This document shows, one piece after another, positions 1-64,000 of a DNA stretch of 64,000 nt. The notes under the pieces are model-generated. The model saw only the letters and a list, made by a program, of their open reading frames with translations, did not search any database and had not been told where the DNA came from. Source of the stretch: Acidimicrobiia bacterium. Its GTDB lineage: Bacteria > Actinomycetota > Acidimicrobiia > Spongiisociales > UBA5794. The DNA lies in NCBI GenBank assembly GCA_026985095.1, contig JALSQW010000018.1:87989-151988 (forward strand). Direction: 5' to 3'. Position numbers and translations under genes: made by a program. Within the stretch, counting starts at the first letter, position 1. The number at the start of each line of letters is the position of its first letter.

Positions 1-43
1 CCCTCGTCACGACAGGCTCCTAAGCTCGACCCGGGAGGCACAT

Positions 44-1216
44 GTGGACTATCGAGCGCTCGTCGATGCACTACGGACCCGAGTGGTCGAGATCGACCCG
101 ACGGCGGTGGCCGCCGACCCGCCCGACGTCCTGATCGACATCCGTGAGCCCGAAGAACGGGCCACCGGGCGGATCCCCGGTGCGCTGGAGATCCCCCGAG
201 GCACCCTCGAGATGACGATCGAGACGGCCGTTCCCGACCGCTCGAGCCGCATCGTGTTGTACTGCAGCGGGGGTCATCGTTCGATCCTCGCCGCGCGGAC
301 CCTCGGAGAGCTCGGATACGAGCACGTCGCATCCCTCGCCGGAGGGTACGACGCATGGAAGGCGGCGGGCCTGCCATCGGACGGCGGAGGTGGTCTCAGT
401 ATCGATCAGCGCATCCGCTACGACCGGCACCTGCGCGTCCCCGAGATCGGCGAGAAGGGTCAGCTCCTCCTGCTCGAGTCCAGCGTGCTCGTCGTCGGTG
501 CCGGCGGCCTCGGTTCTCCGGCCGCCATGTACCTGGCAGCGGCCGGTGTGGGCCGGATCGGGCTCGTGGACGACGACACGGTCGACCTGTCGAACCTCCA
601 GCGCCAGATCCTCCACGATACGACCACGATCGGACGACGGAAGGTGGATTCGGGTGGGGCGACACTGCGCCGTCTCAACCCCGACGTCGAGGTCGTCACC
701 CATCCGGTCCGCCTCGGCGCCGACAACGTACTCGACCTCCTCGACGGCTACGACGTCGTGGTCGACGCGGCGGACAACTTCCCGACCCGGTACCTGCTCA
801 ACGACGCGGCCCTGAAGGCCGGCGTCCCGGTCGTCCACGGTTCGGTCTATCGGCTCGAGGGCCAGGTGACGGTCTTCGATGCGACCGAAGGGCCGTGCTA
901 CCGGTGCCTGTACCCCCTCCCGCCGCCGCCCGAGCTCGCGCCGTCGTGCGCCGAGGCGGGCGTGATCGGGTCACTGCCTGGGGTGATCGGGTCGATCCAG
1001 GCCGTGGAAGCCGTCAAGCTGCTCGTCGGCATCGGCGATCCGCTGCGTGGACGGCTCCTCCTGTACGATGCCGCCGAGCAGCGGTTCACCGAGCTGAGCA
1101 CCCGCCGCGATCCCCATTGTCGGGCGTGCGGCATCGACCGATCCGACATCGTGCTGGTCGACTACGACCCGAGCTGCGCTCCACGCCGGCCCGGCGACGA
1201 CCGCCTGCTCAGATGA
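44..1216 (+). CDS. Rhodanese-ThiF/MoeB-type E1-like adenylyltransferase
   Basis: Predicted to adenylate the C-terminus of a ubiquitin-like sulfur carrier (MoaD or ThiS type), with a rhodanese domain that can supply persulfide sulfur. The 390-residue protein has an N-terminal rhodanese domain (about 1-112) whose loop CSGGHRS puts the catalytic cysteine at 74. The E1 domain (about 120-390) has the ATP loop GAGGLGSP at 152-159, NLQRQ at 184-188, a candidate catalytic cysteine at 302, and zinc-type pairs C285/C288 and C359/C362. The GTG start at 44 is preceded by GGGAGG at 33-38; the nearby ATG at 42 is out of frame. The rhodanese lies N-terminal, the reverse of the better-known MoeZ order. The choice between molybdopterin, thiamine or another sulfur pathway is not resolved, because no partner gene is adjacent. 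It overlaps the convergent CAP gene by 8 bp. Confidence 0.9.
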   Translation: MDYRALVDALRTRVVEIDPTAVAADPPDVLIDIREPEERATGRIPGALEIPRGTLEMTIETAVPDRSSRIVLYCSGGHRSILAARTLGELGYEHVASLAGGYDAWKAAGLPSDGGGGLSIDQRIRYDRHLRVPEIGEKGQLLLLESSVLVVGAGGLGSPAAMYLAAAGVGRIGLVDDDTVDLSNLQRQILHDTTTIGRRKVDSGGATLRRLNPDVEVVTHPVRLGADNVLDLLDGYDVVVDAADNFPTRYLLNDAALKAGVPVVHGSVYRLEGQVTVFDATEGPCYRCLYPLPPPPELAPSCAEAGVIGSLPGVIGSIQAVEAVKLLVGIGDPLRGRLLLYDAAEQRFTELSTRRDPHCRACGIDRSDIVLVDYDPSCAPRRPGDDRLLR

Positions 1217-1847
1217 CGTGAACGCCGAGGGGGAGGGCGGCCGCTTCGATCGGCCGATGCCTCGGCACCGGTGCCCGCCGGAGGGCGGTCTGGGTGGATG
1301 GAGCCGTGGCGGCGGCGACCTCGTTGGCGACCGGCTCCGCGCTCGGGGTCCCGACGACGGGCTCGGGGACCGTGGTCGTGGTCGTGGTCGTGGTGGTCCC
1401 GCCGCCGTCGAGGAGATCGTCTGCGCCCTTCATGAACACGACGGTCACCCACATGCGGTCGGCGGATTCGACGGCGACGCCGACCCCGACGTAGTTGAAG
1501 TCGCCCAGGATGTTGCCCCGGTGGGTCGCCGAGGCCATGAAGGCGGCGTGGATGGCATCGACCGAGGCCCCCGAGCCGATGTTCTCGCCGAGGGCGATCC
1601 AGCCGGAGGTGACCGACCCGAGGGCCGGGTTGTGGAAGAGGTTGCCGTCGGCCATCATCCGTTGCGACTGAGCCCTGGCGTCATCGACGAGATCCCCGTA
1701 GACCCGCAGTGGCGCGAGACCGCGAGCGGTCCGCTCGGCGTTCATCTTGGCGACGAAGCTCCCCTCGCTGCCGGCGATGGCGGGAGCGATCTGGAGCAAG
1801 GCGCCCACCATGGCGAGGACGCCCACGACGACGAATCTCCTCCGCAC
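1209..1847 (-). CDS. Secreted CAP/SCP-domain protein (YkwD-like) with Thr-rich tail
   Basis: A 212-residue exported protein. An N-terminal signal peptide (about 1-25, ending near APAIAGS) is followed by a CAP domain (about 28-145) with the family hallmarks HNPALG, LGENIG and THRGNILG. A nine-threonine tract then leads into an Ala/Pro-rich tail of about 60 residues with no recognisable fold. Bacterial CAP proteins are common and mostly of unknown biochemical role, so no substrate is proposed. The GTG start follows GAGGAGGG. It is last in the minus-strand run after pepA, but a 38-nt imperfect inverted repeat lies in its leader, so it may be separately controlled. Confidence 0.85.
   Translation of the reverse strand: MRRRFVVVGVLAMVGALLQIAPAIAGSEGSFVAKMNAERTARGLAPLRVYGDLVDDARAQSQRMMADGNLFHNPALGSVTSGWIALGENIGSGASVDAIHAAFMASATHRGNILGDFNYVGVGVAVESADRMWVTVVFMKGADDLLDGGGTTTTTTTTTVPEPVVGTPSAEPVANEVAAATAPSTQTALRRAPVPRHRPIEAAALPLGVHVI
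1371..1397. repeat. CGTGGT microsatellite encoding the Thr tract
   Basis: Four exact copies of CGTGGT followed by GGT. On the minus strand these read as alternating ACC and ACG threonine codons in the CAP protein linker. The tract is a candidate for length variation by slippage. Confidence 0.8.
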
Positions 1848-1857
1848 CAGCCCTCCT

Positions 1858-1895
1858 CGATACGCAAGGTGGTCGAATTACCACTGTGCGTATCG
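1858..1895. promoter_or_regulatory. Inverted repeat between pepA and the CAP gene
   Basis: Arms CGATACGC (1858-1865) and GCGTATCG (1888-1895) are perfect complements. Inside them, GTGGT and ACCAC pair around a CGAATT centre, with one 3-nt internal mismatch on each side. It lies 11 nt upstream of the CAP start and 47 nt past the pepA stop. There is no T-run on either side, so an operator or an RNA hairpin in the leader is at least as likely as a terminator. Confidence 0.5.
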
Positions 1896-1941
1896 GGCCG
1901 GTCGCTGCCCCCCTTGAGTGGTTCTCCGCCGAGTCGTCCGG

Positions 1942-3381
1942 TCAGGAAGCCAGCGAGCGAGCCAGCTCGACGATCGTACGGACCCCGAAACCGGTGCCGC
2001 CCTTGGTGATGTAGTGTTCCTCGCTCGCCGCCCGGGCCGGCCCGGCGATGTCCAGATGCACCCAGGGCCGCTCGCCCACGAACTCGTCGAGGAGCAACGC
2101 CGCGGTGATCGCCCCACCCCAACGCTCCCCCGTGTTCTTCATGTCGGCGATCGCCGAATCGATCATCTTGCGGTACTCCCGTTCCAGGGGGAGCTGCCAC
2201 ACCGACTCGCCCGCCGTCCGAGCTGCGGTCACGACCCGTTCGATCGCGTCGTCGTCGTTCCCGAGCACCCCCGCGATCTTCGGGCCCAGCGCCACCTTGC
2301 ACGCACCCGTCAGCGTGGCCACGTCCACGATCAGATCCGGTTCCGTCTCGGCCACGTAGGCCAGTCCATCTGCGAGCACCAACCGGCCCTCCGCATCGGT
2401 GTTGAGGACCTCGATCGTCTTGCCGTTGTACGCCGTCAGGACGTCACCGGGGCGGATCGCCCCGCCGCCGGGCATGTTCTCGGTGATCGGGGTGACCGCC
2501 ACCACGCGCACCGGCAGCCCCAGAGATGCGATCACCTTCACCGCCCCGAAGACCGCCGCCGCACCAGCCATATCGGTCTTCATCTCCTCCATCGACTTGG
2601 CCGGCTTGAGCGACAAGCCCCCCGAGTCGAAGACGATGCCCTTGCCGACCAGCCCCAACGACGCGGTGGCGCCGTCGGGTTCGTACCGCATCACCACCAT
2701 CCGGGGAGCGCGCGCCGAACCGGCGGCGACCGCCAAGAGACCGCCGAACCCCATCTCGACGCATGCCGCCTCGTCGTAGACGTCGACCTGCACCGATCCC
2801 GACAACCCACGAGCGATCTCGGCGAGGGCCTCCGGCGGCTTGGCGACCGCCGGTTCGTTCACCAGATCCCTGGCCAGCGCGACCCCCTCGGCGATCATCC
2901 GGCCCGCGGCGATCTCGTCGTCGACGGCGCCCGCGTCGAGGAGCACCAATCGCTCGTTGCGGCGAGGCTTGGGATCGGAGCGGTAGCGATCGAACGAATA
3001 GGAACCGAGCAGGTATCCCACCGCGACGGCCTCCACGGCGCCGTCGATGTCGATCCGGTGCAGCGTCGTGGCGACGGTCCTCGAGCGACCCGACCTGGAG
3101 GCGGCCGTGCCCGCCGCTCGCCGCAACGCCTCGGCGTCGACCTCGTCACCGAGACCGAGGAACATCACGTCGCCGTACGGGAGCTCGTCCGCGACGGGCA
3201 GGACCGCCACCTGACCGCGCTTGCCCTCGAAGTCGACGGCCTCCAGGAAGGTCTCCACCCTGCCGTCGAGGGCATCCCGGACCTCCCCGGCGCCCGGACC
3301 CCAGGTGAGGTCCGACAGCACCGGCACGACCAGCCGGTCGCCCCGCTCTTCGCCGATGCCTCCGCCGATCGCGATCTCCAT
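1942..3381 (-). CDS. pepA: Leucyl aminopeptidase (M17, cytosolic)
   Basis: A two-metal aminopeptidase that removes N-terminal residues from peptides in the cytoplasm. The 479-residue protein carries the whole M17 site: K247, D252 and K259 in GKGIVFDSGGLSLKP, D270 in KTDMAGAA, and the signature NTDAEGRL at 327-334 (D329, E331, R333). The N-terminal 150 residues match the divergent macrodomain-like region of the family. I start at ATG 3381 because GGAGG lies 7 nt upstream; a longer reading frame to 3417 would run into the preceding gene. That gene's stop is 2 nt upstream of this ATG, so translation is probably coupled. Confidence 0.93.
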   Translation of the reverse strand: MEIAIGGGIGEERGDRLVVPVLSDLTWGPGAGEVRDALDGRVETFLEAVDFEGKRGQVAVLPVADELPYGDVMFLGLGDEVDAEALRRAAGTAASRSGRSRTVATTLHRIDIDGAVEAVAVGYLLGSYSFDRYRSDPKPRRNERLVLLDAGAVDDEIAAGRMIAEGVALARDLVNEPAVAKPPEALAEIARGLSGSVQVDVYDEAACVEMGFGGLLAVAAGSARAPRMVVMRYEPDGATASLGLVGKGIVFDSGGLSLKPAKSMEEMKTDMAGAAAVFGAVKVIASLGLPVRVVAVTPITENMPGGGAIRPGDVLTAYNGKTIEVLNTDAEGRLVLADGLAYVAETEPDLIVDVATLTGACKVALGPKIAGVLGNDDDAIERVVTAARTAGESVWQLPLEREYRKMIDSAIADMKNTGERWGGAITAALLLDEFVGERPWVHLDIAGPARAASEEHYITKGGTGFGVRTIVELARSLAS

Positions 3382-3383
3382 CG

Positions 3384-3938
3384 TCACTCCTCCGGGTCCT
3401 CTCTCGTCGGTGTCCACGTCCGTTCGGTGCTGCGAGCCAGCATGAACAGGTAGTCGGCCAACCGGTTGAGGTACGGCACCACCCGGCTGTCGGCGATCTC
3501 CGCCTCCCGCTCATGGGTGACCGCGCGGCGTTCGGCCCGCCGCACGACCGTGCGCGCCACGTCGAGCGCGGCACCCACCGGGTCGCCCCCCGGAACGACG
3601 AACTCGGTCGGAGCGCCGACGCGTTCGACGAGCGCGTCGATCCGCGCCTCGAGCTCGGCGACCATGGCGTCGTCGACCCGGCTCACACCGGGCTCGAGCC
3701 TGTGGTGGTTCTCGGGTGCCGTGGCCAACTCAGCGGCGGCGACGAACAACCCCCGTTGGACCTCGAGGATCGCCTCGGCGACCGCGTCGTCGGCCGCGGC
3801 CCGGGCGACGGCGAGCGCCGACACGGCCTCGTCGACGGTGCCGTACGCCTCGGGTCCCGAAGCGTCCTTGGGGACCCGCCCGCCATAGAACAACCCGGTC
3901 TCGCCCCGGTCTCCTCGTCTGGTGTAGATCTTCGCCAT
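3384..3938 (-). CDS. pduO: Cob(I)alamin adenosyltransferase, PduO type
   Basis: Transfers the adenosyl group of ATP to cob(I)alamin to make coenzyme B12. The 184-residue protein begins with the PduO nucleotide motif (TRRGDRGETGLF, residues 6-17) and has the later family motifs RTVVRRAERR and YLNRLADYLFMLAR near the C-terminus. The length is typical. The reading frame is open well upstream, but the family motif right after ATG 3938 fixes the start. It sits 11 nt after an unknown membrane gene and 2 nt before pepA. No B12-dependent enzyme is in the window, so its client is elsewhere. Confidence 0.92.
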   Translation of the reverse strand: MAKIYTRRGDRGETGLFYGGRVPKDASGPEAYGTVDEAVSALAVARAAADDAVAEAILEVQRGLFVAAAELATAPENHHRLEPGVSRVDDAMVAELEARIDALVERVGAPTEFVVPGGDPVGAALDVARTVVRRAERRAVTHEREAEIADSRVVPYLNRLADYLFMLARSTERTWTPTREDPEE

Positions 3939-3949
3939 GGCACGGAAGG

Positions 3950-4627
3950 CTAGGCGAACGCGCCTGCGGCGAGGGCACGACCGAGGGCGACGACACCGAA
4001 CGTCGTCAGGACCGCGAGGTAGGACAGGCCCGTGGCGGCCATGACGCCCGAATACCGGGGCTCCGACAACGAGAACCAGACACCGACCAGCAGCAGCGCC
4101 GTGAAGGCGGCCAGCACCAGGTAGGTCACGGTGAAGACACCTTCCGCCCCCGACAAAGCCAGCGTGTTCGATCCGACCACGAAGGCGACCTCGCCCGCGA
4201 GCCCGATACCGCCGATCACATCGAGGACCTTCAACGATCGCCGCGGCAGCCGCGGGTCCACGAGGAACCAATGCCCGAGGAGCATCTCGGTGGTCACCCC
4301 GCCGAACAGCACGGCGCCGGTCGCCACACCGAGCCACGGCGAGTCGACGGACGCCACGATCCCGAACCCGGCCGCGGCCAGGCCGAACCCCACCGCGGCC
4401 ACTCCCGGCCGTCGGGCGACGACGGATGCGCCCAGTGCGAGAACCACCCCGGCCCACGCCACCGCCTGGCCCGACACGAAAGCGGCGATGCCACCGAAGA
4501 GGACCACGCTGGCACCGGTCACCCACAGGAAGCCGGGACCGACGATCCGCCAACGAGCCACGAGGGCAGCGCCGGCCGCGATCCCCGCCGCGAACAGGGC
4601 GAGCACGAGGGTCGGAGTGAGGTTCAT
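3950..4627 (-). CDS. Polytopic membrane protein, function unknown
   Basis: I do not recognise this 225-residue protein. It is almost entirely hydrophobic, with roughly seven or eight predicted membrane spans separated by short loops. A few charged loops occur (VARWR near the N-terminus, DPRLPRRSLK in the middle). There are no cysteine pairs, nucleotide motifs or transporter signatures. ATG 4627 lies 10 nt after the transketolase stop and the gene ends 11 nt before the cobalamin adenosyltransferase, so it is cotranscribed. The context does not predict a role. Confidence 0.75.
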   Translation of the reverse strand: MNLTPTLVLALFAAGIAAGAALVARWRIVGPGFLWVTGASVVLFGGIAAFVSGQAVAWAGVVLALGASVVARRPGVAAVGFGLAAAGFGIVASVDSPWLGVATGAVLFGGVTTEMLLGHWFLVDPRLPRRSLKVLDVIGGIGLAGEVAFVVGSNTLALSGAEGVFTVTYLVLAAFTALLLVGVWFSLSEPRYSGVMAATGLSYLAVLTTFGVVALGRALAAGAFA

Positions 4628-4637
4628 CGGCGGGCCG

Positions 4638-6602
4638 CTAGCCCAAGGCCTCGAGCCAACGCCCGATCCGCTCGGCGACGGCGGCCGGCGTGAAACCGAA
4701 GTGCTCGGCGATGTCCGTCCACGGCGCCGAGGCTCCGAACCGGTCGATCCCGATGTGCAGGGCCTGAGGCCCTCCGAATCGCTCCCAGCCGATGGTCGTT
4801 CCCGCCTCGATCGTGACCATCGGGAGGCCGTCACCGAGCGTCGACCGACGGTACTGCGCGTCCTGACGGAAGAACACCTCCCAGCACGGCAGGCTCACGA
4901 CCCGCACCGACACGCCGCGAGCCTCGAGCTCCGCCGCGGCGGCCTCGGCCACCCAGACCTCCGAGCCAGTCGCCACGGCGACGACATCGGTCCCCTCTCG
5001 CCGGATGTAACCGCCGCGGCGAACCGCCTCCGGGTCGGGAGCGACTTCGGGAACGGGCAGGCCTTGGCGGGTCAGGACGATCCCCGTCGGCCCGTCGCTC
5101 CGGCCCACGGCCCACTCCCAGGCCACCGCCGTCTCGGTCGGATCGGCGGGTCGGACGACCCACAGGTTCGGGATGGCGCGAAGCGACATGAGCTGTTCGA
5201 TCGGCTGGTGGGTGGGCCCGTCCTCGCCGAGGAACACCGAATCGTGGGTCCACACGAAGATGGAGGGTGCCTCCATCAGCGCCGCCAGACGCACCGACGG
5301 CCGCATGTAGTCGGAGAACACCAGGAACGTCGCGCCGTAGCCGCGTTGGCCTCCGTGGATCGAGATCCCGTTCACCGCCGCAGCCATGGCGTGCTCGCGG
5401 ATACCGAAATGCAGGTTACGGCCCAACCGGTCGTCGGCGGAGAACGACGCCGACGCCTCGATGAGGGTGTTGGTCGACGGCGCGAGATCGGCGGATCCCC
5501 CGACGAGATCGGGGCGTTCGGCGGCGAGGCGCTGGATGACCGCCCCGCTGAGCTTCCGGGTCGCCACCGACGTACCCGCTGCCGCCGGCGGCGCCGGAAG
5601 ACGAACGGGAGCCGGACGCATGTGAGCTTCCCACCGCCGCGCCAGCTCCGGGTCCTCGAGGAACGCCGCGTCGCGGCGGCTCTCCCAGGCTGACCGGGCC
5701 GCCCGCCCACGATCCATGGCTCGGTCGAAGAACTCGTACACCGCCGCCGGGACCTCGAAGGGCGGCAGCTCCCAGCCCATGATCTCCTTCGTCCGCCGGA
5801 TCTCCTCCTCGCCCAGCGGCGCGCCGTGGGCCTCCGGCGTGTCCTGCTTGGTGGGCGCACCGAAACCGATGTGGGTGTAGCACACCACCAGCGACGGCTT
5901 GGAACGTTCGGCCACCGCCTCCTCGATGGCCTCGGCGACCGCCGAACGATCGTGGCCGTCGACGGCGAGCGTGTGCCACCCGTAGGCATCGAATCGGGCC
6001 GCCACGTCCTCGCTGAAGGTCAGGTCGGTATGGCCCTCGATGGAGATGTGGTTGTCGTCGTACAGGTACACGAGCTTCCCCAACTCGAGATGCCCTGCCA
6101 GTGACGCCGCCTCCGAAGCGACGCCTTCCATGAGATCGCCGTCGGAGACGAAGGCGAACGTTCGATGATCCACGAGCCGTTCACCGAAGGTCGCCCGGAG
6201 GCGTTCCTCGGCGATCGCCATCCCCACCCCGGTGGCGAACCCCTGCCCCAGGGGACCGGTGGTCATCTCGATCCCCCGAGCCGGATCCCGCTCGGGATGA
6301 CCCGGCGTCACCGAACCCCATTGACGGAACGCCCTGATGTCGTCCATCGTGACCTCGAACCCCGATAGGTGGAGCAACGAGTACAGGAGCATCGAGCCAT
6401 GTCCGTTGGAGACGATGAACCGATCGCGATCGGGCCAGGTCGGGTCGGCGGGATCGACCTCGAGGAAGCGGGACCACAGGACCACCGCCAGGTCGGCCAT
6501 CCCCATGGGCATACCCGGATGGCCGGAGTTCGCTCGTTGGACGGCATCCATCGACAGGACCCGGATCGTGTCGACGGCGAGTTGTTCGACGCTCTTGTTC
6601 AT
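4638..6602 (-). CDS. tkt: Transketolase
   Basis: A thiamine-diphosphate enzyme moving two-carbon ketol units in the pentose phosphate pathway. The 654-residue protein is full length for the family. It has the substrate histidine in NSGHPG (H28), H68 in SNGHGS, GPLGQG near 116-121 and the ThDP/Mg motif SDGDLMEG (153-160). A pyrimidine-binding domain follows ([13 protein letters not shown], about residue 400), then a C-terminal domain. ATG 6602 follows AGGAGG. It lies within the minus-strand run between the M24 peptidase and the membrane gene. Confidence 0.95.
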
Positions 6603-6634
6603 CAGACCTCCTGGGACGGCAGGCTACCGGCTCG

Positions 6635-7729
6635 TCACTCGACGACGTACAGGACACGGTCGGAGCGGTTGAGCCGCTCGACACCGTCGGCGGTGACCAC
6701 GACGATGTCCTCGAGGCGCATCCCCCACCGGCCCGCCATGTAGATCCCCGGTTCGATCGAGAAGGTCATGCCGGGCTCCAGGGCCGTGTCGGAACCCTCC
6801 ACGATGTACGGTGCTTCATGGGTCTCGAGGCCGATCCCGTGACCGGTCCGATGGATGAACGCCTCGCCGTATCCGGCCTCGGCGATCACCGTCCGGGCGG
6901 CCCGGTCGATGGCCCCGGCCGTCGCTCCCGGGCGGACCGCGGCGATGGCGGCCTCCTGGGCCCGACGCAGGGCCGCGTAGGCGGCGGACACCTCGGAAGT
7001 CGGCTCACCGACACACAAGGTGCGGGTGGAGTCGGACCGGTACCCGGCCATGCCGCCACCGATGTCGACGACGATGGTGTCTCCTGGGGCCATCACCCGG
7101 GATCCAGGCTCGTGATGCGGCGATGCGGCGTTGGGCCCGGAGGCGACGATCGTGAAATCGACCTCCTCGTGGCCGGAGGCGAGAAGGAGGTCCGCGATGA
7201 TCCTCGCCATCTCGCGCTCGGTGGTGCCGGAGAAGCGAAGGTCACGGAGCGACGCCATGGTCGCGTCGACCGCCGCCGCGACCGCCGCGAGCGCGGCCAG
7301 CTCTTCGGGGTCCTTCCGGATCCTCAGCGACCGCATGATCGGGTCGGCCGACGTGAACTCGACGCCGGGCATCCGGCGCTGGATGGCCAGGAGGAACCGG
7401 CTCCACGTCTGGGCGCCGATGGCGACGCGGTGAGCTCCATCGAGGAGCTCGGCGACGATGTCGATCGGATCGTCCGTCTCGGACCAGGTAACGACACGGA
7501 AGGCCGGGTCGGGAACGACTCGGGGGGCCTCGAGTTCGGGAACGACCAGTGCGGCAGCCGCCTGTGGCCGGACCACGAGCATCGTGAGGCGTTCCAAGGG
7601 TACGGCGCGGTAGCCGGTCAGGTAGGGCAGATCCGCTCCCACCGACAGGCCCATCGCGTCGACGCCATCATGCTGCATCGCAGCGATCGCTCTGGCGATC
7701 CGGTCGGCGTGGCGGGTCGGGTCGTTCAC
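6635..7729 (-). CDS. Xaa-Pro aminopeptidase-like M24 metallopeptidase
   Basis: Probably cleaves peptides with proline at the second position, or a related dipeptide. The 364 residues contain an N-terminal creatinase-like domain (about 1-130) and a pita-bread catalytic domain. The five metal ligands are visible: two Asp in VVDIGGGMAGYRSDSTRT, His in HRTGHGIG, and Glu in SIEPGIY and MRLEDIV. The GTG start at 7729 overlaps the LipB-LipA stop by 4 bp (GTGA), so it is translationally coupled to lipoate synthesis, although no functional link is known. Creatinase-like specificity cannot be excluded. Confidence 0.88.
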   Translation of the reverse strand: MNDPTRHADRIARAIAAMQHDGVDAMGLSVGADLPYLTGYRAVPLERLTMLVVRPQAAAALVVPELEAPRVVPDPAFRVVTWSETDDPIDIVAELLDGAHRVAIGAQTWSRFLLAIQRRMPGVEFTSADPIMRSLRIRKDPEELAALAAVAAAVDATMASLRDLRFSGTTEREMARIIADLLLASGHEEVDFTIVASGPNAASPHHEPGSRVMAPGDTIVVDIGGGMAGYRSDSTRTLCVGEPTSEVSAAYAALRRAQEAAIAAVRPGATAGAIDRAARTVIAEAGYGEAFIHRTGHGIGLETHEAPYIVEGSDTALEPGMTFSIEPGIYMAGRWGMRLEDIVVVTADGVERLNRSDRVLYVVE

Positions 7730-9378
7730 CGGGCGGCAGCGAGCGAGTCCCTGGCATGGTACGAGGACCGGACGAGCGGGCCGGCCTCGACGTGTGCCAG
7801 TCCGAGCCGCCGGCCTTCGGCCGCATAACGCTCGAACTCGGCGGGCTCGACGTACCGATGGACCCGACGGTGCCTGGGGGTCGGACGCAGGTACTGGCCG
7901 ATGGTGACGATGTCGACCCCGACGGCCCGGAGGTCGGCCAGCGCCCCCATGACCTCATCCTCGGTCTCACCCATGCCGACGATCAGTCCGGACTTGACCG
8001 TCCGCGTCGGGTCGTGCCGCTTCGCCCTGGCCAGGAGCGCCAGCGAGCGGCCGTAGTTCGCCGCGGTCCGGATGTCACGCTGCAGCCGCAGCACCGTCTC
8101 GGTGTTGTGGTTGAGCACCTCGGGTTTGGCGTCCAGCACCGTCTCGAGGGCCTCCAGATCGCCCTTGAAATCGGGGATGAGCACCTCGACGGCACAGTCT
8201 GGGATCCGATCCCTGATGGCCCTGATCGTCGCCGCGAAGATCCCGGCACCGCCATCGTCGAGGTCGTCGCGGTTGACCGAGGTCAACACGGCGTGCTGCA
8301 ACCCCATCGCCTCGACGGCGGCTGCGGCCCGGTCGGGCTCGCCGGTGTCGACGACCTCGGGCCGTCCGGTGGTGACGTCGCAGAAGGCGCAGGCTCTGGT
8401 GCACCGATCCCCGAGGAGCATGAGCGTCGCGGTGCCCGACTGCCAGCATTCGTAGATGTTCGGGCATCCCGCCTCCTCACAGACGGTGTTGAGGGACAGG
8501 TCGCTCATGAGCCGCTTCAGGTCCCGATACCCCTCCGTGCGGAGGTTCGCCTTGACCCGCATCCAATCGGGACGCTCGGGCTCACCCGCCAGCACGCCCC
8601 GGATCGTGATGGGCGTCTCGCTTCGGCGCTCGGGGGAGAACACCCCCGAGGCGACCATCTCGTCCACATCGAAGCGGCGCCCTCCCGCCCCTCGAGCGAA
8701 GGCGGCGAGCTGCACCTCGGGCTCGCCCGCCGACAGCGTCCCGAGGCGGGCCAGGAGGCAGGACACGACCTCCTCCACGTCGACGTCGCGTCCGAGCAGA
8801 GCCGTCAGCGACGTGACCGGCCGATCCGCGATGCCACACGGCACGATGTGCGAGAAGTACGACAGGTCGGGTGCGACGTTGAGGGAGAAGCCGTGCATCG
8901 AGACCCCGCGCGAGACCCGAACCCCTACCGCGGCGACCTTGCCGGCGACCGTCCACACCCCGGTGTAGCCGGGTTCGGTCCAGGCTTCGACCCCGAGGTC
9001 GGCGAGGGCCGCCACCAGCATCCGTTCGATGCGTCTCACGTGCCCGACGACGTCGAAGCCGGAGTCCAACCTGGGGACGGCCACGATCGGGTAGCCGACG
9101 AGCTGACCGGGGCCGTGGTAGGTGATGTCGCCTCCGCGGTCGACGGCGATGAGCTCGGCACCGAGCTCAACGAGACGATCGGGCTCGACGACGAGGTTCG
9201 ACCCGTCGCCGTTGCGTCCGACGGTGAAGGTGTGCGGGTGCTCGAGGAGGAACAGGTAGTCGTCGTCGATGTGCCCGACGGCGCGGGCGTCGTGGACGGC
9301 GCGCTGCAGGTCCCACGCCTCCCGGTACGGGAGGCGGCCGAGCCAACGGACCCGGAACCGCCCGGCGGGATCGGTCAC
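7726..9378 (-). CDS. lipB-lipA: Fused octanoyltransferase-lipoyl synthase (LipB-LipA)
   Basis: One 550-residue polypeptide carrying both steps of lipoyl cofactor assembly. Residues 1-225 are LipB, which moves octanoate from ACP to the E2 lysine. It has RGGDITYHGPGQLVGY at 81-96, Lys147 and the acyl-carrying Cys181. Residues about 255-550 are LipA, a radical-SAM enzyme inserting two sulfurs. Its auxiliary cluster cysteines are 300, 305 and 311, the CxxxCxxC cysteines are 326, 330 and 333, and RSSYHA is near the C-terminus. The frame is open throughout, with about 30 linker residues. GTG 9378 overlaps the E2 stop by 4 bp. LipB and LipA are normally separate proteins, so the fusion would couple octanoyl transfer and sulfur insertion next to their E2 substrate. 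Confidence 0.93.
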   Translation of the reverse strand: MTDPAGRFRVRWLGRLPYREAWDLQRAVHDARAVGHIDDDYLFLLEHPHTFTVGRNGDGSNLVVEPDRLVELGAELIAVDRGGDITYHGPGQLVGYPIVAVPRLDSGFDVVGHVRRIERMLVAALADLGVEAWTEPGYTGVWTVAGKVAAVGVRVSRGVSMHGFSLNVAPDLSYFSHIVPCGIADRPVTSLTALLGRDVDVEEVVSCLLARLGTLSAGEPEVQLAAFARGAGGRRFDVDEMVASGVFSPERRSETPITIRGVLAGEPERPDWMRVKANLRTEGYRDLKRLMSDLSLNTVCEEAGCPNIYECWQSGTATLMLLGDRCTRACAFCDVTTGRPEVVDTGEPDRAAAAVEAMGLQHAVLTSVNRDDLDDGGAGIFAATIRAIRDRIPDCAVEVLIPDFKGDLEALETVLDAKPEVLNHNTETVLRLQRDIRTAANYGRSLALLARAKRHDPTRTVKSGLIVGMGETEDEVMGALADLRAVGVDIVTIGQYLRPTPRHRRVHRYVEPAEFERYAAEGRRLGLAHVEAGPLVRSSYHARDSLAAAR

Positions 9379-10877
9379 GCCAGTTCCTGCTCCCAATCCC
9401 ACGTCTCGATCGTCTCTTTGATCCGGCGGAGGAAGAGCACCGCGGTGGAGCCGTCGAAGGCTCGGTGATCCCACGTGAGGCCGAGGATCCCGATGTGATG
9501 GATGGCGATCGCGTCGGTGCCGTCGGGGCCCTCGACCACCGTCGGTCGCTTCACCACCGTGTCGGTCGACAAGATGGCGACGTTGGGGAGGTTGAGGATG
9601 GGCACCGAGGTGAAGGAACCGAAGGGTCCCGGGTTGGTGATCGAGAACGTGCTGCCCGAGATGTCGTCGGGTTCGAGTCGGCCTTCCCTCGCCTTGCCGG
9701 CCTTGGCCCGGATCTCACGGGCGAGACCCTTGAGGGTGAGCCCGTCGGCGTTGGGGACGGTCACGACCACGAGGCCCTGTTGATCGAGATCCACGGCGAT
9801 GCCGAGGTTGACGACCGAGTGGAGCACCTGGACCCCTCGTTCCAGGTAGAACGAGCTGTTCACCGCGGGGAACGCCTTGAGCGCGTCGACGGTGGCCCTG
9901 GCGATGAACGGCAGGTAGGTGAGGGAGAACCCCTCCCGCTGCTTCCACTCGGCCTTGTGGGCCTGACGGATCCGCTCGACGTTCTCGTAGTCCACCTCGA
10001 CGGACGTCCACACGTGGGCGGTGGTGCGCTTGGTCTCGACCAGGTTCTCGGCGATCCGCTTCCGGAGGCGAGACAGGTCGACGACCTCGTCGCCTGGCAG
10101 GAGCGGGATGCCGGCGGGTGTCGACGACGGGGCCGATGCTGGAGCAGCCGGTGCGGCGGGAGGTGGCGGGGCCGTCGGGGCGGGGGGAGCCTCGGCCGAC
10201 CGGACCGCCGCCGGTGCGCTCGGCGTCGGGGGCGGCGCGGTCGTGGCGGTCGGTTCGGGTGCCTCGGCGGGAGCAGCGGGCGCGGGCTCCACGGTGACCT
10301 CGATCTGGGGGGCGACCGTCCCGCTCTCGATGACACGCTCGATGTCCTTGCGGGTGATCCGGCCGCCCTCGCCGGTGCCGGTCACCGTCTCGAGGTCGAT
10401 GCCATGCTCCGCGGCGAGTCGACGCACGACCGGCGACAGCAACATCGAACGGGCACCCGCGGGTCGCGGCGGGGCGGTTCCCGCAGGCGCCGGCGCGGCC
10501 GGCGCGGTCTCAGCCGGCGCGACCCCCGTCGGACCCGTCACCACCGGCGCAGCCTCGGCCGGCGCGACCCCCGTCGGACCCGTCACTACCGGCGCAGCCT
10601 CGGCCGGCGCAGCCTCGGTCGGCGCGGTCGATGCTTCACCGGACTCGGCGATGACCGCCAACGGCGTTCCCACCCCCACCGTTTCGCCTTCGGGCACGAG
10701 GATCTCCTGGAGGACCCCGGAGGCCGGCGACGGCACCTCGGTGTCGACCTTGTCCGTCGAGATCTCGAGGAGGACCTCGTCCTCGTCGATATGGTCCCCG
10801 GGCTGCTTCAGCCAGGCGAGGATCGTTCCTTCGGTGACGGTCTCACCGAGCTGGGGCATGGTCACGGTCACCGGCAT
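9375..10877 (-). CDS. Dihydrolipoamide acyltransferase (E2) of a 2-oxoacid dehydrogenase
   Basis: The core subunit that accepts the acyl group on a lipoyl arm and passes it to CoA. The 500-residue protein has an N-terminal lipoyl domain (about 2-76) with the modified lysine in STDKVDTE, an Ala/Pro linker containing a 15-residue tandem repeat, and an E3-binding domain (SPVVRRLAAEHGIDL onward). A second Ala/Pro linker follows, then the trimeric catalytic domain ending in the active-site motif DHRAFDG. ATG 10877 is chosen because the lipoyl domain begins there; upstream in-frame residues are not domain-like. Its neighbours are E1, E3 and LipB-LipA. Whether the substrate is pyruvate, branched-chain or another 2-oxoacid cannot be decided from sequence alone. 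Confidence 0.92.
   Translation of the reverse strand: MPVTVTMPQLGETVTEGTILAWLKQPGDHIDEDEVLLEISTDKVDTEVPSPASGVLQEILVPEGETVGVGTPLAVIAESGEASTAPTEAAPAEAAPVVTGPTGVAPAEAAPVVTGPTGVAPAETAPAAPAPAGTAPPRPAGARSMLLSPVVRRLAAEHGIDLETVTGTGEGGRITRKDIERVIESGTVAPQIEVTVEPAPAAPAEAPEPTATTAPPPTPSAPAAVRSAEAPPAPTAPPPPAAPAAPASAPSSTPAGIPLLPGDEVVDLSRLRKRIAENLVETKRTTAHVWTSVEVDYENVERIRQAHKAEWKQREGFSLTYLPFIARATVDALKAFPAVNSSFYLERGVQVLHSVVNLGIAVDLDQQGLVVVTVPNADGLTLKGLAREIRAKAGKAREGRLEPDDISGSTFSITNPGPFGSFTSVPILNLPNVAILSTDTVVKRPTVVEGPDGTDAIAIHHIGILGLTWDHRAFDGSTAVLFLRRIKETIETWDWEQELA
10516..10620. repeat. 45-bp tandem duplication in the E2 linker
   Basis: Copies at 10516-10560 and 10561-10605 differ at one base, and a 15-bp partial copy follows at 10606-10620. 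The unit keeps frame and adds 15 Ala/Pro/Thr-rich residues per copy to the flexible arm of E2. This looks like a recent in-frame expansion, not a mobile element. Confidence 0.85.
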
Positions 10878-10914
10878 CGGGATGTGCTCCTTCGCTGCTG
10901 TTTCGGTCGTCCCA

Positions 10915-12909
10915 TCAGATCGTGGAGAGCTCGCGCACGACGTCGGCGACGTCGTCCACCTGAGGAAGATACGCATCCTCGAGGACGGCGGCGAACGGGA
11001 TGTGCGTCATCGGAGGCGTGACCCGCCGCACCGGTGCGTCGAGATCCCAGAACAGTTCGTCGGCGACCCTGGCGGCGATCTCCGAACCGATCGACGCCAC
11101 CGGCACGTCCTCCTGCACGACCACCAGGCGTGAGGTCCTCGCCACCGACGAGAACACCGTCTCCCAGTCGATCGGCGCCACGGTGCGAAGATCGACCACC
11201 TCGACCGAGATGCCCTCGGAGGCGAGGGACTCGGCGGCCGCCAGACAGGTGTGCACCATCGCGGCCCAGGCGACGAGGGTGACGTCGGATCCGGATCTCG
11301 TGATCGTGGCCGTTCCCAACGGGATCTCGAAGTCCCCCTCGGGCACCGGCGCCTTGATGCTCCGATAGAGCTTCTTGTGCTCGAGGAACACCACCGGGTT
11401 CGGATCCCTGATGGCGGCCAGGAGCAGACCCTTGGCGTCGACCGGGTTCGACGGGCAGACCACCTTGAGGCCAGGATGATGCGCCACGAGGCCCTCCGGG
11501 CTCATCGAGTGGAACGGCCCGGCCCGGAGACCGGCCCCGCTGGGACCGCGGACGACCATCGGGACCGGATGTCCCGTCTTCCAGTAGTACTTGGCGGCCT
11601 CGTTGACGAGCTCGTCGAGACCGGGATAGATGAAATCGGTGTACTGGAGCTCGGCGATCGGTCGACGATCCATGAGCGCGCTCCCCACGGCCGCTCCGAT
11701 GATGGCGGACTCGGCGATGGGCGTGTCGACGACACGCCCGGCTCCGAAGCGATCGTAGATCCCGGCAGTGACCTTGAACGCTCCGCCGAAAGGCCCGACG
11801 TCTTCACCGAGGAGGAACACCCGCTCGTCGCGTTCCATCTCCTCCACCATGGCCGAGCGGATCGCGTCGAGCATCGTGACCGGCTCACCCGAAGCCGGCC
11901 GCGGCTCGGGAGCGCGGGGTCCGGTCCGTGGAGCGAAGACGTCCGTCGCCACCGTCCCGGGATCCGGATCGGGACGGGACTGTGCCCATTCGATGGCAGC
12001 CTTGACCCGCCGCGACACCTCGTCGGCGATCCGCAGGATCTGTTCGTCGTCGAGGATGCCTTCGTCGATGAGGAGGCTCTCGAAACGGGCGATCGGGTCG
12101 CGCTCGAGCCAGCGTTCCCGCACCTCGGGATCGACGTAGTCGGCGGGGTCGTGGCCGGCGTGGCCGAAGTGACGGAAGGTGACGGCCTCGATCAGCGACG
12201 GTCCACCGCCGCCTCGAGCTCGCTCGACGGCTTCGGCGGCGGCGTTGTAGCAGGCCACGACATCGTTGCCGTCGATGACCGAGTGCGGGATGCCGTACCC
12301 TTGGCCCCGATCGGCGAAGTGCTCGAGCCGGGTCTCCCGCTCGTTGGGGGTCGAGTAGGCGTACTGGTTGTTCTGCACGGTGAACACGACCGGGAGCTGG
12401 AGCACGGCGGCGGTGTTGACGGCCTCGTGCCAGGTTCCGGTGGCGGTCGCACCTTCGCCGCAATCGGCCAACGCCACCCGATCCTCGCCGCGCTGGCGGA
12501 AGGCCAACGCGCATCCGACGGCGACGGGGTAGGCGTCGGGCAGGGGGGAGATGACCATCAACGTGCCCTTCTCCAGGACCCCGAAATGGCTGTTGCCGTC
12601 CCGCCCCTTCGTCGGCGACTCGGCCTTCCCGAAGAAGTTCAGCAGGGTCTCTTCGATGGTCACGCCCTTGGTGAGCTGCATCATGAGATCCCGATGGGTC
12701 CCCCCGAACACGTCGCGAGCTTCGAGCGCCGACGCGAACCCGACCTGCGCGGCCTCTTGACCGACACCGGGGTAGACGGCACCACCCAGGCGGCCTCCCC
12801 GGTACATGTTGTGCAGCCTCGTCTCGAGCGTACGCCCGAGCACCATCAGCTCGTACATCTGCCGGAGCCGATCGGCACCGAGTTCGGCTGCGGGTCCTAC
12901 GAGTTGCAT
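10915..12909 (-). CDS. Fused E1 alpha-beta 2-oxoacid dehydrogenase
   Basis: A thiamine-diphosphate decarboxylase that starts the complex reaction. The 664-residue protein joins an alpha half (about 1-330) and a beta half (about 343-664), which are separate subunits in many alpha2-beta2 E1 enzymes. The ThDP/Mg motif runs from GEGATATG (151-158) to NN (180-181). The beta half opens with TMLDAIRSAMVEEMERDERV and contains GEDVGPFGGAFKVT. ATG 12909 follows GAGGAG, 9 nt after the E3 stop. An open frame continues to 13026, but that part overlaps lpd and is not E1-like. Alpha-beta fusions are known in other bacteria. Branched-chain or pyruvate specificity is unresolved. Confidence 0.92.
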   Translation of the reverse strand: MQLVGPAAELGADRLRQMYELMVLGRTLETRLHNMYRGGRLGGAVYPGVGQEAAQVGFASALEARDVFGGTHRDLMMQLTKGVTIEETLLNFFGKAESPTKGRDGNSHFGVLEKGTLMVISPLPDAYPVAVGCALAFRQRGEDRVALADCGEGATATGTWHEAVNTAAVLQLPVVFTVQNNQYAYSTPNERETRLEHFADRGQGYGIPHSVIDGNDVVACYNAAAEAVERARGGGGPSLIEAVTFRHFGHAGHDPADYVDPEVRERWLERDPIARFESLLIDEGILDDEQILRIADEVSRRVKAAIEWAQSRPDPDPGTVATDVFAPRTGPRAPEPRPASGEPVTMLDAIRSAMVEEMERDERVFLLGEDVGPFGGAFKVTAGIYDRFGAGRVVDTPIAESAIIGAAVGSALMDRRPIAELQYTDFIYPGLDELVNEAAKYYWKTGHPVPMVVRGPSGAGLRAGPFHSMSPEGLVAHHPGLKVVCPSNPVDAKGLLLAAIRDPNPVVFLEHKKLYRSIKAPVPEGDFEIPLGTATITRSGSDVTLVAWAAMVHTCLAAAESLASEGISVEVVDLRTVAPIDWETVFSSVARTSRLVVVQEDVPVASIGSEIAARVADELFWDLDAPVRRVTPPMTHIPFAAVLEDAYLPQVDDVADVVRELSTI

Positions 12910-12917
12910 CGGTCTCC

Positions 12918-14288
12918 TCAGTGCAGCGGGCGTCCGGCGGCGGCGAGCAGGGTCTCCCCGATGGCCTCCGACACGGTGGGGTGAGCATGGACGAACGATG
13001 CCGCCTCGGTCGGGAGCGCCTCCCAACCGACGACGTACATGAGCTCGTGGATGAGTTCACCCGCGGACGGGTCCACCACGGTGGCGCCCAGCACGGGCCC
13101 GTTCCTCTCGGCCACGATCTTGACGAGCCCGCCCGTCTCGCCGTGGATGATGGCCCGACCGATCCCGCGCATCCCGTGTGACGTGACCTCCACGTCGTAG
13201 CCTCGTTCACGGGCGCCGGCCTCGGTGAGCCCCACCTGGGCCACCTCGGGGTGGGTGTAGACGACCATCGGCACCGCCCGGTAGTCGACCGGGGCCGGAA
13301 CGCCGGTGGCGATGTGGGTGATGGCGGCCATCCCCTCGGCGAAGCCGACGTGGGCCAGCTGCGGGGTTCCGGCGACGATGTCACCGACGGCGTAGACGCC
13401 GGGTTTCGAGGTCTGCATCGTCTCGAGGTCGACGGTGACGAACCCGCGGTCCATCGCGATGCCGGCCTCGGCGATCCCGGCTCCTTCGGTGAACGGCGCC
13501 CGCCCGGTGGCGACGAGGACGACATCGACCTCGACCGCGTCGTCGCCGAAGGGCACCACGACGCCCCCGTCGGTGAACCGTGCCGGGTCGACGCGGACTC
13601 CGGTCCTCACCTTCACCTTCTTCTTCTTGAACGATCGTTCGACCGCCTTGGCCGCCTCGGGCTCCATTCCTGGCAGGATCTGGTCGACCATCTCGAACAG
13701 GTGCACCTCGGAGCCGACGTCGGCGAGGAGCGAGGCGAACTCGGCTCCGATCGCGCCCGCTCCGACGATCGCGACGCGATCGGGACGTCGGTCCCAATCG
13801 AGGGCGTGGGTCGAGGTGACGACGCGCTCACCGTCGATGTCGTAGCCGGGGATCGACTGTGGCACCGACCCGGTGGCCAGGATCACGTGACGCCCTTCGA
13901 GCAGCTCAGTCGATCCGTCGTCGGCGCGCACCTCGACGCCGCCGCCGACCAACCGCCCGAAGCCGCTCCTCACGTCGGCACCGCGGGACGCCAGGAGGCC
14001 GGACAGGCCCTTGACGAGGCCATCGACCACCTTGGTCTTGCGGGCTCGTGCGGCACCCCAGTCGAGCTGCGGCGCGGAGGTCTCGACACCGAACTCCCCG
14101 GCGCGGCCGATCATCGAGTAGACCGCCGCGGTCTCCAGCCAGGTCTTGGCGGGGATGCATCCGCGCAGCAGGCAGGTCCCCCCGACTCGTTCCTTGGTGA
14201 CCAGCGCCGTCGACAGGCCGAAGTTGTGGGCGTAGAGCGCGGCGGCATAGCCGCCGGGTCCTCCGCCGATGATGACGACGTCGTACAC
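12918..14288 (-). CDS. lpdA: Dihydrolipoyl dehydrogenase (E3)
   Basis: A flavoprotein that re-oxidises dihydrolipoyl groups with NAD. The 456 residues contain the FAD site GGGPGGYAAA (8-17), the redox pair C39/C44 in GGTCLLRGCIPAK, an NAD-binding GAGAIGAEFAS and the C-terminal dimer-interface motif HAHPTVSEAIGE with the catalytic His/Glu. GTG 14288 follows GGAGG. It is the first gene of the long minus-strand run encoding the whole complex (E3, E1, E2) plus lipoate assembly. The operon promoter should lie between 14289 and 14356, facing the small plus-strand gene. Confidence 0.94.
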   Translation of the reverse strand: MYDVVIIGGGPGGYAAALYAHNFGLSTALVTKERVGGTCLLRGCIPAKTWLETAAVYSMIGRAGEFGVETSAPQLDWGAARARKTKVVDGLVKGLSGLLASRGADVRSGFGRLVGGGVEVRADDGSTELLEGRHVILATGSVPQSIPGYDIDGERVVTSTHALDWDRRPDRVAIVGAGAIGAEFASLLADVGSEVHLFEMVDQILPGMEPEAAKAVERSFKKKKVKVRTGVRVDPARFTDGGVVVPFGDDAVEVDVVLVATGRAPFTEGAGIAEAGIAMDRGFVTVDLETMQTSKPGVYAVGDIVAGTPQLAHVGFAEGMAAITHIATGVPAPVDYRAVPMVVYTHPEVAQVGLTEAGARERGYDVEVTSHGMRGIGRAIIHGETGGLVKIVAERNGPVLGATVVDPSAGELIHELMYVVGWEALPTEAASFVHAHPTVSEAIGETLLAAAGRPLH

Positions 14289-14356
14289 GGTTCCTCCGGG
14301 GATGGGTATCGTCGCGAGACTAGTGGACCCTCGGGTCGCTCGCCGACGCCCCCGGG

Positions 14357-14362
14357 TACCAT
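14357..14362 (+). promoter_or_regulatory. Leaderless -10 element (TACCAT)
   Basis: TACCAT ends 6 nt before ATG 14369 and no Shine-Dalgarno sequence precedes that ATG. This is the TANNNT layout of leaderless actinobacterial transcripts. Confidence 0.55.
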
Positions 14363-14368
14363 GCGCCG

Positions 14369-14455
14369 ATGCAGACCCGGTACCTGATCCTCGTGTCGCT
14401 CGTCGCAGCGCTGGCCATCCTCGTCGCCGCTGCGCTGTGGTTCACGGGCTTGTAA
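14369..14455 (+). CDS. 28-residue single-span membrane peptide
   Basis: A short ORF, ATG to TAA, encoding a peptide that is one hydrophobic helix: it begins MQTRYLILVS and ends WFTGL. It is preceded by a well-placed -10 hexamer and no Shine-Dalgarno, consistent with leaderless translation. The next gene starts at GTG 14462, only 6 nt after the stop, also without a ribosome binding site, which suggests reinitiation or coupling. Function unknown. It could be a genuine small membrane protein or a translated leader. Confidence rests on promoter position, composition and spacing, not on recognised homologues. Confidence 0.5.
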   Translation: MQTRYLILVSLVAALAILVAAALWFTGL

Positions 14456-14461
14456 CGCCCC

Positions 14462-14842
14462 GTGACCGCCTTCGCCGTGCCTCCCGCCGAGCGGTACGCC
14501 CTCATCGAGGGCGAGATCGTGGTGGCGTTCACCGACCGACCGCCGGAGCACCACCACCTCGCCGTCATCCCAGGGGAGCCTCTCCCGCTCGACGCCCTGA
14601 AGCCCGCGTACCGGAGATGGTGCGGGATCGAGCTCCCCGACGACGGCGTCGAAGCGGAGGTGGTGAGCACCGACGACCTGGCCCTCTTCGACCCGGCTCA
14701 GGTATTCGCCCGGCACCTGCGGATCGACCTGCCGGCGTCCGGCCAGCTCGTGGTGCTCCGGGTCCGGGTCCACGGCCGCGAGGTGCTGTCGGACGTGGCC
14801 TTCGGCGCCCGCGTTCGGGCCGTGACCACGGCCATGCGATGA
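14462..14842 (+). CDS. Hypothetical protein, 126 aa
   Basis: Not recognised. A mixed alpha/beta, soluble-looking protein with a His pair in PPEHHHLAV, an internal Trp-Cys in YRRWCGIELP and a C-terminal RVRVHGREVLSDV strand-rich region. There is no signal peptide or membrane span. GTG 14462 is 6 nt after the 28-residue membrane peptide, and the stop overlaps the ATG of the alpha/beta hydrolase (ATGA). The three genes therefore probably form one transcript. Codon use is like its neighbours. No function is proposed. Confidence 0.7.
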   Translation: MTAFAVPPAERYALIEGEIVVAFTDRPPEHHHLAVIPGEPLPLDALKPAYRRWCGIELPDDGVEAEVVSTDDLALFDPAQVFARHLRIDLPASGQLVVLRVRVHGREVLSDVAFGARVRAVTTAMR

Positions 14843-15492
14843 CGACCTTCGATCTGACCACCGCCGACGGCCTCCGCCTCGAGGCACGTTGGGACGTGGC
14901 GGACGACCCGCTGGGTACGGTCGTGCTGTGCCATCCCCATCCACTGCATGGCGGCACGATGACGGCTCCGTTGATGGGAGCGATCACCGACGTCCTCGTC
15001 GAGCACCGACTGTCGGTGCTCCGGTTCAACTTCCGAGGTGTCGGCGGATCGGAGGGCTCTCACGGCGGCGGCGAAGCCGAACTCCTCGACATCGACGCCG
15101 CGACGGACGCCGCCGCCGCGGCCTACCAGGATCTCCCATCGGCGCTGTCGGGGTGGTCGTTCGGGGCCGCGACGGCATTACGGTGGTCGGCGGTGCGGCG
15201 ATCGGCGCGCCCGTATGTCGGCGTCGCTCCACCGGTCCGTTCCGAGCTGACCCCGTGGCTTCCCGCTCCCGACGAGCTCGAGCCCGCCCACCGCAGCTTC
15301 GTCGTCGGCGAGCGAGACCAGTTCGTGCCGGTGGCGGACCTGGAGGCGTACGCACGGGCCATCGGAGCCGCGGTGCACGTGATCGCCGGAAGCGATCACT
15401 TCTTCTACTTCCGGGAGCGACGTGTCGGTGAGCTCGTCGCCGCCGACCTATCGGCGGCGATGGACGAACCCGCGGTTGGCGGCCTCCGGTAG
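14839..15492 (+). CDS. Alpha/beta-hydrolase superfamily protein (COG2945-like)
   Basis: A predicted serine hydrolase of 217 residues. It has the family opening HPHPLHGGTM (oxyanion region), the nucleophile elbow GWSFG and a C-terminal catalytic histidine in GSDHFFYF; the acid is probably in GERDQFVP. This short lidless hydrolase group has no well-established substrate. ATG 14839 overlaps the previous stop (ATGA). Its 3' end overlaps the convergent 69-aa gene by 45 bp. The in-frame region upstream of 14839 is ignored because it overlaps two better-supported genes. Confidence 0.85.
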   Translation: MTTFDLTTADGLRLEARWDVADDPLGTVVLCHPHPLHGGTMTAPLMGAITDVLVEHRLSVLRFNFRGVGGSEGSHGGGEAELLDIDAATDAAAAAYQDLPSALSGWSFGAATALRWSAVRRSARPYVGVAPPVRSELTPWLPAPDELEPAHRSFVVGERDQFVPVADLEAYARAIGAAVHVIAGSDHFFYFRERRVGELVAADLSAAMDEPAVGGLR

Positions 15493-15657
15493 CGTGTCGG
15501 GTCCGAACGCCTGCAGGAGATCCCGATCGAGCAGATCGTCCTCGACCGCTCGGGTGGACAGCTCCGCGAACTCCTCGGGCTCGTCGCAGTCGTAGACCCG
15601 CATCGTGTCACGGGTCCCGACGAACCGATGTTCCTCGAAGCGCGCGAGTCGAGCCAT
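15448..15657 (-). CDS. Small conserved-looking protein, 69 aa
   Basis: A soluble acidic small protein (MARLARFEEHRFVGTRDTMR at the start, later EEFAELSTRAVEDDLLDR and PEAANRGF). I do not know its function. It is likely real because ATG 15657 has a TANNNT -10 element exactly 7 nt upstream. It overlaps the end of the alpha/beta hydrolase on the other strand. Confidence 0.65.
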   Translation of the reverse strand: MARLARFEEHRFVGTRDTMRVYDCDEPEEFAELSTRAVEDDLLDRDLLQAFGPDTLPEAANRGFVHRRR

Positions 15658-15664
15658 GGACGCG

Positions 15665-15670
15665 AGCCTA
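15665..15670 (-). promoter_or_regulatory. Leaderless -10 element (TAGGCT)
   Basis: On the minus strand TAGGCT ends 7 nt before ATG 15657, with no ribosome binding site between. Confidence 0.55.
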
Positions 15671-15690
15671 CCCGCGATGCGAGCCGCCCG

Positions 15691-16158
15691 TCACGGGGTC
15701 TCGATGATGCGGACGGCGGCCGACGAGAGCCCGTTGGCGGCAGCCCGGAGCACGATCGTCCCCTCGACCGCGTCGTTGCCGAACGCGACCTTCCACTCTG
15801 CCGCGGTGCCGCCGGTCTCGGTGACCTGGAAGCCGCCGATGGGCAGGTTCTGTTCGAAGTAGTCGGCTGCACCAGGAACGTCGGCAGGGAGCGTCAAGAC
15901 GAACTCGGTCGTGCCCGACCCCGGGTCGACCATGGTCGACCCGACCACGGCCCCGATCGGAACCGGGAACCCCGAGGGGACCGAGTCAGGGAGGACGCCC
16001 TCGCCGAACACGACTCCGCCGACGGCCAGCGTCGTCACCGTCTCAGGAACCGTCGATGGTCGCGTCGTCGACGGCGTCGTCGACGACCCGCCACATGCCG
16101 CCGCCGTCAGGGCGACGGCGACGAGCAGGTTCTGGAGGATCCAACGAGAACTGGTCAT
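15691..16158 (-). CDS. Putative lipoprotein, 155 aa
   Basis: An exported protein with an N-terminal hydrophobic segment ending at a cysteine (VALTAAAC), followed by a Ser/Thr/Pro linker (SSTTPSTTRPSTVPETVTT) and a small beta-rich domain. The cysteine context fits a lipobox loosely (Ala at -3), so lipidation is likely but not certain. I start at ATG 16158; an upstream in-frame ATG at 16209 would lie ahead of a -10-like TACACT at 16187-16192. Function unknown. A small gene on the same strand ends 47 nt upstream. Confidence 0.7.
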   Translation of the reverse strand: MTSSRWILQNLLVAVALTAAACGGSSTTPSTTRPSTVPETVTTLAVGGVVFGEGVLPDSVPSGFPVPIGAVVGSTMVDPGSGTTEFVLTLPADVPGAADYFEQNLPIGGFQVTETGGTAAEWKVAFGNDAVEGTIVLRAAANGLSSAAVRIIETP

Positions 16159-16205
16159 GTGGGGCTCGTGTCGTCGGGGATCCGGGAGTGTACGGAACCC
16201 GATGC

Positions 16206-16388
16206 TCAATCGCGTCGCCGGCGGACATGCAACCGAGGGGTCGGCTCGCCCACCACGAGCATCGCCACGGGGACCTCACGCAGGTCGAGACGCCACGGCA
16301 TCACTCGAGAAGGGGCGACCGACAGATAGGCCGCCAGCGCCATGCGACGCAGCACGATCGCCGCTCGGCGCCACCCGCCGACCTTCAT
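16206..16388 (-). CDS. Small basic protein, 60 aa
   Basis: Encodes a 60-residue, strongly basic protein (MKVGGWRRAAIVLRRMALAA at the start, RLHVRRRRD at the end) with a moderately hydrophobic middle. Its ATG overlaps the stop of the gene upstream as ATGA, the coupling used by many real gene pairs in this window, and this is the main support. Function unknown. It could be a membrane-surface or nucleic-acid-binding small protein; the sequence does not decide. Confidence 0.5.
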   Translation of the reverse strand: MKVGGWRRAAIVLRRMALAAYLSVAPSRVMPWRLDLREVPVAMLVVGEPTPRLHVRRRRD

Positions 16389-16837
16389 CGCCCGCGGTGG
16401 TCGTCGGTTCCGGATTCGTCGGCGACGACCTCGTCGGGAGCGACCGCCTCACCGAGCGCCCCGAGCGCGAGGAGGTAGGCCGCTTCGAGGTCGAGGACGG
16501 CGAAGATGTCCTCGGGCTCATAGGCATGCCCCTGCTCCCAGCAGCGCTCCTGGATGTAGGCGGCCGCCTCCTCGGATCCGGCGATCGCCGGCCCCCCTCG
16601 CTCGTCGTCGCCGAGTTGGAGCCATCGGACCTCCCATTCGAGCATCCGGCGGATCCCGTTGCGGCCGATCCGGTCCCGCGTGGCCGGGTCGAGCCCCTCG
16701 GACACGAACTCGATGGAGTCCTCGACGCCGTAGACGATCTCGGTATCGGGGAGGTCGGCACGCTCCTGCCACACCATGCCGGCGCCGATGGCGATCACGA
16801 CGACGGCCAGACCGATGACGAGGAGGGCGAATCCCAT
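16385..16837 (-). CDS. Membrane-anchored hypothetical protein, 150 aa
   Basis: One N-terminal transmembrane helix (MGFALLVIGLAVVVIAIGAG) is followed by an acidic cytoplasmic-type or extracellular domain of about 120 residues with many Glu/Asp. No family is recognised. ATG 16837 is fixed by a TACGCT -10 element 6 nt upstream; the open frame before it is not coding-like. It is divergent from dsbB with a 77-bp gap and couples to the 60-aa gene downstream. Confidence 0.7.
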   Translation of the reverse strand: MGFALLVIGLAVVVIAIGAGMVWQERADLPDTEIVYGVEDSIEFVSEGLDPATRDRIGRNGIRRMLEWEVRWLQLGDDERGGPAIAGSEEAAAYIQERCWEQGHAYEPEDIFAVLDLEAAYLLALGALGEAVAPDEVVADESGTDDHRGR

Positions 16838-16843
16838 GACCCG

Positions 16844-16849
16844 AGCGTA
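16844..16849 (-). promoter_or_regulatory. Leaderless -10 element (TACGCT)
   Basis: On the minus strand TACGCT ends 6 nt before ATG 16837, with no Shine-Dalgarno. Confidence 0.55.
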
Positions 16850-16900
16850 CCGACCCGGGCGCGAGATGCGCATCCAGATCCCGACCCTGCGCCCGACGAC

Positions 16901-16906
16901 TAGCGT
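16901..16906 (+). promoter_or_regulatory. Leaderless -10 element (TAGCGT)
   Basis: TAGCGT ends 8 nt before GTG 16915. The same hexamer and spacing recur upstream of the tauE leader ORF. Confidence 0.5.
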
Positions 16907-16914
16907 TCCCGGTC

Positions 16915-17508
16915 GTGAACGTCTCGACCATGACCACGTTCTTCGCGCTCCTGGCGCTCGCAGCCAACGTGGCGACACTCCTGCTGGCCGTCGCCGCCGC
17001 CGGAGGCCGGTCCGAGGCCGGTCGCCGTTTCCGCTCCGAGGTCCTGGCGCTGTTCGCCGGGTGGGAACTGTGGACGGCGTTCATCGTGGCGACCTCGGCG
17101 ACCCTTGGCAGCCTCTACCTCTCCGAGATCGCCCATTTCGTTCCCTGCCAGTTCTGCTGGTACCAACGGATCGCCATGTACCCCCTCGCCGTCATGCTGG
17201 GCATCGCCGCCTGGCGCCACGACCACGGGGTCCGCATCTACGTCTCGGTCATCGCCGCGATCGGGGCAGGGCTGTCGACCTACCACTACCTGATCCAACG
17301 GTTCCCCGATCTCGACAGCGGCTCCTGCTCGCTGGGGGTCCCATGCACGACGGCCTACGTCATGAAGTTCGGCTTCATGACGATCCCCTACATGGCCTTC
17401 AGCGGGTTCACGCTGATCCTCGCGCTGATGTGGGCGGACCGGTGCGGTAGCCGCGAGGCGACACCATCATTCACCCCGACGAGCGACCGGAAGGACGAGC
17501 AGCGATGA
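16915..17508 (+). CDS. Disulfide bond formation protein, DsbB/BdbC family
   Basis: A membrane quinone-linked thiol oxidase that re-oxidises an extracytoplasmic thioredoxin-like partner. The 197-residue protein has about five hydrophobic segments. The first cysteine pair is C78/C81 in PCQFCWYQR and the second is C138/C144 in SCSLGVPC, the arrangement expected of DsbB/BdbC. GTG 16915 is chosen from the -10 element 8 nt upstream. The stop overlaps the start of the thioredoxin-fold gene (ATGA), so the two form an oxidase-oxidoreductase pair. The electron acceptor is presumably the menaquinone whose synthesis genes lie at 54.9-61 kb (inference). Confidence 0.9.
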   Translation: MNVSTMTTFFALLALAANVATLLLAVAAAGGRSEAGRRFRSEVLALFAGWELWTAFIVATSATLGSLYLSEIAHFVPCQFCWYQRIAMYPLAVMLGIAAWRHDHGVRIYVSVIAAIGAGLSTYHYLIQRFPDLDSGSCSLGVPCTTAYVMKFGFMTIPYMAFSGFTLILALMWADRCGSREATPSFTPTSDRKDEQR

Positions 17509-18146
17509 CGAGCACCAAGGCACGAACCGGCGGATCCACGGCGAAGGGACGTTCCGTCCCGGTCGTGGCGATCGTCTTCGGGGTGATCGCCGTCGCCCTC
17601 GTCGCCGCCGTCGCCTTCGGCGGCAACAGCGAGGTGCAGAGCGAGTACGGCAGCCCGTCCATCGAGGGCGCCCTCCCGCTGATGCCACCCAGCGCGTCGG
17701 TCGACACCTCCGCCGCAGGCATGGAGGCACCGACGATCGTCGGGCAGGACTTCGACGGCAACACGGTGTCGATCGGCAACGACGGACGGGCCAAGGCCAT
17801 CGTCTTCTTGGCCCACTGGTGCCCCCACTGCCAGCAGGAGGTCCCTCGGGTCCAAGCCTGGCTCGACCAGGGAGGAGGCGTCGACGGCGTCGACATCTAC
17901 TCGGTGTCCTCGGCCATGAACTCGGGACGGCCCAACTACCCACCGTCGGCCTGGCTGGAACGGGAGGGATGGACCGTGCCCGTCATCCGGGACGATGCCG
18001 ACAACTCCGCCCTGGTCGCCTACGGCGCCGGCGGCTTCCCCTACTGGGTGTTCGTCAACGCCGACGGCACCGTCGCTTTGCGCACTGCCGGCGAAACCTC
18101 CATCGAGCAGCTCGTCGCGACGATGGAGCAGCTCGACAAGGGCTGA
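17505..18146 (+). CDS. Membrane-anchored thioredoxin-fold protein (TlpA/DsbA-like)
   Basis: An exported thiol-disulfide oxidoreductase of 213 residues. One N-terminal membrane helix (about 18-38) anchors a thioredoxin domain with active site WCPHC (C106/C109) and the cis-proline region GGFPYWVF. It starts inside the stop codon of the DsbB-like gene, its probable oxidase. CPHC is more typical of oxidising DsbA-type proteins than the CxPC of reductive TlpA/ResA proteins, so an oxidative role in folding exported cysteine proteins is favoured, though not shown. Confidence 0.87.
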   Translation: MTSTKARTGGSTAKGRSVPVVAIVFGVIAVALVAAVAFGGNSEVQSEYGSPSIEGALPLMPPSASVDTSAAGMEAPTIVGQDFDGNTVSIGNDGRAKAIVFLAHWCPHCQQEVPRVQAWLDQGGGVDGVDIYSVSSAMNSGRPNYPPSAWLEREGWTVPVIRDDADNSALVAYGAGGFPYWVFVNADGTVALRTAGETSIEQLVATMEQLDKG

Positions 18147-18158
18147 CCTCTCACCGAC

Positions 18159-18164
18159 TAGCGT
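18159..18164 (+). promoter_or_regulatory. -10 element upstream of the tauE leader ORF (TAGCGT)
   Basis: TAGCGT ends 8 nt before ATG 18173, the first codon of a nine-codon ORF. It would place the transcript start at or next to that ATG. Confidence 0.5.
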
Positions 18165-18172
18165 CCCCGCCC

Positions 18173-18202
18173 ATGGGTGCGGGGACGGACACGGCGCGAT
18201 GA
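18173..18202 (+). CDS. Nine-codon leader ORF overlapping tauE
   Basis: ATG to TGA, encoding MGAGTDTAR. Its stop overlaps the ATG of the permease gene as ATGA (18199-18202). The permease has no Shine-Dalgarno of its own. The simplest reading is that a leaderless start is used here and ribosomes are handed to the downstream gene by termination-reinitiation. The peptide has no obvious regulatory residues. Confidence 0.4.
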   Translation: MGAGTDTAR

Positions 18203-18936
18203 CCCCGGGAACGGGACTGCTGTTGCTCGTCGCCGGCCTCGTGGCGGGCTTCGTCAACACGGTGGCCGGCGGCGGGTCGGCGATCACCCTCCCCATCCTC
18301 ACCGACCTCATCGGGGCCAACGCCGCCAACGGCACGAACCGGATCGCCATCTTGATGGCGAACGCGACCGCCGCGGGGCGGTTCACCCGCGGCGGAGCGA
18401 TGCCGTGGCGGGCGGTCGCTCCCCTGATCCCGCCCGCCGTGCTCGGCGCCATCGCCGGCGCCTGGGTCGCGACCTTGCTGTCGGCCGTGGCGATGAAGCG
18501 GGTCTTCGCGGTCGTCCTGCTGCTGATCGCCGTCTCGGTCGTCGCCAAGCCATCGGCATGGTTGAAGGGTCATCGGTCCCGCCTCACCGAACCGTGGCGC
18601 TCGGCGGCGTTCTTCGCCATCGGGTTCTACGGGGGGTTCGTACAGGCCGGTGTGGGTTTCCTGCTCCTCGCCGGGCTCGTGCTCGGGGGCGGCCTCGACC
18701 TGGTCCGGGGCAACGCGGCCAAGGTGCTACTGATCCTCTGCTACACACCGGTGGCCCTGCTCCTGTTCGCCCGTGCGTCGCAGGTCGATCTCGCGATCGG
18801 GCTCGCCCTCGGTGTCGGGAACTCCAGCGGTGCCCTCCTGGCGAGTCACCTGGCGATCACGAAAGGCGCCGACTGGATCCGATGGGTGCTGGTGGTCGTC
18901 GCCGTGGGCGCCGCGATCCGCATGGCGTTCCTCTGA
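18199..18936 (+). CDS. TauE/SafE-family anion permease
   Basis: A 245-residue membrane protein with about eight spans. It has the duplicated family features: VAGLVAGFVNTVAGGGSA near the N-terminus and AIGFYGGFVQAGVGFLLLAG in the second half. Family members export or import sulfoacetate, sulfite or related organic anions; substrate is not predictable here. ATG 18199 is the only in-frame start near the beginning of the first membrane span and overlaps the leader ORF stop. It lies downstream of the DsbB/TlpA pair but appears to have its own promoter at 18159. Confidence 0.85.
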   Translation: MTPGTGLLLLVAGLVAGFVNTVAGGGSAITLPILTDLIGANAANGTNRIAILMANATAAGRFTRGGAMPWRAVAPLIPPAVLGAIAGAWVATLLSAVAMKRVFAVVLLLIAVSVVAKPSAWLKGHRSRLTEPWRSAAFFAIGFYGGFVQAGVGFLLLAGLVLGGGLDLVRGNAAKVLLILCYTPVALLLFARASQVDLAIGLALGVGNSSGALLASHLAITKGADWIRWVLVVVAVGAAIRMAFL

Positions 18937-18946
18937 CCACGGATCC

Positions 18947-20068
18947 TCACAGGCCGAGCCGATCCGCCAGCTTCGCCCGCCACTCGGCCGGACCTCCGAA
19001 CAGCAGCTCGTCGGTCTTGGCTCGCTTGAAGTACAGATGGGCGTCGTGCTCCCACGTGAAGCCGATCCCGCCATGCACCTGGATCGTGTCACCGGCGACC
19101 TGGAAGTAGGCGTCCGAACAGTAGGACTTGGCGACCGGAGCCACGATGCGCAGCTCGTCCTCGTCACCGGTGACGGCCCAGCCGGCGTAGTAGGCAGCCG
19201 AGCGGGCCGCTTCGACCTCGACGAGCATGTCGGCGCACATGTGCTTGATCGCCTGGAACGAGCCGATCGGCCGCCCGAACTGGTAGCGCTCCTTCGCGTA
19301 CTGAACCGACATCTCCAGGCAGCGCTGCGCACCCCCGACCTGCTCGAAGGCCACGGCCACCGCCGCCCGGTCCAAGAGCCGATCCAACGTCTCGAGCGCC
19401 GAGCCCGGAGCTCCGAGGCGAGCCGCGGCCGGCACCTCGACATCGTCGAGGGTCACCGAGGCCTGACATCGCGTCTGATCCATCGTGACCACCTTGGCGC
19501 GCGACAGCCCCGGAGCGTCTCCCGGCACGAGGAACAGGTCGGGACCGTCCGGTGACGTCGCCAGCACGACGATGACGTCCGCGACATGCCCGTCGAGCAC
19601 ATGGTGTTTCGTGCCCGACAGCACGAAGCCCTCACCGGCGGGGACCGCAGAGACCTCCGGCGGATCCGGCAGCCAGCGGCCGTCGGACTCGACGAGGGCC
19701 ACCGTGCCGATGCTCTCGCCCGCCGCGAACGACGGCAGGTAGGCGGCTCTCTGCTCTCGGTCGCCTGCGATCTCGACGACACCGGCGGCGAGCACGACCG
19801 TCGACAGGAACGGCACCGGCGTCAAGGCCCTCCCCAGCTCCTCCAGCACGATCCCGAGCTCCACGAACGAGTACCCGGCACCGCCGTACGCCTCGGGGAT
19901 CGCCATGCCGTGCCATCCCATCTGGGCGGTCTCGGACCAGACGTCGCGATCGAAGCCCTCCGAGGTCTCCATGATCTGGCGGACCTTGGCCATCGGCACC
20001 TTGTCCGCCAGGTAGGCCCGGGCGGCATCTCGGAGCATCTCCTGTTCCGGCGTCAACGCGAAGTTCAT
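18947..20068 (-). CDS. Acyl-CoA dehydrogenase family protein
   Basis: An FAD-dependent enzyme introducing an alpha-beta double bond into an acyl-CoA. The 373-residue protein has the three-part fold: an N-terminal helical domain from MNFALTPEQEMLRDAARAYL, a middle beta domain, and a C-terminal domain with QFGRPIGSFQAIKH and VHGGIGFTWEHDAHLYFKRA. The short length resembles the FadE subunits that form heteromeric complexes in actinobacterial steroid or lipid breakdown. No FadE partner or CoA ligase is adjacent, so the substrate is unknown and the catalytic base is not assigned. ATG 20068 follows GAGGAAGAGG. Confidence 0.9.
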   Translation of the reverse strand: MNFALTPEQEMLRDAARAYLADKVPMAKVRQIMETSEGFDRDVWSETAQMGWHGMAIPEAYGGAGYSFVELGIVLEELGRALTPVPFLSTVVLAAGVVEIAGDREQRAAYLPSFAAGESIGTVALVESDGRWLPDPPEVSAVPAGEGFVLSGTKHHVLDGHVADVIVVLATSPDGPDLFLVPGDAPGLSRAKVVTMDQTRCQASVTLDDVEVPAAARLGAPGSALETLDRLLDRAAVAVAFEQVGGAQRCLEMSVQYAKERYQFGRPIGSFQAIKHMCADMLVEVEAARSAAYYAGWAVTGDEDELRIVAPVAKSYCSDAYFQVAGDTIQVHGGIGFTWEHDAHLYFKRAKTDELLFGGPAEWRAKLADRLGL

Positions 20069-20143
20069 CTGGTCCTCTTCCTCGGTGCGTGTCCCCGATC
20101 CCGACCAGCATTGTGCCACGAACGATCGACGGCACATCCCCGC

Positions 20144-20149
20144 TACGCT
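20144..20149 (+). promoter_or_regulatory. Leaderless -10 element (TACGCT)
   Basis: TACGCT ends 8 nt before ATG 20158, with no Shine-Dalgarno. Confidence 0.5.
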
Positions 20150-20157
20150 CGACGCCC

Positions 20158-20766
20158 ATGACGACCCGGCCGCCCGTCCACTACCGCACCGCCGACCTCA
20201 CGGTCCGCAAGCTCTGTGTCGGTCCCCTCGAGAACAACACGTACCTGCTCGAGTGCCGACGATCCGGCGACACCTTGGTGGTCGACGCGGCCGACGAGGC
20301 GGAGCGGATCCTCTCCGCCATCGGCCGGAACCGCCTCGTCGCGATCGCCACCACCCACGGCCACTGGGATCACGTGCAGGCGGCCGCGGACGTCGCGTCG
20401 GCCACCGGCGCACCGCTGCTGCTCTCACCCGCCGACGCCGCGATGGTCGACCATCCGTCGGAGCCCCTCGCCGAAGGGCCCATCGAGGTCGGAGCCGCGA
20501 CGGTCCAGGCGATCGCCACTCCCGGCCACACCCCCGGATCGATGTGCCTCGTCGTCGACGGCGCCGTCTTCAGCGGCGATACACTCTTCCCCGGCGGCCC
20601 GGGCGCCACCGCCGGACCCTCCGAGTTCGACCAGATCATGGAGAGCCTGCAGACCCGGCTGTTCACGATGGCCGACGACACGCTGGTGTTCCCCGGCCAC
20701 GGTCTCGACACGACCATCGGGACGGAGCGCCCGCACCTGGCGGCCTGGCGACGGCGGGGATGGTGA
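20158..20766 (+). CDS. Metallo-beta-lactamase-fold hydrolase (glyoxalase II-like)
   Basis: A 202-residue binuclear-metal hydrolase. It has the HxHxDH motif THGHWDH (H67, H69, D71, H72), PGHTPGS, SGDTLF and a C-terminal FPGHG supplying the remaining ligands. It resembles small hydroxyacylglutathione hydrolase-like proteins of actinobacteria, which lack glutathione and probably act on other thioesters or lactones. The open frame continues upstream, but the -10 element 8 nt before ATG 20158 and the family start support this choice. The stop overlaps candidate starts of the next gene. Confidence 0.87.
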   Translation: MTTRPPVHYRTADLTVRKLCVGPLENNTYLLECRRSGDTLVVDAADEAERILSAIGRNRLVAIATTHGHWDHVQAAADVASATGAPLLLSPADAAMVDHPSEPLAEGPIEVGAATVQAIATPGHTPGSMCLVVDGAVFSGDTLFPGGPGATAGPSEFDQIMESLQTRLFTMADDTLVFPGHGLDTTIGTERPHLAAWRRRGW

Positions 20767-20798
20767 TGGGGATCGGCGACACGGACATGGGGAGCGAC

Positions 20799-21731
20799 AT
20801 GGAATTCGGCTTGATGGTGGAACCGCAGGTGGGCGGGAGCTACGAGCGGCTCCTCGAGCTGGCGCGCTGGGCGGAATCCGAAGGTCTCGACGCCTTCGCC
20901 CGGTCCGATCACTACCTCGATCAGGACCGATCGGCACCGGTGACCGACGCCCTCACCAGCTTCGGGGGACTCGCCCGAGAGACGGCACGCATCCAGCTCG
21001 TCGTGCTCGTGACCCCGTTGACCTTCCGCCACCCCGCGGTGATCGCCAAGACGGCGACGACCATCGACGAGATGTCCGGAGGACGGTTCGCCCTCGGGGT
21101 CGGGACCGGGTGGATGGAACAGGAGCACGAGGCGTTCGGGATCCCACTCCCCGACCTGCGGGAGCGCTTCTCCCGGCTCTACGAGACGTTGGCCTATCTG
21201 CGGGCCGCCTTCTGGAGCACGGACGGGTTCACGGGACGTCACTACCGGCTCGCCCCCATGGAGGTGCTCCCACGGCCCACCGGTCCGCTCCCGATCATCG
21301 TCGGAGGGTCCGGCATGACCAAGACGCCGACGTTCGCGGGGCGCTTCGCCGACGAGTACAACATGTTCGTCACCGACGCCGACACCCTCGACCGCCGGCT
21401 CGAGGTCATGCGGCGCGCCGCCGTGGATGCCGGCCGCGATCCGGATGCCATCAAGGTCAGCTTCGCCGGGCCGGCCATCGTCGCCGACACCGAAGCCTCC
21501 TACGGAGAGCTCCTCGCCCACCGAGCCGCGAGGCGCGGCGTGTCGGTTCCCGAGTACGTCTCCCTCCTCGAGGAGCGCAACATCCCGAGGGGGACACCCG
21601 AACGCGCAGCCGCCTCGATCCGGGCCCTGGCCGACCTCGGCGTGGACCGCTACTACCTGCAGGAGTACAGGTCGCTGGAAGACATCGACACCGGAGCGCT
21701 GTCCGGGGTGTTCGCCGCCCTCCGCGGGTGA
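20799..21731 (+). CDS. LLM-class F420-dependent oxidoreductase
   Basis: A TIM-barrel flavin- or F420-dependent hydride-transfer enzyme of the luciferase-like superfamily, 310 residues. Family features are MEFGLMVEP at the start, FARSDHYL, VTPLTFRHPAVIAKTATTID, GRFALGVGTGWMEQEHEAFG and LPIIVGGSGMTKT. I choose ATG 20799, preceded by GGGGAG, because family members begin with this strand. GTG 20763 or ATG 20766, overlapping the previous stop, are alternatives adding 11-12 residues. Substrate unknown. A second, only distantly similar member lies at 44096. Confidence 0.87.
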   Translation: MEFGLMVEPQVGGSYERLLELARWAESEGLDAFARSDHYLDQDRSAPVTDALTSFGGLARETARIQLVVLVTPLTFRHPAVIAKTATTIDEMSGGRFALGVGTGWMEQEHEAFGIPLPDLRERFSRLYETLAYLRAAFWSTDGFTGRHYRLAPMEVLPRPTGPLPIIVGGSGMTKTPTFAGRFADEYNMFVTDADTLDRRLEVMRRAAVDAGRDPDAIKVSFAGPAIVADTEASYGELLAHRAARRGVSVPEYVSLLEERNIPRGTPERAAASIRALADLGVDRYYLQEYRSLEDIDTGALSGVFAALRG

Positions 21732-21789
21732 CGACGCGTCGAACGTCGCTGCGGGCGAGGCGAAGGCGATATACCGGCCCAGGGGGCCC

Positions 21790-21795
21790 TATTCT
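21790..21795 (+). promoter_or_regulatory. Leaderless -10 element (TATTCT)
   Basis: TATTCT ends 6 nt before ATG 21802 of sufC1, with no Shine-Dalgarno. Confidence 0.6.
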
Positions 21796-21801
21796 CGGCC
21801 C

Positions 21802-22563
21802 ATGACCGTCACCCCCCTCCTCGAGATCGAGAACCTCCACGCGTCGGCCGATGGGGTCCCCATCCTCGAGGGTGTGGACCTGACCATCGCCGCCGGCGAG
21901 ATCCACGCCCTGATGGGTCCGAACGGCTCGGGCAAATCGACCCTCGCCAACGTCCTGATGGGTCATCCCGCCTACGTGGTGACCGACGGATCGATCCGCT
22001 ACAAGGGTGAGGGCATCACCGACTGGAGCGCCGACGAACGCGGCCGGGCCGGCATCTTCCTCGGGTTCCAGTACCCCGAGGAGATCCCCGGCGTGTCGGT
22101 CGTCAACTTCCTCCGCACCGCCCTGTCGAACCGGACCGGGACGGACTACACGGTCCTCGAGCTGCGGCTCAAGATCATGGAGGCTATGAAGGAGCTGGGC
22201 ATGGACCCGTCCTTCGCCGACCGTTATCTGAACGAGGGCTTCTCCGGCGGTGAGCGCAAACGCAACGAGATCCTCCAGATGGCGGTCCTCGAACCGGAGC
22301 TGGCGATCTTGGACGAGACCGATTCGGGCTTGGACATCGACGCCCTCAAGACCGTTGCCGAAGGGGCCAAGAAGCTGGCGGGACCCGAGCGTGGCTTCCT
22401 CATCATCACGCACTACCAACGGATGCTCGACTACATCACCCCCGACGTCGTCCACGTGTTCGTGGACGGTCGGATCGTCGAGACCGGCGGCGCGGATCTG
22501 GCCGACCGGATCGAACGGACCGGCTACGAGGCGTTCCGCACGACGGTGGACACGACGACATGA
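21802..22563 (+). CDS. sufC: SUF Fe-S assembly ATPase SufC, copy 1
   Basis: ABC-type ATPase that drives conformational change in the SufBCD scaffold. The 253 residues contain Walker A GPNGSGKST, the Q-loop FQYPEEIPGV, signature FSGGERKR, Walker B LAILDETDSGLD and the H-loop ITHYQRML. All catalytic positions are intact. It leads the plus-strand trio sufC1-sufS-sufU; sufS starts inside its stop codon (ATGA). A second intact SufC lies at 29151-29864 next to sufD. By eye the two are well under 60% identical, so this is not a recent duplication. The start is set by a -10 element 6 nt upstream. Confidence 0.93.
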   Translation: MTVTPLLEIENLHASADGVPILEGVDLTIAAGEIHALMGPNGSGKSTLANVLMGHPAYVVTDGSIRYKGEGITDWSADERGRAGIFLGFQYPEEIPGVSVVNFLRTALSNRTGTDYTVLELRLKIMEAMKELGMDPSFADRYLNEGFSGGERKRNEILQMAVLEPELAILDETDSGLDIDALKTVAEGAKKLAGPERGFLIITHYQRMLDYITPDVVHVFVDGRIVETGGADLADRIERTGYEAFRTTVDTTT

Positions 22564-23789
22564 TCGACCTGTCCGCCCTCCGCGCCGACTTCCCCATCCT
22601 GCAGCGGACCTTCGACGGCCGGGACCTGGTCTACCTCGACTCGGCCGCCACGACCCAGAAGCCCGTCCAGGTGATCGAGGCCGTCGACGCCTATTACCGG
22701 GAGAAGAACGCGAACGTCCACCGCGGCGCCTACCGACTGTCGGCCGAGGCGACCGATGCGTTCGAACAGGCGCGGACGAAGGTCGCGTCGTTCATCGGAT
22801 CGCCGCGGTCGGATCAGCTCGTCTTCACCCGAGGAGCGACGACGGCGCTGAACTTCGTCGCCTATGGATGGGGGTTGCATCGCCTCGGCGAGGGTGACCG
22901 GATCCTGCTGACGATCATGGAACATCACTCCAACATCGTGCCATGGCAGATCGTCGCCAAACTGACCGGTGCCGAGCTGGTCTACCTGGGCCTCGACGAC
23001 GACTACCAGGTCGACCTGACCGAGCTCGACCGGGTCTTCGACGAGCGGGTCAAGATCGTCGCCGTGTCGGGCATGTCGAACGTCACCGGTGCCAGAGGGC
23101 CGGTCGACGAACTGGTGGCCGCCGCCGACGGCACGGGCGCCATCGTGGTGGTGGACGGCGCCCAGTTGGTCCCCCACGATCGGGTCGACGTGGCCGCCAT
23201 GGGAGCCGACTTCCTCGCCTTCTCCGCACACAAGATGCTCGGCCCGACCGGCATCGGCGCCCTGTGGGGAAAGGAGGAGCGACTCGAGGAGATGGAACCG
23301 ACCGAGGGCGGCGGCGAGATGATCTCCGACGTCGGCCTGACCGAGTCGCGCTGGGCGCCCGTACCCCACAAGTTCGAAGCCGGCACGCCACCGATCGCCC
23401 AGGCGGTGGGCTTCGGCGCCGCCGTCGACTACCTCGACAAGGTCGGCATGGACACCGTCAGGGACCACGAGCGAGCGCTCACCGCCTACGCCCTCGAACG
23501 GCTCGCCGAGGTGCCGGACCTTCGCGTCTACGGCCCCCGCGACGTCGACCGACGCGGGGGTGCGGTCTCCTTCGAGTTGGGTGACATCCACGCGCACGAC
23601 GTCGCCACGATCCTCGACGAGCACGGCGTCGCCGTACGCGCAGGTCATCACTGCGCCAAGCCGCTCATGCGTCACCTCCACGTGCCGGCCACCGCCCGGG
23701 CCTCGTTCTACCTGTACAACACGCCCGCAGACGTGGACCGCCTCACCGAGGCACTGCTCGACGCCCGCCGGGTGTTCGGGCTGGCGTGA
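22560..23789 (+). CDS. sufS: Cysteine desulfurase SufS
   Basis: PLP enzyme that strips sulfur from cysteine and holds it as a persulfide for Fe-S assembly. The 409-residue protein has the PLP lysine K225 in FSAHKMLGP, the histidine pair EHHSNIVPW and the sulfur-carrying C365 in RAGHHCAKP. The short segment around that cysteine is typical of group II desulfurases needing SufU or SufE. It overlaps sufC1 by 4 bp and is followed by sufU, its expected sulfur acceptor. Confidence 0.95.
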   Translation: MIDLSALRADFPILQRTFDGRDLVYLDSAATTQKPVQVIEAVDAYYREKNANVHRGAYRLSAEATDAFEQARTKVASFIGSPRSDQLVFTRGATTALNFVAYGWGLHRLGEGDRILLTIMEHHSNIVPWQIVAKLTGAELVYLGLDDDYQVDLTELDRVFDERVKIVAVSGMSNVTGARGPVDELVAAADGTGAIVVVDGAQLVPHDRVDVAAMGADFLAFSAHKMLGPTGIGALWGKEERLEEMEPTEGGGEMISDVGLTESRWAPVPHKFEAGTPPIAQAVGFGAAVDYLDKVGMDTVRDHERALTAYALERLAEVPDLRVYGPRDVDRRGGAVSFELGDIHAHDVATILDEHGVAVRAGHHCAKPLMRHLHVPATARASFYLYNTPADVDRLTEALLDARRVFGLA

Positions 23790-23850
23790 CGCGCGCCAAG
23801 ACCCTCGCTGCGGTATCGTTCGCCGATAGCCGACCAAGGTGATCACGACC

Positions 23851-24309
23851 ATGTCTCCCCTCGATGAGCTCTATCGGGAAGTCATCCTCGACCACTACCG
23901 GAACCCCCGTCATCGGGGGTCGCTGAACGGACCCCACGTGCATGCCGAAGGGCTCAACCCGTCGTGTGGCGACGAGTTCGCCCTCGACCTGAGCGTCGAA
24001 GGCGACACGATCACCGACGTCGCGATCCAAGGGCAGGGATGCTCGATCTCGCAGGCGTCCGGATCGATGATGGCCGACGCGATCGTCGGGAGGAACTTCG
24101 ACGAGGTCGAGGACATGATCCGCAAGTTCCGGTTGATGATGACCATCGACGAAGGCGACAACCCGGTCGATCCGGAACGACCCGGTGCGGTCCTCGGAGA
24201 CCTCGAAGCGCTCCAGGGAGTCCGCAAGTTCCCGGTGCGGATCAAGTGCGCCGACCTGGCCTGGACGACGCTCACCGACGCCCTGGCCAAGGCACGGGCG
24301 AACGCGTAG
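23851..24309 (+). CDS. sufU: SufU zinc-dependent sulfur acceptor
   Basis: Accepts persulfide from SufS and passes sulfur to SufBCD. It is an IscU-fold protein of 152 residues with C39 and D41 in NPSCGDE, C64 in QGCSIS and C133 in IKCADLAW. The extra segment between the second and third cysteines (about 95-115) marks it as SufU, not IscU. The start is ATG 23851; GTG 23839 would add four residues. AAGG upstream is a weak ribosome binding site, and TATCGT at 23814-23819 is a possible separate -10. It ends the sufC1-sufS-sufU group. Confidence 0.92.
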   Translation: MSPLDELYREVILDHYRNPRHRGSLNGPHVHAEGLNPSCGDEFALDLSVEGDTITDVAIQGQGCSISQASGSMMADAIVGRNFDEVEDMIRKFRLMMTIDEGDNPVDPERPGAVLGDLEALQGVRKFPVRIKCADLAWTTLTDALAKARANA

Positions 24310-24321
24310 GGAGGTGTCGCC

Positions 24322-24912
24322 ATGGCGACGTACGATCCGTCGACGGCCCTGATCGTCGTCGACGTCCAGAACGACTTCGCCGACCCGAAGGGATCGCTGG
24401 CGGTCGACGGCGGCGAACGGATCATCCCCTTCGTCAACGAGCAGATCGCGGCAGCGACCGACGCCGGGGCGACGGTCGTCTACACGCGGGACTGGCACCC
24501 CGCATCCACCCCCCATTTCGCCAAGGACGGCGGGATCTGGCCGGTCCACTGCGTCGCCGGAACCTGGGGCGCCGAGTTCCACCCGGACCTCGACGTGCGG
24601 GAGGACGCCGTGGTCGTCTCCAAAGGCGTGGGCGGCGAAGACGGCTACTCCGGGTTCACCGTTCGCGATCCTGAGACCGGCGAGGAGACGCCGACCGACC
24701 TCGACGCCGTGCTCGGTGACCGCGGCGTCTCGAAGGTCGTGGTCGTCGGCCTCGCCACCGACTACTGCGTCAAGGCCACGGCGATCGATGCCGCCCGGCT
24801 CGGGTACGACACGACGGTCCTCGCCGACGGCGTCTCGGCGGTGAACCTGCGCCCCGGCGACGGAGCCCGGGCGGTCGCCGAGATGTGTGCGGCGGGCATC
24901 ACGATCGAGTGA
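24322..24912 (+). CDS. pncA: Nicotinamidase (isochorismatase fold)
   Basis: Hydrolyses nicotinamide to nicotinate for NAD salvage. The 196 residues contain the catalytic triad D14 (VDVQNDF), K101 (VVSKGVG) and C149 (TDYCVKATAID), with metal ligands D57, H59 and H65 and a further H76, as in nicotinamidase/pyrazinamidase. The ATG follows a strong GGGAGGTG, 12 nt after sufU. It faces pncB, which uses its product, in convergent orientation with only 4 bp between the stops. Confidence 0.94.
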   Translation: MATYDPSTALIVVDVQNDFADPKGSLAVDGGERIIPFVNEQIAAATDAGATVVYTRDWHPASTPHFAKDGGIWPVHCVAGTWGAEFHPDLDVREDAVVVSKGVGGEDGYSGFTVRDPETGEETPTDLDAVLGDRGVSKVVVVGLATDYCVKATAIDAARLGYDTTVLADGVSAVNLRPGDGARAVAEMCAAGITIE

Positions 24913-24928
24913 CCGATCACCGCTCGAT
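24904..24928. terminator. Hairpin between convergent pncA and pncB
   Basis: ATCGAG (24904-24909) pairs with CTCGAT (24923-24928), with an inner TGA/TCA pairing. It spans both stop codons. There is no T-run, so a shared bidirectional terminator is plausible but not certain. Confidence 0.35.
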
Positions 24929-26485
24929 GTTCTGACGTCTGGCGGCCGCCACCAGCTGTCGCTGGAGATCCTTCATCCGGTCCGACAGCGACACGTGGTA
25001 CCGGTGCGGATTGACCAGGCGCCGAACGCCCGGGTCGAGCCGCTCGAGATCCGCGACTCGCCGAGCTCGCATCGCCGCCAGACCCTCGGGTTCAATCGTG
25101 GCGGCTCCCCCGTCGAACACGACGACGTGGAGCCGTTCCACCGCCGAGACCTCCGAGGAGGACAACGTCCTCGAGACCCCGTCGTGGTGAGGGTGATGGA
25201 GCACGAGGGGCCGGCCCGGGGCGATGGGCTCATCGGCGGCAGCGACCAGGTCGGCGGTGGCGAGACCTCGCTCGTCGTAGATCCTCCAGACGGTCTTGTC
25301 CCCCGGGATGGGCATCTTCGTCGGGGATTCGGACAGCTTGATCGCCGGCACCTCGACACCGTCCGGTCCTTCGATCCCGACCAGCTTGAACACACCGTCG
25401 AGGGCGGCATGTCCATGGGAGGTGATCAGGCGCGTGCCGACGCCGTAGATCAGACGCGCGATCAAGGCGTCGGGGTCGACCCCGTATCGTGGCGCCTCTT
25501 CGTCGATCTGGGAGAGGATCTGCCAGAGGGCGAGCTCGTCCAGCTCCGAGGACAGCACGATCGCGACGTCGCGGAACCCGGCATCGTCGAGCATCTGCGC
25601 CGCCCGGATCGCCAGGTAGGCGAGGTCTCCCGAATCGAGGCGCACGCCGACGGGCCGATGGCCTGCGGCGCGGAGCTCGTCGAACACGGCGATGGCATGG
25701 GGGATGCCGCTGTGCAGGGTATCGACGGTGTCGACCAGGAGGATGCAGTCGTCGGGATAGACCGACGCGTAGGCGCGGAACGCCTCGAGCTCCCCCCCGC
25801 CGAGGGCCATGAACGCCTGCACCATCGAGTGGGCGTGGGTGCCCTTCGGATCGAGGCCCAACGCATGGGAGATCCCGACGTTGGACGTGAAGTCCGCCCC
25901 GCCGATCAGCGCCGCCCTCGCTCCGGCGTTGGCGCCGGTGTCGGGACCTCTCCGGAGACCGAACTCGAGCACGGGGCGGCCCCGGCCGGCCTCCGAGACC
26001 CGCGACGCCTTGGTGGCGATCAACGTCTGATAGTTGAGGTGGTTGAGGAGCGACGTTTCCAGGATCTGGGCCATCGCCAGCGGCCCTTCGACCATCACCA
26101 GCGGCTCGTGGGCATGGACGATCCGTCCCTCGGGCACGGCCCGCATCGTGATCGCCGAGAAGTCGCCATGGGCGGCCAGCCAGCGGAGGAACCCCTCGTC
26201 GAACCGGGGGGTACCCGCCGAGGTGCGCTGCTCGGCCAGCCGTTCGATATCGGCCGCCACGAACCGTGTCTCCTCCATCCACTCGAGGAGCCATCCCAAC
26301 CCCGCCGACACGCAGTACCCGGCCTGATGCTCGCCGTAGTCGGGGGTGTGGCGGAAGAAGTAGTCGAACCGTGCTCTCCGCTCGTGCAACCCTCGACGCC
26401 AGTAGAGCTGGGCCATCGTGAGCTGGTACTGATCGGTGAACAGCGCTCCTTCGGTCAGCGCGCGTCGATCCTGCGGCTCGGTCAC
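24917..26485 (-). CDS. pncB: Nicotinate phosphoribosyltransferase
   Basis: Couples nicotinate to PRPP, the second step of NAD salvage after PncA. The 522-residue protein has the family start [15 protein letters not shown], the substrate region TKASRVSEA and [22 protein letters not shown] and a long C-terminal region with [13 protein letters not shown] 26485 follows GGAGG. It lies 19 nt after fumC and is probably on the fumC transcript. The C-terminal 100 residues are Arg-rich and less conserved-looking. Confidence 0.93.
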
Positions 26486-26504
26486 TGCCGCCCTCCGGTA
26501 CCGG

Positions 26505-27893
26505 TCAGGAGACGACCCCGCCCTCGGTCATGGGCCGCACGTCGAGGGCCTTGTCGAGCTCGTCGGAGGGAAGCACCCCCATCTCGAGGGCGACCTCACG
26601 GACGCTCCGACCCTCGGCGAAGGCCTTCTTGGCGACCTCGGCAGCCTTGTCGTACCCGATCTTGGGCACCAGCGCCGTGATGATGATGACGTTCTGCTCG
26701 AGGAGGTGACGGGCCCTGGCCTCGTCTGCCTCGATCCCGTCGACGCACTTGTCCTTGAGCGCCTTCGCCGCGCTCGCCTCGAGATCGATCGACTGCAACA
26801 GACCGTGGGCGATCACCGGCATCATCACGTTCAGCTCGAAGTTCCCGTTCGCCCCACCCCAGGTGATCGCGACGTCGTTGCCGAACACCTGGGCGGCGAC
26901 CTGCATCACCGCTTCGGGGATCACCGGGTTGACCTTGCCCGGCATGATGGACGAGCCCGGTTGCAAGGACGGCAACCGGATCTCGGCGATCGCCGTCCGC
27001 GGCCCGCTGGCCAGCCAGCGCAGATCGTTGGCGATCTTGAACATCGAGGTGGCCACGGTCTTCAGCGCCCCGGACGCCATGACGGCGGCGTCCTTGGCTG
27101 CCTGGGCTTCGAAGTGGTCGTCGGCCTCCCGGAACGGGAACCCACTGCGCCGGCTCATGATCTCGATGGTCCGGCGGGCGAACCCCGCGGGGGCGTTGAT
27201 CCCGGTTCCGACCGCGGTGCCGCCCAGAGCCAGCTCCTCGAGCTCGGGCAGGACCTTCTCGACACGGACGACCCCCTTGGAGATCTGGGTGGCGTAGCCG
27301 CCGAACTCCTGACCGAGACGGACCGGGGTGGCGTCCATCAGATGGGTCCGGCCTGACTTGAGGATGTGATCGAACTCCTCGGCCTTGGCTCGCAAACTGG
27401 AGGCGAGGGCCATCAGGGCCGGGATGAGGTCCCTGCGCATCCCGGCGACCGCGGCCACGTGGATCGCCGTGGGGATGACGTCGTTGGACGACTGACCGGC
27501 ATTGACGTGATCGTTGGGATGGACGAGCTTGGATCCACGTTCGCCGCCGAGGATCTCGGTGGCCCGGTTGGCGATCACCTCGTTGGCGTTCATGTTCGTC
27601 GAGGTGCCCGAGCCGGTCTGGAAGATGTCGACCACGAACTGGTCGTCGTAGCGACCATCCATCACCTCTTCGGCCGCCTGGATGATGGCGTCGGCGACCT
27701 CGGGGGAGAGCACGCCCATCTCCTTGTTCGCTTCGGCCGCGGACGCCTTGATGAGGCCGAGGGCCCAGATGAACGTCCTGCCGAACCGGAGATCCGAGAT
27801 CGGGAAGTTCTCGACGGCCCGTTGGGTCGAGGCGCCGTAGTAGGCGTCGTCGGGAACCTCGACCTCACCCATGGAATCGCGTTCGACGCGCAT
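26505..27893 (-). CDS. fumC: Fumarate hydratase class II
   Basis: Iron-independent fumarase of the TCA cycle. The 462 residues are full length, with [29 protein letters not shown] and the superfamily signature [11 protein letters not shown] around the catalytic serine loop. ATG 27893 follows GAGGAG. Its own promoter (TAACCT -10) and an 8-bp-arm palindrome lie upstream, so it is regulated separately from the sirtuin gene before it. Aspartase shares the fold, but this sequence reads as fumarase. Confidence 0.94.
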
Positions 27894-27926
27894 GATGTCT
27901 CCTCGTTGACGGGATCCTTCAACGCG

Positions 27927-27932
27927 AGGTTA
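27927..27932 (-). promoter_or_regulatory. fumC -10 element (TAACCT)
   Basis: On the minus strand TAACCT lies 33 nt before ATG 27893, leaving a leader long enough for the GAGGAG site. The palindrome at 27950-27966 covers the -35 position. Confidence 0.45.
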
Positions 27933-27949
27933 GTGAGGCGCCGCGGGCC

Positions 27950-27966
27950 CAGATAGGGCCTATCTG
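27950..27966. promoter_or_regulatory. Perfect palindrome over the fumC -35 region
   Basis: CAGATAGG and CCTATCTG are exact complements separated by one base. The position, 17-18 nt upstream of the -10, is typical of a repressor operator. The same octamer CAGATAGG lies at the sufB transcription start (37585-37592). It also overlaps the last codons of the sirtuin gene. Confidence 0.5.
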
Positions 27967-28718
27967 CCCAGGAGCGACCGCACGGCGGACGGGAAGACCT
28001 CGCTGACGTCGCCGTCGACTCGGAGGGTGGCGAGGTCGTCGTGACCGGTGGCACCGCGGTTGACGACGACGTAGGGAACACCGCGTCGCGCCGCGGCGGC
28101 CGGAACGTCCGCTGCCGGCGTCACCGTCAAGGTCGACCCGAGGGACACGACGGCGTCGCACCGCGCCGCCGCTTCGAACGACCGGGCGAGATCTTCGACG
28201 CGAAGGGACTGACCGAAACTGACGGTCGCCGGTTTGAGGAAACCGCCGCATGCGCACATCGGAACGGTCCCGGTCTCCGCGAACGCGTCGTAGATCGGCT
28301 CCGCGGGCTGCTCGGATCCGCATCGCAGGCACACCACCGACCGGTTGGTGCCGTGGATCTCGACGAGCCGGCAGGAGGAGGTCCCGGCCGCCCGGTGAAG
28401 GCCGTCGACGTTCTGGGTGACGACCAGTTCCAACCGACCGGCGCCTTCGAGGTCCACGATCGCTTCATGGACGGCGTTCGGTTCGGCCCCGCGACCCCAG
28501 GTCCGCCAGTCCTCGCTCTTGTGCCGCCAGTACCGCAGCCGGGCATCGGGATCGGTGACGAACTCGTCGAAGAAGACCGGTCGGCGGGTCGTCCACACAC
28601 CGTTCGGACCGCGATAGTCCGGGATGCCGCTGGCCGTCGAGATGCCGGCGCCGGTGAAGACCACGATGCGGCGAGCGGCGGCCAACGCCTCGGTGACGGC
28701 GAGCACGGCGTCGGTCAT
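27960..28718 (-). CDS. cobB: NAD-dependent protein deacylase (sirtuin)
   Basis: Removes acyl groups from lysines using NAD. The 252 residues have GAGISTASGIPDYRG near the N-terminus, TQNVDGLH, the catalytic histidine in EIHGTN and four zinc cysteines (CLRCG and CACGG). ATG 28718 overlaps the preceding stop (ATGA), and the open frame further upstream is ignored. It is the last gene of the sufD-Rieske-sufC2-membrane-sirtuin run. Only 66 bp downstream lies fumC, and pncA/pncB for its NAD cosubstrate are 1.5-3.6 kb away. Confidence 0.93.
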   Translation of the reverse strand: MTDAVLAVTEALAAARRIVVFTGAGISTASGIPDYRGPNGVWTTRRPVFFDEFVTDPDARLRYWRHKSEDWRTWGRGAEPNAVHEAIVDLEGAGRLELVVTQNVDGLHRAAGTSSCRLVEIHGTNRSVVCLRCGSEQPAEPIYDAFAETGTVPMCACGGFLKPATVSFGQSLRVEDLARSFEAAARCDAVVSLGSTLTVTPAADVPAAAARRGVPYVVVNRGATGHDDLATLRVDGDVSEVFPSAVRSLLGR

Positions 28719-29140
28719 GCCGGCCCGCCGAGGACGTCGCCGAGCACCACGATGGCGGCGATGACGGTCAACGCGATGACCGCGGTTCGAGCCCACAACC
28801 AGACGCGACTCCGGCCGGTGAGCGCGAGCGCCGCGGCCACGGTCTCACGTCCATAGGCGAGTTCCCTGAGCGCCAGCTCGCGGGCGGTCCGGCGGCCCCG
28901 GATCCCCCGGGCGGCGACGATCTCATCGGGGTCGGCCACGGCGCCGGCTCGACGCTGGAGCGGCCGCAGGAGCCAGATCAACACGGCGAACACGCCGAGC
29001 CCGGCGACGAGGGCCGCGACCCCGGTCGTCATGAGCATCGCGACCAGCCCGACGGTCCACCCGACCCAGAGCCGGAAGAGGTCCGCGAGATAGGCGGCCG
29101 CATCGTCGGCGTCGGTGAACCAGATGCGCTCTTCGGCCAT
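28715..29140 (-). CDS. Three-span membrane protein, function unknown
   Basis: A 141-residue protein with two adjacent membrane helices (about 25-60) and a third near the C-terminus (about 115-135), with an Arg-rich loop of about 50 residues between. Not recognised. It sits 10 nt after sufC2 and overlaps the sirtuin start by 4 bp, so it belongs to the suf/sirtuin transcript. Nothing in the sequence (no Cys, no nucleotide motif) suggests a role in iron-sulfur assembly. Confidence 0.72.
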   Translation of the reverse strand: MAEERIWFTDADDAAAYLADLFRLWVGWTVGLVAMLMTTGVAALVAGLGVFAVLIWLLRPLQRRAGAVADPDEIVAARGIRGRRTARELALRELAYGRETVAAALALTGRSRVWLWARTAVIALTVIAAIVVLGDVLGGPA

Positions 29141-29150
29141 CGGTCGGCCG

Positions 29151-29864
29151 TTACGGGAGCTCGTAGCCCTGCGCCTCGAGCCGATCGGCGATCTCCGGAC
29201 CTCCGGACTCGACGATCTTGCCTGCCACCATCACATGGACCCGATCGGGTTCCATGTACTTCAAGATCCGGCTGTAGTGCGTGATGACCAAGATGCCGAG
29301 ATCGGGGCTCCGGAGCGACTCGACCATCGCCGCGACCTCGCGGACGGCGTCGACGTCGAGGCCCGAGTCGATCTCGTCGAGCACCGCCGCGGTCGGGGAG
29401 AGCACGGCGAGCTGGAACATCTCGGACCGCTTCTTCTCACCGCCCGACAAGCCCACGTTGATGGGGCGAGACAGGAACGGCTCCATCCCGAGGCGCGCCG
29501 ACGCCGCCTCGGCACGCGTCCAGAACCCGGCGGGATCGCTGGAGGCCGCCGCCAGCTCGGCGAGGAGGTCGTCGAGGGTCACCCCCGGGACCTCCACCGG
29601 GTACTGGAATGCCTGGAAGAAGCCGACCTTGGCCCGCTCGTCGACGGGAAGGCCGAGGATCTCGGTTCCACCGACCTTGGCGGAGCCGGACGCCTCGTAG
29701 TCCTCCTTGCCGGTCAGGACGTGGCAGAGGGTCGACTTGCCCGACCCGTTCGGCCCCATCAGGGCATGGACCTCGCCGAAGGGGACGGTCAGGTCGACGC
29801 CCTCGAGGATCCGGAGATCGCCGAGGCGCGCCTCGAGGCCCTCGATCGCCAATGCCGCGCTCAT
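29151..29864 (-). CDS. sufC: SUF Fe-S assembly ATPase SufC, copy 2
   Basis: The second SufC, 237 residues, with every ATPase motif intact: Walker A GPNGSGKST, Q-loop FQYPVEVPGV, signature LSGGEKKR, Walker B AVLDEIDSGLD and ITHYSRIL. It differs from copy 1 across the helical region that contacts SufB or SufD (about 85-150). ATG 29864 overlaps the Rieske stop (ATGA). The order sufD-Rieske-sufC matches the middle of the single actinobacterial suf operon, so this is the copy in the ancestral position relative to sufD. Confidence 0.92.
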   Translation of the reverse strand: MSAALAIEGLEARLGDLRILEGVDLTVPFGEVHALMGPNGSGKSTLCHVLTGKEDYEASGSAKVGGTEILGLPVDERAKVGFFQAFQYPVEVPGVTLDDLLAELAAASSDPAGFWTRAEAASARLGMEPFLSRPINVGLSGGEKKRSEMFQLAVLSPTAAVLDEIDSGLDVDAVREVAAMVESLRSPDLGILVITHYSRILKYMEPDRVHVMVAGKIVESGGPEIADRLEAQGYELP

Positions 29865-30184
29865 GATGGGTCGCCTTCCTCGTCGATGATCAGGTACACC
29901 ACACCGTCACGCACCTGCGCGGTGTAGACCGGGACCGGACGAGTCGCTGGGAGGGAACGCGGCCGGCCGGTGCGAAGATCGAACTCGGCGCCGTGGCGAG
30001 GGCACTCGACCTCGTGGTCGACGATCTCGCCCTCGGCGAGGGACGCCTCCGCATGGCTGCACCGGTCACCGAGGGCGTACACGTCATCGCCGATGCGGAA
30101 CAGCGCGATCCGATGCCCGGCGGTCTCGACGCGGACACCTCTGCCTTCGGGGAGTTCGGCGAGCGGAGCGACCTCGATCTCCAT
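29861..30184 (-). CDS. Rieske-type [2Fe-2S] protein of the suf operon
   Basis: A 107-residue small ferredoxin of the Rieske/NirD type. The cluster ligands are in DRCSHAEASL and VECPRHGAEFDL (CxH and CxxH). Similar genes lie between sufD and sufC in many actinobacterial suf operons and are often misnamed dioxygenase ferredoxin subunits. An electron-transfer role in cluster assembly is inferred, not established. ATG 30184 overlaps the sufD stop by one base; GTG 30187 would overlap it by four. The long open frame upstream is inside sufD and ignored. Confidence 0.88.
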   Translation of the reverse strand: MEIEVAPLAELPEGRGVRVETAGHRIALFRIGDDVYALGDRCSHAEASLAEGEIVDHEVECPRHGAEFDLRTGRPRSLPATRPVPVYTAQVRDGVVYLIIDEEGDPS

Positions 30185-31464
30185 CACACCCGTCCCGCTT
30201 CCTGGGCAGCGACGAACTTCCGGTTCAGACGCTCCCGCACGTACGGCCCGAGGGCGGCGACCGCCATCCGGGACAGGGCCTCCTCGAAGAACCCACGGAT
30301 CTGAAGTCGGTCGGCGCGGGGCCGGCTCAATCCCCGACTCATCAGGTAGTACCGCTGCTCGGCGTCCAGCGGGCCGACCGTCGACCCATGCCCGCACTTG
30401 ACGTCGTTGGCCAGGATCTCGAGGTTGGGGACCGACTGGGCCGAGGCACCCTTGGACAGGATGAGGTTACGGTTCGTCTGGAAGGCCTCGGTCTTCTGTC
30501 CTTCCTCTTCGATGCGGATCATGCCGGTGAACACCGAGGTCGCTTCGTCTTCGACGGCGCCCTTGAGGAACATGTCCGAGCGGGTGTTGGGCCCTGCGTG
30601 ACGCATGAAGTAGCGATAGTCCAGGATCTGATGCTCTTCACCGAAGTAGGCCCCGACGATGATCGCCTCCGAGCCTCGGCCGTCGAGATCGGTTGCGAGA
30701 TGGAGGCGAGAGAACCTCCCCCCCAACCCGACCTCGTCGAACCGCACGAGCGCGTCTCTGTCGGCGACCAGCCGGGCATGTCCGACGGAGCGGGCGTCGT
30801 ATCCCCATTCCTGGAGCACGGTCACCGACAGGCGAGCGTCGGCGCCGACCGCGGCGACGATCCGCGGGACCGCCAACGTGTAGGCGTCTTGGGGAGAGCG
30901 GAGGTGGACCACGACGGAGGCCTCGGATCCGTCCCCGGCGTCGATGACGACGGCGGGGAAGGAGGCCAGGCCGGCGGCACTGGTCTGAACGTCCACGTAG
31001 ACGGGACCGGCCGGGAGCGCCCCGGGGTCGATACCGATGAACGCACCGTCACCGCCGAAGGCATCGTGGGCGTGGGCGAACCGGTCGTCGGCGTGGATCC
31101 CGGCCCGTTCGTACGTGCCGGCGACTCGGGAACCCTGTTCGACGGCCGCCGCGCGCAGCGACGCCACCGAGCAGCCCGACGCGGAGGATCCTCCGTCGAC
31201 GGCGAACCCGTCGACGACCTGGATCGAGGCTGCCGGTCCGATCGCGGCGGCGACCTCGTCGGAGCCGGCGGCGGTGCCGGGACTCTCGGCGAGCGTGAAC
31301 TCGTCGAGATCGAAGTCGATCTCGACGTAGCGCCACAGCTCCTCGCGTTCGGAGGGCATCGATGATGCGGCGAACCGTTCGAAGGCTTCGGTTCGGCGCC
31401 TGCGCATCCAGTCCGGGTCGGACTCGAGCATGCGTTCCATCGTCGATCTGTCGAATCCAGGCAC
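30184..31464 (-). CDS. sufD: Fe-S assembly scaffold protein SufD
   Basis: Partner of SufB in the SufBCD scaffold, needed for iron entry. The 426-residue beta-helix protein has the C-terminal SUF signature (YYLMSRGLSRPRADRLQIRG) and the conserved histidine in DVKCGHGSTVG, equivalent to the functional histidine of characterised SufD. The GTG 31464 start follows GAGGGA; ATG 31440, eight codons in, is possible. It is first in sufD-Rieske-sufC2-membrane-sirtuin, divergent from an M23 peptidase gene. sufB, normally next to it, is 4.7 kb away. Confidence 0.92.
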   Translation of the reverse strand: MPGFDRSTMERMLESDPDWMRRRRTEAFERFAASSMPSEREELWRYVEIDFDLDEFTLAESPGTAAGSDEVAAAIGPAASIQVVDGFAVDGGSSASGCSVASLRAAAVEQGSRVAGTYERAGIHADDRFAHAHDAFGGDGAFIGIDPGALPAGPVYVDVQTSAAGLASFPAVVIDAGDGSEASVVVHLRSPQDAYTLAVPRIVAAVGADARLSVTVLQEWGYDARSVGHARLVADRDALVRFDEVGLGGRFSRLHLATDLDGRGSEAIIVGAYFGEEHQILDYRYFMRHAGPNTRSDMFLKGAVEDEATSVFTGMIRIEEEGQKTEAFQTNRNLILSKGASAQSVPNLEILANDVKCGHGSTVGPLDAEQRYYLMSRGLSRPRADRLQIRGFFEEALSRMAVAALGPYVRERLNRKFVAAQEAGRV

Positions 31465-31612
31465 GAGACGTTCCCTCGTCGGCGGCCTCGGGAGCTTACC
31501 GATTCGGCTCTTGCTATCCGTAGCCTCGTTCCCGATCGTTCGCTACGGCGACACCCGAGCTACCGTTCCGGCGCTCGACCGGACACCACCAACGATCGAG
31601 GAGTTCCTCACC
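31465..31612. promoter_or_regulatory. Divergent region between sufD and the M23 peptidase gene
   Basis: A 148-bp region holding promoters for both sides. TAAGCT on the minus strand (31493-31498) is a candidate sufD -10. CTATCCGTAG at 31514-31523 is a partial match to the CTATC/GATAG dyads at sufB and fumC. GAGGAG at 31598-31603 is the M23 ribosome binding site. No other gene is seen. Confidence 0.4.
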
Positions 31613-32212
31613 GTGTTCAGAACCCTGCTGGCCGCGCTCGTGGCCGTTGCCGCGATCGTGTCCGCGCCGGCCGCCGACGCCGCGGTCCGGCCGGCCGACG
31701 CGGGTCCACGGGCGACCACCGTGTTCCTGCCCTCGTTCCCGATCAAGACGACGAGCTTCCGCTACGTGGACAGTTGGGGGGCGCGTCGACCGGGGGGACG
31801 CCGTCACAAGGGCACCGACATCCACGCTCCGAAGGGGGCGCCGGTCGCGGCGGTGGCCGACGGGGTCGTCACCCGGATGAAGTGGCATCGACTGTCGGGA
31901 TGGATGATCGAGATCGCCCATCCCGGAGGCTGGTCGTCGGTGTACCTGCATCTCAACAACGACACGCCCGGCACCGACGACGGCGAGGGCGGCCCCGAGG
32001 CGGCGTACGCGCCGGGGATCGAGATCGGCAGCCGGGTGGAGGCCGGGCAGGTCATCGCCTACGTGGGCGACTCCGGCAACGCCGAGCACACCGTCCCCCA
32101 CGTCCACTTCGAGATCCGCTTCGACGGGGAACCGGTGAACCCGTATCCGTTCCTGGAGAGCGCCCGGATCCGCCACCGCCTCTTCGTGACGTCCGCTCCC
32201 ACCCCCACCTGA
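31613..32212 (+). CDS. Exported M23 (LytM-type) metallopeptidase
   Basis: A secreted cell-wall peptidase or amidase-activator type protein of 199 residues. The signal peptide (about 1-23, ending APAADA) is followed by an M23 domain. Zinc ligands are H65 and D69 in HKGTD and H165 in VPHVHFEIR, with H113 and H163 as the catalytic histidines. All are present, so it should be an active endopeptidase on peptidoglycan. GTG 31613 is chosen from GAGGAG 9 nt upstream and because the signal peptide begins there. It converges on udgB with one base between. Confidence 0.9.
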   Translation: MFRTLLAALVAVAAIVSAPAADAAVRPADAGPRATTVFLPSFPIKTTSFRYVDSWGARRPGGRRHKGTDIHAPKGAPVAAVADGVVTRMKWHRLSGWMIEIAHPGGWSSVYLHLNNDTPGTDDGEGGPEAAYAPGIEIGSRVEAGQVIAYVGDSGNAEHTVPHVHFEIRFDGEPVNPYPFLESARIRHRLFVTSAPTPT

Positions 32213-32213
32213 C

Positions 32214-32903
32214 TCAGCGGACGAGCTCCGCGGCCCGAAGGAACACGGCGTCGAGCATCTCCTCGGAGAGGCGCCCGGTGAAGGTGTTCTGCTGCGACGG
32301 GTGGTAGCTGGCGAGGATGGTGGGACCACCGACGAGGGCCACCTCGAGGCCGTGGGCGAACGGCGGCCGGGGCCGAGGAAGCTCCATGCCACGACGCCGC
32401 AGCGACGCCCACGTGGCCTGGTAACCGAAACCGCCGAGGACCACGTAGACCCGGGCCCGTTCGAGCAACGCCAGCTCCTGATCGAACCAGCCGGCGCACG
32501 CGTCCCGTTCGGCGGGCGTCGGCTTGTTGGCCGGCGGGACACATCGAACCGGAGCGGTCACCCACGCGTCGGTGAGCTCGAGTCCGTCGTCACGACCACG
32601 CGACGTCGGCTGGTTGGCGAAGCCCGCGCGGTGCATCGCCCGGTACAGCCAGTCGCCGGACCGGTCGCCGGTGAACATGCGTCCGGTTCGGTTCGCACCA
32701 TGGGCGGCCGGGGCGAGGCCGATCACCACCACCTTCGCCGCCGGGTCCCCGAACCCCGGGACCGGACGGCCCCAGTACTCCTCGTCGCCGAAGGCGGCTC
32801 GCTTCACGATCGCGACCTGCTCCCTCCATTCCACCAGTCGCGGGCACCGACGGCAGCGCACCACTGCGCCGTTCAGCTCCTCGAGGGACGGGGGGTCGCT
32901 CAT
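32214..32903 (-). CDS. udgB: Uracil-DNA glycosylase, type 5 (UdgB)
   Basis: Removes uracil and other deaminated bases from DNA. The 229-residue protein has the iron-sulfur cysteines C17 and C20 in VRCRRCPRL with two more in VRCVPPANKPTPAERDAC, the active-site region GLAPAAHGANRTGRMFTGDRS and the C-terminal SYHPSQQN motif. The overall pattern matches mycobacterial UdgB. ATG 32903 overlaps the stop of the preceding gene (ATGA). As an Fe-S enzyme it depends on the SUF system nearby. Confidence 0.92.
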   Translation of the reverse strand: MSDPPSLEELNGAVVRCRRCPRLVEWREQVAIVKRAAFGDEEYWGRPVPGFGDPAAKVVVIGLAPAAHGANRTGRMFTGDRSGDWLYRAMHRAGFANQPTSRGRDDGLELTDAWVTAPVRCVPPANKPTPAERDACAGWFDQELALLERARVYVVLGGFGYQATWASLRRRGMELPRPRPPFAHGLEVALVGGPTILASYHPSQQNTFTGRLSEEMLDAVFLRAAELVR

Positions 32904-34423
32904 CGCGGCAGGTAGGAGACGTCGTACCGGGACGCGTTGGACCAGAGCATCCATCCCATGCCGCGGTCCTCGGCGACCTGCTCGACGGCGAGGACCCCGT
33001 CGACGCCGATCTGCCAGGTCTGGAGCCAGGGCCGGTAGTAGCCGGCCCCCTCGAGCTTTCGCAGACCCGAGGCGAGTGCCCCGTCGACGATCTCGGCCGC
33101 GTTGGCGTTCGGGTCGGCGAAACCGCGCCATCCGGATCCGTAGTTGGTGCTGTACAAGGTGGGGCTGAGCACGTCGACGACCCTGGACAGGGGACCGGGA
33201 CGCTGCCCGACGCCCTCGTCGGTGCTGGACTCCAGCGTGATGCCCAGCAACGTCGTGCCCACCGCGCAGCCCATCGGCCGCAGCACCGACGAGGCTCGCT
33301 CGAGATAGGCGACGACCGACGCCACCCTGACCTCCTGGGTGTAGCCGCCGTCGAACACCGCGTTCTTGACGTCGCCGCCGAAGGGATACGACACGTAGTC
33401 GAACTGGATCTCGCGGAACCCTCTCCGGCAGGCCTCCTCGGCCAGGGCGATCGAGTACTCGTAGGCGGCCGGGTCGCTCGGGTCGAGCCACTCGTAGCCA
33501 GCCGCCGTCGTCCACAGGCCTCCGGTCGATTCGTCGCCGACCGCATGGTCCGGTTCGGCGCGAGCCAGCGGGGGATCCTGGAACACGGAGATCCGTGCGA
33601 TGCCGTACAGCCCCCGGGCGGTGATGTCGTCGGCGATCTGTCCGAGATCGTACAGGACCTCGACGGCGCCGATCTCGTGCGCCCTCGCCACCTCCGTGTC
33701 ATGGAGGACGGTACCTCGTTCGTCCTTGATCTCGACGACCAGCGCGTCGGCGCCCGACAGGTCGGCCAGGCCGAGGAGTGCCTTCCAACGCTCCGGGTCG
33801 CCGGCGGCGTCGCCGCCGACGCGGAGGGCTCGGAGCCGCAGCGGCTCCATCTGGACGTCGACCTTCTCGACGGTGCCGTCCCAGGTCTCGGAGACATCCT
33901 GCCACGCGGGTCTGGTGAGCTCCAGCTCCCCCGGCACGGCTCGTTCGATCCGGAACCGTCCTTCGTCGTCGGACACGTCGCGTGCGCCTCCGAGGGTGAC
34001 CGCCACCTCGGGCAGCGGGAAGCCGTTGGGTGTCGACACCTTTCCGACCAGCACCACCGGTTCGAGCCGGAACTCGAGACGCCCAGCCGCCGGGTACTCC
34101 TCGACGACGGTCGACGACGGACGGAACCCCGGCCGCCGGGCTTCGACGGTCACCGCGGCGGCGGGCCATGGGACCACAGCGGTGGCGGCGTCGTCCAACG
34201 GCACCGATCGGCCGTCGACGACCAGGTCGGCGCTCGGCAGAGGACTCAGGTCGTCGCCGGCGAGCACGACGATGGCCAGGCCCGGCGGGCCGACGTCGGG
34301 GTTGCGGAGGTCGCCGTTGGGTCCCGTCAGGGGCGTCGCGGCGCATGCCGCGGCGACCACGGCCACACCGACGACCAGTCCGAGGGCGGGCCGCGGCCCG
34401 CGGCGAAGTCGAGAGACGGACAT
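32900..34423 (-). CDS. Putative glycoside hydrolase lipoprotein (DUF4015-like)
   Basis: A 507-residue exported protein. The signal segment ends in VVAAAC, a likely lipidation site. Residues about 40-190 form two small beta domains, one resembling a carboxypeptidase-regulatory or Ig-like fold (GKVSTPNGFPLPEVAVTLGG). The C-terminal 300 residues read as a TIM-barrel of the DUF4015/COG1306 group, with ALVVEIKDERG, FREIQFDYVSYPFGG and LSPTLYSTNYG carrying candidate Asp/Glu catalytic residues. This group is a predicted polysaccharide hydrolase; activity is unproven. ATG 34423 has a -10 element 7 nt upstream. Confidence 0.82.
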   Translation of the reverse strand: MSVSRLRRGPRPALGLVVGVAVVAAACAATPLTGPNGDLRNPDVGPPGLAIVVLAGDDLSPLPSADLVVDGRSVPLDDAATAVVPWPAAAVTVEARRPGFRPSSTVVEEYPAAGRLEFRLEPVVLVGKVSTPNGFPLPEVAVTLGGARDVSDDEGRFRIERAVPGELELTRPAWQDVSETWDGTVEKVDVQMEPLRLRALRVGGDAAGDPERWKALLGLADLSGADALVVEIKDERGTVLHDTEVARAHEIGAVEVLYDLGQIADDITARGLYGIARISVFQDPPLARAEPDHAVGDESTGGLWTTAAGYEWLDPSDPAAYEYSIALAEEACRRGFREIQFDYVSYPFGGDVKNAVFDGGYTQEVRVASVVAYLERASSVLRPMGCAVGTTLLGITLESSTDEGVGQRPGPLSRVVDVLSPTLYSTNYGSGWRGFADPNANAAEIVDGALASGLRKLEGAGYYRPWLQTWQIGVDGVLAVEQVAEDRGMGWMLWSNASRYDVSYLPR

Positions 34424-34430
34424 CCCGAGG

Positions 34431-34436
34431 AGGGTA
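34431..34436 (-). promoter_or_regulatory. Leaderless -10 element (TACCCT)
   Basis: On the minus strand TACCCT ends 7 nt before ATG 34423. Confidence 0.55.
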
Positions 34437-34445
34437 CCCAACCCG

Positions 34446-34474
34446 TTGCGAGACAGACCACGGCGTGATAGGTT
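34446..34474 (+). promoter_or_regulatory. Sigma gene promoter (TTGCGA, 17 bp, TAGGTT)
   Basis: TTGCGA at 34446-34451 and TAGGTT at 34469-34474 are separated by exactly 17 bp. A leader of about 40 nt follows with a strong GGAGGGAG before ATG 34521. This is the clearest two-box promoter in the window. Confidence 0.6.
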
Positions 34475-34520
34475 CGGACCGCTCCCCCCGGCCGCGACGG
34501 GGACGAAGGAGGGAGGGAGC

Positions 34521-35453
34521 ATGGCGGAGCAAGCCCACAGCACGGCCGGCGCCGATGGGGTCGGGATGTACCTCGAGGCGGTAGCCACCCACGACCTCCT
34601 CACGGCGGAGGACGAGGTCCGTCTGGCGAGAGCCATCGAGGCGGGACGTCTCGCCCAACGCCGCCTCGAGTCGCCCGACGACCCGATCGACGCCAGCGAA
34701 CGCGCCGAGCTGTACCGGACGATCCACGCCGCCGACGAGGCGCGCGCCACCTTCATCCGCTCCAACCTGCGCCTGGTCATCTCGATCGCCAAGCGCTACA
34801 CGGGCCGGGGGCTCGACCTCCTCGACCTGATCCAAGAAGGCAACCTGGGCCTCATCCGGGCGGTGGAGAAGTACGACTGGCGCAAGGGCTTCAAGTTCTC
34901 CACCTACGCAACCTGGTGGATCAGGCAGGCGATCACCCGCGGCCTCGGCAACCAGGGTCGAACCATCCGGCTACCGGTGCACATGGTGGATGTGGTCCGC
35001 ACGGTCCAGGAGACGGAGCTGACCCTTCAGGAGCGCCTCCGACGTCCCCCCACCCTCTCGGAGATCTCCGAGACCAGCGGCCTCGATGTGGACAAGGTAC
35101 AGATCGCGCTGCGTGCCCCCGGGGACACGGTGTCGCTGGATCGGCCGATCGGCGACGACGGCGAAGCGCAGCTCGGCGACTTCGTCGAGGACGCCACGAT
35201 CCCCGATCCGTTCGTCGCGGTCGCCGAACGGGCCCGCACCGAGCAGGTGGCGCGCGCCCTCGAGGTCCTCGATCCGAGGGAACGGACCGTCCTGGTCCTT
35301 CGCTACGGGCTCGACGGCGAAGCTCCCCGCACGTTGTCGGACGTGGGCCGGGAGCTGGGCATCACGCGGGAGCGGGTCCGCCAGATCGAGAGACGGGCCA
35401 TCGTCAAGCTCCGTCATCCGAGCTGCAGCTACGATCTCGAGTCGCTCCTGTAG
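34521..35453 (+). CDS. Sigma-70 family RNA polymerase sigma factor (primary-like)
   Basis: A 310-residue sigma factor. Region 1.2 is GVGMYLEAVATHDLLTAEDE, region 2 contains SNLRLVISIAKRYTGRG and FKFSTYATWWIRQAITR, region 3 follows, and region 4 has the helix-turn-helix LSDVGRELGITRERVRQIE. It lacks the acidic region 1.1 of large primary sigma factors, so it is either a short primary sigma or a group 2 (SigB/HrdB-like) paralogue. Region 2.4 residues are canonical, compatible with the TANNNT -10 boxes seen here. A frame open far upstream is ignored; the start is set by the ribosome binding site. It converges with nucS. Confidence 0.92.
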   Translation: MAEQAHSTAGADGVGMYLEAVATHDLLTAEDEVRLARAIEAGRLAQRRLESPDDPIDASERAELYRTIHAADEARATFIRSNLRLVISIAKRYTGRGLDLLDLIQEGNLGLIRAVEKYDWRKGFKFSTYATWWIRQAITRGLGNQGRTIRLPVHMVDVVRTVQETELTLQERLRRPPTLSEISETSGLDVDKVQIALRAPGDTVSLDRPIGDDGEAQLGDFVEDATIPDPFVAVAERARTEQVARALEVLDPRERTVLVLRYGLDGEAPRTLSDVGRELGITRERVRQIERRAIVKLRHPSCSYDLESLL

Positions 35454-35456
35454 GGT

Positions 35457-35483
35457 GCTGCCGCTTCTCAGAACAGCCGCAGC
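35457..35483. terminator. Weak hairpin between sigma factor gene and nucS
   Basis: GCTGC (35457-35461) pairs with GCAGC (35479-35483), and TTCT/AGAA pair inside. It spans the 14-bp gap between convergent genes. The stem is short and there is no T-run. Confidence 0.25.
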
Positions 35484-36127
35484 GCGGCCGAATCCGCGCC
35501 CCGCAACGCGTCGTAGTCCAGTTCGCGCCATTCGATACCACGTTCGGCGGCCAGGACCCGAGCCTGGGGCTTGACCTCCTGGGCCGCGAAGATCCCTCGG
35601 ATCGGAGCCAGCCGATCGTCGCGGGAGAGGAACTCGAGGTACCGGGCGAGCTGTTCGACGCCGTCGATCTCTCCCCGTCGTTTGATCTCGACGGCCACGG
35701 TCCCTCCGGCGGCGTCGCGGCACAGCAGATCGACCGGCCCGATCGGCGTCGGGTACTCGCGCCGGACGAGGGTCATGCCGTCTCCGAGCACCTCCGGGGC
35801 CTCGGCGACCAGCCGTTGCAGCTCCAGTTCGACGCCGTCCTTGCGGAGCCCCGGGTCCTCACCGAGCTCCATGGAGGTCTCGAAGTGGATCTCGTGGAAC
35901 TCGATGACCAGCCGCTCGCCCTTGGTGTTGGTGACGATCCAGCGGCCCTCCTCTTCGATCAGATGGTTGGGGGCGTTCATCCAGTTCAACGGCTTGTACG
36001 CGCCGCCGTCGGCATGGACCGCGACGCATCCGTCGGCTTTGACCATCACCAGGCGCGTGGCCCGCGGCAGATGGGCGGTGAGTCGACCTTCGTAGTCGAC
36101 GGTGCAGTCGGCGACGACGATGCGCAT
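35468..36127 (-). CDS. nucS: Mismatch-specific endonuclease NucS (EndoMS)
   Basis: Cleaves both strands at mismatches and provides mutation avoidance in actinobacteria and archaea that lack MutS-MutL. The 219 residues include an N-terminal beta-clip dimerisation domain (about 1-110) and a RecB-like nuclease domain. The active-site residues are in GPVDLLCRD (Asp) and VAVEIKRRG (Glu, Lys). The C-terminus ends in RLF, resembling the sliding-clamp-binding tail of the family. ATG 36127 has TAGCCT 7 nt upstream, so a leaderless mRNA is likely. Confidence 0.93.
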
Positions 36128-36134
36128 CGGCCGC

Positions 36135-36140
36135 AGGCTA
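36135..36140 (-). promoter_or_regulatory. Leaderless -10 element (TAGCCT)
   Basis: On the minus strand TAGCCT ends 7 nt before the nucS ATG. Confidence 0.6.
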
Positions 36141-36154
36141 CCGGCCGAGCCCGG

Positions 36155-37558
36155 TCAGCCGACCGAGCCCTCCATCTGGAGTTCGATGAGACGGTTCAGC
36201 TCGACGGCGTACTCCATCGGCAGTTCCTTGACGATCGGCTCGATGAACCCGGCGACGACCATGGCGGTCGCCTGCTCCTCGGTGAGCCCGCGGCTCATCA
36301 GGTAGAAGAGCTGGTCCTCACCGACCTTCGAGACCGTCGCCTCGTGGCCGATGTCGATGTCGGACTCTTCGATCTCCATGTACGGGTAGGTGTCCGAGCG
36401 GGAGTCCTCGTCGAGGATGAGGGCGTCGCAGCGCACGAAGGAGCGGGCGTTCTCGGCTCCCGGCTCGACCCGAACGAGGCCTCGGTAGCCGGCGCGCCCT
36501 CCGTCCTTGGAGATGGACTTGGAGGTGATGAGCGACGTGGTGTTGGGCGCGGCGTGCACCATCTTGGCCCCGGCATCCTGATGCTGGCCGTCACCGGCGA
36601 AGGCGATGGACAGCACCTCGCCGTGGGCGCCTTCCTCCATCAGCCACACCGCCGGGTACTTGGCGGTGAGCTTGGAGCCGAGGTTCCCGTCGATCCACTC
36701 CATCGTGGCGTTGCGGTAGGCAACGGCCCGTTTGGTGACCAGGTTGTACACGTTGTTGGACCAGTTCTGGATGGTCGTGTACCGGCAGCGTCCACCCTCC
36801 TTGACGACGATCTCGACCACCGCGGCGTGGAGGGAGTCGCTCGAGTACACCGGCGCCGAGCATCCCTCGACGTAGTGGCAGAAGGCCCCTTCGTCGACGA
36901 TGATGAGCGTCCGTTCGAACTGGCCCATGTTCTCGGCGTTGATCCGGAAGTAAGCCTGGAGCGGCTGGTCGAGATGGACGCCCGGCGGCACGTAGATGAA
37001 CGACCCTCCCGACCAGACCGCCGAGTTCAACGCCGCGAACTTGTTGTCGTTGGGCGGGATGATGGTGCCGAAGTACTCCTGGACGATCTCGGGGTACTCG
37101 CGAACCGCGGTGTCCATGTCGGTGAACAGCACCCCGAGCTTCTCGAGGTCCTCCCGGTTCCGGTGGTACACGACCTCCGACTCGTACTGGGCCGTGACGC
37201 CGGCCAGGTACTTGCGCTCGGCTTCGGGGATGCCCAGCTTCTCGTAGGTCTCCTTGATCGAATCGGGAACCATGTCCCAGTCCTTGGCCTGACCCTCGGT
37301 CGGCTTGATGTAGTAGTAGATGTCGTCGAAGTCGATCTCGTTGACGGCTCCGCCGCCGACCCACTGCGGGACGGGTTTGCGCAGGAACCGCCGATACGCC
37401 TTGAGGCGGAACTCGAGCATCCAGTCGGGTTCCTTCTTCATCCGCGACATCTCCCGGATGATCTCCTCGTTCAGCCCCTTCTTCGGTTTGAAGACGTAGT
37501 CCTCTTCGTCGGCCCAACCGAGTTGGTAGGAGCCGAGATCGATCTCGACGGTCGACAT
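36155..37558 (-). CDS. sufB: Fe-S assembly scaffold protein SufB
   Basis: Core scaffold on which the new cluster is built. The 467 residues are typical length. The conserved C-terminal cysteine ([12 protein letters not shown]) and the glutamate in GHEATVSK, which characterised SufB proteins use for sulfur handling, are present, as is the family signature [24 protein letters not shown] 37558 follows GAGGTG. It stands alone: sufD and sufC2 are 4.7-8.4 kb away and sufC1-S-U about 12-16 kb away. Its promoter has TACAAT and a dyad at the expected start site. Confidence 0.95.
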
Positions 37559-37579
37559 GGGGTCACCTCGGGTTTTCCA

Positions 37580-37601
37580 CTATCCAGATAGGTCGATTGT
37601 A
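37580..37601 (-). promoter_or_regulatory. sufB promoter with dyad at the start site
   Basis: On the minus strand TACAAT (37596-37601) is a strong -10. Immediately downstream, CTATC and GATAG form a dyad (37580-37591) that would cover the transcription start. It shares the octamer CAGATAGG with the fumC palindrome. This fits a repressor site, with the regulator unknown. Confidence 0.5.
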
Positions 37602-37655
37602 GGCCGATCGGCGCGCCCACGAGCGAGATTCCTCCCGCCGGGCCTCCGATGCGAC

Positions 37656-37679
37656 CCAGGGCCCCCGAAGGGACCCTGG
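37656..37679 (-). terminator. GC-rich hairpin after gltB
   Basis: Within the 206-bp gap between gltB and sufB, CCAGGGCCC (37656-37664) and GGACCCTGG (37671-37679) pair at 8 of 9 positions around CCGAAG. It is 86 nt past the gltB stop and lacks a U-tract, as is common in high-GC genomes. The rest of the gap shows only the sufB promoter. Confidence 0.4.
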
Positions 37680-37764
37680 ATGGGCGACCCGGCCGGAGCG
37701 GGAACGAGTGGGAGTGGGGGAAGACCGGGTCCGCTCCGACGGGTCGCCTCTGTAGTTGCAACGC

Positions 37765-42168
<4,404 letters not shown>

Positions 42169-42247
42169 CGCGGCCTCCTCGCGTCTCGACCCGTCGGGCC
42201 GTTGCGCTCGTGTGCACGGGTCGGCGACCGGCCCGATGGAGCGCTTC

Positions 42248-42253
42248 ACTGTA
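42248..42253 (-). promoter_or_regulatory. Candidate gltB -10 element (TACAGT)
   Basis: On the minus strand TACAGT lies 79 nt before ATG 42168, giving a leader of about 70 nt with a GAGGAGG site. The -35 is poor. The rest of the 164-bp divergent region holds only the promoter of the 151-aa gene. Confidence 0.35.
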
Positions 42254-42320
42254 TCTCGCCGTCGGGGTACCGCGAAATCGGCGCCGCCGGTCTCGCGACC
42301 TGCGACGTGCGGTGGGCCCC

Positions 42321-42326
42321 TAGCCT
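42321..42326 (+). promoter_or_regulatory. Leaderless -10 element (TAGCCT)
   Basis: TAGCCT ends 6 nt before ATG 42333, with no Shine-Dalgarno. Confidence 0.6.
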
Positions 42327-42332
42327 GCGCCC

Positions 42333-42788
42333 ATGCCGGTGATCGTGATCGGAGCCGATACCCGCCTCGGGGAGGCGGTCATCGACGCGCTGACGGGTCG
42401 GGACGGGGAGGTTCGAGCCTTCGTCAGCGACCCCGAGGCGGCCCGGACGCTCAAGGCGCGAGGCATCAAGACCGCCCTCGGCGACATCTCGGATGGATCC
42501 CATGTGGGCGGGGCGGCGTGCAACTGCTTCGGCGCGGTCCTGATCGGACAGGCCGCGATCGACGACCGGGAGCGCTCCTTCGCGGAGGATCCCGGCGCCG
42601 TGGTCGAGGCCTGGGCCGAAGGCCTCGCCGACGCCGGCGTCCACCGGGCGATCTGGGTCGTCTCCGACCCCCGTGTCGTCCCCGAGACCGCTCACGCGGC
42701 CGAGGTCGCGGTCGTCGACGCGACCGCGTCACCCGGGACGGTCGCGGCCGAGGTGCGACGCCTCGACGACGCCGCGTCGCTGGCATAG
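42333..42788 (+). CDS. Short NAD(P)-binding Rossmann-like protein
   Basis: A 151-residue protein beginning with a Rossmann beta-strand and loop (VIVIGADTRLGEAVIDAL) and EVRAFVSDPEAARTLKARGI, much like the N-terminal half of NmrA/atypical SDR proteins. It then ends where those proteins continue for about another 100 residues. It may be a binding-only domain or a natural truncation; no frameshift is visible and the stop is clean. The start is fixed by the -10 element 6 nt upstream. It converges on the Eis-like gene with 5 bp between. Confidence 0.72.
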   Translation: MPVIVIGADTRLGEAVIDALTGRDGEVRAFVSDPEAARTLKARGIKTALGDISDGSHVGGAACNCFGAVLIGQAAIDDRERSFAEDPGAVVEAWAEGLADAGVHRAIWVVSDPRVVPETAHAAEVAVVDATASPGTVAAEVRRLDDAASLA

Positions 42789-42793
42789 CCGCC

Positions 42794-44020
42794 TCAGAAC
42801 ACCTGCTGACACCACGGGGCGATGGACGTCCGCATGAGCCGCTCCAGGCGGACGACCGCGTCGCGTGGCCCGTCGATCCGGCCGGCGCCGAGCGCCGCCA
42901 TCGCGCCGCCGTTGCCGAGGAAGAGGCCCGACAGCTCGCCGATCGTCAACGTCAGCTCGGGTTCCACCGGCGTCGGCGACACGGTGGCGGACCCGTCACG
43001 GACCGTCAGCTCGTAGTCGCCGGTGTTGTGCGGAACGAAGGCGTCGACGAGATGGAACCGCACCGAGCCGTCGGTCTCGTAGGAGCGGGAGACCAGCGCC
43101 CGGGCCGGATCGACGAGTCGGATCCACAGCCCGTCGAGGACGGAGCGGGTGATCCTCCGGATGTCGTCGATCCGCCGCGGCAGCGGATCGTCGACGGGGA
43201 GGTTCCAATGCTGCACGTTGGGGAACAGGTCGATGCTCGACAGGAACCGCCACAGCGCCCCGCGGGCGTCGTCGGTTCCCACGACCTCGCGAACGTCGAT
43301 GGTCCCGGCGGCGATCCCCAGGTCGCTCCAGTCCTGCCGATGACGGAAGATGGCGTAGCCGGCGGGGTCACCGGCGGACCCGGCGACGGCGCACCGCAGC
43401 GCCGAGGCTCCCCCGCGGGCATCCGGAGGGTCCCGCAGCACCATGTGGCGCCAGTCGACCACCCGCCGTGCGAACATCCCGGCCCGGTCGAGGGAGAACC
43501 GCTCGTAGATCGGGGGAAGGACGAAGGCGGCCTGGTCGGCGTCGATGAGGCGGATCGGGATCGACGGGTCCGCGTCGATCCGCACCTGTCGGCCGTTCCA
43601 GGTCGCATGATGGTGATCCGTCGCCCTGCCGAACCCGAAGCGCGGGTAGATCGCCGATTCGGAGGCCCACAACGCCGCCACGACCTCCCCGCGTGCGTTC
43701 ACGTCGTCGAGATGGCGGCGCATGAGTTCGGTGAGGATGCCGCGACGGCGATGGGTGGGGCGCACGGTCACCATCGTCGTCCCCGCCGCCGCGATCGAGG
43801 ACCGGCCGGGCACGGCCAGCGACAGCGGATAGCTGGCCAGGGTGCCGACGATGTCGTCACCGTCGACGGCCGCCAGGGTCCGATCGAGCGGTACGAGGTC
43901 GACGAAGCGAGCCGGGTCCCGGTCCTCCTCCGATTCGAGCTGACCTCCGAAGGCGAACGCGAGGGTGTCCCGGAAGGCGGGAACGTCGTCGAGGGTGATG
44001 GGCCGGTAGAGGATCGACAT
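42794..44020 (-). CDS. Eis-like GNAT N-acetyltransferase
   Basis: A 408-residue acetyltransferase of the enhanced intracellular survival (Eis) type. An N-terminal GNAT domain has the acetyl-CoA site VRPTHRRRGILTELMRRHL, a second degenerate GNAT-like domain follows, and a C-terminal sterol-carrier-like domain ends in the conserved free phenylalanine carboxylate (CQQVF). Eis proteins acetylate multiple amines on aminoglycosides or proteins; the natural substrate here is unknown. ATG 44020 has TAGGGT 6 nt upstream. Confidence 0.88.
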   Translation of the reverse strand: MSILYRPITLDDVPAFRDTLAFAFGGQLESEEDRDPARFVDLVPLDRTLAAVDGDDIVGTLASYPLSLAVPGRSSIAAAGTTMVTVRPTHRRRGILTELMRRHLDDVNARGEVVAALWASESAIYPRFGFGRATDHHHATWNGRQVRIDADPSIPIRLIDADQAAFVLPPIYERFSLDRAGMFARRVVDWRHMVLRDPPDARGGASALRCAVAGSAGDPAGYAIFRHRQDWSDLGIAAGTIDVREVVGTDDARGALWRFLSSIDLFPNVQHWNLPVDDPLPRRIDDIRRITRSVLDGLWIRLVDPARALVSRSYETDGSVRFHLVDAFVPHNTGDYELTVRDGSATVSPTPVEPELTLTIGELSGLFLGNGGAMAALGAGRIDGPRDAVVRLERLMRTSIAPWCQQVF

Positions 44021-44026
44021 GCTCCG

Positions 44027-44032
44027 ACCCTA
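44027..44032 (-). promoter_or_regulatory. Leaderless -10 element (TAGGGT)
   Basis: On the minus strand TAGGGT ends 6 nt before ATG 44020. Confidence 0.55.
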
Positions 44033-44060
44033 CCCGTCGCCCTCGGGACGGGACCAGGTG

Positions 44061-44066
44061 TAGGTT
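44061..44066 (+). promoter_or_regulatory. -10 element of a leadered gene (TAGGTT)
   Basis: TAGGTT lies 29 nt before ATG 44096, leaving room for the GAGGAG site. This contrasts with the leaderless divergent Eis-like gene. Confidence 0.4.
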
Positions 44067-44095
44067 GCCGTCGAGCCGACGAGGAGCGCACCACC

Positions 44096-44887
44096 ATGAC
44101 CGCCATCAGGATCGCCGTCCAGATCCAGCCCCAACATGCCGACTATCCCGCCATCCGCGAGGCCGCCGCGCGATGCGAGGACATGGGCGTCGACGTCATC
44201 TACAACTGGGATCACTTCTTCCCGCTGTTCGGCGGCTCCCCGGATCCCAACGTCGGGAAGCACTTCGAATGCTGGACGATGCTGGCGGCCTGGGCCGAGC
44301 AGACCTCGACGATCACGATCGGCCCACTGGTGACCTGCAACTCGTACCGCAACCCCGACCTGCTCGCCGACATGGCCAGGACGGTCGATCACATCGCCGA
44401 GGGACGGGTCGTCTTCGGTATCGGCGCCGGGTGGTTCGAGAAGGACTACACCCAGTACGGCTACGAGTTCGGCACCGCCCCTCAGCGCCTCCGAGCCTTG
44501 GCCGAGGCGATGCCACGGATCGAGGCTCGCTTCTCCGAGCTCGACCCGCCTCCGGTGGGGCCCATGCCGATCCTCATCGGTGGCGGCGGCGAGAAGGTGA
44601 CCCTGAAGATCGTTGCCCGGCATGCCGACATCTGGCACGGTTTCGGCGACGTCGCCACGATCCGGCACAAGTCGGAGGTCCTCGCCCGCCATTGCGCCGA
44701 CATCGGCCGCGACCCGGCGGAGATCGAACGCTCCGTCGGGTTCCAGCTCCACTCCGCTCCCCTCGACCAGGCGGACGCCTACGTGGAGGCGGGCGTCACC
44801 GAGTTCACCCTGGGCGTCTCCGGGCCCGACTACGACCTGACCGCCGTCGACGCGTGGCTCGCCTGGCGCGACGCCACCAACTCCTGA
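44096..44887 (+). CDS. LLM-class F420-dependent oxidoreductase, second member
   Basis: A 263-residue luciferase-like TIM-barrel protein. Visible family features are IYNWDHFFPL, GPLVTCNSYRNPDLLADMARTVDH, VVFGIGAGWFEKDY and the flavin/F420 phosphate-binding MPILIGGGGEKVTLKIVARHAD. It is shorter than and only distantly similar to the member at 20799. ATG 44096 is set by GAGGAG upstream; the long open frame before it lies antisense to the Eis-like gene and is ignored. Substrate unknown. Confidence 0.88.
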   Translation: MTAIRIAVQIQPQHADYPAIREAAARCEDMGVDVIYNWDHFFPLFGGSPDPNVGKHFECWTMLAAWAEQTSTITIGPLVTCNSYRNPDLLADMARTVDHIAEGRVVFGIGAGWFEKDYTQYGYEFGTAPQRLRALAEAMPRIEARFSELDPPPVGPMPILIGGGGEKVTLKIVARHADIWHGFGDVATIRHKSEVLARHCADIGRDPAEIERSVGFQLHSAPLDQADAYVEAGVTEFTLGVSGPDYDLTAVDAWLAWRDATNS

Positions 44888-44896
44888 GCGTCGACC

Positions 44897-46003
44897 TCAG
44901 CCGGCCAACGTGGCGGCGAGCAGCTCGATCGCCTCGTGGGGCGTCGACGCGTGCGGCGAGACCCGCACCCAACCGGCGCGTTCGGACACGACGATGCCGG
45001 CCTGGGCGAGGCGGGCAACGGTCTCGCCGGCTTCCTCGTCGGGCATCCGGAAGGTCACGATCCCCGAGCGTTCCTCCTCGACCCGCCACGGGGCGCGAAG
45101 CTCGGCGCCGACCTCGATCGCGAGCTCGGCGACGGATCGGGAACGGTCGAGCACCGCGGTGTGGACCGCGTCGACGCCGGCGGCTTCGACCACCTCGATG
45201 GCGGCGGCCAGGGCGACCGCTCCGAACACGTTGGGTGATCCCTCCTGGAACCGGTCGGCGTCCGACCGGGCCGAGTGCGGTGCGGGGGTGACGAAGTCGA
45301 AGGCGTCCTCGACGCCCCACCAGCCCGACAGCGACGGCACGAGCCGCTCGAGCGCCCGTCCCGACACGGCCATCAGCCCCGCCGCCCATCCGGCCCGCAT
45401 CCACTTCTGGCCGCCGGCAACGAGCACGTCGGCACTCCCGAGGGCGACCCGGAGCGCACCGAGGGCCTGGATGGCGTCGACGACCAGGAGCGCCTCGGGC
45501 GCGATCGATCGGATCGCTTCCAGGTCGACCCGGAACCCGGTGGCGTAATCGACCAGCGAGACGCTCACCGCCACCGTCTCGTCGTCGACGGCGTCGCGCA
45601 ACGCCTCGGCGGTGACGCGACCGTCGGGGATGTCGACGCGACGCACCTCCGGCCCGCCTGCGGCTTCGGCTCGGAGCCACGGGTAGACGTTGGCGGGGAA
45701 CTCGTGGCGCGGGATGACCACGTTGCCGCCGGCATCGAGCAGGCCGTAGGCGACGTGGAAGATCCCCGTCGACGTCGACGGAACCACGGTCACCCGCTCG
45801 GGTGCCACGCCGACGAACCGCCCCATCGTCGCCAACGACGCCTCGTACCGGCCGATGACGAGCGGCGACACGTCGCCGGGCGGGTCGGAGACCGCTGCCA
45901 CGATCTCGGCGATCGCCGTGTTCACCCGCCGCGACGGCGGCCCGATCGCGGCGAAGTTCATGTACCCGGCCGATTCTTCGAATTCGCTCGCGTATCGGGT
46001 CAC
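44897..46003 (-). CDS. Class V aminotransferase-fold PLP enzyme
   Basis: A 368-residue PLP enzyme related to cysteine desulfurases and isopenicillin N epimerase-like proteins. The PLP lysine is in LVAGGQKWMRAG, with the Asp/Gln pair in VVDAIQALGAL. No desulfurase-type cysteine loop is seen near the C-terminus, so sulfur mobilisation is unlikely. GTG 46003 overlaps the stop of the ABC exporter gene (GTGA), making it the third gene of that operon. It might act on an amino acid or peptide handled by the exporter; this is inference. Confidence 0.85.
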   Translation of the reverse strand: MTRYASEFEESAGYMNFAAIGPPSRRVNTAIAEIVAAVSDPPGDVSPLVIGRYEASLATMGRFVGVAPERVTVVPSTSTGIFHVAYGLLDAGGNVVIPRHEFPANVYPWLRAEAAGGPEVRRVDIPDGRVTAEALRDAVDDETVAVSVSLVDYATGFRVDLEAIRSIAPEALLVVDAIQALGALRVALGSADVLVAGGQKWMRAGWAAGLMAVSGRALERLVPSLSGWWGVEDAFDFVTPAPHSARSDADRFQEGSPNVFGAVALAAAIEVVEAAGVDAVHTAVLDRSRSVAELAIEVGAELRAPWRVEEERSGIVTFRMPDEEAGETVARLAQAGIVVSERAGWVRVSPHASTPHEAIELLAATLAG

Positions 46004-47775
46004 GCCAACCCTCGCTCCCATACGTCGACGAGCCGACGATACCGTTCGTTCTCCGCCAGGAGCTGGACATGGGTCCCGTCGGCGACGATACGGCCGGCGT
46101 CGACCATCACCACCCGGTCCGCTCGCTCGGCGCTGCGCAGGCGATGGGCGATCACGATCGAGGTCCGTCCGGCCAGCAGGATGCGGAGCGCTCCCTCCAC
46201 CTCGACCTCCGTCTCGGGATCCAGGTTGGAGGTCGCTTCGTCGAGCACGATGACCGAAGGATCGGCCAGGAACGCCCTCGCCAGGGACACCAGCTGGCGT
46301 TCCCCGGCCGAGAACCGACTCCCACGCTCCCGCACCTCCGTGTCGAGACCGTCGGGAAGCGATCGCACCCACCCGTCGATGCCCATGGCCCGCAGCACGT
46401 TCCAGATGTCGACCTCGTCGGCGTCGGGTCGGGCGTACGCGAGGTTGTGGCGCAACGTCCCGTCGAAGAGGAACCCGTCCTGAGGGATCAACACCACCGC
46501 ACCGGTCCGCGACCTGGCGGTGACGTTCCGGAGGTCCACGTCGTCGATGGCGACCGTCCCGACGAGCGGGTCGTAGAACCGCAGGGCCAGCTTGGCGATG
46601 GTGGACTTCCCGGCACCGGTCTCCCCCACCACGGCGAGCCGCTCTCCGGGCGCCACGTCCAGGTCCACGTGGTCCAGCACGATCGTCCCCGGCTCGTATC
46701 CGAACACGACGTCGTCGAAGGTCACCCGACCCTGCACCGGCTCGGGGAGATCGAACGCTCCTGGCGCGTCGGACACCGCCGGAGCACGATCGAGGAGCTC
46801 GAAGAGCTTCCCGAGCGCCGCCAGAGCCGATTGCAGCAGGTTGTAGACGTTGGCGAGGTTGATGATCGGCTGGAAGAACCAGTCCAGGTAGAGCAGGAAC
46901 CCGACGAGCGTCCCGAAGGTCAACGAACCGTCGATCACCCGTCGGCCGCCGAAGGCGAGGACGGTCGCGATGGCGAGGACCCGGAGGAACGCCACCGACG
47001 GGAAGTACCACGAGATCGCCCGCGCCGCCGCCATGTTGGCGGCGAAATAGTCCTCGTTGATGCGGCCGAACGTCCCCGCCTGGTGGCGTTCCTGCGTGAA
47101 GGCCTGCACGACCCGCACCCCCGAGATGCCTTCCTGGAGCCCCGAGAGGACCCGCCCGATCCCTTCCCTGACCCGGCGATAGGCCCTGGCCGCATAGCGC
47201 TGGAACACGACCGAGATGGCCACCAGCATCACCACGATGACGAACACGGCGACGGCGAGCCGCCAATCGAGCAGGGTCATCGCCACCGCCACCCCGACGA
47301 CGGTCAACAGGTTGGTCAGCGCCATCACGGCGCCATCGCCGACGAACTCCTGGAGGGACTCGATGTCGGAGGTCATGCGGCTCACGAGCACCCCGGTCTT
47401 CTGGGAACCGAAGAACGCCATGTCCATGCGGATCAGATGGGCGAACACGGTCTTGCGGAGCGTCAGCAGGAACCGTTCACCGACCGCCGCAACTCCGTAG
47501 CGGGCGATGCGCGAGAAGATGTACTGGACGGCGAGCAACCCGATGAAGGCGAGGGCGAAGTTGGTGAGGACCCCCTTGTCGCCCGCCGCGATGCCGCGGT
47601 CGACGCCGCCACGCACGACGAGCGGGCCGAGCAGCCGGGCACCGGTGCCCATGACCGCAGCGACCAACGCCCCGAAGGCGGGCCAGGCGAGGTCGCGGCC
47701 CAGCCTCGCCGCTCGCGCGAGCAGCCGGACGGGCCGCTCCACTCGTCCCTCCCCGGCGTGGGCCATGTACCTCAC
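46000..47775 (-). CDS. ABC exporter half-transporter with canonical Walker B
   Basis: A 591-residue exporter subunit with six membrane spans (about 30-310) and a C-terminal ATPase domain. Walker A is GETGAGKS, the signature is FSAGERQLV (non-canonical), Walker B is VIVLDEATSNLD with the catalytic Glu, and the H-loop is IAHRL. GTG 47775 overlaps the stop of the preceding half-transporter (GTGA). The non-canonical signature would face the degenerate ATP site of the partner, as in known heterodimeric exporters. Substrate unknown; lipid or drug export is typical. Confidence 0.9.
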   Translation of the reverse strand: MRYMAHAGEGRVERPVRLLARAARLGRDLAWPAFGALVAAVMGTGARLLGPLVVRGGVDRGIAAGDKGVLTNFALAFIGLLAVQYIFSRIARYGVAAVGERFLLTLRKTVFAHLIRMDMAFFGSQKTGVLVSRMTSDIESLQEFVGDGAVMALTNLLTVVGVAVAMTLLDWRLAVAVFVIVVMLVAISVVFQRYAARAYRRVREGIGRVLSGLQEGISGVRVVQAFTQERHQAGTFGRINEDYFAANMAAARAISWYFPSVAFLRVLAIATVLAFGGRRVIDGSLTFGTLVGFLLYLDWFFQPIINLANVYNLLQSALAALGKLFELLDRAPAVSDAPGAFDLPEPVQGRVTFDDVVFGYEPGTIVLDHVDLDVAPGERLAVVGETGAGKSTIAKLALRFYDPLVGTVAIDDVDLRNVTARSRTGAVVLIPQDGFLFDGTLRHNLAYARPDADEVDIWNVLRAMGIDGWVRSLPDGLDTEVRERGSRFSAGERQLVSLARAFLADPSVIVLDEATSNLDPETEVEVEGALRILLAGRTSIVIAHRLRSAERADRVVMVDAGRIVADGTHVQLLAENERYRRLVDVWERGLA

Positions 47776-49547
47776 GGTGCCCGCTCCCGTGACCGGTCGG
47801 CACGGGCCAGGATCTCGCCGTACCGCGGGATCCGCCGGAGGAGCTCCTCGTGCGGGCCGACCTGCACGATCCGTCCCCCTTCGAGGAGCACGACGAGGTC
47901 GACCATCGCCAGTGTGGAGGTGCGATGCGCAACGATGATGGTCGTGCGTCCTTCCATCACGGTGCGCAGCGCGGCCTGGATCTCGGCTTCGACGATCGCG
48001 TCGACCGACGACGTCGCGTCGTCCAAGATGAGCACCCGCGGGTCGCGGATGACCCCACGAGCCAAGGCGATGCGCTGACGCTGACCGCCCGACAGGCTCA
48101 GGCCTCGTTCGCCCACCACGGTGTCGTAGCCGTCGGGCAGCGAGCAGATGAACTCGTGGGCCTTGGCCAGCCGAGCGGCGGCCCGGACCGCCCGGTCCGA
48201 AGCCGTCGGATCGCCGACCCTGATGTTGTCGGCGATCGAGGCCGAGAACAGGAACGTCTCCTGGAACACGACCGCGACCTCGTTGCGGAGCTCGTCGAGG
48301 TCGACGTCGCGAACGTCGACCCCATCGAGGAGGACGGCACCGGCGGTCACGTCGTGGAAGCGGGGGATGAGATGCGCCAAGGTGGTCTTACCCGAGCCGG
48401 TCGCGCCGACGAGCGCCACCGACGAGCCCCCGGGGACGAGCAGATCGACGCCGTCGAGCACCTCCCCACCTCCGGGATAGGAGAAATGCACGCCGTCGAA
48501 CCGGATCTCGCCCGGACCCGGCGGCAACGGCAGCCGGCGACCCGGCGGCGGAGGCAGGATCTCGGGGGCGGTCGACAACAGCTCCTGGATGCGAGCCGCG
48601 GCGGCAGCCGAGCGGGGAAGGTTGGCGAAGAACCATCCCGTGATCATCAGCGGGAGAACCAGGACGGCGAGGTACTGCGTGAACGCCACGAACTCGCCGG
48701 GCGACAGGGCGCCGTCGATGACCCGCGAGCCACCCAGCCACAGGACGGCGACCGTGCCGAGGGCGGGGATCAGCTCGAACAGCGGGGTGTAGATGGAGCG
48801 TTCCCTGGCCAGGGTCACCGAATCCTCGTAGATCCCGTCGGCGGCAGCCGCCAACCGCCGTTCCTCCTGGGCCTCCTGACCGTAGGCTTTGACCACCTGG
48901 ATCCCACCGACGGCTTCCTCCACGACCTGGCTGAGATCGGCGAGTCGCTGCTGGATCCGGAACGACACGCCGATGACGTTGCTGGAGTACCGGCTGGCGA
49001 CGAGGAACAGGGCCGGGACGGTCAACGCCGCCACCGATCCGAGGACCGGATCGAGCAGCACGAGGACCGACACCACCACGATGAACATGGTGAGGTTGGC
49101 GATGGTGATGGGCAACATCGCCAAGATGAGGCGCACCTGGCCCAGATCGGACGAGGCGCGAGCCATGAGCTGACCGGTCGGGGTCTGGTCGTGGAACGAG
49201 AACGCCAGACGCTGGATGTGGGCGAAGAGCCGGTTCCGGAGATCGGCCTCGGCTCGATACGACAGCTTGAACCCGAAGTACCGCCGGATGCCGATGCCCA
49301 GCGCCTGCAGACCTCCGGCGGCCACGAGCACGCCGACCAGCGGGAGTAACCGGCCAGGGTCCCCAGCGACGATGGCGTCGTCGATCACGATCCTCGTCAG
49401 GTACGGAATGGCGACCACGAAGGTCATCCACAGGAGGGCTCCCAGGATCGAGAACGCCGCCACCACCGGATACCCCCGGAGCATGGTGACGAGCAGACGT
49501 AACCCGATCCGGATCTCGTTCGAACCAGCGTCGGTGCCTTCGGCCAT
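47772..49547 (-). CDS. ABC exporter half-transporter with degenerate Walker B
   Basis: A 591-residue half-exporter, first of the three-gene operon. Six spans are followed by an ATPase domain with Walker A GATGSGKT, canonical signature LSGGQRQR and the H-loop VAHRT. Walker B is VLILDDATSSVD, with Asp where the catalytic Glu should be. This is the hallmark of the non-hydrolysing site in heterodimeric exporters, and the partner just downstream has the complementary features. ATG 49547 has TAGCCT 6 nt upstream. Confidence 0.9.
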   Translation of the reverse strand: MAEGTDAGSNEIRIGLRLLVTMLRGYPVVAAFSILGALLWMTFVVAIPYLTRIVIDDAIVAGDPGRLLPLVGVLVAAGGLQALGIGIRRYFGFKLSYRAEADLRNRLFAHIQRLAFSFHDQTPTGQLMARASSDLGQVRLILAMLPITIANLTMFIVVVSVLVLLDPVLGSVAALTVPALFLVASRYSSNVIGVSFRIQQRLADLSQVVEEAVGGIQVVKAYGQEAQEERRLAAAADGIYEDSVTLARERSIYTPLFELIPALGTVAVLWLGGSRVIDGALSPGEFVAFTQYLAVLVLPLMITGWFFANLPRSAAAAARIQELLSTAPEILPPPPGRRLPLPPGPGEIRFDGVHFSYPGGGEVLDGVDLLVPGGSSVALVGATGSGKTTLAHLIPRFHDVTAGAVLLDGVDVRDVDLDELRNEVAVVFQETFLFSASIADNIRVGDPTASDRAVRAAARLAKAHEFICSLPDGYDTVVGERGLSLSGGQRQRIALARGVIRDPRVLILDDATSSVDAIVEAEIQAALRTVMEGRTTIIVAHRTSTLAMVDLVVLLEGGRIVQVGPHEELLRRIPRYGEILARADRSRERAP

Positions 49548-49553
49548 CGTCTC

Positions 49554-49559
49554 AGGCTA
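49554..49559 (-). promoter_or_regulatory. Leaderless -10 element (TAGCCT)
   Basis: On the minus strand TAGCCT ends 6 nt before ATG 49547. It is divergent from the element at 49614 within a 79-bp intergenic gap. Confidence 0.6.
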
Positions 49560-49613
49560 TCGGGCGCCGCCTTCCACCCATCCGGAAGACACCCCACAAC
49601 CCCGGACCTTCCC

Positions 49614-49619
49614 TACACT
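49614..49619 (+). promoter_or_regulatory. Leaderless -10 element (TACACT)
   Basis: TACACT ends 7 nt before ATG 49627, with no Shine-Dalgarno. Confidence 0.6.
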
Positions 49620-49626
49620 CGCCGCG

Positions 49627-51216
49627 ATGCGCCGCCTCGTCCCGCTCCTCATCGCGTCCGCGCTCGTCGCATCGGCGTGCGTGGCCGGACCCGAGAACGT
49701 CATCGCGGTGGGTGGATCGGGCTCGTCCACCGGCGGGACCGCCACGACCGAGGCGGTCGGATCGGAGGTCACGGCACCGACCACGCCGACCGAGACGGCC
49801 ACGTCGTCGACGACGAGCACGACGACGACCACGACGCCCCCTCCCCTCTCCACCGACGAGGTCACCCCGGCGACCGTCGGGCGCCCGTGGGGAAGCGTCG
49901 AAGGCCTGACCATGTTCCGAGGCAACCCCACCCGCACCTTCTACGGGACCGGGCCGGTGCCGGACCGCACGCCGACGATCGCCTGGCGGTTCCCCGACAA
50001 GCCGATGTGCGGCCAGTCCCCCGTCGGGAAGGAACCCAAGGTCTGGTGCGGGACCGGTTGGACCGGCCAGCCCGTGGTGTGGGAACGACCCGACGGGATC
50101 ACCGAGGTGATCTTCGGCGCCTACGACAAGAAGATCCATTTCCTGGACGCCGCGACGGGCGAGCCGACCCGGCCCTCCTTCGACATGGGTGACATCATCA
50201 AGGGCTCGCTCACCCTCGACCCGGACGGCTATCCGCTCCTGTACGCCGGTTCACGTGACCCTCGCTACCGGATCATCGCCATCGACGGCGACGAGCCGCG
50301 TGAGGTGTGGTCGCTGCATGCCAAGTCGGTCGAAGGGATCTGGAACGACGATTGGGACTCCAACGGCGTGGTCGTCGGCGACGTGCTGTACGAAGGCGGC
50401 GAGAACTCATGGTGGTTCGCGGTCAAGCTCAACCGCGGGTACGACGCCGAGGGGAAGGTGACCGTCGACCCTCAGGTCGTCTTCGAGATGCCGGCATGGA
50501 CCGACGAGCTGCGGGAGATCGTCGGGCGCCAGCAGAGCGTGGAGAACTCCACGGCCGTGTTCGGCGATCGTGCCTTCTTCGCCAACTCGGCCGGGCGGGT
50601 GGTCGGCGTCGACATCTCCGACGTCGAGTCGGGCAATGCCGAGGTCGTGTTCGACTTCTGGATGGGCGACGACACCGACGCCACCATCTCCGTGGACGCC
50701 GACGGCTACCTCTACGTCGCCGCCCAGCAGGACATCGCCCTCAAGAACAACACGGCAGCCCGACGGGTCCGAGAGGTCGGCCAGGTCGTCAAGCTCGATC
50801 CCGACCGGCCCGACGATCCGATCGTGTGGTCGGTGGAGATCCCCGCCGCGCGAGGTCAGAAGGCGGGAGTGTGGGCGACCCCGGCGTTGTACGAGGGCCT
50901 CTTGTACGTGGCCGGCAATCCGGGGGACCTGATCGCGATCGACACCGACACCGGTGACGTCGTCTGGTCGGACTACGTCGGCGGCAACGCCTGGTCGTCC
51001 CCGGTGATCGCCGATGGTCGCCTCGTCATCGCCGTCGACTGCCTGACCTCCGAGCCGGGGATCCGAGCCTACGACGTGACCACCCCGACATCTCCCGAGC
51101 GACTCTGGCAGAAGCCGCTCGGAGGAGGTTGTATCGAATCGACCCCGGCGGTGTGGAACGGGGACATCTTCGTTGGCACACGGGACGGCTTCTTCTACGC
51201 TCTGCGGAGCAGATGA
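49627..51216 (+). CDS. Beta-propeller (PQQ-like repeat) lipoprotein
   Basis: A 529-residue exported protein. The signal peptide ends in the lipobox-like LVASAC (Cys about 18), followed by a long Ser/Thr/Pro linker (about 35-75). An outer-wall-facing beta-propeller with repeated PQQ-like blades follows (for example VWATPALYEGLLYVAGNPGDLIAID in part, and STPAVWNGDIFVGTRDGF). No quinoprotein active site can be assigned, so this may be a binding or scaffold propeller. The start comes from the -10 element 7 nt upstream. Its stop overlaps the next ATG. Confidence 0.87.
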   Translation: MRRLVPLLIASALVASACVAGPENVIAVGGSGSSTGGTATTEAVGSEVTAPTTPTETATSSTTSTTTTTTPPPLSTDEVTPATVGRPWGSVEGLTMFRGNPTRTFYGTGPVPDRTPTIAWRFPDKPMCGQSPVGKEPKVWCGTGWTGQPVVWERPDGITEVIFGAYDKKIHFLDAATGEPTRPSFDMGDIIKGSLTLDPDGYPLLYAGSRDPRYRIIAIDGDEPREVWSLHAKSVEGIWNDDWDSNGVVVGDVLYEGGENSWWFAVKLNRGYDAEGKVTVDPQVVFEMPAWTDELREIVGRQQSVENSTAVFGDRAFFANSAGRVVGVDISDVESGNAEVVFDFWMGDDTDATISVDADGYLYVAAQQDIALKNNTAARRVREVGQVVKLDPDRPDDPIVWSVEIPAARGQKAGVWATPALYEGLLYVAGNPGDLIAIDTDTGDVVWSDYVGGNAWSSPVIADGRLVIAVDCLTSEPGIRAYDVTTPTSPERLWQKPLGGGCIESTPAVWNGDIFVGTRDGFFYALRSR

Positions 51217-52190
51217 CCACACGCACCACGACCGGACTGGGCTCGGGCCTTCGAGCCGCCTTCGGCATCATCCTCCTCCTCGCCGGGTCCACCGCCGCCC
51301 TGGCCACCGTCGCCGGGTTCTTCGGGAGCCTGTGGTGGGGGTTCGACCTGGCCGCCGACTACCGCTTCGTGTACCTGACGGTGGCCGTGGTCTGTGCGGT
51401 CCTGTACGGCCTCACCTTCGGTCGCGGCATGGCGGCGGTGTTCGCCGCCGCCGCCGTGGTCAATGCCTTCGTGGTCGCGCCACTGTGGCTGGCGTCGCAA
51501 CCGCGCCCGGCAACGGACACCGGGGTGACCCTGGCCACCTACAACGCGCAACGCAAGGCCGGCACCCAGGACCGGATCGTGGAGTGGCTGCGTCGGGAAC
51601 CCGCCGACATCGTCGTCATCCAGGAGACCACCTCGGCGTGGACGCCGGTCTTCGAACGCGCGGAGCTCCCCTATCGGATCGTCCTCGCCCCCGAGGAACG
51701 GGTCGTGTTCGGCACGACCATCCTGGCCAAGGTCGAGGCGTCCGCCAAGGAGACCGAGATCGTCGCCACGAAGGTGATCGAGATGGAAGCGACCGTCGAC
51801 GGCGTCCCGGTCGTCGTGTACGTCGCCCATCCCCGCCGCCCGGGCTCTGCGGTCGAAGCCGACGCCCGCCTCCGGCTCTTCGCGGCGCTCGCAGATCTCG
51901 CCGCCGAGCGGGCCGGACCGACGATCGTCGCCGGGGACCTCGGCACGACCCGATGGTCACATGCGTTCGCGACGCTCACCGCCGACGGTGTCCTCCGCTC
52001 CTCGGAGGACGGCTTCGGGTACCAACCGACCTGGCCGACGATGTCGTGGCCGATCGTCGGCAGGTACGCCGGGATCCCGGTCGATCACGTCCTGCTGAGT
52101 CCCGGTTTGACCGCCTCCGAACGCCGCGTCGGTCCCCAGCTAGGCACCGACCACCTCCCCGTCGTCGTCGACGTCCGGCCCGCGGGCTGA
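51213..52190 (+). CDS. Membrane-anchored endonuclease/exonuclease/phosphatase-fold protein
   Basis: A 325-residue protein with three N-terminal membrane helices (about 15-110) and an EEP-superfamily domain. Catalytic motifs are ATYNAQRKAG (Asn), VVIQET (Glu), VAHPRRPG (His), VAGDLGTTRW (Asp) and VDHVLLS with GTDHLPVVVDV (Asp-His). The topology puts the domain outside the cell. Similar proteins act on phosphodiesters or extracellular nucleic acid; the substrate is unknown. It is coupled to the propeller lipoprotein by an ATGA overlap. Confidence 0.86.
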   Translation: MTTRTTTGLGSGLRAAFGIILLLAGSTAALATVAGFFGSLWWGFDLAADYRFVYLTVAVVCAVLYGLTFGRGMAAVFAAAAVVNAFVVAPLWLASQPRPATDTGVTLATYNAQRKAGTQDRIVEWLRREPADIVVIQETTSAWTPVFERAELPYRIVLAPEERVVFGTTILAKVEASAKETEIVATKVIEMEATVDGVPVVVYVAHPRRPGSAVEADARLRLFAALADLAAERAGPTIVAGDLGTTRWSHAFATLTADGVLRSSEDGFGYQPTWPTMSWPIVGRYAGIPVDHVLLSPGLTASERRVGPQLGTDHLPVVVDVRPAG

Positions 52191-52204
52191 GATCGGCGCA
52201 GCGC

Positions 52205-52210
52205 TAGCCT
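52205..52210 (+). promoter_or_regulatory. Leaderless -10 element (TAGCCT)
   Basis: TAGCCT ends 7 nt before ATG 52218. Confidence 0.6.
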
Positions 52211-52217
52211 GCGGCGG

Positions 52218-54167
52218 ATGCTCCACGACTACACCACGATCGACGCGGCCACCATCCGGCGCACGACCGACGAGACCCTGACCGCCGCCACCGAGCTGAT
52301 CGACGCCGCCACCTCGGGCCCGGCGACGTACGACGGCGTCGTCGCCCGACTCGACCGAGCGATGGAGCTGCTGGCGGAGACCTACGGCTCCGGCCCCTTC
52401 CTGGCCCGCGCCCATCCCGACGTCGCCGTTCGCGACATGGCGAGCGCATGCGAGGAGGAACTCGACAAGTGGTCCTCGTCGGTGGTGTTCCGACGCGACG
52501 TGTACGAGGCCGTCGAGGCCTTCGCGGCCACACCGGAGGCCGAGGCGCTCGACGGCGAGCGCGGCCGGTCGCTGGCCATGTGGCGGCGCGACCTGCGCCG
52601 GGCAGGCCATCACCTCGACGAGGACCGTCGCCGGGAGCTCGAAGGGCTCCAGCAGCGGCTCATCGAGCTTCAGGTGGCCTTCGGCCGGAACCTGGCCGAG
52701 TGGGAGGACCACATCGACGTGCCCGCCGAGCGTCTCGCCGGGATGTCCGACGACTACATCGAGCGACTCGAGCCGGGAACCGAACCGGGAACCTATCGGA
52801 TCACGATGGCGTACCCGGACTACCTGCCCTACATGGACGAGGGAGCGGACCGGGAACTGCGACGGCAGCTCCAGTATCGCTTCTGGAACCGGGCCGCCGA
52901 GCAGAACACGGCGTTGCTGGCCGAAGCCGTCGAGATCCGAGCATCGATGGCGTCCCTGCTGGGCAAGCACACCTGGGCCGAGCACGCCATGGAGGTGAAG
53001 ATGGCCGACCCGGAGGCGGTCGACACCTTCTACGACCGGCTCATCGATCCACTGACCCGCCGGGGCCGGAAGGAGCTCGCCGAGCTGAACGCGCTGGCCG
53101 CCGGCGACGGCGTCGACGAGATCCGATCGTGGGACTGGGCGTACTACGACACGCGGCAACGCAAACGGGACTTCGGGATCGATCCGAACGAGGTCGCTGC
53201 GTACTTCCCCCTCGATCGGGTGATCGACGGCATCTTGTCGATCACCGGCGACGTGTTCGGCCTCGAGTACCGCACCGTGGCCGATCCTCGCGCCTGGCAT
53301 CCCGACGTGACCGCCTACGAGGTGGTCGACGCCTCCGACGACGAGACGATCGGCTGGTTCTACGCCGACCTGTTCCCCCGAGAAGGGAAGTTCGGCCATG
53401 CCGCGTGCTTCCCTGTGGCGCCCGGCGGCCGCGACCCCGACGGTCGCAGACGGCGCCCCGTGGCGGCGATCCTGGCCAACTTCACGAAACCCACCGACGA
53501 GACCCCGTCGCTCCTCAAGCACGACGAGGCGGTCACCTTGTTCCACGAGTTCGGCCACGTCCTCCACCATCTCCTGGCCCGCCCCGAACTCGCCCGGTTC
53601 GGCGCGTTCGGGGCGGAATGGGACTTCGTCGAGGCTCCGTCCCAGATCATGGAGAACTGGATGTGGGAGCCGGAGGTGCTCCACCGCATCGCCGCCCACC
53701 ACCAGACCGGAGCGACGATCCCGGCGGACCTCGTCGAACGTCTCGTTGCCGCCAGGGACCAGAACGTGGCGTTGAAGACGCTGCGCCAGATCTTCCTCGG
53801 CGAGCTCGACCTCGCCCTCCACGCCGCAGAACGCCCACCGGCCCCGAACGACGCGTACCGCGCCACCTGGGGCCGGACGCTGCTGCCGTTCCACGAGGGG
53901 ACGCATTTCCCGGCAGGGTTCGGCCATCTCATGGGCGGTTACGACGCCGGCTACTACGGCTACCTGTGGGCGAAGGTGTTCGGCGACGACATGTTCTCGA
54001 TGTTCACCGCCGAAGGGATCCTCGATCCCGACGTCGGAGGGCGGTACCGGCGAGAGGTCCTCGAGCCGGGCTCCTCCCGCGACGCCATCGACCATCTGCG
54101 GGCGTTCCTCGGCCGCGACCCCGACCCCGGCTCCTTCCTGCGGCGCGTCGGGATCGACGTCACCTGA
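52218..54167 (+). CDS. M3-family zinc oligopeptidase
   Basis: A 649-residue cytosolic metallopeptidase of the thimet oligopeptidase/dipeptidyl carboxypeptidase group. Zinc ligands are in HEFGH (443-447), with the third ligand Glu in EWDFVEAPSQIMENW about 25 residues later. The substrate tyrosine region GYDAGYYGYLWAKV is intact. No signal peptide is present. It degrades short peptides produced by larger proteases. The 3' end overlaps the convergent SDR gene by 8 bp. Confidence 0.93.
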   Translation: MLHDYTTIDAATIRRTTDETLTAATELIDAATSGPATYDGVVARLDRAMELLAETYGSGPFLARAHPDVAVRDMASACEEELDKWSSSVVFRRDVYEAVEAFAATPEAEALDGERGRSLAMWRRDLRRAGHHLDEDRRRELEGLQQRLIELQVAFGRNLAEWEDHIDVPAERLAGMSDDYIERLEPGTEPGTYRITMAYPDYLPYMDEGADRELRRQLQYRFWNRAAEQNTALLAEAVEIRASMASLLGKHTWAEHAMEVKMADPEAVDTFYDRLIDPLTRRGRKELAELNALAAGDGVDEIRSWDWAYYDTRQRKRDFGIDPNEVAAYFPLDRVIDGILSITGDVFGLEYRTVADPRAWHPDVTAYEVVDASDDETIGWFYADLFPREGKFGHAACFPVAPGGRDPDGRRRRPVAAILANFTKPTDETPSLLKHDEAVTLFHEFGHVLHHLLARPELARFGAFGAEWDFVEAPSQIMENWMWEPEVLHRIAAHHQTGATIPADLVERLVAARDQNVALKTLRQIFLGELDLALHAAERPPAPNDAYRATWGRTLLPFHEGTHFPAGFGHLMGGYDAGYYGYLWAKVFGDDMFSMFTAEGILDPDVGGRYRREVLEPGSSRDAIDHLRAFLGRDPDPGSFLRRVGIDVT

Positions 54168-54942
54168 TCTCGCGTAGGACCCCGCCATCCACCTCGAGCG
54201 ACGCTCCCGTGATGTACGAGGCGGCCCCCGACAGCAGGAAGACGGCGGCGTTGGCGTACTCCTGCGACGTCCCGTAGCGTCCGAGGGGGATGTGGGCCTC
54301 GTTGGCGGCGCGCACCTCGGCGACGGTGATCCCGCGACGCGCGGCGGTGTCGGCGTCCAACGCGGCCACCCGCTCGGTCGCGATGCGGCCGGGGATGAGA
54401 TGGTTGACCCGGATGTCGGGGGCCCATTCGTCGGCGAGGGCCTTCGCCATCGCCGCCACGGAGGAGCGGAACACGCTCGACAGGAAGAGGGTCCGGATCG
54501 GCTCCCGAACCGAGACCGAGGTCATGAACAGCAACGACCCGCCGGATGCCAGATGGGGCCGGATCGTCGCCGCGAACGACAGCGCCGACCGCAACGTCGA
54601 GCGGTAGGCGGCATCCCAATCGTCGGGGCCCGTGTCGCCGAAGGCCCCCGGTGGAGGGCCGCCGGCGTTGGGGACCCCCAGGTCGATCCCTCCCCACCGC
54701 TGTGCTGCGGCGTCGATCCACGCGGCGACGGCACCGGCGTCGGCGACGTCGAGGGGCGTCTCGATCACGTCGGCTCGGGTCTCGGCCCGGATGGCGTCGG
54801 CAGCCTCGGTCAGCCGGTTCGCGTCCCGGGCGCAGATCGCCACCGATGCGCCTTCGCGCGCCAGTTCCAGGGCGATGGCGTACCCCAACCCTCCCGATGA
54901 GGCTGCCACCACGGCCCGCTTGCCCACCAACCCGAGATCCAT
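54160..54942 (-). CDS. SDR-family protein lacking the YxxxK catalytic pair
   Basis: A 260-residue short-chain dehydrogenase/reductase fold: nucleotide loop ASSGGLGYAIA (14-24), ICARDANRL, PNAGGP and the C-terminal ITGASLEVDGG. Where active SDRs have YxxxK, this protein reads S155-S-V-F-R159, so both Tyr and Lys are replaced. The following helix (KALADEWAPDIRVN) aligns normally. It may use a different chemistry or bind without oxidoreduction. ATG 54942 overlaps the menE stop by one base, so it is cotranscribed with menaquinone synthesis. Confidence 0.86.
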   Translation of the reverse strand: MDLGLVGKRAVVAASSGGLGYAIALELAREGASVAICARDANRLTEAADAIRAETRADVIETPLDVADAGAVAAWIDAAAQRWGGIDLGVPNAGGPPPGAFGDTGPDDWDAAYRSTLRSALSFAATIRPHLASGGSLLFMTSVSVREPIRTLFLSSVFRSSVAAMAKALADEWAPDIRVNHLIPGRIATERVAALDADTAARRGITVAEVRAANEAHIPLGRYGTSQEYANAAVFLLSGAASYITGASLEVDGGVLREIR

Positions 54943-56255
54943 CAGATGCTCCTCTCCGCTCCGCGCCCGGTCGCCGGGCCATGGTGCCACGGGACGGAGC
55001 CCCCCGCATCGCCGAACCGGCGGAGGATCGCCGCCCGGTCGATCTTGCCGGTCGCCAGGTACGGGAACGCCCGCAGCCGCATCCAGCGCCGCGGCACCTC
55101 GGCGGGACGGAGTCGCTCCCGGCACCAACCCGTCAACGCCCTCTCGTCGAGGTCGTCTCCGGCGACGACCGCGGCGCCGACGACGGCGCCCCACTCGGGG
55201 TCCGGGATCCCCACCACCGTCACCTCTGCCACGTCGGGATGCGATGCCACCACCTCCTCGACCCGTCCCGGATGCACGTTCTCCCCGCCGGAGACGATCA
55301 TGTCGTCGACACGTCCGAGCACGTGGAGCCGCCCGTCGGCGTCGATGCGGCCGAGGTCGGCCGTCCGGTGGGGGCGCATCCGGGGCGGCTCGCCGAGGTA
55401 GCCGACGAAGACCCCCGGTCCGTCGATGACGATCTCGCCGACGTCGCCGCCGGGCGCGTCGATCCGAACGTCGAATCCGTCGAGTGGACGACCGACGCTG
55501 CGGCGGTCCTGCCATGCCCGCTCCGGGGCGACCGTGGCGATCTGTGACGCGGCTTCGGTGGACCCGTAGGTGGGGAGGGGAACCAGGCCTGCGGAGAAGG
55601 CCCGATCGACGAGCGGCGCCGGACAGGCAGCCCCGCCGACGAGCACCCTCGTCCCCTCGTACGGACCTGGATCGGCGTCGAGGACCCGCCGCAGCATGGT
55701 CGGAACGAGACTGGCGAACGACACGGTGCGCAGCTCCGCCGCCACACGAGCGGGATCGAACCGATCGTGCAGGACCACGGTGCCGCCGACGGCGACCGAA
55801 CGCCACAGGATCGACAACCCGCCGACGTGGAACAGGGGCAGGACGAGCAACCAGCGGTCACCGGGTCCGTTCCCGAGGCGGTCCCGGGATGCCGACACGG
55901 CGGCGGCGACGTTGCCGTCGGTCAGGATCGCCAGGCGAGCCGACCCGGTGCTCCCGGAGGTCGGCACGAGCGTGTGGGCACCGTCGGGAACCGCGCCGGG
56001 CTCGAGGGCGCGGACGCGGCCGGGATCCCGGGGATCGACGACGAGCGCGGCGCCGTCCCCACGCCACGCGCTCCACAGGGCCACGACCGAGTCGATGTCG
56101 AGGCGAGGCTCGACGACGTCGATCCCGGTCCCCTCGACGGCTGCCGCGGCCAGCTCTGCGTACGTGACCGCGACGCCGTCCGCGACGAGCGCGGTGGCGT
56201 CGGGACGTCTTCGAGCCACGTCGTCGAGCCAGCTGCGGGGTGCGTCGCCGTCCAT
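54942..56255 (-). CDS. menE: o-Succinylbenzoate-CoA ligase
   Basis: Activates o-succinylbenzoate with CoA in menaquinone synthesis. It is a 437-residue ANL adenylating enzyme with the P-loop PTSGSTGSARLAI, the region PTYGSTEAAS, the hinge GRVDDMIVSGGENVHP and the C-terminal lysine motif YLATGKIDR. It is shorter than most acyl-CoA ligases, consistent with MenE. The identification leans on the divergent menB. ATG 56255 has TACTGT 6 nt upstream within the shared symmetric promoter. Confidence 0.87.
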   Translation of the reverse strand: MDGDAPRSWLDDVARRRPDATALVADGVAVTYAELAAAAVEGTGIDVVEPRLDIDSVVALWSAWRGDGAALVVDPRDPGRVRALEPGAVPDGAHTLVPTSGSTGSARLAILTDGNVAAAVSASRDRLGNGPGDRWLLVLPLFHVGGLSILWRSVAVGGTVVLHDRFDPARVAAELRTVSFASLVPTMLRRVLDADPGPYEGTRVLVGGAACPAPLVDRAFSAGLVPLPTYGSTEAASQIATVAPERAWQDRRSVGRPLDGFDVRIDAPGGDVGEIVIDGPGVFVGYLGEPPRMRPHRTADLGRIDADGRLHVLGRVDDMIVSGGENVHPGRVEEVVASHPDVAEVTVVGIPDPEWGAVVGAAVVAGDDLDERALTGWCRERLRPAEVPRRWMRLRAFPYLATGKIDRAAILRRFGDAGGSVPWHHGPATGRGAERSI

Positions 56256-56260
56256 GTCAC

Positions 56261-56267
56261 TACAGTA
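56261..56267. promoter_or_regulatory. Symmetric bidirectional -10 for menE and menB
   Basis: The heptamer TACAGTA reads TACAGT on the plus strand (56261-56266) and TACTGT on the minus strand (56262-56267). It lies 6 nt before menE ATG and 26 nt before menB GTG. One element thus fits the TANNNT rule in both directions. Confidence 0.5.
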
Positions 56268-56292
56268 TCGGGCCGTCGATCCGGAAGGCATC

Positions 56293-57186
56293 GTGGTCTC
56301 ACAGCTCTTCGATCCCGCAGCATGGGAGCCCGTCGAGGGGTTCGCGTTCGACGACATCACCTACCACCGCGCCCGGCAGATCGGCGCCGTGCGGATCGCC
56401 TTCGACCGCCCGGAGGTGCGCAACGCGTTCCGTCCCCGGACCGTCGACGAGCTCTACACGGCGCTCGACCATGCCCGCACCACCTCCGATGTCGGGTGTG
56501 TGCTGCTCACCGGCAACGGCCCCTCCCCCAAGGACGGCGGGTGGGCGTTCTGTTCGGGCGGCGACCAGCGGATCCGGGGACGGGACGGTTACCGCTACGC
56601 CGACGACCGCGGCGAGGTCGACGCGGCTCGACTCGGACGGCTCCACATCCTCGAGGTGCAGCGGCTCATCCGGTTCATGCCGAAGGTCGTCATCGCCGTC
56701 GTCCCCGGCTGGGCCGTAGGAGGAGGCCACAGCCTCCACGTCGTGTGCGACCTGACGATCGCGTCCCGCCAGCATGCCGTGTTCAAACAGACCGACGCCG
56801 ACGTCGCCAGCTTCGACGGCGGCTACGGTTCGGCCCTCCTGGCCCGCCAGGTGGGCCAGAAGCGGGCCCGCGAGATCTTCTTCCTCGGCCACGACTACAC
56901 CGCCGAAGAGGCCCATGCCATGGGCATGGTGAACCTCGTCGTCGACCACGCCGAGCTGGAGACCGCGGCGCTGTCGTGGGCGGCCGACATCGTCGCCAAG
57001 AGCCCGACGGCTCAGCGGATGCTGAAGTACGCCTTCAACCTCCCCGACGACGGCCTCGTCGGCCAGCAGCTCTTCGCCGGAGAAGCGACCCGCCTCGCGT
57101 ACGGGACCGACGAGGCCGTCGAGGGGCGCGACGCGTTCTTGGAGAAGCGCCCGCCGGACTGGTCCCGCTTCCCGTGGCACTACTGA
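56293..57186 (+). CDS. menB: 1,4-Dihydroxy-2-naphthoyl-CoA synthase
   Basis: Crotonase-fold enzyme closing the second ring of the menaquinone head. The 297 residues have the MenB-specific features GWAFCSGGDQRIRG, PGWAVGGGHSLH and ASFDGGYGSA, and the C-terminal WSRFPWHY. I choose GTG 56293 because GGAAGG lies 4 nt upstream; ATG 56254 is possible but overlaps the menE start and the shared -10. menA follows after 10 bp. Confidence 0.94.
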   Translation: MVSQLFDPAAWEPVEGFAFDDITYHRARQIGAVRIAFDRPEVRNAFRPRTVDELYTALDHARTTSDVGCVLLTGNGPSPKDGGWAFCSGGDQRIRGRDGYRYADDRGEVDAARLGRLHILEVQRLIRFMPKVVIAVVPGWAVGGGHSLHVVCDLTIASRQHAVFKQTDADVASFDGGYGSALLARQVGQKRAREIFFLGHDYTAEEAHAMGMVNLVVDHAELETAALSWAADIVAKSPTAQRMLKYAFNLPDDGLVGQQLFAGEATRLAYGTDEAVEGRDAFLEKRPPDWSRFPWHY

Positions 57187-57196
57187 CGTCGCGACC

Positions 57197-58099
57197 GTGA
57201 GCGACGCCACCACCTCGTCCCCGTCCGCGGCATGGCTCCTGGCGGCGCGCCCGCAGACGCTCCCGGCAGCCGCCGCACCGGTGATCGTCGCCGCAGCCCT
57301 CGCCGCCGCCGATGGCGTGTTCCGCTGGGATCGTTTCACCGTGACGCTGCTGGCCGCGGTCGCGATCCAGGTCGGGGTCAACTTCGCCAACGATCTCGCC
57401 GACGCCCAACGCGGCGCCGACACCGCCGACCGGATCGGCCCGACCCGTGCGGTGGCGTCGGGACTCATCGCTCCGTCGCAGATGAGGACCGGGATCGCCG
57501 TCGCCTTCGGGATCGCGACCATCCTCGGGGCGTACCTCGTCGCCGTCGCCGGATGGGTGATCGCCGTCATCGGAGTGGCATCGGTCGTGGCCGCCCTGGG
57601 GTACACGGGAGGACCGGCCCCGTACGGGTACCGAGGGCTCGGGGAGCTGTTCGTCTTCGTGTTCTTCGGCCTGGTCGCCACCGTCGGCGCCCGCTACGTG
57701 TACGACCGCACCGGCCCCACCGACGCCTGGATCGCCGGTGTCGCCATGGGCGCGTTGGCCACGGCGATCCTGGTCGCCAACAACCTGCGTGACATCGACA
57801 CGGACCGAGCCGCTCACAAGCGCACGCTGGCGGTCCGGCTGGGACGTGGTCGCACCAGGGTGCTGTACGCGGGACTGCTCGCCGCCGCGTACGCGACGGT
57901 GGCCGCGGGCGTCGTCGTCGGTTCCCTGCCTCCGGCGACGCTGTCGGTGCTCCTGACGGCTCCGCTCGCCGTCGGGCTGGCTCGTACCGCCTCGACCACC
58001 GACGCCGGGCCTCCCCTCATCGGCGTTCTCGTCGGAACGGCTCGCCTCCAGCTCCTCTTCGCCATGGTCCTGACCGCCGCCGTCCTCGCCGCTGGGTAG
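57197..58099 (+). CDS. menA: 1,4-Dihydroxy-2-naphthoate polyprenyltransferase
   Basis: An integral membrane prenyltransferase attaching the isoprenoid tail. The 300 residues have about eight or nine spans. Two Asp-rich motifs are present: NFANDLADAQRGADT (62-76) and NNLRDIDTDRAAHKRTLAVR. GTG 57197 follows menB with a 10-nt gap and no clear ribosome binding site. Its stop codon TAG is part of the -10 element of menD. Confidence 0.93.
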   Translation: MSDATTSSPSAAWLLAARPQTLPAAAAPVIVAAALAAADGVFRWDRFTVTLLAAVAIQVGVNFANDLADAQRGADTADRIGPTRAVASGLIAPSQMRTGIAVAFGIATILGAYLVAVAGWVIAVIGVASVVAALGYTGGPAPYGYRGLGELFVFVFFGLVATVGARYVYDRTGPTDAWIAGVAMGALATAILVANNLRDIDTDRAAHKRTLAVRLGRGRTRVLYAGLLAAAYATVAAGVVVGSLPPATLSVLLTAPLAVGLARTASTTDAGPPLIGVLVGTARLQLLFAMVLTAAVLAAG

Positions 58100-58102
58100 G
58101 CT
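58097..58102 (+). promoter_or_regulatory. Leaderless -10 element for menD (TAGGCT)
   Basis: TAGGCT ends 8 nt before GTG 58111 and includes the menA stop codon. Confidence 0.45.
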
Positions 58103-58110
58103 CCGCCTTC

Positions 58111-59766
58111 GTGGATCCCACCATCGCACTCACGACGAGGTTCGTCGCCGCCTTGGCCGATCTCGGCCTGCGCCACGGCATCGTGTCACCCGGTGCGCGC
58201 AACACGCCCCTGTCGCTCGCGTTCGCCGCCGAACCCAGGGTCGTGACCCACGTGGTCCACGACGAACGCAGCGCCGCCTTCGTCGCCTTGGGGATCGGCA
58301 AGGGATCGGGGCTTCCCGCGGCGGTGATCACCACCTCCGGAACGGCCGCGGCGCATCTCCTCCCGGCGATCGTGGAGGCTCGCCACGGCCGGGTGCCGCT
58401 GGTGGCGCTGACCGCCGACCGCCCCCCGGAGCTGCGGGGTGCGGGGGCCCCGCAGACGGTCGATCAACTGCACCTGTTCGGCGACAACGTCCGGTTGTTC
58501 CACGAGATGGGGGTTCCCGACGAGGCGACGGCGCGCACGGCCGCGTCGGTGGCGCTCCGGGTCTGGGACGCGGCGATGGATCCTCCCGGAGGTCCGGTCC
58601 ACGTCAATCTCCCGTTCCGTGAACCGTTGGCGATCCCCACCGAACCGGCGCCGTCTCCCCAGATCCGGTACGAGGCGGGCTATCGCCTTCCCGAACCTGA
58701 GGCGGTCGACCGCCTCGCCACTGCCCTCTCGGGCCGGAGGGCCCTCATCGTCGTCGGTGGTCCCATGCGGCCCGGGTTCGCCTCGGCCGCAGCCATGGTC
58801 GCCGCCGAGGCGCAGATCCCCGTCATCGCCGACATCCAGAGCCGGTTCGGGTCGCCGGCCACGATCGCGTTCGCCGACCTGGTCGTCTCCCGGGGCGTCG
58901 ATCCCTCCCTGACGCCCGACGTCGTCCTCCGGGTCGGCGGTCTCCCGACGGCCAAGGCCCTGTGGAGATGGCTCGAGACCTGCGGCGTCCCCCAGGTGTT
59001 CCTCGACGACGGCCCGTGGCGCGAGCCGCTGTCGACCGCCCACATGGCCGTCCGCGGCGATCCGGCGGCGACGCTGATCCAACTCGTGGGCCGGCTCGCA
59101 CCCGCCCCCGACGGCTGGCTCCGACGGTGGGTGGCGACCGATCGCGCGGTGGCGAAGCGGATCGAGCAGGCGTTGGAGTTCGAGCCCTTCCCGAACGAAC
59201 CGATGACCGCCCGCACGGTGGTGACCTCCCTTCCCCCTGCGGCGGTCCTCTTCGTCGGGTCGTCGATGCCGATCAGGGACGTCGATACCTTCGGAGGCGT
59301 CCCCCGACCCGACGTGACGGTCCTGGCGAACCGTGGCGCGAACGGGATCGACGGTGCGATCTCGTCGGCCGCCGGAGCGGCGATCGCCTCGGGTCGTCCG
59401 GTGGTCGCGCTCGTCGGCGACATCTCGGTCCTGCACGACGCGACCGCATTGGGGATCCTCGCCCGCGACGGTCTCGAGGTGACGGTCGTGGCGGTCGACA
59501 ACGACGGGGGCGGGATCTTCCACTTCCTCCCGCACGCCGAAGCCCTCGACGCCGAACGGTTCGAGATGCTGTTCGGGACTCCCCACGGCACGAACCTGAC
59601 CGCCGTCGCCGAGGCGTTCGGCGTCCCGGCGACGACCGCGACCGAACGGAAAGAGCTCCGGGACCTCGTCGCAACGCCACACGGCGGACCCCGACTGATC
59701 CGGATCCCGACCGACCGGGCGGCCAACGCCGAGGTGCACGCTCGACTCCGGGAGGCGGCCCGGTAG
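58111..59766 (+). CDS. menD: SEPHCHC synthase
   Basis: Thiamine-diphosphate enzyme adding succinic semialdehyde to isochorismate, the first committed step of menaquinone synthesis. The 551 residues have the MenD opening GIVSPGARNTPLSLAF, the catalytic Glu region VHDERSAAFVALG, TADRPPELRGAGAPQTVDQ and the ThDP/Mg motif VGDISVLHD with DNDGGGIFHFLP. GTG 58111 may use its own leaderless promoter as well as readthrough from menBA. It converges on menF, which makes its substrate. Confidence 0.95.
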   Translation: MDPTIALTTRFVAALADLGLRHGIVSPGARNTPLSLAFAAEPRVVTHVVHDERSAAFVALGIGKGSGLPAAVITTSGTAAAHLLPAIVEARHGRVPLVALTADRPPELRGAGAPQTVDQLHLFGDNVRLFHEMGVPDEATARTAASVALRVWDAAMDPPGGPVHVNLPFREPLAIPTEPAPSPQIRYEAGYRLPEPEAVDRLATALSGRRALIVVGGPMRPGFASAAAMVAAEAQIPVIADIQSRFGSPATIAFADLVVSRGVDPSLTPDVVLRVGGLPTAKALWRWLETCGVPQVFLDDGPWREPLSTAHMAVRGDPAATLIQLVGRLAPAPDGWLRRWVATDRAVAKRIEQALEFEPFPNEPMTARTVVTSLPPAAVLFVGSSMPIRDVDTFGGVPRPDVTVLANRGANGIDGAISSAAGAAIASGRPVVALVGDISVLHDATALGILARDGLEVTVVAVDNDGGGIFHFLPHAEALDAERFEMLFGTPHGTNLTAVAEAFGVPATTATERKELRDLVATPHGGPRLIRIPTDRAANAEVHARLREAAR

Positions 59767-59772
59767 CGCCCC

Positions 59773-61086
59773 TCAGGTCGCCGCGAGCAGCTCCAACAGG
59801 GGACGGAACTTCAGCCGGGTCTCGACGAGCTCGGCGTCGGGATCCGAATCGGCCACGATGCCGGCGCCTGCGTACACGACGGCACGGTCCGAGCCGAGCA
59901 GGCCGCAACGCAGTCCGATCGCCACCTCACCGTCGCCGGCGCCGTCGACCCACCCGACGCCACCGGTGTACCAGCCGCGGTCGATGCCCTCCGCCTTCTC
60001 GATGAACCGGACCGCCTCCTCCCGTGGCGTGCCGCCGACGGCGGGGGTGGGATGCAACGCGGCGACCAGGTCGAACAGATGCGTCGGACCCGACAGCCGG
60101 CCCTCGATCTTCGACGACAGGTGCTGAACGGTGGCCATCCGACGCAGGGACGGCTCGGCCGGCACCGTCAGATCGGACGTGTACGCCCCGAGCCGAGCAG
60201 CCACGTCGTCGACGACGATGGCATGCTCGAGGCGATCCTTGTCGCTCGCCATCAACGCCCGGCCGATCTCCCGATCCTCGACGTCGCCTTCCCCCCGACG
60301 AGCGGAACCTGCGAGGGGGTTCGACCGAACGATCTCGCCGGAACGGGATACCAGCAGCTCGGGCGAGGCTCCGACGAAGGTCGCCGCTCCCGATCCCCAA
60401 CCGAACCCGTAGCACCGGGGGTAGGCCGATACCAGATGGGCGAGCAGATCGAAAGGACGCGGCCGCAACGCGGAAGCGACGGTCACGGCTCGGGCCAGAA
60501 CGACCTTGTCGAAGCTCCCTGACCGGATCGCATCGACCGCCTCCGCCACCTCCAGACGCCAGGCGGTGACGCTCGGATGGGAGGCCACCACGTGGTCACC
60601 GACGTCAGGGATCCGAGGCGGTGCCGGGGCCGCCAGGTCCGCCAACGCGGCGAGGACGTCGGCCGGATCGTCGACCTCGGCGGCGATCTCCATCGTCCCC
60701 GACCAGCCGTCGCCGTCGCGTCGGGTGGTGAAGACGACGACCGGGAGAACGACCTCCGCCGCGGCGAACCCGTCCCAGGCACCATCGGTGGGTCCCGCGT
60801 CGGAGAACGAGAAGCCGACGAGGGCGCGCCGGTGCGGGAGGGTCCCGTCGAGGACGTCGCGGAGACGGGTGAACCGGTCCGCTCCGGCGGCGACGAACCG
60901 TTGCGCCGTGCCGAGGGAGACGGTGGCCTCGCCTTCGGGGTTGGAGAAGAACCGGACCGGCCCGAACGTTCCGTCCGCGGCCCGCGCCAGCTCCAGCGGA
61001 TCGACGTCACAGGCCGCGACCGGACGTCGGCCGGCGGTGAACGACGCGGCCAGTTCCTCGATCACGGCGCGGGGGATCAACGGCAC
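59773..61086 (-). CDS. menF: Isochorismate synthase
   Basis: Converts chorismate to isochorismate. The 437-residue chorismate-binding enzyme has VVLARAVTV, FVGASPELLVSRSG, SNPLAGSARRG, HAIVVDDV, HPTPAVGGTPREEA and the C-terminal GAGIVADSDPDAE. It resembles entC/menF-type isochorismate synthases; siderophore isochorismate synthases share these motifs, but the neighbouring menD favours MenF. GTG 61086 has TAGCAT 6 nt upstream. Confidence 0.92.
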   Translation of the reverse strand: MPLIPRAVIEELAASFTAGRRPVAACDVDPLELARAADGTFGPVRFFSNPEGEATVSLGTAQRFVAAGADRFTRLRDVLDGTLPHRRALVGFSFSDAGPTDGAWDGFAAAEVVLPVVVFTTRRDGDGWSGTMEIAAEVDDPADVLAALADLAAPAPPRIPDVGDHVVASHPSVTAWRLEVAEAVDAIRSGSFDKVVLARAVTVASALRPRPFDLLAHLVSAYPRCYGFGWGSGAATFVGASPELLVSRSGEIVRSNPLAGSARRGEGDVEDREIGRALMASDKDRLEHAIVVDDVAARLGAYTSDLTVPAEPSLRRMATVQHLSSKIEGRLSGPTHLFDLVAALHPTPAVGGTPREEAVRFIEKAEGIDRGWYTGGVGWVDGAGDGEVAIGLRCGLLGSDRAVVYAGAGIVADSDPDAELVETRLKFRPLLELLAAT

Positions 61087-61092
61087 GGCCGG

Positions 61093-61098
61093 ATGCTA
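61093..61098 (-). promoter_or_regulatory. Leaderless -10 element for menF (TAGCAT)
   Basis: On the minus strand TAGCAT ends 6 nt before GTG 61086. Confidence 0.55.
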
Positions 61099-61118
61099 CC
61101 TGTTCGTGCGACGCCCGT

Positions 61119-61148
61119 CCCCTTCGGGATACCGGGGGCCCGAAGGGG
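61119..61148 (-). terminator. Perfect 10-bp-stem hairpin after the CBS-BON gene
   Basis: CCCCTTCGGG (61119-61128) and CCCGAAGGGG (61139-61148) pair perfectly around a 10-nt loop. It begins 30 nt past the CBS-BON stop and lies just upstream of the menF promoter. There is no U-tract, but the stability and position fit a terminator. Confidence 0.6.
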
Positions 61149-61178
61149 CGGTGCGAACCCGCCCGAGGGGTCGCGCGG

Positions 61179-61784
61179 TCAGGCGCTCGTGTCGTCGATC
61201 CGCCACTCGAGCTCGTTGGCGACCCGCATCACCCCATCGAGCCTCCTGGCGAGCTCTTCGAGGAGCCGGGCCTCCGTCCGGGTCCCGATCTCACCACTGA
61301 GGGTGACCACACCGTTGCGCACGGACACCTCGATGGCGTCGGGGTCGACGAACAGGACCCTGCGGACGAGGTCCTCCTTGATCTCGTCCTCGATGACGTC
61401 GTCGGGTCGGGTGAACACCGAAACGACGTCGGATCGGGAGATGACGCCCAGGAGCCGACCCTCGTCGTCGACCACCGGGAGCCGCTTGACGTCTTGGGTC
61501 GCCATCGTCTTGGCCGCCTCGTAGAGGGTCGCTTCCGGTCCGATGGTCACGACACCGGTCGACATCACGTCGCTCACGTGCTCGACATCGGAGGGCTGCT
61601 CGGCGCGGTCGACCTCGAGACGGAGGAAGTCGGCTTCGGTGATGATCCCGACGAGGCGACGCGCCCCGTCGACGACGGGGAGCCCACTGACCCGGTTGCG
61701 GAACATCAGACGCGCGGCCTCGCGGATCCCGGTCTCGGGCGTCACGGCGATCACATCGGTCGACATGAGGTCGACGACCTTCAT
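61179..61784 (-). CDS. Tandem CBS-domain protein with C-terminal BON domain
   Basis: A 201-residue protein with two CBS motifs (about 8-60 and 72-125), each carrying the DVMST and GIIT/GVIS signatures, and a BON-like domain (about 135-195, with VRNGVVTLSGEIGTRTEARL). CBS pairs bind adenine nucleotides and act as energy sensors; BON domains bind membranes or ligands. The ATG overlaps the stop of the ADP-forming acyl-CoA synthetase gene (ATGA), which suggests a link to adenylate levels. A terminator-like hairpin follows. Confidence 0.9.
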   Translation of the reverse strand: MKVVDLMSTDVIAVTPETGIREAARLMFRNRVSGLPVVDGARRLVGIITEADFLRLEVDRAEQPSDVEHVSDVMSTGVVTIGPEATLYEAAKTMATQDVKRLPVVDDEGRLLGVISRSDVVSVFTRPDDVIEDEIKEDLVRRVLFVDPDAIEVSVRNGVVTLSGEIGTRTEARLLEELARRLDGVMRVANELEWRIDDTSA

Positions 61785-64000
61785 CCTTCACCTTCCTGTC
61801 GTACGGGAACGGCGCCCATTGTGGCAGTTCCTGGTGGTTCACCGATGACGAAGGGGCGGTCGTGGAGCTCGGGCCGCCACACCTCCGACTGGGGAGCGAC
61901 CCGGATGCGGGCGTCGACCACCGTCACCCCGTCGCCTGGAGCACCCACCTTGACGGGGTTGAGGTCCATCTCGACGATCTCGGGCACCGCATCGATCAGG
62001 TTCGACACCCGCAAGAGCGCCTCCTCGACGGCGGCGATATCGCCTGGCTCGCCGCCTCGGTACCCCTCGAGGAGCTTCGCCGACTTCACCTCGTGCACCA
62101 TCTCGTCGGCGTCGACGTCGGTGATCGGATGGATCCGGAACGACACGTCGCCGATGAGCTCCACGAACACGCCGCCGAGGCCGAAGACGATGAGGGGCCC
62201 GAAATTGGGGTCCTCGGTCATCCCGATGAGCACCTCGTATCCTCCGGGGACGAACTCCTGGATCAGGGCGCCCTCGGCGTCGGGCGCCACCGAGACCACC
62301 TTCCGGTAGGCCTCCCTGACGGCATCCTCACCCACCACGCCGACGACCACGCCACCGACGTCGGACTTGTGCAGGACCGAGGGGGCGATGACCTTGACGA
62401 CGACGGGCCCACCGATCTCGGTGGCCGCCGCGACCGCTTCGCTCTCGTCGTGGGCGGTGCGCTCGGACGGGAGTCGGAGCCCGAAGTCGGACAGCACGGC
62501 GGCGACCTCCGACGGTTCGAGCCACCCCCCACCCTCGCCCAAGCGATCCACGGCGGCATCGATGGTCCGTCGGGCGTCGTCGACGTCGACGTCGTCGAAG
62601 ACGACGATCGAGCCGCGGGGACGGGCCAGCCAGTCCGAGTAGTCGGCGGCGGCGCCGATCGCCCTGGCGGCGCGCTCGGGGAACGGGTACGCGGGAACCC
62701 GGCTGTGATGGCCCGACAGCTCCTCGGGTGCTCCTTCCGAATGCATGTAGACGACCTGGAAGGTCTTGGACCCGTAGTGGGTCTCGCCGACCTCCCTGAT
62801 GGCGGCGATGGTCTCGTCGACGCCTACCGGCGAGGCAGGGATGAAGATCGCCATGATCGTGTCGACCTCATCGGACCGGAAGAGTCGATCGAGGACCTGC
62901 CGGTACTGCTCAGGGCCCGCAGAGGCGATCATGTCGATGGGGTTCCCGACCGCCGCATCCGGTGCCAGGACCTGACGCAGTGACCCTTGGAGTTCCTTCG
63001 ACAGCTCGGGGACGACCAGTCCTCGCGACACGAGGGCGTCGACCGCCAAGATGCCGGGGCCGCCGCCGTTGGTGACGACCGCGACGCGCCGTCCTTCGGG
63101 GATGGGTTGGTTGGCGAGGAGCGCGGTGACGTCGAAGAGCCCTTCCAGGGTGTCGACCCGGATGACGCCGGCCTGGCGGAAGAGGGCGTCGACGGCGACG
63201 TCCTTGCTGGCCAGCGAGCCGGTGTGGCTGCTGGCTGCTCTGGCGCCGGCGCCCGTTCGACCCGACTTGACCGCCACGATGGGCTTCGTCCGGGCGACCC
63301 GGCGGGCGAGACGCCCGAAGCGTCGCGCCTGGCCGAAGGACTCGAGGTAGAGGAGGATCACGTCGGTGGCCGGATCCTCCTCCCAGTACAGGAGCAGGTC
63401 GTTGCCCGACACGTCGGCGGAGTTGCCGACCGACACGAAGTTGGAGATCCCGATGTTGAGATCGTTGGCGTAGTCGAGCAACGCCAGGCCGAGCGCCCCC
63501 GACTGGCTGGAGATCCCGACGTTGCCTCGGGGCGGGGCGATGGGACCGAACTGCCCGTCGAGGCGGACCGCGGGGTCGGTGTTGATGATGCCCATGCAGT
63601 TGGGACCGACCATGCGCATCCCTGCCTCGCGTACCGCTTCGAGGAGCTGCGCCTCGAGCTGCCGGCCGTCGGGTCCGGTCTCGCCGAACCCTGCCGAGAT
63701 GACGACCAGGCCACGGACACCTTTCCGCGCGCATTCGGAGACGACATCGAGGACGTGCGGGGCCGGGACCACGATGAAGGCCAGATCGACCTGATCGGGG
63801 ATGTCGGTCACGCTGGCGAACGCGGCGACGGACCGCACGACGTTGGTGCGCGGGTTGACCGGGTACACGGGGCCGGTGAAATCCCCGTTGATGAGGTTCG
63901 AGAACAGCCGCCCGCCGATGGAACGAGGGTCCCGACTGGCGCCGATCACCGCGATGGAATTGGGGTAGAAGACCGGAAGGAGCGAAGCGACGACGGCTTG
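61781..64000 (-). CDS. ADP/NDP-forming acyl-CoA synthetase (acetate-CoA ligase type), 5' end cut
   Basis: Interconverts acyl-CoA plus ADP and phosphate with acid, ATP and CoA. The reading frame stays open to the window edge; residues before GTG 63949 (VFYPNSIAVIGASRDP) match the usual start of the family, so the true start is outside. Visible parts are the CoA-binding Rossmann domain, the catalytic histidine in SSHTGSLAS, and a C-terminal ATP-grasp domain (LHKSDVGGVVVGV, PNFGPLIVFGLGGVFVELIGD, EMDLNPVKV). Alpha and beta halves are fused. No acetyltransferase domain is appended. It is cotranscribed with the CBS-BON gene. Confidence 0.92.
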   Translation of the reverse strand, partial: QAVVASLLPVFYPNSIAVIGASRDPRSIGGRLFSNLINGDFTGPVYPVNPRTNVVRSVAAFASVTDIPDQVDLAFIVVPAPHVLDVVSECARKGVRGLVVISAGFGETGPDGRQLEAQLLEAVREAGMRMVGPNCMGIINTDPAVRLDGQFGPIAPPRGNVGISSQSGALGLALLDYANDLNIGISNFVSVGNSADVSGNDLLLYWEEDPATDVILLYLESFGQARRFGRLARRVARTKPIVAVKSGRTGAGARAASSHTGSLASKDVAVDALFRQAGVIRVDTLEGLFDVTALLANQPIPEGRRVAVVTNGGGPGILAVDALVSRGLVVPELSKELQGSLRQVLAPDAAVGNPIDMIASAGPEQYRQVLDRLFRSDEVDTIMAIFIPASPVGVDETIAAIREVGETHYGSKTFQVVYMHSEGAPEELSGHHSRVPAYPFPERAARAIGAAADYSDWLARPRGSIVVFDDVDVDDARRTIDAAVDRLGEGGGWLEPSEVAAVLSDFGLRLPSERTAHDESEAVAAATEIGGPVVVKVIAPSVLHKSDVGGVVVGVVGEDAVREAYRKVVSVAPDAEGALIQEFVPGGYEVLIGMTEDPNFGPLIVFGLGGVFVELIGDVSFRIHPITDVDADEMVHEVKSAKLLEGYRGGEPGDIAAVEEALLRVSNLIDAVPEIVEMDLNPVKVGAPGDGVTVVDARIRVAPQSEVWRPELHDRPFVIGEPPGTATMGAVPVRQEGEG

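Follow-up and report, generated by a model that had tools for sequence, protein, structure and literature searches.

A conserved, apparently leaderless 28-residue membrane protein encoded beside the dihydrolipoyl dehydrogenase gene in Acidimicrobiia

The open reading frame (ORF) at 14369–14455 on the forward strand of the analysed window, a 64,000-nucleotide stretch of DNA from a member of the Acidimicrobiia, almost certainly encodes a real and conserved membrane protein, judging from its homologues, its invariant residues and its low ratio of non-synonymous to synonymous differences (pN/pS). The frame runs from ATG at 14369 to TAA at 14453–14455, and its product, MQTRYLILVSLVAALAILVAAALWFTGL, consists of 28 residues that form a single hydrophobic helix. 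It is the founding sequence of a family that is absent from the libraries searched and is new, its general kind, single-helix membrane proteins, being already known. The original prediction had described this ORF and its helix; both coordinates and length hold, and the conservation proves to be class-wide. We favour, at slightly less than even confidence, the reading that the peptide is expressed without a leader, spans the membrane as one helix with its N-terminus inside, and serves a larger membrane complex as an accessory protein, with cytochrome oxidase as the leading candidate partner.

The peptide gene lies opposite the start of lpd, as had been predicted, and the two are separated by a divergent intergenic region of 80 bp (14289–14368). 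The lpd gene (12918–14288, reverse strand) starts at 14288 with a GTG preceded by GGAGGA, and its product scores 438.7 bits against TIGR01350, whose cut-off is 408.8, identifying it as a true dihydrolipoyl dehydrogenase (E3). The reverse strand also carries a mechanically called ORF (10915–13026, with a true start that lies further in) that joins the alpha and beta parts of pyruvate dehydrogenase E1; the beta part matches NF006667 above its cut-off and the alpha part matches TIGR03181 at E 3.6e-82, below its cut-off. E1 is likewise a single ORF at locus L215 (668 aa) of f12, the OCS155/Actinomarina family. An E2 acyltransferase ORF, likewise mechanical, spans 9375–10976 on the reverse strand and matches TIGR02927 (SucB_Actino) at E 4.1e-114, below that cut-off. 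A 582-aa ORF at 7726–9474 on the same strand contains LipB and LipA, with TIGR00214/NF010925 and TIGR00510/NF004019 both above cut-off, and is possibly a fusion of the two. On the forward strand, a gene for a 126-aa protein (d126, 14462–14842) begins with GTG 6 nt after the peptide stop and has no Shine-Dalgarno-like stretch before its start, in agreement with the original prediction; searches of d126 against Pfam, NCBIfam and PHROGs gave no match at E≤1. It is followed by an alpha/beta hydrolase gene (abh, 14839–15492, forward; PF12146 and PF20408 above cut-off), which is frequent downstream of the peptide within the order, and by a gene on the reverse strand (15448–15657) for a conserved 69-aa protein (p5, MARLARFEEHRFVGTRDTMRVYDCD...), which is kept in 66/161 fetched loci from 8 families and gave no Pfam match at E≤1.

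Homologues of the peptide extend across the class. With the 28 residues as the query, 55 of 60 relatives gave matches at E≤10, and relatives outside the genus were found at E-values from 1.7e-7, the best, to 1e-4. A first profile (A1, 33 rows) matched 224 of 296 class genomes at E≤0.1, and a class-wide profile (A2, 35 rows) matched 222 of the 296 Acidimicrobiia genomes at E≤1e-3, with a single copy in all but two of those 222. It is carried by 14 of the 16 f12 genomes in the sample, which are about 1 Mb in size and belong to the Candidatus Actinomarina/OCS155 group. One genome of f14 (G173; loci L188 and L189) shows three peptide matches on two contigs, and its assembly is listed as 6% contaminated. 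Against a phylum sample of 396 genomes, A2 gave 47 matches at E≤0.01, of which 41 fall within the class; the remaining six (best 4.1e-4) align only in part, within longer frames. No full-length A2 match at E≤0.01 came from the approximately 336 phylum genomes sampled outside the class, a number obtained as 396 less 41 and less 19 class genomes without a match, and dependent on the order of that listing. Two member loci labelled Acidobacteria and Armatimonadetes are taken for misnamed bins. As far as sampled, the family is limited to Acidimicrobiia. The loci compared below number 161: 49 of the 55 genomes matched by the 28-residue query, leaving out six weak, non-family matches (G030, G068, G052, G059, G072 and G065), and 112 fetched profile matches, which are not every profile match (G085, for example, was left out).

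The original prediction could have failed if relatives that keep the downstream genes lacked the ORF, and this comparison instead found the peptide conserved. The d126 gene has homologues in just 11 of the 50 family genomes compared and is not kept together with the peptide, as against a peptide match at E≤0.001 in 27 of 37 family genomes; some of the ten family genomes without such a query match were recovered by the profile (G007, G045 and G047). The d126 protein evolves fast, being 66% identical in a same-genus relative (G037) whose peptide is 100% identical. In G037, the nearest relative, the peptide ORF carries five base differences, all of them synonymous.

T3 and L6 are invariant in 161/161 fetched loci, R4 and I17 are each kept in 159/161, a TR.L motif opens the protein in 159/161, and position 20 is A, G or S throughout; the loci were chosen by similarity, which partly builds in the conservation at some positions. 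Small residues reach a weighted frequency of 1.00 at position 10 and 0.95 at position 14. Conservation has a helical period that peaks at 100–103 degrees, with a shuffle p of 0.03 over residues 3–26 and over residues 5–26, and of 0.22 over residues 6–25. The short forms, of 28–36 residues, make up 141/161 loci, and the other 20 are longer (19 loci of family f9, and one of 63 residues). Because the first six residues carry a net charge of +1 or +2 in 141/141 short forms, the positive-inside rule predicts a cytoplasmic N-terminus, and we infer an orientation with the N-terminus inside and the C-terminus outside.

Selection acts on the encoded protein. In a comparison of 57 independent pairs, the coding frame has a pN/pS of 0.18 and the two alternative frames have 1.28 and 3.57; the differences fall 184/74/531 on codon positions 1/2/3. 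The flanks of these pairs, compared ungapped, have pN/pS of 0.95 and 0.98, and there the three codon positions share the differences evenly. The contrast in identity (83% in the ORF vs 46–48% in the flanks) is overstated, since pairs were selected for 70–98.5% ORF identity and the flanks were left ungapped; the codon-position pattern is unaffected by pair selection. These comparisons show that the ORF codes for a protein and that purifying selection on this protein is strong. A chance ORF was considered and is rejected by the homologues, the codon-position pattern and the class-wide profile matches.

A long form is found in 19/19 loci of family f9, one of them cut by a contig end (examples are L199, L177–L180 and L200–L205). 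It comprises about 140 residues, in which the helix is followed by some 110 more. An alignment of 17 long forms has 14 invariant positions, the helix included, and those in the added part include two cysteines, R131 and W138. Searches of the long form against Pfam, NCBIfam and PDB profiles found none that explains it; the best E from the family libraries was 0.014, with none above cut-off. The added f9 domain would lie outside and bear a disulphide; the position of the added residues and the two invariant cysteines after the helix fits a C-terminus outside.

The peptide gene appears to be transcribed without a leader. A TACCAT hexamer at 14357–14362 on the forward strand, of the TANNNT type of −10 box and inferred to be a leaderless promoter, is separated from the ATG by a 6-nt spacer (14363–14368), where the original prediction had placed it. 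Across genomes, a TANNNT box stands 6–9 nt upstream of the start in 120/161, compared with a mean of 8.9 and a maximum of 17 in 200 shuffles and 7/161 at control positions; it is missing at that distance in 41/161. Shine-Dalgarno-like 4-mers are not enriched before the start (19/161 vs 22.2 in shuffles), and the start codons are ATG in 101 loci, GTG in 59 and TTG in 1. No −35 element beyond shuffles was found in 103 non-redundant promoters, nor by a sigma-70 scan. The conserved TANNNT spacing without a Shine-Dalgarno excess supports the leaderless promoter of the original prediction and suggests that the peptide mRNA is itself leaderless. Within the 64-kb window, TANNNT-N6-ATG occurs 7 times against 1.47 expected, a count reached in 0/100 shuffles, and the layout is therefore a habit of the source genome. 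Other such places in the window, for example at 21790 (+), 42321 (+) and 16835 (−), point to further leaderless genes. In mycobacteria, leaderless first ORFs of transcripts are reported to be common (PMC4633059).

The most constant feature of the gene's surroundings is lpd, which adjoins the peptide in 144/161 loci, divergently within 700 bases in 95 and co-directionally downstream within 1 kb in 49, and is its commonest neighbour (145 genomes in the neighbour count). Divergent lpd is seen in families f1–f4, f6–f8, f11–f13 and f15, and co-directional lpd in f9, f10, f14, f17–f19, f24, f27–f29, f31, f36, f38, f40, f47, f49 and f57. The neighbouring lpd exceeds the TIGR01350 cut-off in 4/4 genomes scanned (the window and one each from f9, f18 and f12), the E2 of the f9 example is above the SucB_Actino cut-off, and a LipB-like sequence is next in many loci of the neighbour survey. 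An adjacent lpd is lacking in 17/161 loci, 14 of them without lpd in the stretch examined and three with a match elsewhere; the match in G245 is a 35% relative and not a clear lpd. Six of these 17 loci are at contig ends, and the remaining eleven departures comprise four of f5, three of which span only 0.5–1.1 kb upstream, together with G005, G057, G136, G138, G245, G247 and G305. The gene downstream of the peptide varies by lineage and may be d126, abh, an MBL-fold gene, lpd or an opposing gene, and L174 has the peptide gene, between lpd and abh, in the orientation opposite to the usual one. Since the downstream gene varies and lpd occurs in both orientations, the peptide is not a leader for one gene. 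The original prediction was correct and understated its case, the class-wide range, the linkage to lpd in both orientations and the long form all lying beyond its view.

The peptide can be lost. In 17 genomes an intact lpd with 400 bases or more of upstream sequence has no peptide gene beside it, and the loss lineages are g13 (f1), g23/g33 (f4), g35 (f8), f16, f23, f25 and f41, some of which retain abh or p5. A search by motif and hydropathy for a family-type short ORF upstream of lpd found none in 20 match-less loci, 17 of which have at least 400 nt upstream. Among 28 match-less genomes, 4 have no lpd at cut-off and others have only 34–36% paralogues or an lpd at a contig end; with lpd missing, paralogous or at a contig end, some absences of the peptide are therefore assembly gaps.

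The distribution of these losses provides a lead to a partner. Three respiratory families were compared post hoc in a set of 44 genomes, of which 30 have the peptide and 14 lack it. NuoH is present in 44/44 and is uninformative. CydA (PF01654) is present in 20/44 and was rejected as a partner, being found in 9/14 peptide-less vs 11/30 peptide-bearing genomes, with no co-distribution, and absent from the source genome. COX1 is present in 41/44, and the three genomes without it (G052, G112 and G233) all lack the peptide; G028 and G029 have weaker COX1 types only. In a tree of 20 COX1 proteins, clade A (G000a, G008, G072, G115, G094 and G138; support 94/78) contains G000a, which is CtaD by TIGR02891. 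Clade B (G122a, G190, G083a and G168) comes from peptide-less genomes, and G080, from a peptide-bearing genome, stands beside it (81/89). A clade-A profile run over the 296 genomes gave best E-values mostly below 1e-250 or from 1e-200 to 1e-144, and with clade-A CtaD called at E<1e-250 it is present in 200/222 genomes with the peptide and in 16/74 without. Ten of those 16 were inspected: nine have no usable lpd upstream region and one, G072, is a true absence, the peptide being missing although clade-A CtaD is present and the region upstream of lpd is intact. The 22/222 peptide bearers without a clear clade-A CtaD belong to f1 (g2, g18 and g19), f11 and f13 or are single genomes, and three bearers (G041, G048 and G184) give no match at all to the CtaD profile. 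Among seven sampled peptide-less genomes of g13, g23 and g35, 0/7 match that profile.

On a tree of 154 leaves, peptide and clade-A CtaD are both present in 125, the peptide alone in 11, CtaD alone in 1 and neither in 17, and Pagel's dependent model is preferred (LR 33.5, 4 df, p 1e-6); the tree is that of the lpd gene and not of the species, with G264 dropped and intermediate scores counted as present. Clade-A CtaD is missing from most members of five of the six peptide-loss clades. Simulation of the oxidase trait gives weaker support, with p 0.038 when unconditioned (0.020 with a laxer count), 0/1932 among runs conditioned to have about as many leaves lacking CtaD-A, and p 0.07 for the three losses of the own order taken by themselves. 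The two-by-two contrast owes much to f16, f23 and related families and may reflect few events. No cta gene is among the conserved neighbours of the peptide. In G000 and G094, CtaD is encoded on a different contig or at a distance of about 1 Mb. Lineages that lose the oxidase may drop other aerobic functions as well, and another aerobic partner would give the same pattern. An aa3-type haem-copper cytochrome c oxidase with the clade-A type of CtaD is therefore a tentative candidate for the peptide's partner, a lead that we hold at distinctly less than even confidence.

Comparison with known families supports the original description of the peptide as an unlisted membrane protein, conserved and without a significant match in Pfam, NCBIfam or PHROGs. 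Short-form members scanned against these three libraries reached a best E of 0.024, none above cut-off, a PDB sequence-profile search reached 0.53 with A2 and 1.1 with a further profile, A3, and a literature search on the peptide family found no paper. CcoS is built as one helix. The peptide is small like CcoS (TIGR00847, cbb3 oxidase assembly), which is the commonest of six sub-threshold echoes, in 2/35 members; unlike a true CcoS, its best TIGR00847 E is only 0.057, and TIGR03063 is stronger in one member (0.024). CydX of E. coli, the small subunit of cytochrome bd, is described as having 37 residues. Like CydX, the peptide has one helix and would be an accessory of a terminal oxidase if the oxidase lead is true; unlike it, three short and four long members gave no PF08173 match at E≤1, and the peptide is not co-distributed with cydA. 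Its single short helix also recalls AcrZ, described as making a lateral contact, and YohP (27 aa), which reportedly forms dimers through a glycine motif and alters the membrane (PMC12719787); it differs from these and from other E. coli small membrane proteins in matching none of their models at the thresholds applied, in its class and in the adjacent lpd. With the mycobacterial leaderless small proteins, as reported in PMC4633059, it shares small size, a first-ORF position and an ATG or GTG at the presumed transcript start; that set was derived from transcript ends and ribosome profiling, whereas the peptide's layout is deduced from the TANNNT box and conservation.

The linkage to lpd could also mean that the peptide serves the pyruvate or 2-oxoglutarate dehydrogenase complex, either as one of its small subunits or as a regulator, its helix anchoring E3 or the whole complex at the membrane by way of the short cytoplasmic start with its TR. 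The constancy of this neighbour, in 95 divergent and 49 co-directional arrangements, and the near-invariance of T3 and R4 at the cytoplasmic edge would suit such an anchor. We nevertheless regard it as unlikely, because a soluble complex of very large size would have to be held by just four or five cytoplasmic residues, several lineages retain lpd and E2 after losing the peptide, and the gene has stayed conserved after leaving lpd in f5 and a few other cases.

TisB and Hok are small type I toxins with a single hydrophobic helix, and the peptide resembles them in size and build. A hydrophobic toxin of a type I toxin-antitoxin system nonetheless has next to no chance of being the right reading, given a gene that is single copy in all but two of the matched genomes, fixed beside a housekeeping gene, present in the f12 genomes of about 1 Mb and strictly conserved in its residues. 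A regulatory leader peptide, an upstream ORF whose translation controls the following gene, would account for an apparently leaderless ORF directly before other genes, and leaderless first ORFs are reported as common in mycobacteria (PMC4633059); this is very improbable when residue conservation spans the whole helix at the pN/pS given above, the downstream gene differs among lineages and the gene is inverted in L174. The peptide might instead act alone on lipids or membrane state, self-oligomerising like YohP without a fixed partner and lying next to lpd by inherited synteny. With small residues at positions 10 and 14, a small-xxx-small pattern, self-association would be possible, and YohP with its glycine-motif dimer is a reported precedent (PMC12719787), but near-absolute T3, R4, L6 and I17 exceed the apparent need of a lipid role, and loss is correlated with clade-A CtaD; we consider a self-acting role improbable.

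An accessory helix within a larger membrane complex is, in contrast to these alternatives, the peptide's probable mode of action. In this proposal the mRNA would begin at the start codon, with leaderless expression from the TANNNT box, and the helix would insert with the N-terminus in and the C-terminus out. Its conserved face (T3, L6, S/A10, G/A14, I17 and A20) would pack against a helix of the partner. By analogy with CydX or AcrZ, the peptide would be an accessory subunit or an assembly or stability factor, and not an enzyme, a toxin or a leader. Its location beside the 2-oxoacid dehydrogenase/lipoate cluster may tie it to aerobic central metabolism.

The boldest form of this proposal, possible and in our view doubtful, is that the aa3-type oxidase of Acidimicrobiia has the peptide as a core, leaderless small subunit or as an assembly factor, coded beside the E3 gene and apart from the oxidase genes. 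If true, electron supply and terminal oxidase would be made together, a class-defining respiratory subunit would have been overlooked at 28 residues, and one family (f9) would have grown a disulphide-bearing outer domain on an oxidase subunit. The correlated loss with one type of CtaD makes a direct experiment possible. The peptide offers a test case for the role of single-helix proteins, for the core proteome hidden by short-ORF cut-offs where leaderless genes are common, and for a small respiratory subunit coded away from its complex. A protein of 28–30 residues that is nearly unvarying across a class, genomes of about 1 Mb included, probably matters to these mostly uncultured bacteria.
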